From a virus: DNA of 32,941 bases. The translations under genes and the position numbers were made by a program. Numbering within the stretch: position 1 is the first letter of the stretch; each line of letters opens with the position of its first letter. The DNA lies in the IMG/VR virus record IMGVR_UViG_3300024259_000102, positions 1 to 32,941 of that record, one strand, 5' to 3'. Positions 1 to 32,941 of this stretch are shown one piece after another. The notes beneath the pieces are model-generated. The model did no database searches, was not told where the DNA came from, and worked only from the letters and a program-made list of their open reading frames with translations.

Positions 1-1256
1 GGCGTAGCCCCGCCTACCTGAGTCGCTACATTCCAGTTGCCACTAGCCACAGATACCCACGTACCTAGCGGATCCGCCTTATCTCGCTGTTCGATCGACC
101 ACTGGATAGAGCCGTCTACAGCCGCAGTAGAGTTGTTCCAAAACACATTGATCGCAGTAACAGTGAGGTCGCCCCACCTAGCGCTATGGAGCAACTGAGT
201 AAGAGACAAGAATACGGGGCCGTATACGGCGATCGCCCCGTTAGTCTCGTACAGATAGTCAGAGTCCGCGCCGCCCCACTCAAGAGGCCCATTCGCGTTA
301 ATCTGATCCCATACGATATCGTGCAGACTAAACTTACACTCTGTGAGCGAGTACCCCGCCGCAGAAACCACGGGAAGCCCGACCCATTCGACCGTAGCGT
401 AGCCAGACCCGAGCGACGCATTAGCCGCGTCGAGATCGTTAGTCGTAATCGTACCGGTCCAGGTGGGGTTAGCAGAGTGCGCGTCAATCGCTAGAGCCAG
501 GTGCGCCGCCGTAAGGGTGAGATCGGTAGGTACAGCATCGTACCACCCATTACCCCCACCAATCATATCCCATAGCTGCTGACGGACGGCCTGCGCCCAC
601 GTATACAGGTCGCCTACTCCGTACAGACCGCGATCCGGGTCACGATCGTTACCGCCGCCCCAAATAGCGGCGAAACCGCCCGCCTCGTCTCCCTCAAAGA
701 ACATATCTCGTTCCATAGTAATATCGGCCGTCTGTACCGTGGCACCGGCCCACACCACATCGGCGACGCTCTCCCACTCCGCCCCAGGAGAACCGATACG
801 CGCCTGCACATCCCACGCGAGCACGTATCTCGTATCGATCATGTCTACGTCTTCCTGGCCCAGAGTCTCGTCCCAGAAAATACGGTTACCCGCCTGACCG
901 GACGTGTACGACACACGGACCCATATCTGATACGTCCCGTTAGGCTTGCCTGTGAAATCCACCATTTGGAACGAATCGCCTTCTATACCTGCCGCTACGC
1001 CGTACTCATAGCCACCATCGTCTAGAGCTTCCGTCAAAAGCGCCGTGCCCGAGTTGACCTTGGCCTGAGCGGACGCCCCGAGGGGATCCTCCTCTACGAG
1101 CCACCCACCTAGCACCTTACGCAAATCTGACCCGAGCATGACATGAACTAGAGACGAACGAACGTCAGAACGCCCCCCTCTCTGTACTTGTGTAAGGTCG
1201 GGAAGGTCTGCGCGCTCGTGTGGCTCGAAACGAACGAGATCACGGTAAGTCGCCAT
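1..1256 (-). CDS. Large tail fibre/baseplate-like protein, 3' partial
   Basis: I translated this frame by hand: it is open from the ATG at 1256 to base 1, giving 418 complete codons and no stop, so the gene continues beyond the window. The start lies 5 bases after the upstream stop, with GGAGG about 11 bases before the ATG. Residues 80-130 (GGYEYG, then NGTYQIWVRVSYTSG and NRIFWDE) look like a jelly-roll, carbohydrate-binding-module-like fold. Residues 215-247 (GDLYTWAQAVRQQLWD) match a helix pattern I associate with phage fibre and baseplate proteins. The remainder is beta-rich with many Trp and Gly. As the last gene of a baseplate run, a host-contact or fibre role is likely, but it is inferred from position and fold, not from a recognised family. 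Confidence 0.75.
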   Translation of the reverse strand, partial: MATYRDLVRFEPHERADLPDLTQVQRGGRSDVRSSLVHVMLGSDLRKVLGGWLVEEDPLGASAQAKVNSGTALLTEALDDGGYEYGVAAGIEGDSFQMVDFTGKPNGTYQIWVRVSYTSGQAGNRIFWDETLGQEDVDMIDTRYVLAWDVQARIGSPGAEWESVADVVWAGATVQTADITMERDMFFEGDEAGGFAAIWGGGNDRDPDRGLYGVGDLYTWAQAVRQQLWDMIGGGNGWYDAVPTDLTLTAAHLALAIDAHSANPTWTGTITTNDLDAANASLGSGYATVEWVGLPVVSAAGYSLTECKFSLHDIVWDQINANGPLEWGGADSDYLYETNGAIAVYGPVFLSLTQLLHSARWGDLTVTAINVFWNNSTAAVDGSIQWSIEQRDKADPLGTWVSVASGNWNVATQVGGAT

Positions 1257-1260
1257 GGTA

Positions 1261-2646
1261 TTACACTACCTCCACCACTACTCTAACACCAGCAGCGGTT
1301 ACTAGGTCCAACAGTGTCTCTACGATCCAGGTTTCGTCAAAGATATAGAACGGATACTGGTCGTTACCGCTATCGTTCTGGTCTTCGATGATTTGGGCAG
1401 AGGGTACAGTCGTATAGTCAACTAACACATTAACTGGAAGATTGGTAGGCGCCGTAATCGTAACGCCTGCCGCACTCGCCCTAGGAATTTGCACCTGAAA
1501 CGGGGGAACGGTAGTAAAGCGAGGGGCCAGCTCCCAAGATACGGACGACTCCGTAACGAACGCCGCGCCCCCGCCTAGAACGACCTCTTTCGGTCCGTTT
1601 ACGGCCGTAATCGGGTATACGCCGGTATTCTGCGCGTTTACGCCTGACATAACGATGTTATGGCCGATCATCCACGTTTTGAAACGATCCATGCTAGATT
1701 GCAGAATAGTAGGGGCTCCGCTGTTTAGCGTGCCGCCGTGCCTCGGTTTGCTACCGAGTTGCAGCGTAAACGGGTCCAAGTACGCACGAATCGCCCATAC
1801 TTCTCCGGTTACGGTAAACTTGACGGCTTTACCCTCGTCAGCAGGGACGAAGATAGGCAACGAACTAATCAAGTACTTAGGCGTAGTTACAACCGTTCTA
1901 ACGAACATGGTGTCGTTAGCGTAGTTAACCCCTACCCGGTATGGATCGCTAGAATCGTAGATCCCGTACACCACCCAAGGCGCGTGATCTACGTCCACCG
2001 TAAGCAAGCCCGTACGAGGCTGCGCCTCTCCCCCGACCAGGTATGCCTTACCTTGGTATTCTGACGAAGTAGCCGCGGCAATATCCACGAACACCGTATG
2101 CGGATACGTCTCTACGTCCTCGTACAGATCGTAGCTACCAGCGCCTAGAAGGGCGTCAAGCACTTTCTTACACGCGTACTCTGTTTGCGAGTCCAGGTAG
2201 ACCATAGCGCCCAACACGTCGGTAAACGTAGCGTCGCTCAGACCACGAGGCCTGTTAATGCCGTAGTTCCTCGCGTAAAGATCGATCTGATCCTCTACCG
2301 CCGTCTCTCGGAAAAACGACGCTTTCAAAAGGTCGAACTGCGTCTGAGACTCTGCGATGTCCATGACTACCGAATCGCCTGGCAAATCACTAGGCAGACC
2401 GGGATTGCCGTCCTCGTCCACCAAACCAGTAAACGACGTGTTAGTCGTCCCGCTATACGTGGCGGACATACCGCCCACGGCGATCCTACCCGAGGTAGGC
2501 CACCTATGCGTACCCCTCACGTTTAGAGTCGCGCTACCCTCCGTATACGCACCGACTACCTTAGTCAGCAAGCGACCAGACAACTCGTAAAACGTGTCTG
2601 CCGCGGCCGATACGATACCGTCTAGCAATTCAGCCTCGGTGCCCAT
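1261..2646 (-). CDS. Baseplate or tail protein, 461 aa
   Basis: The ATG overlaps the preceding stop as TAATG, so translation is probably coupled to the small gene before it. Residues 110-145 contain ETAVEDQIDLYARNYGINR followed by PRG and SDATF. This resembles the segment near the start of gpJ/gp6-type baseplate proteins that reads roughly 'LD.LG...G..R..G.sD..f'. Beta-strand-rich segments follow, and the last 60 residues are acidic then hydrophobic. It may be a second baseplate wedge-like subunit or an adaptor for the fibre gene downstream. I do not recognise an exact family. Position, between gpJ-side genes and the fibre-like gene, is the main support for a baseplate role. Confidence 0.65.
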   Translation of the reverse strand: MGTEAELLDGIVSAAADTFYELSGRLLTKVVGAYTEGSATLNVRGTHRWPTSGRIAVGGMSATYSGTTNTSFTGLVDEDGNPGLPSDLPGDSVVMDIAESQTQFDLLKASFFRETAVEDQIDLYARNYGINRPRGLSDATFTDVLGAMVYLDSQTEYACKKVLDALLGAGSYDLYEDVETYPHTVFVDIAAATSSEYQGKAYLVGGEAQPRTGLLTVDVDHAPWVVYGIYDSSDPYRVGVNYANDTMFVRTVVTTPKYLISSLPIFVPADEGKAVKFTVTGEVWAIRAYLDPFTLQLGSKPRHGGTLNSGAPTILQSSMDRFKTWMIGHNIVMSGVNAQNTGVYPITAVNGPKEVVLGGGAAFVTESSVSWELAPRFTTVPPFQVQIPRASAAGVTITAPTNLPVNVLVDYTTVPSAQIIEDQNDSGNDQYPFYIFDETWIVETLLDLVTAAGVRVVVEVV

Positions 2647-3128
2647 TACTCATCCTCGATTCTATGGTTACCAACATCGCGAGGCGGAGGGAAGTTAGCG
2701 CGAACCGAATACAGGTTAGTCGTCCAACTACGCTCGATAATCGTGAGAGCCCCCGACAAAAGATCGGAGTATACGCCATCTTCAGTTTCGGCGTAAATAT
2801 CGTAAGGGCCGCCAATAGGCAAAGGCGGAATCACGAATTGAATCGTTGTCCCGTCTTCCGACACAGAGAACTCGCCGCCACCGATAACGCCTCCGTAGCA
2901 CAGTAGGTCCATGCCGGTCGCTATGTCCTGTACTTGAAACTTGATCCCCTGTGTAGTCGGGAAAATACCCGTAGCCGTAACCAACCAACCGCCGTCGTCT
3001 CCCAACACTCCAGGATCAATCGACACGATCAGTACGCCTGGCATTCCAGAAAACAGGATACCGTCAGTCGCTAAACCCAGAGACGCGTCCAACGCGCCAG
3101 TAGTCGGGAGGCTGGTTCCAATCGGCAT
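2646..3128 (-). CDS. Small IPT/TIG-like Ig-fold tail protein, 160 aa
   Basis: The ATG is two bases after the upstream TAA, with AAGGA about 9 bases before it. Residues 25-130 show the pattern of an IPT/TIG-type immunoglobulin fold: a Gly-rich turn before WLVTATGIFPTTQGIKFQV, then a strand-like TIQFVIPPLPIGGPYDIYAE ending in a hydrophobic edge strand. The last 30 residues (SWTTNLYSVRANFPPPRD) are different in character and may be the docking tail to a baseplate partner. Its stop overlaps the start of the next gene. Fold assignment is by eye; the function as a baseplate accessory is inference. Confidence 0.6.
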   Translation of the reverse strand: MPIGTSLPTTGALDASLGLATDGILFSGMPGVLIVSIDPGVLGDDGGWLVTATGIFPTTQGIKFQVQDIATGMDLLCYGGVIGGGEFSVSEDGTTIQFVIPPLPIGGPYDIYAETEDGVYSDLLSGALTIIERSWTTNLYSVRANFPPPRDVGNHRIEDE

Positions 3129-3130
3129 GG

Positions 3131-4144
3131 TTACGCGTCCTTAACGCTAGTATACGCAGTGGGCCGCCCTGAGCCGTCGAACGACTGTGCGATGGTGTAC
3201 TTACCCGTAGCGAGCGCCCATGGCGCAGAGTCAGCCAGCAGGTCCGCCTTAGAGTCGTAGATCAAAACCAGGCCGTCAGTTGGAACACCAGACGCACTCC
3301 ACGTACTCCATACAACTCGCATATTGTTCTGCCTAAGGCTCAGTGTGCGGCGAATCCAATCGCCAAACGTGCCATCTACAGAGTACGAAGACATGGGCGC
3401 CGACATGATCTCGCCCACGGCGGGATCATTAGCATTCAAGACGATCAACTCGTCGTTGACCTGGATCCCATTAGGCATGCCAGACGATCCGTCCAACAGT
3501 GTGATTTCAAAATAGTCGTTACCGTCGTTACTCAACGACGCAATCCTTACAAGCTCCCACTCCCCCACGGACTGATCGTAGAACATCCCGAGTCGGCCAG
3601 CAAACGACGCGTCTCTAGTCGCCGGAGTGGGGGTCGTCAGGCTGTAGAACTTGATACCCGGTCCATGTAGAATGTTACACAGGTGCCGCGAGCTATCTTC
3701 TGTGCATACGATCGCATTGCGAATCAAGGTCACCATAAACGCGGCAAGGTTCTGGTTCGCAGTAATCAACGCCGTAAGATCGGTGTTCCACACGGCCGCG
3801 CCGATAGCTGCGTCGCCGAGCGCCTGATCAATCTTGACATACTCCACGATCGGAACCACAGGCTCGACAATCATAGCGATATACCCAGACGCCCCAGCCG
3901 CGTAGACGAGATCTGCAGGATTCATCGTAAACGTGTACTGCCCAGGGAAGTTAGCCGGATCCGTCTCGACCATAAGAATAGCGACTGGCGGCGCCGCCCA
4001 GCCCGGAGCCGGGGACTGGTAGAACAGGCCATCGCTAACACGCTTGATCGTCACAGTGGGGGCCAACCCGCCAATAGGCAATCCCGCGACTACCACCTCA
4101 AAAGTAATGTCGATGTCGTTATAGTTCTTGACTTCTTGCCGCAT
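3131..4144 (-). CDS. Beta-rich baseplate/receptor-region protein, 337 aa
   Basis: AGGAG sits 5 bases before the ATG and overlaps the upstream stop. Residues 1-85 (DIDITFEVVVAGLPIGG, VTIKRVSDGLFYQ, then FPGQYTFTMNPADL) look like an N-terminal beta-sandwich of the kind many phages use to attach receptor-binding or accessory proteins to the baseplate. A short helical linker (residues 105-145) carrying two Cys follows, then a beta-rich C-terminal half with Trp-rich strands (residues 285-325). No catalytic motif is visible. Its place between two other baseplate-side genes of unknown family suggests a peripheral virion role. I do not recognise the full-length family. Confidence 0.55.
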   Translation of the reverse strand: MRQEVKNYNDIDITFEVVVAGLPIGGLAPTVTIKRVSDGLFYQSPAPGWAAPPVAILMVETDPANFPGQYTFTMNPADLVYAAGASGYIAMIVEPVVPIVEYVKIDQALGDAAIGAAVWNTDLTALITANQNLAAFMVTLIRNAIVCTEDSSRHLCNILHGPGIKFYSLTTPTPATRDASFAGRLGMFYDQSVGEWELVRIASLSNDGNDYFEITLLDGSSGMPNGIQVNDELIVLNANDPAVGEIMSAPMSSYSVDGTFGDWIRRTLSLRQNNMRVVWSTWSASGVPTDGLVLIYDSKADLLADSAPWALATGKYTIAQSFDGSGRPTAYTSVKDA

Positions 4145-4152
4145 GGTAACTC

Positions 4153-5109
4153 CTACGCCTCGCCGCCGATAAAGGCGACTGTGTCTTCTACACCGGACGT
4201 TTTAGGGCCAATAGCGAATCCGATCGGGGCCCCCGCGTGATCGTTAACAACATCTCCAAACGCGCAATCTTTCACATACCGCATATTACGAAGCCAACCC
4301 ATCCACAAACTAGACGCAACATCGTATATAACGATCTTCTGTCCCAACTGGCGGCCTCCAACAGTCGTAAACAGCCCGGTAGCCATACTGTTTACCGCAC
4401 AGTCTGGCCTAGACACCTTGATCCACGTCGCCGGAACAGCCGGATTAAATACGCCCATATGGTGAACATCGTTAGAACTCCAGTGCGTCAAGAATCCCGT
4501 AGACGAGTTGCGCCACCCGTTAGCGATCGTACTAGTACCGGTCGTATACATACCATAAATACGATCCGTTGCGGCTTCTGCGTCCAAGTCGTCTGGTTGC
4601 TCTATGATCGCCCCAAAGTGCAACCCTCTAATAACTGTGGCGCTCGTAAGCAAGTAAATCGACATAATCTCGCCGTCGGCAGCGAACCCACGAACGGTCG
4701 CCACGTTAGCCGTCGCAATAGTATGCGATATCGGCCAATACCCGGAGAATCGAGCGGCTCCAAACGGATTACCTGCACCGTCCCATGCCGCCGATACATC
4801 CGAGGCGCTCGCGTCCGGGGCTGCGCCCAGATACAAGCGATTAGCTGTCGCGGTAGTGTTAGGGCCGAGTTGGGCCGCGTTAGGAGTCTTGGCGGCAGCT
4901 CCAGCGATAATGAAAGTCATAGCGGCCAGTGTTCGCGCTGCTTTCGGGCCGAATACGAGATACTCTGCATTGTTAGTGCGAACCTCCCAATCCGTAGAAG
5001 TACCGATTAGAGTCGCAATGGACTGGAGAATGACTGCGATATCCGTAGGATCGCCAGGCGATTGCAGGGTCATCTCTTCTACTGTCAAAGTCGGAAGCGT
5101 ATGGCCCAC
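4153..5109 (-). CDS. Virion structural protein of unknown family, 318 aa
   Basis: The start codon is GTG, preceded by GAGAGGTG at good spacing; the first ATG in frame lies further in and has no better ribosome site. The protein is Gly, Ala, Thr and Ser-rich with frequent Trp and aromatic residues. It has no transmembrane helix and no recognisable catalytic motif. Segments such as GYWPISHTIATANVATVRGF and the Trp-rich stretch around residue 195 look like repeated beta-strands of a virion surface or fibre domain. It sits among baseplate genes downstream of gpJ and probably forms part of the baseplate periphery. The function is not recognised. Confidence 0.5.
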   Translation of the reverse strand: MGHTLPTLTVEEMTLQSPGDPTDIAVILQSIATLIGTSTDWEVRTNNAEYLVFGPKAARTLAAMTFIIAGAAAKTPNAAQLGPNTTATANRLYLGAAPDASASDVSAAWDGAGNPFGAARFSGYWPISHTIATANVATVRGFAADGEIMSIYLLTSATVIRGLHFGAIIEQPDDLDAEAATDRIYGMYTTGTSTIANGWRNSSTGFLTHWSSNDVHHMGVFNPAVPATWIKVSRPDCAVNSMATGLFTTVGGRQLGQKIVIYDVASSLWMGWLRNMRYVKDCAFGDVVNDHAGAPIGFAIGPKTSGVEDTVAFIGGEA

Positions 5110-5142
5110 GCTACACCTCTCTCGTTTTGTTTAGTTCCACGA

Positions 5143-5493
5143 TTATTCTCCGATTAGCCCGTTGTACTCGTACTCTGGAGTCTGAGACAAGCGAGGATTA
5201 ATAACTATTTGACGACTAATCAAGACCAGACCAGCCCCGTCATCGCCGTAAATCGTCCACGCACCATACTCGCTAGGGCGAAACGACTGATCTGTCGCAG
5301 TCCCACTCAGCAATGCGGACATATCGACGCCTTGAGGGCTGATGAGACACCATACCGGAGGCCCAGGCGTAATATTCGTACTCACAGCATCGAGGCCCAC
5401 CTGCACTAGGTTACCGTCAATCGCGTAAACGACTCCACCCGAATCAACCGGGGGAAGCGTCCTCTGCCCAGTGGGAGGAAGAGTTCGGCTCAT
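5143..5493 (-). CDS. Small beta-sandwich baseplate-region protein, 116 aa
   Basis: The gene starts in a TAATG overlap with the gene before it, so the two 115-116 residue proteins are probably made in similar amounts. A Pro-rich N-terminus (residues 1-20) precedes an Ig-like pattern: alternating hydrophobic strands from VVYAIDGNLVQVGL onward, then FRPSEYGAWTIYGDDGAGLV, where a 'P..yG.wti' turn is typical of Ig-like edge strands. A short C-terminal tail with several Tyr follows. No family is recognised. Position after gpJ suggests an accessory piece of the baseplate. Confidence 0.5.
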   Translation of the reverse strand: MSRTLPPTGQRTLPPVDSGGVVYAIDGNLVQVGLDAVSTNITPGPPVWCLISPQGVDMSALLSGTATDQSFRPSEYGAWTIYGDDGAGLVLISRQIVINPRLSQTPEYEYNGLIGE

Positions 5494-5840
5494 TACAGCT
5501 CCTCTATCGTCAACTCAATATCCAGACCCGTCGTGCCGCCAGCGTCGTCTGTCTGTACCTCTACTAGCAATGTCGCCGAATCAAACCAAATACGGCCATC
5601 CGCATATACGAGATCTAGGTTCTCTAGCGTCTCGTATGACATAAGAATTCGCCCACCACTACTCTCCCGAACTCTTAGTGCCGCCTGAGTCGCACCACCC
5701 GCCGTAAGATCTACAGCGACCTGGTGCAGCCAGCCTCGCTTAGTGATCAAAGAAGACGCGAAACTAACCTCGACCCACGCCAACCCGACATTAGCCTTGC
5801 TCTGTGTTTCACGACGTATGGGCAACGATGCTTGGTTCAT
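5493..5840 (-). CDS. Small beta-rich baseplate-region protein, 115 aa
   Basis: AGAGGT lies just before the ATG, 9 bases after the gpJ stop. The sequence alternates hydrophobic and polar residues and has a jelly-roll or Ig-like look: LHQVAVDLTAGG, ALRVRESSGGRILMSY, then LLVEVQTDDAGGTTGLDIE. Similar short beta-sandwich genes follow gpJ in other contractile phages, often as fibre adaptors. It overlaps its downstream neighbour by one base. No catalytic residues or membrane segments are seen, and the product name is only positional. Confidence 0.5.
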   Translation of the reverse strand: MNQASLPIRRETQSKANVGLAWVEVSFASSLITKRGWLHQVAVDLTAGGATQAALRVRESSGGRILMSYETLENLDLVYADGRIWFDSATLLVEVQTDDAGGTTGLDIELTIEEL

Positions 5841-5849
5841 GACAACCTC

Positions 5850-7226
5850 TTACGTAAGATCGATGTTATCGTTCTCTACCCGGGGGATTTCATCCTCGCC
5901 GATAGTAACGTTTCCAACAGGACTCGTGAAGTTTACGTCAAACACACCTGGTACTGACTGCGCCTGGAAAATCAACTCGGAGAGGATAACGTCGCCGTTC
6001 ACTCCGAGCCCGTTGATATACCTATTAATCGCAGCCTTGACAGACGCGATCACGGTAGCCGAATCGTACCCGTCTTCTACGACAATGGAACCAACGATTA
6101 CCTGTTGCAGTACAATCGGCGGAACTACGAACACCTGCACACCGAATGCACGATAACCGGGGTATGCCGTGTAATCGCCAGGATCCCCGTCTACGACTTT
6201 CTGTGACTCGGCTAGGAGTCCGACATAGTATGTGTATTCGGCCGTTACCGCGTCTAGCGCCGTAAGACCTGTCGGGTACACTGTCTCGTCAAACGTAATC
6301 TGACCAGTTGCGTAGTTTAGTGTAAAGTCGGTGCCTTCTGTTTGGAGCACTGCGTTAACCCACACGCTAACGACTGTGCCGCTAACGACAGGCTTGTAAT
6401 CCAACGACGCTCGACGCTCCCCACCTGACGCAGACGCGATCACCGTCTCAGGCGACCCATAATTGTCGCTAGTCCGCTCGATAGTGCCGGAACCGTCGTC
6501 GACGTAGATCCATACCTTACCTAAGTCGCTGCCGATACCTTCCACGCAATGAGCGGATACCACACGACCATACCCAGACAACGACACGTCTAGCACCGCC
6601 CACTCCAAGGCCTGCTTAGTGCCGCGCCCTAGAGACCTAATGTACGATTTAATACTGGACCGGTATTCGGCGTCTGATTCCTCGTCGGTGCCGCCTGTAG
6701 TCGCTGCAGGATTCGACACAGTCTCGACGCCGGTAATCGCGTCCATTTGCGTAATAGTCGCCGCGTCCGCGTTGCCATCGGCCCCCGCATCTAGCGCCTC
6801 AATCGCGATATTACCAGAACTCGTAAACCCGTTTAGAATCTGTCCCGCGGCAGTCGTCTTGAACTCAGGCTCTCCGCCTGGTACACGTACGATACTACCA
6901 GACGGAATGCTAATCGTACCCACGGCCCCACTACGAGAAAACTCGACCTGCCCCGTTGCTTTGGTACTACCTTGCCGCTCGATCTCGTCCGGGTTGCAGT
7001 CCGCCCCTCGTTTATCCAGGTCTTCGCCCGCCGCAGTATCTATATCCCACAATCGCTGGAGGTTCACTGTTTGGAACGACATATCGTCGCACTCACGAGC
7101 AAACGCCATAGCGAAGTTGTGCAGGATCCCTCCTACTTCAACATCCGATAGCCCAGTCCGAGCGACCAGTCGATTAGCAAATCGTTGGAGGAAGAATTGG
7201 AAGGTCTTAGGTTCAAACCGCGACAT
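5850..7226 (-). CDS. Baseplate J-like protein (gpJ / T4 gp6 family)
   Basis: Baseplate wedge protein that forms the ring around the hub and transmits the contraction signal to the sheath. The N-terminus has the gpJ hallmark order: helical region to about residue 60, then GEDLDKRGADCNPDEIER, then VEFSRSG, TISIPSGSIVRVPGGEPEF and a Gly/Ala-rich strand region ending at DEESDAEYRSSIKSYIRSLG (residues 181-200). The conserved C-terminal half resumes at about residue 350 (SVKAAINRYINGLGVNGDVI). Between them, residues 250-345 are an extra Ig-like domain (VSVWVNAVLQTEGTDFTLNY, TGQITFDE). At 458 residues it is longer than compact P2-type gpJ. AGAGG precedes the ATG. Confidence 0.9.
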   Translation of the reverse strand: MSRFEPKTFQFFLQRFANRLVARTGLSDVEVGGILHNFAMAFARECDDMSFQTVNLQRLWDIDTAAGEDLDKRGADCNPDEIERQGSTKATGQVEFSRSGAVGTISIPSGSIVRVPGGEPEFKTTAAGQILNGFTSSGNIAIEALDAGADGNADAATITQMDAITGVETVSNPAATTGGTDEESDAEYRSSIKSYIRSLGRGTKQALEWAVLDVSLSGYGRVVSAHCVEGIGSDLGKVWIYVDDGSGTIERTSDNYGSPETVIASASGGERRASLDYKPVVSGTVVSVWVNAVLQTEGTDFTLNYATGQITFDETVYPTGLTALDAVTAEYTYYVGLLAESQKVVDGDPGDYTAYPGYRAFGVQVFVVPPIVLQQVIVGSIVVEDGYDSATVIASVKAAINRYINGLGVNGDVILSELIFQAQSVPGVFDVNFTSPVGNVTIGEDEIPRVENDNIDLT

Positions 7227-7234
7227 TGGCGCCT

Positions 7235-9028
7235 CTACAAAACTGAAGTACTTACAGTGAGTGCCTCGCTAAGGCCAATCGGAACCACATCCATGTCAAA
7301 GTCTACATAGTCGCCCTCGACTGACATAGACAGTCGTGATATTCTGGCTACACGGCGATCCGCCTGGATAGTGCGTCTAACGGAAACCCGAAGTCCTGAC
7401 ACAAACGCGTTAGTAGCTCCATAGCCAATCGCGCGCATTATACCGTAATTAGGGGCTAGAGGCATAGTGCCGGCTTGAGTCCACGTCCTCAACTGAATCG
7501 CCTGTGTCAAATTGTCTATTCCAGTCACCACGGCCGCGTCTTTATTCGTACGGCGATCAATCGAAATCGTCACAGAAGGCCTACCTGGCGTGGACTGCGG
7601 CGTCTCTCGCAACATGAAATCGGTACCCAAGATATCGTCCAACGGATCCTCGCCCTCTGATACCTTGGCGATTACGGCGGATCCAGTAGTTCTAGGAATA
7701 GCGATCACGTCGCCTGGCTTGGCGATACCGGGCCCACCGCTCGAGCTGATATACGGGTACCTGAGGCCGTTTACGATGGCGAGATCGTACCAGCGAGCGC
7801 CGTCCCCCAACTCCCTAGCTGCAATAGACGATAGGCTGTCTCCCGCTGCAACTCTGTAATCGGTGAGACTAGTATACCTAGGGAACTCTCGACTCGTAGA
7901 CAATGATCCCGCGTCAACCAACGCCTGATCCGTAGACCTAGCGCTTGCTGTCGCCATTTCGTTAGCAGACTGAGGGGGCCCAGCAGTTGCAGCCGAGGAT
8001 ACGCTATCGCTCCTAGAAGAAGACGACGCCCCATCTTCTTCCGTTGCGATAGCCGCTGTCACGGAACTATACGACGTTCCGAAAGCCGCCGTCTGCGAGG
8101 CGATTTGGTGCATACCGTCCATGGCCATTTCGTAGTTATGCCGCACATTCGCCGGCAGTTCGGTAGCGTTCTCCATTAGAACGAGAGCCGCCTCAAGCAG
8201 AGTTGCTGTAGAGTTAATGAACATCGTACCAATCGAAATCGTGTCCGTAACCCCATCCACGAAATCCTGCGCACTGGTTACAATGGTCGTCAAGTTATCC
8301 ACGATGGAGTCAATAGTAGCAACAAAATACCGCACCTCGCCCAAGATGGCGCTACCTTCCTGAATAGCAGACGATACCATGGCCAAACCGGCGTTAACCG
8401 CGGCGATCGTATCCGTTATCTTGTCCCAAAGCGTAGACTCGGGATCCGGCAGGCTAATAGCGGCAGCATCGCCAATACCTTTAAGTCGGAAGTTATACGG
8501 GTACTGCATTTTACGACCAACGGTTCTATTTACGCCGACTTGCTCTGGCACGACCACGAAGTGGTCGTCCATCTTGAAGTCATGCCATACGAGATACACG
8601 TCGGACGGCGAGCTAGTAGCCCATACAGCCGTACCCCCCTTGTACTCGCTATATTTGTCGAAAATGTTACTAAGCATTCGCTTAGTCCACATAGGCCCAG
8701 ACAGCTTAGTACCAGGTACGATCACCGTCTCCGGGTCGTATGTCGTATCATAACCTTCCTTAGCCTCCAGACCGAACGTGCCTGCGACGTTAATATCCAC
8801 CCACAGGACGCCTCGCTCCTCAGCCACGACTCCGCCCAAGGTAGGCGTAACGCCCTGTCGCAGGACGCGATTTACCGTATATTGCTCGGGGCCTAGCGGA
8901 AGTACGAACACACCGCCCAGAATACCAGGGGCGACCAACTCTAGAGCGTATCTCTGCTCTGTGAAGTACCAGTCATCGCCCGTGGCGACTCGTCTCGCCA
9001 ACTCCGTAACCTGTTCAAGAAAACCCAT
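7235..9028 (-). CDS. LysM baseplate protein fused to a gp25-like domain
   Basis: Residues 25-190 have the beta-rich N-terminal pattern of LysM baseplate hub-binding proteins of contractile phages. Residues 200-330 are Ala/Ser-rich helix. A Ser/Ala linker (330-385) leads to a LysM domain at 389-446 (YRVAAGDSLSSIAARELGDG, then LAIVNG and KPGDVIAIP). Residues 500-590 match the gp25/gpW wedge family: NLTQAIQLRTWTQAG, LAPNYGIMRAIGYG and RVARISRLSMSVEGDY. In most myophages the LysM protein and the gp25 lysozyme-like wedge subunit are separate genes; here one 597-residue chain carries both. It lies between spike and gpJ, exactly where both would be expected. GGCGG precedes the ATG. Confidence 0.85.
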   Translation of the reverse strand: MGFLEQVTELARRVATGDDWYFTEQRYALELVAPGILGGVFVLPLGPEQYTVNRVLRQGVTPTLGGVVAEERGVLWVDINVAGTFGLEAKEGYDTTYDPETVIVPGTKLSGPMWTKRMLSNIFDKYSEYKGGTAVWATSSPSDVYLVWHDFKMDDHFVVVPEQVGVNRTVGRKMQYPYNFRLKGIGDAAAISLPDPESTLWDKITDTIAAVNAGLAMVSSAIQEGSAILGEVRYFVATIDSIVDNLTTIVTSAQDFVDGVTDTISIGTMFINSTATLLEAALVLMENATELPANVRHNYEMAMDGMHQIASQTAAFGTSYSSVTAAIATEEDGASSSSRSDSVSSAATAGPPQSANEMATASARSTDQALVDAGSLSTSREFPRYTSLTDYRVAAGDSLSSIAARELGDGARWYDLAIVNGLRYPYISSSGGPGIAKPGDVIAIPRTTGSAVIAKVSEGEDPLDDILGTDFMLRETPQSTPGRPSVTISIDRRTNKDAAVVTGIDNLTQAIQLRTWTQAGTMPLAPNYGIMRAIGYGATNAFVSGLRVSVRRTIQADRRVARISRLSMSVEGDYVDFDMDVVPIGLSEALTVSTSVL

Positions 9029-9038
9029 CGTATACCGC

Positions 9039-9953
9039 CTAATCGTGCTTTAGCTTGTCTGATTCCAGGGCACCACTGGTAATGGCCGCCTGTAGCGCTG
9101 GGATAGCCACTGGCGCATAGCCTAGTATTGCCGCGTACGCCGCTGCGCACTCGACCAGAGCAGGCTCCAGGAGCGCTAGGAACGCCTCTGATAGGAGGGT
9201 CTTCTGTACCAGCCCACCGCCGTTCACCGTAACAGAGGATCCGGCAGCGAGATTAAACTCGACATTGCCTCCAGTCGCCGTCTCGAACACTACGTTACCG
9301 CTATCCGATACCGTAATCGTGCCGCCGTCTTTAGCCCTGATCACTAGCGATGCATCGCCGTTTACGGACTCTACCCCGCTAATGTCGATACTGCCGTCGC
9401 TAGACTCAGACAGATCAATTTCGACTCCACCAGACTCGGTAACACCAACGAGCACGCCTCTAATGTGTCGCCGCCACTTATATAGAGTAGCATCGTTAGC
9501 GCTAGGTCTGCGCTTAGTTCGTTTGTGCGGCAACTGCCCCATAATCACGGGCTTGGACAAGTCGCCACCCATGAAACCGACCAACACATAGTCGCCGTCT
9601 GTATCCGTGATATCCGTAGTCGCTGACGATACAGACCCACCGTCCATGGACAATGTTTCGCCAGTAATGTCCGCCGTCGCCTTTCTAGGCTTCCATTGCT
9701 CATAATCGTTAACGCCTGCACTCTGAGCGAGTACAGGCACCTGCGACAACCTCCCGCGATACAGCGGATCGATAACCATTACGTCGCAATAAATGCCCTT
9801 GACTTCTGATTCGTCTCTGTCCTGTCTAGAAGTCATATCGTCTGGGCGATACACCTCAATCACTACCGCACGAAGCAAAAGCCCCTTAGCGTCGCGGGCT
9901 TTGCCGACTGGGGGGCGATCTCGGGAATGATGCTTTAGGCTCTCGGGAATCAT
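9039..9953 (-). CDS. Baseplate central spike (gp5/gpV OB-fold type)
   Basis: Residues 25-145 form an OB-fold like that of gp5, gpV and VgrG; the signature is GDYVLVGFMGGDLSKPVIMG just before a basic stretch. Residues 165-248 are short alternating strands rich in Asp, Gly, Ser and Thr (SDGSIDISG, DASLVIRAKDGGTITVSD, NVEFNLAAGSSVTVN), expected for the triple beta-helix needle. Residues 250-304 form an Ala-rich helical tail, not the usual PAAR-binding end. No lysozyme motif is present, unlike T4 gp5. The ATG overlaps the hub stop as TAATG, so hub and spike are coupled. Confidence 0.85.
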   Translation of the reverse strand: MIPESLKHHSRDRPPVGKARDAKGLLLRAVVIEVYRPDDMTSRQDRDESEVKGIYCDVMVIDPLYRGRLSQVPVLAQSAGVNDYEQWKPRKATADITGETLSMDGGSVSSATTDITDTDGDYVLVGFMGGDLSKPVIMGQLPHKRTKRRPSANDATLYKWRRHIRGVLVGVTESGGVEIDLSESSDGSIDISGVESVNGDASLVIRAKDGGTITVSDSGNVVFETATGGNVEFNLAAGSSVTVNGGGLVQKTLLSEAFLALLEPALVECAAAYAAILGYAPVAIPALQAAITSGALESDKLKHD

Positions 9954-11452
9954 TACGTAATCCCCCCATCTTCGCTATCGTTCATGAATCTATCATCGTC
10001 CAAACCATACACGAAATCGCCATCGGATGCCGCGGGATCCAGATACTTGTCAGTGAACTTATCGTAAGCGTCTGACACGGCCGACGATCTCTCGCCCTCG
10101 ATAAACCCACGACTAACCATGAGCGACGTAGACGCCTGGGGCCTGGTGCCTTCTGTCCAAATATGGCGAACCCCCTCGATATAGAACGACATGGCGTTAG
10201 CGTCTACTCCGCCATCGGCCGGAAACATCCCGTAGCCACCGATAGGGCCATTGTTCACGACCAGTTTTTGACCGATCTTGATGTCTGGCCGCATCTCTCC
10301 GATCCCCACTTGGCCAGACCAATACTCGTGGTTTAGCGCATTCCACGATACGAGTAGGTCCAGCCACTTGCGATATTCGCTCTGACCACCTGCATCGCCT
10401 CCGAACTCATCGAAAAACCGCGTGTTCTCTTCAATACGGCGAAGACCTCGCTTATATATAGAGTCTGAGTAGGTCGCTGGCTTATACAGCCCATACGCGT
10501 CCTTCATGTATACCAACTCGGCAGTTAGCATAAGATGGTTTACGCGATTCGCGCCCTTCGTAATATTTACTTGAGTCACAAATGCCGCGTCTACGTAACG
10601 AGTCATTAGGCTAAACCACGGACTCCACGATCCCTCTTCCTTGTTTACGAACGGCCGCTCTCTCACGAACAGGTAGAACTTTCTATAGTCGCTAACTGTG
10701 GCGGGTGAGTCGATCCACATCTCGTTAAACACCGGATTTCGCCAACTCTCCATAAACGCCCAAATCGACGGCGCCCCCTCGGATGCAATCATTTGGGGTA
10801 CCGCCTTACCCCTCAGTGTAAACGATACAGCAGACTCAGGGTCCAACGCGTCGATCCAATACAGGTTGATACCACCAGACAACGAATCGGGAATGCGAAC
10901 GTGGCCGCCGAATAGACCGTCCTTACCCATGAGGCCTTTAATGGTGCGAGTGATCAGCGAGCCCGCGTCCATGAGCCCGACTACCCCCGTAATCGCCGCG
11001 AGGTCAAGACCTGACGCGTTATCGTGCTCTGCGTCGTACGGATTGAAGTAGATCGGGGTATCGGACAGGGGAGCCGCGACACAACGACCAGATACCGTAA
11101 TCTGTACGTTGGCCTCCCCTGTTCCACCCGCTGACACAGATACCTGTATCGTGTCGATACGGCCAATCATCATGTTTCGCTCTAGGCCATTTTTCAATGC
11201 GTCAATCGTTACCCAGTCCCCCTCCTCTAGCAAATTACCCCAGTACGAACCAGCATAGCGACCAGACGTTACCTGTCCCTTGAGACCTACGCTCCAAGTG
11301 CCCGTCGGCTGCCCCATTCGTTTGTTAGTTTCCACACGAACGACAGGCCCTTTAAGAGTCGTTGTATCGTACGCGTCAATCTGCCCGTTATCGAACGTAT
11401 GGAACGATACGAGAACTATGGTCGTGTTAATCTTGGCTCGGTGTCCAATCAT
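9953..11452 (-). CDS. Baseplate hub protein (gp27/gpD-like)
   Basis: The 499-residue protein follows the tape measure and precedes the spike, the usual place for the hub that caps the tail tube. The N-terminal 150 residues are beta-rich (TGTWSVGLKGQVTSGRYAGS, GDWVTIDAL, IGRIDTIQVSVSAGG), as expected of the tube-like beta-barrel domain of gp27-type proteins. The middle has helical and Trp-rich segments (ESWRNPVFNEMWIDSPA). A second barrel-like region with KIGQKLVVNNGPIGGYGMF and FYIEGVRHIW is near residue 400, the typical place for hub C-terminal strands. The acidic end (DDDRFMNDSEDG) is likely disordered. It starts in an ATGA overlap with the tape measure. Similarity is by pattern only. Confidence 0.8.
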   Translation of the reverse strand: MIGHRAKINTTIVLVSFHTFDNGQIDAYDTTTLKGPVVRVETNKRMGQPTGTWSVGLKGQVTSGRYAGSYWGNLLEEGDWVTIDALKNGLERNMMIGRIDTIQVSVSAGGTGEANVQITVSGRCVAAPLSDTPIYFNPYDAEHDNASGLDLAAITGVVGLMDAGSLITRTIKGLMGKDGLFGGHVRIPDSLSGGINLYWIDALDPESAVSFTLRGKAVPQMIASEGAPSIWAFMESWRNPVFNEMWIDSPATVSDYRKFYLFVRERPFVNKEEGSWSPWFSLMTRYVDAAFVTQVNITKGANRVNHLMLTAELVYMKDAYGLYKPATYSDSIYKRGLRRIEENTRFFDEFGGDAGGQSEYRKWLDLLVSWNALNHEYWSGQVGIGEMRPDIKIGQKLVVNNGPIGGYGMFPADGGVDANAMSFYIEGVRHIWTEGTRPQASTSLMVSRGFIEGERSSAVSDAYDKFTDKYLDPAASDGDFVYGLDDDRFMNDSEDGGIT

Positions 11453-13425
11453 CGCCTAGCAATCGCCTCGTCTACGAACCGGTTAGAGTCAAATTCTGTG
11501 AGCTTGTCCGTAGCTCGCTCTACCGCCTTGGTGAACTTGCCCATAACCGGGCCAGCGATGCCGTTAAACCCAGCCGCGAGGTTATTGGTCGACGACGCCA
11601 GGTTCTGCATAGTGCCGGATATGCCCGCACCGATTCCGATTCGCTCCCTCTCTAGCCCAGCCTCGGCGATATGAGATCCCCCGAGACCCGCGGCAGCGAT
11701 TCGCCCAGGCTCTATCATGGAATCCATCCCTAGACCAGACATATCCATACCGCCCGAGGCCATACCGGCTACCAACTTCGCCGCCTCCTCAGGGCCGAGC
11801 ATGGTCCTAACTCGCGAGAAATACTGCTGCATAATCAGGGCTCTACTAGATTCGCCCATCCCGGCAGTACGCTTATTAATGTGCGATACGAAAGAGGGCA
11901 TAGCTCCTGCGACGTTACCCCCGTTCTGCATCTTCATACGGAAACTCGCGTATTCCTCGAAGCCTCCCTTACCCGTGTAACCCATCGCCTCCATTAGACG
12001 AAACTCGGCGGCGCTCTGCGGACCCTGCATCCCGATTTGGGCGCCCGCACCTGCGAATTGCTGAGTGATCCCGCCAGCCCGCCATCCGGCGATGCCCGAT
12101 CCCACCAGACGCTCCTCCATCCTAACGATCCCGCCCATGTCCACCTGGCGACCCTGCTGGACCTGTTGCTGCAGGAACTGGTTAGACCGCTGGAGGTACG
12201 TAGCAATCTCGGACGCCTCAAGACCTCTCGCCACGGCACTACCGATCATTTGAGCGACGCGGTTACCGCTTTGCGACGAATCCGTACCGGCGTACTCCAT
12301 CTGACCCATGAGCCCGCCGGTAGTCGCCAAGTCTACGCCAAACATAGAACGCGCAGACAAGCCGAATTCGTACTCTTTCGCACTCATAGGGCGAACGCCA
12401 GCCCGAGACATTTGCGATGCCTCCTGGAGGGCTTGCTGTGGTTTCACACCGAAGCGGCCTCCCGCGTCCATGTAGCTACCGCGATCGGCCCACTCATCCG
12501 CAGTCTTCGCCATAGCCCGACCAGCCGCGGCGTCAAACTCCTTCTTTTGCTTACCCGCCAAAACGCCTAGACGATCCAACCCTCCGCCGGTTCCATCGGT
12601 GTTCACGACACCTTCAGGAAGGATCCCAGACAGCCCCTCTAGTTGCCGCTGACGATTAGTTCTATAATTGGACTTCAACTGAGACAGAAGCCCGCCCCTA
12701 GACGTATCTTGCGAAATACGACGACGACTATCGTCTAGCCGGGCTTCCCTAATCTCCGGACCGTATTTGTCTATCGCCTGGCCTTGCGCAGCCCGGGTAA
12801 GCTCTGCAGACCTGCCAGCAAAGCCAAGCGTAGCCCTGGACCGCCCCAGGAACGGCATAGCGCCCATAGACGCCTGCTGGTAGCCTAGATGGCTCTGGTA
12901 CGTCCCAGCGGCAGCCATGAGGCTACCAGCCGCGAGCAGGCCCACGGCCGGAAGTGCCGCCATACCAGTGGCGATCGCGCCGATGCCTGGCATAGGGACT
13001 TGTCCAAGCCCGCGACCCCTGTTCAAACCTGACCCAGGGTTGCGACCTCCGCCAAACCAACCACCTCCGCCTCCACCGCCTCCGCGTGCTCCCGATCCGT
13101 CGCCTGCCGGCCCTCCGCCTCCGCCCCGAGCATCCATCTCGCGTTGACGAGCGGCAAGCTCTCTAAGCTCGCGGCTTAGCTGCGCAGCCTCCTCGCGGGC
13201 CTTACGTAGATCGGCCGCCATATCCTTCCATCGCTTGTCACCAGCCGATCCAGCCGCGGCAGTACGATTGAGATCCATGATCGAACGAGTAAGCCCACGC
13301 ATGGACCTATCGAAGTCCATTAGAGCGCGAGGCGAGAATACCCGCTGTAGCTGGCGCTCTAGCTCGTTGACCTGGCGAGCGTTAACCCTGATATCCAGGG
13401 TCGTACGTGATCTAGTTTCGCCCAT
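11449..13425 (-). CDS. Tape measure protein
   Basis: This protein sets tail length and is held inside the tube until DNA ejection. At 658 residues it would span about 100 nm at 0.15 nm per residue. Residues 10-100 are a basic and acidic helical coiled coil (ADLRKAREEAAQLSRELREL). Residues 101-141 are a Gly-rich linker, and residues 143-177 a long hydrophobic stretch (IGAIATGMAALPAVGLLAAG) suited to membrane passage. The rest is mostly helical, rich in Ala, Gly, Met and Gln. I see no lysozyme, peptidase or metal-binding motif. It comes directly after the chaperone genes, as in most tailed phages. AGGGTGG precedes the ATG. Confidence 0.88.
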   Translation of the reverse strand: MGETRSRTTLDIRVNARQVNELERQLQRVFSPRALMDFDRSMRGLTRSIMDLNRTAAAGSAGDKRWKDMAADLRKAREEAAQLSRELRELAARQREMDARGGGGGPAGDGSGARGGGGGGGGWFGGGRNPGSGLNRGRGLGQVPMPGIGAIATGMAALPAVGLLAAGSLMAAAGTYQSHLGYQQASMGAMPFLGRSRATLGFAGRSAELTRAAQGQAIDKYGPEIREARLDDSRRRISQDTSRGGLLSQLKSNYRTNRQRQLEGLSGILPEGVVNTDGTGGGLDRLGVLAGKQKKEFDAAAGRAMAKTADEWADRGSYMDAGGRFGVKPQQALQEASQMSRAGVRPMSAKEYEFGLSARSMFGVDLATTGGLMGQMEYAGTDSSQSGNRVAQMIGSAVARGLEASEIATYLQRSNQFLQQQVQQGRQVDMGGIVRMEERLVGSGIAGWRAGGITQQFAGAGAQIGMQGPQSAAEFRLMEAMGYTGKGGFEEYASFRMKMQNGGNVAGAMPSFVSHINKRTAGMGESSRALIMQQYFSRVRTMLGPEEAAKLVAGMASGGMDMSGLGMDSMIEPGRIAAAGLGGSHIAEAGLERERIGIGAGISGTMQNLASSTNNLAAGFNGIAGPVMGKFTKAVERATDKLTEFDSNRFVDEAIARR

Positions 13426-13433
13426 GGACCACC

Positions 13434-13754
13434 CTACTTGTCAAGATCGGGGACCCGCCCAGCGGCGATCTCCCGCTCCCACTCGTCCACAAGAGGATCG
13501 CCTGTCGATTCCGCTTGGCGGTACTTACGCCGTGCTTGTCGTTGTACCTGCTTAGCTTCATCGTCTTCGAGTCCTCTCAGCGCCATATGCTCTATCGCCG
13601 AATCCCAGTGGTACAAGAGAGCCTGGAGGGTCAGAGGATCGTAATCTTCAAATCTCCTGGCTGGCGATCCGGTTTTCTTCAACCACGCCTGTTCAAGAAG
13701 GAACTTATAGTTACGAACTAGATGAGTCGCTAGTGTTAGCGGGTCCTGCTTCCC
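13434..13754 (-). CDS. Frameshifted C-terminal extension of the tail assembly chaperone
   Basis: This reading frame stays open from a TAG at 13797-13799 down to 13434 and overlaps the end of the preceding chaperone gene. Read from the candidate shift site it encodes 106 residues (GKQDPLTLATHLVRN, then KFLLEQAWLKKTG, then DYDPLTLQALLYHWDS) ending in an acidic and basic helix. I find no good independent start: the only early option is a TTG at 13682 without a ribosome site, and the first ATG lies deep in the domain. This is the usual arrangement for the gpT-type part of lambda gpG-gpGT chaperones, which bind the tape measure during tail assembly. Its frame is +1 (or -2) relative to the upstream gene. 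The fusion product would be about 258 residues. Confidence 0.8.
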   Translation of the reverse strand, partial: GKQDPLTLATHLVRNYKFLLEQAWLKKTGSPARRFEDYDPLTLQALLYHWDSAIEHMALRGLEDDEAKQVQRQARRKYRQAESTGDPLVDEWEREIAAGRVPDLDK

Positions 13755-14211
13755 AAAACCTGTCCTCGTGGGCAGCGACCTCCTGGTAGATTGCCCCTAG
13801 CACGTTGACATTTCGGATCTTCCCGAGTTCCTCGGCCCAGTCTGGCCACGCCGTCAACGACACGGCTAGATGAGACTGCATTTCCAGGATCAGCGATGTT
13901 TCCGATTCCAACACACTAAGCGACACACCGCCCGCCATGCGGGCCTTGGCCAGGCCAGCCTGTACTCGCTCCTGGATACTGAGAATACGCGTCGTAAACT
14001 GGCCCCGCCATCTATGCCCACGAATATCGGTGTAGTCTAGATCGAACGACCATTCATGAGGTACGCCCTTCTTTCCGATATCGTCGTGAGTTGGCCCATC
14101 CAGCGCTTGCATCTCTTCCGCCGCATCCCTGGCGTCTGGTACGTCGGGAACGTCTACGCCCCCAGCCCGTCTACGACTCGCTCCGATTCCCGATGCCTTG
14201 TTACCGCCCAT
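13711..14211 (-). CDS. Tail assembly chaperone, short (gpG-like) form
   Basis: The 166-residue protein lies between tail tube and tape measure, the position of tail assembly chaperones in nearly all long-tailed phages. The N-terminus (1-50) is Gly, Arg and Asp-rich and likely flexible. Residues 50-150 contain WSFDLDYTDIRGHRWRGQF, then a helix-rich part (LSIQERVQAGLAKARMAGG, DWAEELGKIRNV). The normal stop gives a Ser-rich tail (TSDSSSS). A second reading frame overlaps its last 84 bases and continues as the long form. GGGAG lies at normal distance from the ATG. The family is identified by position and architecture, not by a specific motif. Confidence 0.8.
   Translation of the reverse strand: MGGNKASGIGASRRRAGGVDVPDVPDARDAAEEMQALDGPTHDDIGKKGVPHEWSFDLDYTDIRGHRWRGQFTTRILSIQERVQAGLAKARMAGGVSLSVLESETSLILEMQSHLAVSLTAWPDWAEELGKIRNVNVLGAIYQEVAAHEDRFWEAGPANTSDSSSS
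13753..13761 (-). promoter_or_regulatory. Candidate +1 ribosomal frameshift site
   Basis: The codons of the short chaperone here read AGG TTT TGG. A tRNA-Phe on TTT can move forward one base and re-pair perfectly with TTT, after which the next codon is GGG of the extension frame. The purine-rich GAGGACAGG just upstream could act as a Shine-Dalgarno-like stimulator. The overlap window in which the shift must occur is 13713..13796. The site choice is inference; no -2 site with comparable re-pairing was seen in the window. Confidence 0.55.
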
Positions 14212-14240
14212 GATGGCTCCCGACCTTCGATAGGTGTTGG

Positions 14241-14681
14241 TTACGACAGGTCGCTTTCGTCACGAGCGCGAATAGCTACGAACGTCACATTCTTACCAAC
14301 GACACCGCGCGCCGAGATAGTCGTATTACGTTCGGAAATCTTCACACCTTCAACCGTCATGACGACCTGGTTAGTGTGCCGGTCCTCAATAGTCGCACTG
14401 AGCGAACCTGAGTTGAGGATGTTGGTCAAGTGATCCTCCGGACTCGTTCCCTGTTTCGGCAGCCAGCCCTTAGACTTCAATGTGTCGCCTACAATGCGGA
14501 TCATGTCCGCAGTCATAGACACATCGTAGTCAATCGGAGCGTGCTCTTTCACCTGGATACTGTCTAGCACCTTGACCGGCTCATACGTAATGACCTCGCG
14601 AACTGTTACGCCGGTCGCATAGCCAACCTTAACGCCGTCCAGCGAAAACCGGGCTCGTGCTCCTGTGAGAATGGTAGACAT
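14241..14681 (-). CDS. Tail tube protein
   Basis: The 146-residue protein directly follows the sheath gene, the standard sheath-tube order of contractile phages, and has the usual tube protein length. The sequence shows the tube-type beta-sandwich with a helix: ARARFSLDGVKVGYATGVTV, then YEPVKVLDSIQVKEHAP, DYDVSMTADMIRIVG, and the strand-rich end SATIEDRHTNQVVMTVEGVK followed by ARGVVGKNVTFVAI. This matches the pattern of T4 gp19-like tube proteins in Gram-positive-type myophages. AAGGAG is 8 bases before the ATG. Confidence 0.85.
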   Translation of the reverse strand: MSTILTGARARFSLDGVKVGYATGVTVREVITYEPVKVLDSIQVKEHAPIDYDVSMTADMIRIVGDTLKSKGWLPKQGTSPEDHLTNILNSGSLSATIEDRHTNQVVMTVEGVKISERNTTISARGVVGKNVTFVAIRARDESDLS

Positions 14682-14707
14682 CGTACGATCTCCTTGTGTC
14701 TATCAGG

Positions 14708-17500
14708 CTATGCGGCCAGAGACAGGCTAGACGAAACTAGGTGAGCAGTAATCTTCACGAAGTTAACCGGAACGATAGGCGCCATTTCCACGTCTACGGT
14801 CATAACGTCGCCGGCCAGTTCGATAGTGAGGTTCTGCCAGTTGGTAAGGATTTCCTCGTCTACAAGCTGCCCGAGAACGCCTACTGCATCGGCCAGGGCT
14901 TGGTTCGCAGTACGAGCGTGCCCCTTCTTACCGATAATGGCCTCGAACCGACGACGGAACTCGTAAATCGCGTAGTTAGCGGCTTCGTTGACACTTGCCT
15001 CTGTATACGCCGTGTTATCGTCGATTTGATGGGTAGTGACGTTACGAACCCAGCGGTAGCCCACACCAGACACGTACTCGATAGCCAGCAGGCCCGACTG
15101 GATCAGGTCTTCGCCGTTATCCCTGATCGTATACTCCGAATCATTACCGGTCACGGATACGACGTTAAGGTACTTATGCGTTAGCGACGTACCCACAGAC
15201 GAGCCCGCCTGCATACCCGCGGCAATACACGACGCACCCAGATACGGCGGGAACGATTCCAGTTCTCCGTCTGTGTTGTACCGGCTAACGTTCTGAATCG
15301 CGTAACGGCAATGGCGCGTGTTCAGTGCGAGAGACTGAGACTTGAGGTCGGCCAGGGTTTCGGCTTCTGCGGCTCCTAGCACTGCATCTCGCTCAGACTG
15401 CCCCGCTCCTGCAGCGTACACGCAGTGCGCTCTTACAGCCGCATGTACCGCAGGATCACTCGTAAGCGATACGATGGTATTCACTCGAACATCGCGGATA
15501 AGGTCCAGCGCCGCCTGCCAGTGCGAGAACAGGGTCGTACCTTCAATCCCGCCAGCCAAGTACACAGCGACAGCGGTATTATCCGGAGCACCAGTGGCGC
15601 CAGTGGAGCGAGCCGCCGTAACGAGTTGGCTTTCGTTATTGAGAACCGCGATCATACGGTACAGAGTAGCCAGGAACTCACCAGCAGACGCCAAAACCGC
15701 CTCATCGTCGTAATGGTCCATATCCGTAATCAGGAACACGCTACCATCGCCAGACGATACACTGGCAGTCCAACCAGAAAGGGCCTCGATGTAGTCCACG
15801 ATCTTGCCGATGGTATCGTACGCGACGATAGGCAGGGTGAACACCTGCCCCGACGCGGTGGCTTTACGCGTACCTGCGACGTGAAGCACTGCGATACCAG
15901 ACAGCTCCGACCACGTACTAGTACCCGCCACCGGAGTAACCCCGTTCATCGTAAACTTCTCTACCTGTGCCGTACCAGTCGCGTCCAATCCGATCAGCAG
16001 AACGTCCTGCGTTACCGACGCGGCATCGCCTACCAGAGTCACCGCAGTAGAGCTTACGTCCACATCGTCAACATCTACGATAGCCTGTGCCGTGAGAGTC
16101 GCTACGGTAAGAGTACCCGTAGACGCAGACACGGTAATCGTACCAGCCGCGCTATTCGTGTCCACGCCCAGGAGCTTGCTCCAAGTCGCAGAACCAGCCA
16201 CGGGCACCACGCCTGCAAGAGTGATGGACTCGCTCTGCACTAGACCTGCAGAATCCAGACCGTACAGAGTCACTGCCATCGTATCGGCGCCGCTAGACAC
16301 GACAGTAAGCGTATCGCCGCTGTTAAGCAGGTGCCCCGACGCAGACACGGACCTAGCCGCAGCGACGTAACCCAGGAAGATACCGACCACGGTTTCCCAC
16401 GACGCAGTGGTCGGCACCGCCGTTACGCCATTCATCGTCACCTCTTCCATTTGAGGTGCGCCGCCTGGGGCGGTCCCGATCAGCAATACGTCCTGCGTCA
16501 CTGCGGCAGTGTCGCCCACCAGGCTAACGATCTCGTCAGCGGCTTCGATAGGAGACGACCATACGTACCCACAGCCGCCCTGAGACGTAAACGTCGCGTC
16601 AATCACGAACAGAGTAACGGGGCCAGCCTTGCTAAACGTCAGGTTACCGACCGGAGCCGAGGACGCGATCGCCCCGTGCACTACGTCAAAATTGGTGAGA
16701 CCCGCAGCAAGCACCATACCAGTAACCGCGATGATCTCTGTCGCAGGGAGACTCGTAGCGGTAGCGATCCCGTATACCGTTACGTTCATTGTGTCAGACG
16801 CACTAGACGAGACAACGCTAACCACAGTACCCGCGGCGTGTACCGCGTCCTGGTCTCCGTCTAGCCCGCTGATCGCACCCAGGGAGCCCGTATACATACT
16901 GAACTGGCCAGTGGCGTCCTTGGTAAAGTCGGCGCGAACTCCGTTGGTCGTATGCACGTCCATAGTCATGGCAGTAGCTTTACCCGACTCAGTGGAGCTG
17001 TACTGTGCCGTAAAGATCGGGTCACCACCGATATCGTCCCAGTCCTCCTCGCTATCTCCAAGAACAACGGTAAGCGCCTTGCCCTTAACCGTACCAGCGG
17101 AGATATCGACGCTAATGCGAGTCGTAAACAAACCGTAGTCAATCGAAGTCACAGCCATTTGGTCAACGAGTGCCTTTTGGAATGTGTAAGACGACTGCGT
17201 AGCTGGGTTAACCTTTACGAACTTGACTTCCTGCGCCCCACCTGGGATATCGGGATCCAGGCTGGGATCGAACAGAATCGCACCAGCTTCCAAAAGGTCG
17301 CCAGACTGGAACGTGTCGAAAATACGACCAGGGTTAGTCACGTCGAGAACTGCGGCCGGCTGGGCGCCTTCTGCCTCGCCAATACAGGCCACGATGCCAG
17401 ACGCACCGAGTCCGATCTTAGCTAGGCCCGATGTGTCAACCTGGCTATACGCGCCTGGAACTGCTGTAGTGCGGCCATTAAAGTAAATCGTGGAAGCCAT
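14708..17500 (-). CDS. Contractile tail sheath protein with inserted repeat array
   Basis: The sheath polymerises around the tube and contracts to drive injection. The N-terminus (TAVPGAYSQVDTSGL, then GIVACIGEAEG, NPGRIFDTFQSGDLLEAGAI) and the C-terminus (residues 840-930: YEFRRRFEAIIGKKGHARTA, LVDEEILTNWQNL, VEMAPIVPVNFVKITAH) match the conserved sheath core, which forms the handshake strands with neighbouring subunits. The core resumes at residues 555-700 (DHYDDEAVLAS, AVYLAGGIEG, RVNTIVSLTSDPAVHAAVRA). At 930 residues it is much longer than typical sheaths (about 400-660). The excess is an array of four beta-sandwich repeats at residues 224-556. GGAGG is placed 6 bases before the ATG. Confidence 0.92.
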   Translation of the reverse strand: MASTIYFNGRTTAVPGAYSQVDTSGLAKIGLGASGIVACIGEAEGAQPAAVLDVTNPGRIFDTFQSGDLLEAGAILFDPSLDPDIPGGAQEVKFVKVNPATQSSYTFQKALVDQMAVTSIDYGLFTTRISVDISAGTVKGKALTVVLGDSEEDWDDIGGDPIFTAQYSSTESGKATAMTMDVHTTNGVRADFTKDATGQFSMYTGSLGAISGLDGDQDAVHAAGTVVSVVSSSASDTMNVTVYGIATATSLPATEIIAVTGMVLAAGLTNFDVVHGAIASSAPVGNLTFSKAGPVTLFVIDATFTSQGGCGYVWSSPIEAADEIVSLVGDTAAVTQDVLLIGTAPGGAPQMEEVTMNGVTAVPTTASWETVVGIFLGYVAAARSVSASGHLLNSGDTLTVVSSGADTMAVTLYGLDSAGLVQSESITLAGVVPVAGSATWSKLLGVDTNSAAGTITVSASTGTLTVATLTAQAIVDVDDVDVSSTAVTLVGDAASVTQDVLLIGLDATGTAQVEKFTMNGVTPVAGTSTWSELSGIAVLHVAGTRKATASGQVFTLPIVAYDTIGKIVDYIEALSGWTASVSSGDGSVFLITDMDHYDDEAVLASAGEFLATLYRMIAVLNNESQLVTAARSTGATGAPDNTAVAVYLAGGIEGTTLFSHWQAALDLIRDVRVNTIVSLTSDPAVHAAVRAHCVYAAGAGQSERDAVLGAAEAETLADLKSQSLALNTRHCRYAIQNVSRYNTDGELESFPPYLGASCIAAGMQAGSSVGTSLTHKYLNVVSVTGNDSEYTIRDNGEDLIQSGLLAIEYVSGVGYRWVRNVTTHQIDDNTAYTEASVNEAANYAIYEFRRRFEAIIGKKGHARTANQALADAVGVLGQLVDEEILTNWQNLTIELAGDVMTVDVEMAPIVPVNFVKITAHLVSSSLSLAA
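15833..16831 (-). repeat. A-B-A'-B' domain array within the sheath gene
   Basis: Four modules of about 70-75 residues occur in tandem. A (residues 224-296) and A' (397-468) share VVSS, DTM and the strand VTVYG or VTLYG. B (324-396) and B' (484-556) share VTQDVLLIG, the strand with TMNGVT, then a Trp (TASW or TSTW). B and B' are also visibly related in DNA: near 15998 and 16478 both contain the plus-strand words ccgatcagca and acgtcctgcgt. The order implies duplication of a two-domain unit. The folds look like Ig-like modules common on phage surfaces. Confidence 0.8.
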
Positions 17501-17503
17501 AGC

Positions 17504-17869
17504 TTACCTCCGAGTGATGCTGCGAGCGTTGGAACGGTGCGAGCCGCCAACCGCCCCACGGCGATGCCCGTGGATAGGGCGGTTATTGAACTCGTCGAGC
17601 AATGAGACCCACTCGGACGCTGGGCGGCGCTTGCGAGGATCGATTCCCTTAGTGCCGCAGAACCTCTCGAAGGCCTCTCCGCCATGAGGGAACAGAGCCG
17701 ACTCGGCGCCAGCCCTTCGAGCGCGCACCATTCTCTCGTCCTGAGGCGGACGGCGGCGAACGGAAGAAACACCTACGCTATGAGTGGCAATAGTCGCCGC
17801 GGTAGGAAGGGATACACCTTCACCAGTAGCAACGCGAGGGCCTTTGGCCTTATTCTTCTTTCTAGGCAT
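17504..17869 (-). CDS. Small basic protein upstream of the sheath, 121 aa
   Basis: The start could be at 17875 or 17869. AGGAGG is only one base before the first ATG and 7 bases before the second, so the second is preferred. The protein is strongly basic (MPRKKNKAKGPR at the N-terminus, then SSVRRRPPQDERMVRARRAG and RRGAVGGSHRSNARSITRR at the end), with a central mixed region (EAFERFCGTKGIDPRKRRPA, SEWVSLLDEFNN). Its stop overlaps the sheath ribosome site. It lies between tail terminator and sheath. No family is recognised; a nucleic-acid or capsid-associated role would fit the charge but is not shown. Confidence 0.6.
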   Translation of the reverse strand: MPRKKNKAKGPRVATGEGVSLPTAATIATHSVGVSSVRRRPPQDERMVRARRAGAESALFPHGGEAFERFCGTKGIDPRKRRPASEWVSLLDEFNNRPIHGHRRGAVGGSHRSNARSITRR

Positions 17870-17880
17870 ACTCATACCTC

Positions 17881-18549
17881 CTAGTCGTCAATGGGGGTAA
17901 ACCCGCCATCGGCGTCTTCATGCGCTATTGTAACTGATCCTGAGCTTGTGAGGAAGGTCTCTGGATCGCCGTTTAGGGCAACCCAGAGAGAGTCGGAATC
18001 GTCCCAAATGTCTTCGTACTCTACCTTTACGGAAATACGCCTAATGAACACATTTTCGGGTATATACCTCGGATCCGGCTGGACATCCGCGCCATCCAAC
18101 GTAGGATCGTGTAGACCCGCCTGGATCATGCGGAGGAAGCCCATCTTTAGGATTCGCTTAACGATTTTGTAGTACCACACCACTACATCGGGATGCTCGG
18201 CGTACACGAATACGGTAAAGGTCGCCATGTCTACAGACCTAAACTGAGACCCGACGGTATAGTCGTCATCGTCAAGCAGGGCCATATCCCCCTGTCCCAG
18301 AAAGTCCTGCGCTGTATCGTCGCCAGACAAAGTGAGCGCCAGAATGGGAAATGGAGTATCGCCAAACCTAGCGAAGCTCTGCACGACAGTCGGAGGGTGC
18401 GACGCCCAGAACGCCTTAGCCTTCGTCAACTCGCCGGCTGACAGGTCTTGCAGGATCGAGTCCATTACGGCGGTATTCGCAGACACGGCCGCGACGCCTG
18501 TTCTCAAGACTTCCAAGACGATTCGCTGAGGTAGCCCGACCGTAGACAT
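17881..18549 (-). CDS. Tail terminator-like protein
   Basis: The 222-residue protein lies between the gp10-like completion protein and the sheath, where the tail terminator is normally found. That protein caps the tube and sheath and joins the tail to the head. Residues 1-25 form the expected N-terminal helix (PQRIVLEVLRTGVAAVSANT). The middle contains PFPILALTLSGDDTAQDFLG followed by DMATFTVFVYAEHPDVVVWY and a helix, then an antiparallel strand set (FIRRISVKVEYEDIWDDSDS). The alpha-beta order agrees with terminators of contractile phages. It overlaps the previous stop as TAATG. Assignment rests on position and fold pattern. Confidence 0.65.
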   Translation of the reverse strand: MSTVGLPQRIVLEVLRTGVAAVSANTAVMDSILQDLSAGELTKAKAFWASHPPTVVQSFARFGDTPFPILALTLSGDDTAQDFLGQGDMALLDDDDYTVGSQFRSVDMATFTVFVYAEHPDVVVWYYKIVKRILKMGFLRMIQAGLHDPTLDGADVQPDPRYIPENVFIRRISVKVEYEDIWDDSDSLWVALNGDPETFLTSSGSVTIAHEDADGGFTPIDD

Positions 18550-19367
18550 TACATGGCCCCTGTAGAGTGCCCGATACCACGAAACGCCTGGTCAAACAGG
18601 CGCTCTGCGATTCGAGGGATTTCCTTGACCGCGTCTCGAAACAAGTGACGACCTTCTATGCCCGGATGAATCCAGGCACGAGGATCGCTATTCTGCGACA
18701 CACGGCGAAACGTCATACGCATGTCACCACTACCCGACTTATAGTCTTTGCTCATCCGGACCATACCGGCGTGAATGTCGGTTTTATGGTGACTACGAAG
18801 TTTAGGAGACTGACCAGCAGGTAGGCGATCGCCCCACTTGGTAGCCGCGCCGCTGGCATGAGTCGTAGACCCAGCCATGTTAGCCCGACTAGTCATTCGC
18901 ATAATACGACGACCAAGTCGGGCCGCCTCTTCCCGAGTATGCGTGCCAGCCTTGGCATGCTGACTACCCATGGGCGCTCCATGCCGGCCAGTCGCCCCAG
19001 GGCCCATATGCCGAAACGGTACGGTCACATACGGGCCATTCTCCCCTTGCTTAACGGCGCGACCAGACAACAGAGCGGCTTTCATGTCGCCGCCCTCCCA
19101 TCCGTGCTCGACAGCATTCGGAAGCCAACCCACCAGTACGATAGTGGCGATCGTAGTCGGGTTCGACGGCAAACGCCGTTTAATGGAAAACTCGGGCTCC
19201 TGCAGCCCACGCTTATAGTCGTCCGACGCAGACGTTAGCTTTTTCTGCGCGAGTGACAGGATCTCGCTATGAATCGACCACACCAGATCTACCACTATAT
19301 CTCGCGTAACTCTGGGAAGGGCTGCGAGTACCGTAGGAGTGGCGCCTGTAAGGTCTACGATGATCAT
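18549..19367 (-). CDS. HK97 gp10-like tail completion / minor tail protein
   Basis: Residues 10-60 are a helix followed by basic residues (DIVVDLVWSIHSEILSLAQK). The 'alpha then beta with HG...' part (NAVEHGWEGGDMK, FRHMGPGATGRHGAPMGSQH) and the C-terminal WIHPGIEGRHLFRDAVKEIP are strongly reminiscent of HK97 gp10-type proteins, whose signature is 'tWiHPGi.a..f...a'. The central part is unusually long and His/Gly/Arg-rich (residues 115-190), so the protein is 272 residues compared with about 130-170 for compact members. It begins in an ATGA overlap and ends in a TAATG overlap, so it is coupled to both neighbours. Confidence 0.75.
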   Translation of the reverse strand: MIIVDLTGATPTVLAALPRVTRDIVVDLVWSIHSEILSLAQKKLTSASDDYKRGLQEPEFSIKRRLPSNPTTIATIVLVGWLPNAVEHGWEGGDMKAALLSGRAVKQGENGPYVTVPFRHMGPGATGRHGAPMGSQHAKAGTHTREEAARLGRRIMRMTSRANMAGSTTHASGAATKWGDRLPAGQSPKLRSHHKTDIHAGMVRMSKDYKSGSGDMRMTFRRVSQNSDPRAWIHPGIEGRHLFRDAVKEIPRIAERLFDQAFRGIGHSTGAM

Positions 19368-20176
19368 GAGCCCTGTTGCCTCACGAGATAGTCCAATTTG
19401 ATCTTAAACGTAGTCGGAAGCGTCTGTAGCGTGTCACGACCCTTGAGGCCCTTCTCGGGTCCTACGGAATGCTGGATCCCATACGTTGCGTCGTCCACCA
19501 TCCATACCGGGTGGCATACGTAGTGAATCGTATAGCGGGTCCCCGACGAAGGCCCTCGACCAGCGATCCATTCCATCCGCTTAGGTTCTGTTAGCGTCGC
19601 CCGGCGAATCTTCCAATCCGTACCTTCCCAGTACATGGACGAATCATCCGCCACGAACATGATCTCATCAGGCTCGTAACGCATCGCCGTCTTTTGGATA
19701 GCAGTAGTGCGATCCGACTTGCCAATGGGAACCAGCGGAGTAGCGCCTCTTAGCGTCGTCTCTGTCCAGGTCATTTTCTGCTGGACACCGATGAACCGAT
19801 CACGGAAACCGACGCGCATATCGTCGGTAACGGTAAGCAGTGCGTCTGCGAACGTGAACGGCCCGAAGTTCTGGTATAGGTCTGGTTTTAGCGCCGCCTG
19901 CGCGAACACGGCCTTAATCGGGTGGTAGCTCCTGGAACTGTGCCTCTCGTCCTTAACGTACGGATTGATATACCACCAACCGTCGCCTAGGCAACGAACA
20001 CAAGTCGGATCAGGCTGATACGTCTCACTGTCGTTCAATGAACACGGGCACGCCACGGCCCTGGACCAATGAAAGTCCAGGCCCAATCCGTGGATCGCCT
20101 TAGTGAACAACGACGGGTCAAACGTCGCCTTAGGCGTCGTCTTGGTCGGATCGCGTTGGCCCGGTCCCTGTCCCAT
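19364..20176 (-). CDS. Head closure / neck protein with four-Cys motif
   Basis: The 270-residue protein follows the head-tail adaptor and precedes the completion and terminator genes, where the head closure (stopper-like) protein is found. Residues 43-62 hold a CPC plus CVRC arrangement (C43, C45, C59, C62), which I associate with metal-binding neck proteins of myophages. The rest is beta-rich: FGPFTFADALLTVTDDMRVG, DRFIGVQQKMTWTETTLRG, EIMFVADDSSMYWEGTDWKI. It ends with a strand and basic tail. It starts as TAATG with the adaptor and ends as ATGA with the next gene. The function is inferred from position and motif. Confidence 0.65.
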   Translation of the reverse strand: MGQGPGQRDPTKTTPKATFDPSLFTKAIHGLGLDFHWSRAVACPCSLNDSETYQPDPTCVRCLGDGWWYINPYVKDERHSSRSYHPIKAVFAQAALKPDLYQNFGPFTFADALLTVTDDMRVGFRDRFIGVQQKMTWTETTLRGATPLVPIGKSDRTTAIQKTAMRYEPDEIMFVADDSSMYWEGTDWKIRRATLTEPKRMEWIAGRGPSSGTRYTIHYVCHPVWMVDDATYGIQHSVGPEKGLKGRDTLQTLPTTFKIKLDYLVRQQGS

Positions 20177-21528
20177 TACACGACCACCATTCTCGTGCCC
20201 TTACCGTAGTAACGACGCAAGTTCGGGAGCATTTCCTTTATCTCTTTCTGGTACTCGATGATACGAGCACCGTAGCCAGAATTAGTCGCCGACGAGGTCG
20301 TCCCGACGTTCTGAGACAGCCCGGGAATGCTGATCGACTTGTTAGCGATACCCGCGCCAGCGATAAGATCGCCGGCAATATTGAACACACCGATCGCCGC
20401 TTGCATGGCGATAATGTGCTTTAGGTCCGCGGGTAGGTCGCCAGGCTCGAATCCCGCACGATACGTAAAGTGCCAAATGCCAGGCACCCGACCCGTAGCA
20501 CCACTCCACAGCGGCATCAGGGCCCCAGGGATCAACAGTACGTCTGCGATGTTACCTTGCCCTGGCACGATCTGAATCACGCCTGACTTACCCTCATCCT
20601 GCAGGACGATCCACTCGGAACTAATCTCTACAGAACTCGCCATCGACGGGTATTGAAACTTAACCTCGTCGATACTAATGATGGGGTACTCGTGTAGCTG
20701 GAAGTACCCCCATCGCCCGTAATCCCTGGCGAAATGGTCGTGCGTCTCGTCCGAAATATCCTCGGCGACCAACTTGATATCCAGCTCCTTTGCGAGCCAG
20801 GCAGTCGCAGCGTCGATATACTGCCGATACATGCGATTCGGGAACGGATTACCGTCGTCGTCCGTCAACGTAGTTCCGAACAAGTATACGTCTTTAAGCT
20901 CGTCAATCGTCAACAGAAGATCCGCAGACTCGGACACACCGGACTTAGGCTCAGACCTTTGCGAGTACTCGTCAGGAGTTGGCGCAGTGGCGCGATACAC
21001 GGCTCTATAGTAGTACGAACTATCTGCGGCGACATCCGTAAACTCGTACAGATTGGCGCCAACTTGCATTGTAAGCGCATCCAGCTCGCTATACGTCCCG
21101 GTAACACCCGTGATAGACCTTTCCAGGACTACCTCGTTATACCGCTCCCGCACAGTAGCCTCGTCTACTACAGCGATAGATACGTCTATATACGTGTCCC
21201 CACTGTCCTCGTCTACGTAATACTTAGTCTGCTCCACCTTGGGAGTTAGGCCAAGGAGGTCAAAACGAACGTCAGAGTCGGGGCACACGAAATCGCGCTC
21301 GTACCCGATCGCTTGAATGGTCAGGGTGTATCGGAACTTCGAGACTGCCTGAATCGTAAATGTACCGTCCGACGCGGTCAGTACCTCTACTGGATCCATG
21401 ATGATACCGGACCCAGAGATCGCCTCTGCCCCTGCCTCAGTGGGAGGGGCAGGGGTCAGGCGGATCGGGACATTCTCAACACCGCTTCCCGACGCGTCCG
21501 CGATCGTCCCTGTAATGTCGATCGCCAT
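20176..21528 (-). CDS. Head-tail adaptor with N-terminal Ig-like domains
   Basis: The C-terminal half (about 205-450) is helical and fits an adaptor that binds the portal: LTIDELKDVYLFGTTLTDDD, YIDAATAWLAKELDIKL, then the strand part YFQLHEYPIISIDEVKFQYP, and a helix (LPADLKHIIAMQAAIGVFNI). The first 95 residues are a carboxypeptidase-regulatory-like beta-sandwich (DITGTIADASGSGVENVPIR, then LTASDGTFTIQAVSKFRYTL). Residues 95-200 resemble a fibronectin type III or Ig domain ending in SSYYYRAVYRA. Such extra domains would project from the neck. GAGGT precedes the ATG. The adaptor assignment rests on the helical part and position. Confidence 0.7.
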   Translation of the reverse strand: MAIDITGTIADASGSGVENVPIRLTPAPPTEAGAEAISGSGIIMDPVEVLTASDGTFTIQAVSKFRYTLTIQAIGYERDFVCPDSDVRFDLLGLTPKVEQTKYYVDEDSGDTYIDVSIAVVDEATVRERYNEVVLERSITGVTGTYSELDALTMQVGANLYEFTDVAADSSYYYRAVYRATAPTPDEYSQRSEPKSGVSESADLLLTIDELKDVYLFGTTLTDDDGNPFPNRMYRQYIDAATAWLAKELDIKLVAEDISDETHDHFARDYGRWGYFQLHEYPIISIDEVKFQYPSMASSVEISSEWIVLQDEGKSGVIQIVPGQGNIADVLLIPGALMPLWSGATGRVPGIWHFTYRAGFEPGDLPADLKHIIAMQAAIGVFNIAGDLIAGAGIANKSISIPGLSQNVGTTSSATNSGYGARIIEYQKEIKEMLPNLRRYYGKGTRMVVV

Positions 21529-21545
21529 GGGACCTCACAGTCAGG

Positions 21546-22034
21546 CTACATGCTGTCCATTTGTCTCGTTACTTCTAGCAAAGCACGAGAGTTAGCGCGG
21601 TTACCGCCGTCGGCCCACACCTTAAATCGCATATACCGGCCAACAGTAGGGATAGACCAGCCAACCCTCGTAGATACGGCCGTAACCAGGTCCCATACCT
21701 TGCGAACCAGAATACCGTCGTCGGCTTCGTCTTCGTACAGATCAAACCAGCGAGCAGTAGTAGCGTTGTCTTCGTACAGAACCTGCGCTGCTACGTGTAC
21801 TGCTGTAGTCGCCGTGCCTTGAGTATGCGCGAGAAACGCCGTAAGCCTATCGTACCCAGACACGCGGATAGGATCGCCCCATACCGCGGCTCCCTCTGCG
21901 ACCATGTCCGCTTCTTCGTAATCCTCACTAGCTACGACTCTGAAGTCCTGATCCAGGTAATTGGTCTTGCGCTCCTGGTGGTGCCTCAGACCCGTTGCCT
22001 GCGCTTGCTCTGCTCTAGTGTCATCCGCGGGCAT
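21546..22034 (-). CDS. Small virion protein of beta-sandwich type, 162 aa
   Basis: The N-terminal 40 residues are charged and helical (TRAEQAQATGLRHHQERKTN). From residue 45 there are alternating strands: VWGDPIRVSGYDRLTAFLAH, TAVHVAAQVLYEDNATTARW, and a last strand pair with GWSIPTVGRYMRFKVWADGG. This looks like a compact beta-sandwich capsid or tail accessory protein. GGAG is 6 bases before the ATG, directly downstream of a strong hairpin. It sits after two probable decoration genes and before the adaptor. Decoration or neck accessory function is plausible but not proven. Confidence 0.55.
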   Translation of the reverse strand: MPADDTRAEQAQATGLRHHQERKTNYLDQDFRVVASEDYEEADMVAEGAAVWGDPIRVSGYDRLTAFLAHTQGTATTAVHVAAQVLYEDNATTARWFDLYEDEADDGILVRKVWDLVTAVSTRVGWSIPTVGRYMRFKVWADGGNRANSRALLEVTRQMDSM

Positions 22035-22047
22035 GTCTTACTCCAGA

Positions 22048-22083
22048 ATGCCGCCAGGAGCCGCGAGGGCGCCCTGGCGGCAT
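22048..22083 (-). other. Perfect 11-bp hairpin in intergenic gap
   Basis: ATGCCGCCAGG and CCTGGCGGCAT pair perfectly around a 14-base loop that can itself fold through GCG and CGC. The hairpin lies between the second decoration-like gene and the next gene, right before its GGAG ribosome site. No T-run follows on the transcript, so it is not a standard intrinsic terminator. It could be an mRNA-stability or processing element. Confidence 0.7.
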
Positions 22084-22094
22084 GAATACGTACG

Positions 22095-22871
22095 CTATGG
22101 GGTGGCTGTGACCACGGATACCGCGCCCGAGGTCGGATACTCGACTCGGTAGTTTTTTGCTCCGTCAGGCAGCGTAGTAGGCGACCAGCCCTTGCCTTGC
22201 GCCGTAGTCTTGTCCCAAGTTGACGCTTCGGTCACACCGTCAACACCAAGAACGCCAGGCCCAGACGGCGGCGACGCGGTCGCGAACTTATGCCACGTAT
22301 CGATCGAGCATGTAGCGGGGTTAGCGCCTGCCGCTCCCTTGGTCGCACTGGCGACGGTCTTATAGCACTTGGTACTCTGTACCACACCGCCACCAGCACC
22401 AGGATTAACGATAACCTCTGTACACGCGGCGTCGTCGATGTCGGTGCCAATGGGGGTAATGTCGCCACCGTCCCAACCCACACCGAAAGTAAAGCTAATG
22501 CTACGGGGCACGTCGGGATCGGTGAAAGCACCTGGGAAGTTGTTGGACACGTCGTTACCGGCGAAACCTGCGTGAACTCCGGCGACAGCATCGCCGGCAG
22601 GAGCGGCAATCGCCTCATTCACCATGTCGATAGAGTCAGCAGCGTCCTCGAACGTAGAGTCAGCGTCGAGACCCTGATCCCACGAAGTGCCGTCCCACAC
22701 GAACTCCTTACCGGCGATCGCACCGGCGACACCGATGATCTTAGAACCGATAGGGCGATCCCAGCCAGTAGCCGCCTCAGGTGTAGACGTAGCAGGCGCA
22801 GTACCGCTCCCGTGTTCGATAGAGGGTGCGCTATCCTGTCGGAACGTAAATCGTACGTGAGTATATGCCAT
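22095..22871 (-). CDS. Probable capsid decoration protein, paralogue 2
   Basis: The 258-residue protein shares a domain with its upstream neighbour. Residues 87-245 align with residues 106-262 of the other, with common IAAPA, AGVHA, PGAFTDP, VPR, TFG, W.GGD, GTD.DDA and LPDG..NY. The unshared first 85 residues include SKIIGVAGAIAGKEFVWDG, a beta-strand-like start. The Gly/Ala/Asp-rich beta pattern is common among head decoration proteins and other surface proteins. A location two genes after the major capsid protein supports decoration or head-fibre function. AGAGG precedes the ATG. Confidence 0.6.
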   Translation of the reverse strand: MAYTHVRFTFRQDSAPSIEHGSGTAPATSTPEAATGWDRPIGSKIIGVAGAIAGKEFVWDGTSWDQGLDADSTFEDAADSIDMVNEAIAAPAGDAVAGVHAGFAGNDVSNNFPGAFTDPDVPRSISFTFGVGWDGGDITPIGTDIDDAACTEVIVNPGAGGGVVQSTKCYKTVASATKGAAGANPATCSIDTWHKFATASPPSGPGVLGVDGVTEASTWDKTTAQGKGWSPTTLPDGAKNYRVEYPTSGAVSVVTATP

Positions 22872-22897
22872 GGTATACCTCTTATGTCGTTAGGCAG

Positions 22898-23686
22898 TTA
22901 TACCGGAACTGCCCATGCGTAGTTACGACTTCCATCAGGAAGCTGTGTGGGGGTGAACGCGTTGTAAGTGGAATCCCAAGCAGCGGGATCGTTGTTTCCG
23001 TCTTCGGTAAGAACACCCATAGCCGCCGCGAGAGTAGCGACCATACCGAACTTGTGGCCCCATCCGCAGGTAGCGTCGTGGTTCAAACCGCCGGGGCCTG
23101 CCGCAGCATGCGTGATCGCCGTGACCGTCTTGAAGATTTTAATACCAGCTACCAGCGCGCCAGCACTCGCGGTAATGACTTCGGATACAGGAGCGTCGTC
23201 TTGATCCGTACCGACCACCGTAGCGTCGCCGCCGGCCCAGGCAGAGCCAAACGTAATCGTCACGTTGCGAGGTACAGTAGGATCCGTAAACGCGCCAGGC
23301 CAGGTCTGCACGTCGTCTGTATTAGCGGCATGCACGCCAGCCGCATCGTCTGCGGCAGGAGCGGCGATCGCGCCAATATGCCAAAGACTGGACGCCACCA
23401 GAGCAGCATCCGCAGTGGCGAGAGCAGTCTGCAAGTCGCCAGCAGGGAAGTAGACGAGAGCGCCTTCTACGTCTACCTCGGACGCGTCATGCTTGTTAGA
23501 CGTACCGTCCTCGTGGGCGTCGATTTGCGCCTGAGGCACGGCGACAGATACGTCGATAGCGTCCATGAGCCGATCCATGAATGTCGGCATATCGGCGCCG
23601 TGTGGCCTGTTGGAGAGAGCGGGGATATAGTCGCGAATGAAGCGACGTTCTTCTGCGGTCAGAATGGTAGTCTTGTCCAGAGCCAT
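22898..23686 (-). CDS. Probable capsid decoration protein, paralogue 1
   Basis: The 262-residue protein has a helical N-terminus (TTILTAEERRFIRDYIPALS, then MPTFMDRLMDAIDVSVAVP) and a short His/Asp-rich stretch. Residues 106-262 are the domain shared with the gene at 22095..22871: IAAPAADDAAGVHA, PGAFTDPTVPRNVTITFG, SAWAGGDATVVGTDQDDA, and a C-terminal QLPDGSRNY. The N-terminal helix differs from that of its paralogue, so one may bind the capsid by a different route. GGGAG precedes the ATG. A capsid-surface role is inferred from location and domain type. Confidence 0.6.
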   Translation of the reverse strand: MALDKTTILTAEERRFIRDYIPALSNRPHGADMPTFMDRLMDAIDVSVAVPQAQIDAHEDGTSNKHDASEVDVEGALVYFPAGDLQTALATADAALVASSLWHIGAIAAPAADDAAGVHAANTDDVQTWPGAFTDPTVPRNVTITFGSAWAGGDATVVGTDQDDAPVSEVITASAGALVAGIKIFKTVTAITHAAAGPGGLNHDATCGWGHKFGMVATLAAAMGVLTEDGNNDPAAWDSTYNAFTPTQLPDGSRNYAWAVPV

Positions 23687-23718
23687 CGTTTGTACTCCCT
23701 TCCGGGTGGCCTAGAGGG

Positions 23719-24249
23719 TTAGTCCTTAGCGACCTTCGGAGGAAGGTCCGCAGCCTTTTCGCGAATCGATGCGATCAGGGCAGACTTAGGACGCAGTGCC
23801 TTCTCTCGCTTAGACATCGCAATGCCAGCGCCGCGGGCCAGGTCCAGCCATTCCCTAATCGTCAAGTAGTTATTATCGTTGGGCAGAGAATCGGCGAGCG
23901 AGGCCGACTTCTCAGAACGGTCGGGCAGTTCCTCGCCGATAACCTCGCTCGCCAGAGACTCAGAATCAGCCTTCTTGCGAGGCGGGGGAGGAGCGGCCTT
24001 CTTTTTAGGAACCGGTGAGGCAGGGGGCGCCGAAACAGGCACTCGCCTAAACATCTTCCCAAAGCTGTCGAACTCTTCTACGTCCTCAGGGAGAACACCA
24101 GAAACATCGCTAATTGCGCTTCCCTTGCGAGAAACGAGGTGAAGCTCTGCGGTACTCGGGTGGACATGGTACTTGCGACCAGAGGGCCCAGCTACGAACT
24201 GCCCCTTAGCGTAATCTTTGCGATGCTTAATGCGAATGAGAGTAGGCAT
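23719..24249 (-). CDS. Pro/Lys-rich head-region protein with C-terminal helical motif
   Basis: An upstream start at 24303 is possible, but AGGAGG lies 7 bases before the ATG at 24249, giving 176 residues. The N-terminal 60 residues are basic and beta-like (TLIRIKHRKDYAKGQFVAGP, then YHVHPSTAELHLVSRKG). A central Pro/Lys linker follows (VPKKKAAPPPPRKKADSE). The last 45 residues (NNYLTIREWLDLARGAGIAM, then KSALIASIREKA) look like a SAP or HeH helix-extended loop-helix motif. Similar small genes follow capsid genes in other phages. Function is unknown; a DNA-facing or head-binding role would be speculation. Confidence 0.6.
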   Translation of the reverse strand: MPTLIRIKHRKDYAKGQFVAGPSGRKYHVHPSTAELHLVSRKGSAISDVSGVLPEDVEEFDSFGKMFRRVPVSAPPASPVPKKKAAPPPPRKKADSESLASEVIGEELPDRSEKSASLADSLPNDNNYLTIREWLDLARGAGIAMSKREKALRPKSALIASIREKAADLPPKVAKD

Positions 24250-24274
24250 GCCGGGTCCTCCTGTACTGTGGGGT

Positions 24275-24304
24275 GTTGTCGCGGCGCCCGACGGCCGCGA
24301 CAAC
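24275..24304 (-). other. Perfect 11-bp hairpin after the capsid gene
   Basis: GTTGTCGCGGC and GCCGCGACAAC pair perfectly around an 8-base loop, starting about 15 bases after the capsid stop. No T-run follows on the transcript side, so Rho-independent termination is not supported. As it lies between the likely most abundant message and its downstream gene, a stabilising or processing role is possible. Confidence 0.75.
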
Positions 24305-24318
24305 CACGTTCAACAATC

Positions 24319-25815
24319 TTACGCGTGACGACCAGTCGCGAGGCGGCCGACATTCACGAACATACCGCACTTTTTGGGCATCATGATCTGCAGAGCACCG
24401 TAAATCACCTGCATCCAACGCACGCTCGTATCGATCGTGGCGAGCGGAATGCGAGTAAATGGAGCCAACTGCTTCCACTTGAGAACCTCGGACGACTGCG
24501 AGAGCATATACGCCTTAGAGGTGTTCGGGTGGAACCGGTTAAGGTCCACGATGGTCTGCGCCGCTGCAGAACGCGCCACACGGAAGATCGTCCTACAAGT
24601 AGTAGCCGCGCCATCCTTGTCGGAACGGTAGACCTCGTAGTACGAAGTATTAGGGCCGTTATCCACGACAGCGATCGACGCCTGGTCGCCGGCGCTCACG
24701 GTCAACTGTGCGGAAGTCGCGGGGGCCGACTTACCGTAACGACTACCAGCACACACCTTGTACCAATACGCTCCCGCCCAGGTGGCGGTAAACGACTTAG
24801 AACCCGCACCCGCATACGCCGGAGAGGTCACACCCGAGATCGTGGGAGTGGTGGGGCGGACACCAGCTCGCCCAACACCCGCGGCCACTGGAGTCTTGCT
24901 GGCTACGATGAAGATGTTAGGATTCAGGTTGATATCACCGAATGGGGTCGCCACAGCGGAGATATTGATACCAGCCTTGCCGCCAGTAGGCGCCGGGAGA
25001 TCGTAGCGCTCCTTCGGATACATGATCTTGGACAGATCCTTAGTCGCCCCGGTATCGGTCCACAGATCGGTGGGCGCGCCGTAGTTCGGCTCGGCCACGA
25101 GCAGTTCGGCCATATCGGTAATGTAGTCCTCGCTAAGAGGGTTACCGCTACAGTCGATGACGTGCTCGTCGTCCTCATAGCCCGAAAGCATACCATCGTC
25201 CTGGACCGTGGCACCCCAGGCGCTAACCAGGAGTTTCTCGAGGCCGTCGAACTGGATGGATACCAGGTCCTCGTCACCGTAGAACATAGCACGCTCGATC
25301 TGCCGCAGCAGGAACATGGTACCGTTTACAGTCTCGCGGGCCATAGCGTCGCCATGCGCAGTACGCAGAACCGACATAACATGGGTGACTCTACGAGTCG
25401 TACCCATGAACTTGATCCGTGTGTACTGGCGGCTGTATGTCGAGTCGTCTTCCTCAGGGAGGTCTCCCTCGCTAATGAAGATAGCGTCGCCACTACCGTA
25501 CTCCTCGAGTCGGTTGTACTCCTCGACGGTGTTATACGCTGGATCCTTATACAGCGCCTTCCAGAACTTGACGTCCTTCGCCTTATACGTAGTGTTGAAC
25601 AGCGTTTGGTCCAAACTTTCCACACGAAGAGGGAAGCCCTCACCCGCGGCAGTACCGGGGCTATTGATGTCGCTTCCTGCCTCGAGGGCCTTGTTTAGGG
25701 CGTCAACGTCGGCCATGGAGGAGATCCCCCCGATAGCTTCGCCGCCTTCAGCCATGAGCCCACCCTGGTTGGCGAGCCCCTGATAATCCATCCATGACAC
25801 GATTTCGCCGGCCAT
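24319..25815 (-). CDS. Major capsid protein (SPO1/A511-like, with Ig-like insertion)
   Basis: This forms the icosahedral head lattice. Residues 60-200 carry the family pattern I recall from A511 and SPO1 capsid proteins: FPLRVESLD, then VKFWKALYKDPAYNTVEEYN, IKFMGTTRRVTHVMSVLRTA, IERAMFYGDEDL, and FDGLEKLL. The fold continues with ITDMAELLVAEPNYGAPTDL at about 230-250. Residues 318-425 are inserted and look like fibronectin type III (TPTISGVTSPAYAGAGSKSF, WYKVCAGSRYGKS, then YYEVYRSDKDGA). The C-terminus returns to the capsid core at about 430-498. Length is 498 residues. GGAGT is 6 bases before the ATG. Assignment is by pattern, not by search. Confidence 0.9.
   Translation of the reverse strand: MAGEIVSWMDYQGLANQGGLMAEGGEAIGGISSMADVDALNKALEAGSDINSPGTAAGEGFPLRVESLDQTLFNTTYKAKDVKFWKALYKDPAYNTVEEYNRLEEYGSGDAIFISEGDLPEEDDSTYSRQYTRIKFMGTTRRVTHVMSVLRTAHGDAMARETVNGTMFLLRQIERAMFYGDEDLVSIQFDGLEKLLVSAWGATVQDDGMLSGYEDDEHVIDCSGNPLSEDYITDMAELLVAEPNYGAPTDLWTDTGATKDLSKIMYPKERYDLPAPTGGKAGINISAVATPFGDINLNPNIFIVASKTPVAAGVGRAGVRPTTPTISGVTSPAYAGAGSKSFTATWAGAYWYKVCAGSRYGKSAPATSAQLTVSAGDQASIAVVDNGPNTSYYEVYRSDKDGAATTCRTIFRVARSAAAQTIVDLNRFHPNTSKAYMLSQSSEVLKWKQLAPFTRIPLATIDTSVRWMQVIYGALQIMMPKKCGMFVNVGRLATGRHA
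25609..25701 (-). repeat. Segment of capsid N-terminus shared with the protease
   Basis: Capsid residues 39-69 run from ALNKALEAG through PGTAAGEGFPLRVESLD. They match residues 168-198 of the prohead protease at 20 of 31 positions without gaps. The DNA of the two copies is much less alike, so the match is held at protein level. It lies just before the capsid core, where a maturation or scaffold-binding segment is expected. Confidence 0.75.
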
Positions 25816-25842
25816 GTTTTACTCCTGCTTGGTTTGTAGGGT

Positions 25843-25866
25843 GCGGCTATCTTAGCAATTCGCCGC
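25843..25866 (-). other. Weak hairpin between scaffold and capsid genes
   Basis: GCGGC and GCCGC can pair around a 14-base loop; within it GCTA-AGA-TAGC can form an alternative short hairpin. It lies in a 62-base gap before the capsid ribosome site. No T-run follows. This is much weaker than the two 11-bp hairpins in neighbouring gaps. Confidence 0.3.
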
Positions 25867-25877
25867 GAGTGGGGTTC

Positions 25878-26810
25878 CTATTTGCTACCTTCAGCCAGTT
25901 CGGCGACAACCTTCTCCAGGAGAGGCCGGCTAATCTGGTTAGTGCTCTCGAACTTAGCCGTAGCGTGTGCGATCACGTCACGAGCACGATCGTTGTCAGC
26001 CTTGGCCATGAGACCGCGAAGCCCCGTGAAGACCTGCGACTTACTCAACTTGTCTTCGGTGCCGTCGTTGCCGACCTTGGACTTACCGAGGTCGCGATTA
26101 CGAACGTCGCGAGGATCAGCGCCAACAGAACGACGAGGAGCGGGAGACTTCTCTACGATGTTGAGGCGGCTCTCGAGAGCGTCGATAACGCGCGACTGCC
26201 TCACGTAACCCTTGACGAGAGACTTAATCAGCCCGCCCTGTGCCTTGACGAGTTCCATATTAGCGGTGTGAGACCCGCGGACCTCACCCTCCAGGCCTTG
26301 CAGCCGGTCCTCGATGCCATTCGTCAGACTCTTGAGGAAAGGGCTTGCGTCCAACAGGTCGCCGTTATCGTCTTCCTCGTCTCGAATAGACTCTTCGAGA
26401 GACTTCTGCACCGGCTCGTCTTCGATGGTAACGTCGTCACCGGCCCAGATCTTGCCCAACTCCTTACGCTCGGCCTTCGTGAGGGTTCCAGCGTCCATGC
26501 GGGCCTTAAGATAGGTTTCGCGGTCGCCGCCGTCGCCGGCCAGGTCCAAGCCCTTTTCGACAGACTCGTAGTCCGCCAGGGCCTTCTCGAGTGCGTCAGG
26601 ATCTACGTCGCCGGTTTTGGACTTCTTGGCGTCCTCTTCCTCCTCGTCGTCGTCGTCGTCGTCGTCCTCGTCCTCGTCGTCCTTTCCTTCTTTAGCCTCG
26701 GGAAGGTTCTCGAACGCAGCCTTAGACAGAGGCTTAAGGTTATCTGCCTCACAACGAGATTTATACATCTCGTAGGTAAGACCATGGGGGCGCATCATCT
26801 TCTTTCGCAT
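25878..26810 (-). CDS. Acidic head scaffold protein
   Basis: The 310-residue protein lies between the protease and capsid genes, the classic scaffold position. A basic start (MRKKMMRP) leads to an acidic low-complexity tract at residues 44-60, almost all Asp and Glu, encoded by a run of gac and gag triplets. The rest is helical and charged: DALEKALADYESVEKGLDLA, LTKAERKELGKIWAGDD, IEDRLQGLEGEVRG, then a coiled-coil-like SRVIDALESRLNIVEKS and an end with RPLLEKVVAELAEGSK. No catalytic motif is seen. Such proteins guide capsid assembly and are usually removed by the prohead protease. GGAGT is 6 bases before the ATG. Confidence 0.78.
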   Translation of the reverse strand: MRKKMMRPHGLTYEMYKSRCEADNLKPLSKAAFENLPEAKEGKDDEDEDDDDDDDEEEEDAKKSKTGDVDPDALEKALADYESVEKGLDLAGDGGDRETYLKARMDAGTLTKAERKELGKIWAGDDVTIEDEPVQKSLEESIRDEEDDNGDLLDASPFLKSLTNGIEDRLQGLEGEVRGSHTANMELVKAQGGLIKSLVKGYVRQSRVIDALESRLNIVEKSPAPRRSVGADPRDVRNRDLGKSKVGNDGTEDKLSKSQVFTGLRGLMAKADNDRARDVIAHATAKFESTNQISRPLLEKVVAELAEGSK

Positions 26811-26814
26811 TGGG

Positions 26815-27687
26815 TTACTCCCTAGTGGCGGATTGTATGATTTCGTCGATCACGGACTCAGGCGCACCAGGCATCCTCTCAGACACAATACGCCTAGCCT
26901 CGGCTTTGGTCAAGCGCATCGAATGATCGCTAATCGATGCAGACAGGGTGTTCGCCCACTCTTCTAGGTAGCTAACCTCATCGACCAGCTCCAACTCAAA
27001 GTCGGCGGCTACCTGAGCCTTAATCACAGAAGAAGACGTGTCTTCCTCGTCTTCTTCTGAAACGGGCCCAGTTTGGATCGCAGGCTTGCCACCCTCTAGA
27101 CTTTCTGACCGTAGCGGAAAGCCTGCGCCAGGAGCGGCACCTGGGTTCGCGATAGATTGCCCAGCCGTAAGCGCTTTGGCCAGGGCTCTAAGTGACGTAC
27201 CCACGTTAACGGGGCAGTGCGTAATCGCCACATTACGAACCGTAGCTTTACGAATCGTTCGCGGATTCTTCACGTCACGAGCAACGACACTGCCCTCGAT
27301 ACTAAATCCCAACTTACGAGGCGCCTTCTCCAGAGCCTGTGCTAGGCTCCAAATCTGACGACCTTCTGGCGTATTGAGGAGATACCCCTCGGCCCACCAA
27401 CCCTGTCGAGTGGCGATGGAATCGTCAGGCAGACGCTCGCCCTTCTTGACCAACTTAGCAGAAGTCGGATAGCCCAGAACGTCGCCGGTTCGCTTACCGT
27501 GGTTGTCGTTAAACCAGCCCTTAGTCAGGAAGTCGGAGAAATCCAATCCGTTCTGTAGAATTCGCTCGTCGTCCTGATCTAGTTCGTCCGTGGATACGAT
27601 CCCGCCAATCCGCATAGGGTTCTCGTCGCCAGCCTTCTCGAAGGCGGCAACCTCGCACCAAACGCGAAACGGGGATGTGTCTTTCAT
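26815..27687 (-). CDS. Prohead (XkdF/HK97-like) protease
   Basis: Serine protease that cleaves scaffold and capsid proteins during head maturation. A GTG at 27693 is possible, but the ATG at 27687 has AGGG in a usable position, giving 290 residues. Numbered from that ATG, His63 lies in GWFNDNHGKRTGDVLG and Ser129 in LGFSIEGSVV, the usual His and Ser of the herpes-assemblin-like prohead protease fold. The pattern VRNVAITHCPVN matches the 'vsi...P.N' strand that follows. Residues 168-198 duplicate a capsid N-terminal segment. The last 90 residues are an acidic and helical tail, perhaps for scaffold binding. A strong promoter lies upstream. Confidence 0.82.
   Translation of the reverse strand: MKDTSPFRVWCEVAAFEKAGDENPMRIGGIVSTDELDQDDERILQNGLDFSDFLTKGWFNDNHGKRTGDVLGYPTSAKLVKKGERLPDDSIATRQGWWAEGYLLNTPEGRQIWSLAQALEKAPRKLGFSIEGSVVARDVKNPRTIRKATVRNVAITHCPVNVGTSLRALAKALTAGQSIANPGAAPGAGFPLRSESLEGGKPAIQTGPVSEEDEEDTSSSVIKAQVAADFELELVDEVSYLEEWANTLSASISDHSMRLTKAEARRIVSERMPGAPESVIDEIIQSATRE
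27094..27186 (-). repeat. Segment of protease shared with the capsid N-terminus
   Basis: Residues 168-198 of the protease run from ALAKALTAG through PGAAPGAGFPLRSESLE. They match capsid residues 39-69 at 20 of 31 positions. The copy directly follows the catalytic domain and precedes the acidic tail. Confidence 0.75.
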
Positions 27688-27707
27688 TAGCACCCTACGA
27701 ACTAAAC

Positions 27708-27731
27708 GGAACCAACGACAATGTTAGTTCC
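27708..27731 (-). promoter_or_regulatory. Leader hairpin upstream of the protease
   Basis: GGAACTAAC and GTTGGTTCC form a 9-bp stem with one G-T pair around loop ATTGTC. It lies in the leader between the predicted transcript start and the protease start, about 20 bases before the ATG. It may protect the message or modulate initiation; no terminator T-run follows. Confidence 0.5.
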
Positions 27732-27738
27732 GCCTCTT

Positions 27739-27755
27739 TGTCGTCGCATACGACA
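27739..27755 (-). promoter_or_regulatory. Short leader hairpin near the 5' end of the head transcript
   Basis: TGTCGT and ACGACA pair perfectly around ATGCG, some 10-26 bases after the expected transcript start. A palindrome ACAGGCCTGT at 27753..27762 overlaps it. It could be a 5'-end stabiliser or part of an operator. Confidence 0.4.
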
Positions 27756-27771
27756 GGCCTGTAAGATCTTC

Positions 27772-27799
27772 ATTATACAGACATACACAGCGAAGTCAA
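27772..27799 (-). promoter_or_regulatory. Sigma70-type promoter driving the head genes
   Basis: The minus strand reads TTGACT at 27799..27794, a 16-base spacer, then TATAAT at 27777..27772. The -10 is a perfect consensus and the -35 has five of six matches. Its -35 overlaps the stop codon of the zinc-ribbon gene. The transcript would start near 27765 and lead into protease, scaffold and capsid with a leader of about 78 bases. Use by host RNA polymerase is inferred; an early or middle use cannot be excluded. Confidence 0.8.
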
Positions 27800-28032
27800 C
27801 CCTTGCGAATTACACGAATCCCTACCCTACGCCTATGCACAATCGCTTTATTGACATCTCCGCCTGAAGACAGCACCACGTCGCCCTTGCACTTAGGGCA
27901 TGGACCGTGGACCGTTCCGTCGTCACTAACCAACACAATACCCAGACGGACGCGTAAGCCACCCTCTGTCGCGTCGCTGCCTATCTGCTTACCGCAGTGG
28001 CAGCACGAAACCCTAGTATACGTCCCACTCAT
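27796..28032 (-). CDS. Small zinc-ribbon protein, 78 aa
   Basis: The reading frame is open further upstream, but that part lies inside the preceding gene. The ATG at 28032 (MSGTYTRVSCCHCGKQIG) is preferred and overlaps the preceding stop by 20 bases, consistent with coupling. It has two knuckles, C9-x2-C12 and CPKC near residues 43-46, about 30 residues apart, an arrangement typical of zinc ribbons. Between them are hydrophobic strands (LRVRLGIVLVSDDGTVHG). The C-terminus is basic (HRRRVGIRVIRKG). No partner is recognised; a nucleic-acid or protein-binding role is plausible. The gene ends within the -35 of the head promoter. Confidence 0.6.
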   Translation of the reverse strand: MSGTYTRVSCCHCGKQIGSDATEGGLRVRLGIVLVSDDGTVHGPCPKCKGDVVLSSGGDVNKAIVHRRRVGIRVIRKG

Positions 28033-28336
28033 GAAACCCCGCACACGACTTAACGCGCCCAGACATAGGCACTTTATGAATTGACGACGCCTTAGCGATA
28101 CCAGACAACACCTTCTCCAGGCCTTCCGCACCATGATGCTTGAGAATCGTACTGCACACCATTTGGCGATCTACCCATACGTTCAACAGGCGCAGCCTCT
28201 CTCGATCGCCTTCTTCGTGTAGACGATCAAACACGGCGATACTCGGCAGTGGTTGATCGGGGTAGCCTTGGAACAATTGCGACAGGTCCATACCAGGAGG
28301 CATGAGTCGCCCGATTGCGCTGTTATTTACTGCCAT
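28013..28336 (-). CDS. Small protein of unknown function, 107 aa
   Basis: It starts 10 bases inside the end of the giant helicase gene, with GGGAG upstream of the ATG, so the two may be coupled. The sequence is mixed: a Met/Pro start (MPPGMDLSQLFQGYPDQ), then an amphipathic helix (DRLHEEGDRERLRLLNVWVD), then KHHGAEGLEKVLSGIAKAS and an end with one Cys. There is no membrane segment or known motif. It sits between the helicase and head genes. I do not recognise the family. Confidence 0.55.
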   Translation of the reverse strand: MAVNNSAIGRLMPPGMDLSQLFQGYPDQPLPSIAVFDRLHEEGDRERLRLLNVWVDRQMVCSTILKHHGAEGLEKVLSGIAKASSIHKVPMSGRVKSCAGFHEWDVY

Positions 28337-31300
28337 CGCTTCACCACTCCCAGCTTAGGGCCCATGGACTTAGCCACGTCCTTTCGGGACATATTCGACA
28401 CGTCCTGAGCCATGGTCTTATCGTAATCCAACTCGGTACGGATACTCGGGCCTTGCTGGATATTGTGCATTACATTTTCGTTAACGACCTGTCTCGCTCG
28501 ACTAGTGGTCCTCACCGCCGCCTCGGTGCGGATAGGGTGCTCTCGTTCATACCCGACAAACACATCGACGGGATCCTCGCCAGGCACCTTAACTCGCTTA
28601 GTCTGCGGTACGTCTGCACTCACGCCGATACGGCGCACATTAACCAGATACTTCTTCGTCTTGAGGATTGCCCGGTCCTCTGGAGAAAGCTCGTCGATAA
28701 TCGCATTCATCACGTCGGAGTCCTGTACAACTACACCTGACGAATGGGCGCGCATTTCGGAGGACACTTCAGGTCGTCTCTTCTCCACGTAATCAAGTAC
28801 TTCCTGCGCTCGGATCGCTAGATAGATCGACGCCGGATCGATAGACCCGACATCATCACCAGTCGTAAATCCAGCTTTAGCGATGATTCTCTTATCGACC
28901 TCACTCAGACCATCGATAGCCCGATTAATGGCAGACGACGGCTCGTCAGTCTCCACATCGTCATACGTGCCCTTAGTCGGGTCAGAGGCGGATAGACTAT
29001 CAAACGATACCACGTTATTCACCTGGCCAGGAACCCTAGTCCTCTTGAATTCCTCAAACACCGCCTCGGCTTGTGAATTCCCTAGGTTCGCCGCTACGGA
29101 CGCCTTGTTAGAAATCGCCTCCCATTGCGACGCCATGGACTCGTTTTTCTTTCTCTCTGCGCTGCTACTAAACTCAATCTCTCGCAAGGCGATAGCCTCA
29201 CTCTTGGCCTCCTGCACGATCATGTCTAGCGCCTCGCTGTAAGATACGTCTCCGCCTTCCTTGGCAAATCCACTAGACTCGTAATTCACCTTTAGCCCGT
29301 GTACCATACCGGTAGGGCGTCCTCGCAAACCAGGCTTAAACAGAGCCCGCTCTTTCTTCTTGATCGTACGGAAAGGTCCGTCAACCGCAGACACCCACCG
29401 GCCCTTAGTCTTCTTGTAACCCATGTCGCGGGCCTTATCGGGATCGGCGTCCAACTCTGGTACGAGTGCGATAGGCGCAGAACTACCCTTTTCACGAGTC
29501 AGCGCAGACTGAACCGCCGGGGGTAGCATCCGAGCGCAACGCGTGATCCTCTGCCATTCCAACGCGGAAGAACCCAGGGAATCGTACATCACCATCTCGC
29601 TCGCATTACCTAGATTCATACCCACGTTAGCCGCGTCGCTACATACAATCATTTCGCAGTTGTTAAACACGGTCGTCTGTTTCTGCGACAACGGTGGGTC
29701 TGTGACAGCGCCCTTACGGGCTATGTCGCCGTATTGCTGCTTTAGCTCTGCGATTCTCTTCTTAGCTGCTTTAGCGAGCTTAGGGTCTTCCATCTTGGTA
29801 GGATCGCCCGTCAAAACGATCTCACGCAGAATAGACGCACTCTTAGAGTTACCGTAAAAGTAGCGCTGGACTCCATGCTCGTCTACGAAATACGACTCTG
29901 GCGGATTAATACCGAACTGGCGTTTAACGATTCTTCTCTGCTCTGGACCGAACTGAGACATCTTGATCCCGTAATCCGGCCCATCGCCGGGATACGCCTT
30001 CCACTTGCGACCCTCGTTACAGCGATTAACGAAAAGAGACTCGTCACTATCGCGCCCTAGTGCATCCTTGGTCTTTTGGAATATCATCGTATTAAGCATA
30101 CGATCGCCCGTGTACGTACCGCCGATATACGTTACGAAATACTTGTCGTTAGGGGCCTTGCCCCCATCCTCAGGATCGTAATGCGGGCTACCCTCAATAG
30201 CCTCGTTTACGTCCTTAAACCCCATAGTCCTAAGAGTCGCCTCCATAGTCCGGCAACCGTCAAGAATGCTGTTAGCGAACATCACCATTTGGCGAGAACC
30301 GTCTGGGCCTGGGCCCGTATCCTCGTGGAAGTTCAAGATATGGTTGCGAAGCTCCTCAGCCTTGGCGTTACCAAGCACCATAGACATATCGGCCTTTCTA
30401 CGCTCCTCTCGCATACCTGGGTCCATGATGCTACGTGCCTTAGTCGTAATCGCCTTCTTCTTGACCCAATGAACGTCGCCAGTATCCATACGCACCACTG
30501 CGACTTTGCCTCTAGAGTCTTCTCCCAACGTCAAATCGTACCTAAATACCAGGTTATCCTGCCACTCTGCTTTACCCGCGGCGTTCAACTTATTACCCTC
30601 GTCGTCATACGTGGGAGCCTTGATACCGGCGAACCCCTTTACGTTCACGACATCGCCATCCTTGGCCTTCTCGAAACCACCCCCCTCTTTAGGCTTCCCA
30701 GTATTCTCGTCCCAGTCCTCCGGACGATACAACAGGTGGAGACTACCGCGCTTATCGCTAACCCATCGATCGCCTTCCGAAACACGAACACCCTTGATCC
30801 CCCACTCGGCCAGATTCGCGTCGATATACTTATGATGGTCTGTGCGATCGGGCCTAATGCCTAACAGCATAGTACCCTCGTCCAAAGACACTCCGTGCTG
30901 CGCGCATGTCCACTCCAGAGCCTTATCCCGAGTTAGCGGCATATCGATCGACTTGTCGGGATCGTCTGGGTTCGGGATGCTCTGCACGGAACCAACATTC
31001 TCGCTAAACGACCGTTGGAACGCTACCGCGTCGTTCGCCCTAGGATGAGGAGCCGCAGCAGTGTCGAACCCACGACACACGATACCGGCTGGACCTGCAT
31101 CCGGGTTATCAATCTTACGACCGTTCTTATCGTCCCAGCCGTCGGCCTTCATCGCCTTGACTTGCGCCCTAGTTACCTTAGTACCGGCAAGCTGCGAGTA
31201 ATCCGACACGCCCAGAATGTCGCCGAAGTGCATACCATACAGCATCGCCGCATGGGTGCCGATCTGTTCTACAGGCGGCCACGTACCACGCATACGACCA

Positions 31301-32941
31301 CGCCGCTTTGACATAAGCCACGACGGCTTGAACGCCTCGAACGGACGACGAGACGTCTGCATCACTCCGTCCTTATCAGGCTTCTCGACTTCCTCCATGA
31401 CGAACTGTTCACTAGACGCAGGCTTGTACGCAGGGCAGTTAGACACTGCCTTAGCCGCCAGCACACTTCGCCGCCCCTGCTGGGTTAGACCGGCGGTCTC
31501 ATCGGCACTCAGAGCGCCCTGGTTGTCAGCTAGGCGCGCGGCGTCGGCGTCTCCTAGGGCTGCCATATGCAATGCGTATAGCTGCGCCTGAATGCCTGTC
31601 ATATGGGCGTGTCGCGACTCCTCAATACGAACAGCAGGAAGTGTCTTACCTCGCACGTCCTTAGTCTGGCATACGTGCGTATACTGTGCGAGAATTCCTG
31701 CAAACTCGCTCATCTTAGACGCCTTGATCTGAATCTTAGGACCCTTGCGGCCCACCGATCCAGTCGCCCCCACCACGACACTCTCTTCTAGGTACTCATC
31801 GGCGAACTGGTTAGCAGTCATGCCTGCGAATTGTGCGCCTTGCGACAACAGCTTGATATACTCCAGGAAATCGGCTGGAGTAGTCGTCATAGGCGTACCC
31901 GTGAGGAGCATCATCATTTTCATGTCCCCATTCCACTCCGCCATCGCCTTATTTCGCTTAGCCTTTTCGTTAGAGATCCCCTGGTGAGCTTCGTCAACGA
32001 TGATACCGTCGAAACCCGCCTCCCTCAGCTTCTTCTGGTTAGCTGTCCAGTACTCCGGGCCGACGACTACCAAGTCGTTAGTATCCAAACCATTTTTTAC
32101 CATATCCACGTAACGATCTACGGGGATATGATTCTTACCGGCCCCTACGACAGTAGCGCCCTCGTCAAATGTACCAGCCGCCTCCCGCCACTGTTCGATC
32201 GTATTCAAAGGAGCAACGACGCACACCTTCTTAGGGGCGTTAGGATGTGGCTTACTCGGATCCTCGGGATCTCGCAGAGCCATCATAGTCTTAGCTGCGA
32301 CGAGTGCGGATACGGTTTTACCAGTCCCCATATAATGCGCCGCGAGGGCCCTACCATCGTTGTCTACTACCTTCTGCACCAACTCGGCCTGATGCTGTGC
32401 GAGAGTAAACGGCACGCCATTAGGCAACACTGGGTTAATGCCAGCACCCATGGCTGCGAGGTTAGACGGCGTAATTTCGTCAATATCCAGAACATGCGCC
32501 GAATCCATCGTCTTCTGCGCCGATTCTCTCATTGCGCTTACTTGGTCAGACAGTCGCCGCTCGGCCCCTGTAGTCATGGACACGTAACCGAACGCGTCTC
32601 GCACGTTAGAGAACCCGCTCATATTGACGCGAATATAGTCTAGCTTCTTGTGCTTTTTGCCGTCCTCGTCTTTAACAGACGTGTACACAGGCGTAACGCC
32701 CCTAAGTCCTACAATTTGCTCGACTGGAATCGCACCGCTACTAGGTAGCACGAGACGCGGCTCTGACTCCAACACGGCGCCCGTACGAGGGTCTAGGCGA
32801 TCGTGCATGTACAGAAGCATACTGTTCTTGAGAGGCTTAGGGGCGCGCGACTCCTCGGTGGGCCGGATGGACGCTACCGCTGCCGCCTTGGTCGATCGGA
32901 CGAATCGCTTACCGCCAGCACCGCCACCAATCTCGCCTGCG
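28327..32941 (-). CDS. Giant SNF2-like SF2 helicase, 5' partial
   Basis: The frame is open to the window edge: before the ATG at 32820 there are 40 more codons without a stop and no ribosome site, so the start is outside. At least 1,537 residues are visible. Counted from the ATG at 32820: motif I MGTGKT at 164-169, motif Ia VCVVAPLNTIEQW at 199-211, DEAH at 276-279, motif III LLTGTP at 305-310, motif IV-like MVMFAN near 845, motif V MIVCSDAANVGMNLG at 1057-1071, and motif VI EWQRITRCAR at 1088-1097. About 530 residues separate motifs III and IV, far more than in standard SNF2 enzymes. The last 400 residues are charged and helical. It overlaps the next gene by 10 bases. Confidence 0.88.
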   Translation of the reverse strand, partial: AGEIGGGAGGKRFVRSTKAAAVASIRPTEESRAPKPLKNSMLLYMHDRLDPRTGAVLESEPRLVLPSSGAIPVEQIVGLRGVTPVYTSVKDEDGKKHKKLDYIRVNMSGFSNVRDAFGYVSMTTGAERRLSDQVSAMRESAQKTMDSAHVLDIDEITPSNLAAMGAGINPVLPNGVPFTLAQHQAELVQKVVDNDGRALAAHYMGTGKTVSALVAAKTMMALRDPEDPSKPHPNAPKKVCVVAPLNTIEQWREAAGTFDEGATVVGAGKNHIPVDRYVDMVKNGLDTNDLVVVGPEYWTANQKKLREAGFDGIIVDEAHQGISNEKAKRNKAMAEWNGDMKMMMLLTGTPMTTTPADFLEYIKLLSQGAQFAGMTANQFADEYLEESVVVGATGSVGRKGPKIQIKASKMSEFAGILAQYTHVCQTKDVRGKTLPAVRIEESRHAHMTGIQAQLYALHMAALGDADAARLADNQGALSADETAGLTQQGRRSVLAAKAVSNCPAYKPASSEQFVMEEVEKPDKDGVMQTSRRPFEAFKPSWLMSKRRGRMRGTWPPVEQIGTHAAMLYGMHFGDILGVSDYSQLAGTKVTRAQVKAMKADGWDDKNGRKIDNPDAGPAGIVCRGFDTAAAPHPRANDAVAFQRSFSENVGSVQSIPNPDDPDKSIDMPLTRDKALEWTCAQHGVSLDEGTMLLGIRPDRTDHHKYIDANLAEWGIKGVRVSEGDRWVSDKRGSLHLLYRPEDWDENTGKPKEGGGFEKAKDGDVVNVKGFAGIKAPTYDDEGNKLNAAGKAEWQDNLVFRYDLTLGEDSRGKVAVVRMDTGDVHWVKKKAITTKARSIMDPGMREERRKADMSMVLGNAKAEELRNHILNFHEDTGPGPDGSRQMVMFANSILDGCRTMEATLRTMGFKDVNEAIEGSPHYDPEDGGKAPNDKYFVTYIGGTYTGDRMLNTMIFQKTKDALGRDSDESLFVNRCNEGRKWKAYPGDGPDYGIKMSQFGPEQRRIVKRQFGINPPESYFVDEHGVQRYFYGNSKSASILREIVLTGDPTKMEDPKLAKAAKKRIAELKQQYGDIARKGAVTDPPLSQKQTTVFNNCEMIVCSDAANVGMNLGNASEMVMYDSLGSSALEWQRITRCARMLPPAVQSALTREKGSSAPIALVPELDADPDKARDMGYKKTKGRWVSAVDGPFRTIKKKERALFKPGLRGRPTGMVHGLKVNYESSGFAKEGGDVSYSEALDMIVQEAKSEAIALREIEFSSSAERKKNESMASQWEAISNKASVAANLGNSQAEAVFEEFKRTRVPGQVNNVVSFDSLSASDPTKGTYDDVETDEPSSAINRAIDGLSEVDKRIIAKAGFTTGDDVGSIDPASIYLAIRAQEVLDYVEKRRPEVSSEMRAHSSGVVVQDSDVMNAIIDELSPEDRAILKTKKYLVNVRRIGVSADVPQTKRVKVPGEDPVDVFVGYEREHPIRTEAAVRTTSRARQVVNENVMHNIQQGPSIRTELDYDKTMAQDVSNMSRKDVAKSMGPKLGVVKRWQ

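Follow-up and report, generated by a model that had tools for sequence, protein, structure and literature searches.

Herpesvirus assemblin carries a self-cut release site between its protease and its capsid-binding tail, and fusions of protease and major capsid protein (MCP) occur in other tailed phages. In phage HK97, the mature capsid protein gp5 starts at S104, after FNK103. To our knowledge, the packing of the maturation protease into the prohead and its switching-on in place are poorly known beyond HK97 and T4. In phage SPN3US, mass spectrometry has shown that the protease gp245 trims itself, cutting off a C-terminal propeptide of 64 residues at the type of motif found in its MCP (PMC10052503). 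A single-gene protease–MCP case has also been mentioned (PMC9855967).

We analyzed a complete virus record of 32,941 bases, referred to here as the window, in which a minus-strand gene run comprises a helicase, two small open reading frames (ORFs), a prohead protease, a scaffold, and the MCP. The features relevant to this analysis are given below, with an arrow at each cut position.

Window: IMGVR_UViG_3300024259_000102, whole record, 32,941 bases
26815..27693, minus strand: prohead (head maturation) protease, PHROG 1028 at E 3e-39; layout in the AF2 model, catalytic domain 27-172, predicted disordered tail 174-212, C-terminal helices 221-291
27094..27186, minus strand: shared segment as it occurs in the protease, ALAKALTAGQSIANPGAAPGAGFPLRSESLE
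27175..27177, minus strand: codon of protease Lys173, predicted P1 of autocleavage K173↓A174
25878..26810, minus strand: head scaffolding protein, 310 aa, PHROG 15087 at E 2e-11
26577..26591, minus strand: candidate cut site in the scaffold, LEK↓AL (K76)
26397..26411, minus strand: candidate cut site in the scaffold, VQK↓SL (K136)
26325..26339, minus strand: candidate cut site in the scaffold, FLK↓SL (K160)
26217..26231, minus strand: candidate cut site in the scaffold, LIK↓SL (K196)
24319..25815, minus strand: MCP, 498 aa, PF17236 SU10_MCP, PHROG 752
25609..25701, minus strand: MCP copy of the shared segment, residues 39-69, inferred start of the mature N-arm, ALNKALEAGSDINSPGTAAGEGFPLRVESLD
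25690..25692, minus strand: codon of MCP Lys42, predicted P1 of maturation cleavage K42↓A43

Both profile and solved-structure homology identify the MCP as a member of the SU10_MCP/phrog_752 family. It scores 34.3 bits against PF17236 SU10_MCP, above the cut-off of 24.1, matches PHROG 752 at E 1e-82, and among solved capsid proteins matches Gp6.1 (9vel, E 1e-75) and the phi812 MCP (5lii and 9row, E ~1e-20; 7e-21 for 5lii). The protease is 292 aa long with a GTG start (27693) or 290 aa with an ATG start (27687), and it scores 16.9 bits against PF04586, for which the cut-off is 21; 22 of 58 relatives match that family at E 0.01. Its catalytic domain aligns (VIA-align) with T4 gp21 (Z 10.0, rmsd 2.9, 122 residues) and with assemblin of varicella-zoster virus (VZV; Z 9.8, rmsd 3.3, 118 residues), and H65 and S131, to which we assign a catalytic role by homology, are invariant in 58 proteases. 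Its modeled fold and this His/Ser pair mark it as a probable assemblin-fold prohead protease (Peptidase_S78/phrog_1028).

A sequence-only reading of the window had pointed to a 31-residue segment shared by the protease and the MCP without a gap. We reproduced this match at the same coordinates, with exact ends and 20 of 31 residues identical; in the protease, the copy covers residues 168-198 if numbering begins at the ATG and 170-200 if it begins at the GTG, which lies two codons upstream. The best ungapped BLOSUM62 score for the segment was 93, compared with a maximum of 61 and a mean of 33 in 1000 shuffles (Gumbel p ~5e-9, from the window proteins alone). The DNA of the two copies had been said to differ, and indeed 54 of 93 nucleotides are identical and the same codon is used at 6 of the 20 identical residues. 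The placement of the protease copy after the catalytic domain also held, with AF2 confidence falling from residue 174. When the MCP segment was used to query the whole 32,941-base record, it matched in two places only, the MCP and the protease.

Relatives were gathered through a protease query, a protease alignment, and annotated phages, yielding a comparison set of 80 non-redundant genomes with both proteins. With a profile derived solely from MCP copies, the protease copy was found in 63 of the 80 at E <1e-3 and in 69 at E <0.1. By eye, the segment could be seen in both proteins of CampHawk (SPO1-like), Lysinibacillus phage LysYB1, Staphylococcus phage 812, Listeria phage P200, and Enterococcus phage KEN16, and in several relatives the match runs on beyond the 31 residues, as in CampHawk (KESLDKDLKNLSY versus VESLERSLHNLSF). 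The profile search across SPO1/A511-like phages that the sequence-only reading had suggested thus places the segment in SPO1-like, phi812-like, and Listeria proteases. No third segment-bearing protein was found in the window, the fetched loci, or the whole record, and the leftover matches were proteases or MCPs at loci without a scored partner. In Thermus phage Cumys, whose protease has diverged too far to match the family profile, protease and MCP share a variant of their own, TAGDPHALDxKxGLxGVPAIRxESLE (22 of 26 residues identical). Relatives of these proteins were present in roughly 600 phage records, and none was found in plasmid records.

The shared segment is therefore a family-wide feature, not peculiar to one genome, and its distribution has exceptions. 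Five proteases of one clade (L090, L098, L100, L102, and L115) are without the N-arm extension and keep a K[AS]F site, and the MCPs of these phages have the N-arm; docking through an N-arm copy is thus not universal. About a dozen further proteases have a weak, degenerate, or shortened segment. Absence of the segment from other proteases, which had been named as counting against the original proposal, accordingly applies only in part, to that one clade and, more weakly, to the dozen or so degenerate copies. Of the conserved core as first described, GFPLR is local to the clade of the window phage; the family core reads K[AS]LxxG...G..LR.ESL.

The shared segment is best read as two parts: a cleavage site, [LIV]-x-K↓[AS]-[LFM], and then the N-terminal arm (N-arm) of the mature MCP, a further ~25 residues with the pattern xAG...G..LR.ESL. 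A cleavage motif and mimicry of the capsid N-terminus had been offered as alternatives, and we find that both fit, each for a different half of the segment. With respect to the cleavage half, every one of the 80 non-redundant MCPs has the segment Lys, which is the sole invariant column among 61 aligned MCPs; on the protease side, 58 sequences share 16 invariant columns, and these include Lys173, H65, and S131. Deposited structures of the phi812 MCP include a full-length chain (5lii, 463 aa) and chains of 439 aa that begin at S25 (9row, 9rox, and 9roz), and K24↓S25 aligns with the segment Lys, this start being that of the depositors' chain and not of N-terminal sequencing. Particles of phage K contain the peptide (K)SFQTGYGITPDTQIDAGALR(R) (PMC5258805); as a tryptic product, it establishes no more than the presence of the N-arm in the virion. 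One or two substrate-type cut sites lie directly behind the catalytic domain in 59 proteases. In 15 of these, which follow the same pattern as the window protease, the domain-end site is the start of the shared segment, and in the other 44 the domain-end site and the segment site are separate, 8-30 residues apart.

The scaffold served as an independent witness of the cut site. Across 25 scaffolds less than 35% identical to one another, [ILVMF]xK[AS][LFMWY] occurred 94 times versus 3.5 expected (at most 9 in 500 shuffles). An unbiased ranking of tripeptides by enrichment had KSF, KSL, and KSM at the top, followed closely by KSI and KAL. In a set of 70 scaffolds, which includes related sequences and therefore has inflated z-scores, the version of the pattern with Arg for Lys was not enriched and that with Glu for Lys only slightly, and within the MCP body K[AS][LFMWY] is slightly depleted. 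The window scaffold has four [ILVF]xK[AS]L sites; the scaffolds of phi812 and Brochothrix phage A9 have none of the strict form. From these patterns we infer that the protease probably cuts [LIV]xK↓[AS][LFM] in the MCP, the scaffold, and itself. The predicted cuts at MCP K42↓A43 and protease K173↓A174 have good support from sequence comparison, so that the earlier cleavage proposal now draws on the homologous Lys of phi812 and the enrichment of the same site in scaffolds, and stands as a prediction for the window proteins. Autocleavage of this kind has a precedent in SPN3US gp245, and HK97 gp5 obeys the same cut rule. We regard the cleavage half as a well-supported but unsurprising extension of known phage biology.

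The residues behind the cut in the segment are the N-arm of the mature MCP, and in the fetched loci the MCP-copy profile found this part only in the MCP and the protease. In the AF2 model of the protease, pLDDT is above 90 up to residue ~170 and below 50 for most of 174-212, with helices from 221; disorder of the tail was read from the low pLDDT of an isolated chain, and structure models were built on viral-contig relatives only. The MCP copy of the segment has low model confidence as well. Among proteases whose catalytic domains are 30-60% identical, identity was 43% for the segment, 43% for the catalytic domain, and 20% for the next 25 residues. A protease segment that appears flexible yet is conserved to the level of the enzyme itself would be typical of a binding motif.

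The protease segment also tracks the MCP of its own phage. Identity between the two segments was 0.587 within a phage and 0.429 between mismatched phages, with a maximum of 0.465 in 5000 permutations, and the identities of the segments remained correlated once catalytic-domain and MCP-core divergence had been removed (partial Mantel r 0.36, p 0.0005). Repeated acquisition in separate lineages could add to this co-variation. We rejected gene conversion or recent copying as its source: identical residues share the same codon in 41.4% of cases, compared with 41.3% expected from codon usage, so recent copying cannot explain the co-variation. The C-terminal helical region of the protease, sought in scaffold and MCP, had no match outside proteases. 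We also observed that very close relatives score 0.58 in the segment comparison, nearly the level of own pairs.

Our preferred reading, to which we assign a probability of roughly 0.6, is that the segment consists of a cleavage site for the prohead protease with the mature-MCP N-arm behind it, that the protease cleaves itself at K173, and that its tail mimics the N-arm for docking. The intact protease would be tethered in the prohead through an N-arm contact, with a neighboring MCP or with scaffold, in which the ~25 residues behind the protease's cut (xAG...G..LR.ESL) would imitate the capsid N-arm. It would cut the MCP once, at K42↓A43, with loss of the N-terminal 42 residues; the scaffold several times, at Lys sites; and itself at K173↓A174, directly behind the catalytic domain. 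This last cut would free the catalytic domain from the tether. The arm copy may dock in the prohead either at N-arm sites or on the scaffold. More tentatively, the maturation protease of SPO1-like and related phages could enter the prohead by mimicry, with its lineage-matched N-arm copy filling an N-arm site of the lattice and its own cut releasing the enzyme, in which case an N-arm-like fragment would be left whose first residues resemble those of the mature MCP. The N-arm of phage D3 is flexible at the prohead stage, perhaps to make the cut site accessible, and takes on order together with the E-loop once the head is mature (PMC12749128). This suggests that arms would be free for imitation in the prohead.

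The main rival to this proposal takes the segment in its entirety as an extended recognition element (LxK↓AL plus AG...LRxESL), which the protease would read through an exosite, with no docking in the shell. Such an element would fit with both copies lying directly behind a predicted cut and co-varying, and with a segment that is predicted to be flexible in the protease and of low confidence in the MCP. However, the scaffold, which is densest in sites, never has the extension. We found no trace of it at scaffold sites, where P3' to P6' are unconserved, and the extension is therefore unnecessary for cutting. The first, domain-end site of the 44 two-site proteases is also without it. In addition, the similarity continues ~25-35 residues past the cut, far exceeding a substrate groove, and the HK97 MCP has FNK103↓S104L while the HK97 protease has no such extension. 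Scaffold sites, together with the domain-end sites of two-site proteases, argue against extended recognition, which we consider unlikely.

We give similarly low odds to a reading in which N-arm mimicry by the tail is directed at the scaffold specifically, the MCP arm and the protease tail both binding scaffold in the prohead. Contact between the scaffold end and the N-arm helix in the procapsids of 80alpha, P22, and phi29 (PMC12749128) is consistent with this. It is, however, a narrower form of the preferred reading, in which the partner is either MCP or scaffold. Far less probable is that the segment is a fossil, now functionless, of a protease that was once fused to the MCP or that gained the first piece of the MCP by recombination. 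Fusions of this kind in other tailed phages lend the idea some plausibility, but conservation reaches that of the catalytic domain in the segment and drops in the 25 residues behind it, and the segment follows the MCP of its own phage without DNA-level conversion. Chance or low-complexity similarity, conceivable for a segment rich in Ala and Gly, can be dismissed given the shuffle p of ~5e-9 in the window and the detection of 63 of 80 proteases by an MCP-only profile.

A lineage-matched arm copy in the protease thus provides a concrete and directly testable docking hypothesis, and the rule [LIV]xK↓[AS][LFM] allows cuts in MCP, scaffold, and protease to be predicted for roughly 600 phage records. 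If docking is true, the tail would be a simple tag with which to load cargo into these proheads. A literature search, which was without most key papers on these phages, returned no description of the shared segment; its N-arm half, which in the proteases of SPO1-like phages matches the MCP lineage by lineage, may be a novel variation.

Comparison with known systems sets the two halves of the segment apart. The HK97 gp4 protease and gp5 (Peptidase_S78) have the same cut grammar, with FNK103↓S104L in gp5, and a K-S likewise lies directly behind the catalytic domain of the HK97 protease (AMK159-SV); the gene order, protease then MCP, is also that of the window. Unlike the window phage, in which the scaffold is a separate gene, HK97 has its scaffold fused to the MCP, and we did not find a copy of the capsid N-arm in the HK97 protease (best local score of 33 against a mean of 31.6 in shuffles). 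T4 gp21 and herpesvirus assemblin (VZV) share the catalytic fold of the window protease, assemblin-like in gp21. The herpesvirus tail, however, is a scaffold that binds the MCP, whereas the window protease has an N-arm copy there, with a small helical region behind it. SPN3US gp245 cuts at AxE↓ where the window family has LxK↓A, and the gp245 propeptide is not known to resemble the MCP N-arm (PMC10052503). The SPO1/phi812/A511-type phages (Herelleviridae) share the gene order protease-scaffold-MCP, seen in annotated relatives, and carry the segment as well. The window phage is only distantly related to them, with an MCP 22-36% identical to those of named Herelleviridae, and upstream of its protease it has a helicase and two small ORFs, much like Thermus phage Cumys, where Herelleviridae have the portal gene.

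Scanning the scaffolds for the strict LxK[AS]L site, the predicted target of the prohead protease, revealed that it was absent from those of phi812 and Brochothrix A9, unlike most other scaffolds, which carry several such sites each. Both phages retain the site in the major capsid protein and in the protease.

The N-arm copy, the stretch of about 25 residues behind the predicted protease cut site that resembles the N-arm of the mature capsid protein, is missing from the proteases of one clade (L090, L098, L100, L102 and L115), although these enzymes retain K[AS]F downstream of their catalytic domain. This clade provides a natural test group for protease recruitment in the absence of such a copy. 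Many proteases from viral contigs, including those of L005, L008, L013, L031 and L026, have Lys-rich tracts such as EKKRKKKRFKK in the C-terminal part that follows the N-arm copy.

Three further features of the window are as follows:

14708-17500, minus strand: a 930-residue protein resembling tail sheaths, with a sheath profile match
27796-28134, minus strand: 112-aa ORF between helicase and protease
28327-32820, minus strand: helicase of the SNF2 type, 1497 aa long, immediately upstream of the head genes

The top sheath profile match of the first protein spans residues 489-923; the long N-terminal region before it lies outside the match. The 112-aa ORF bears two Cys pairs, CCHCG and CPKC, and is possibly a zinc ribbon. 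A comparable arrangement occurs in Thermus phage Cumys, where the order is helicase, small ORF, protease, scaffold and major capsid protein.
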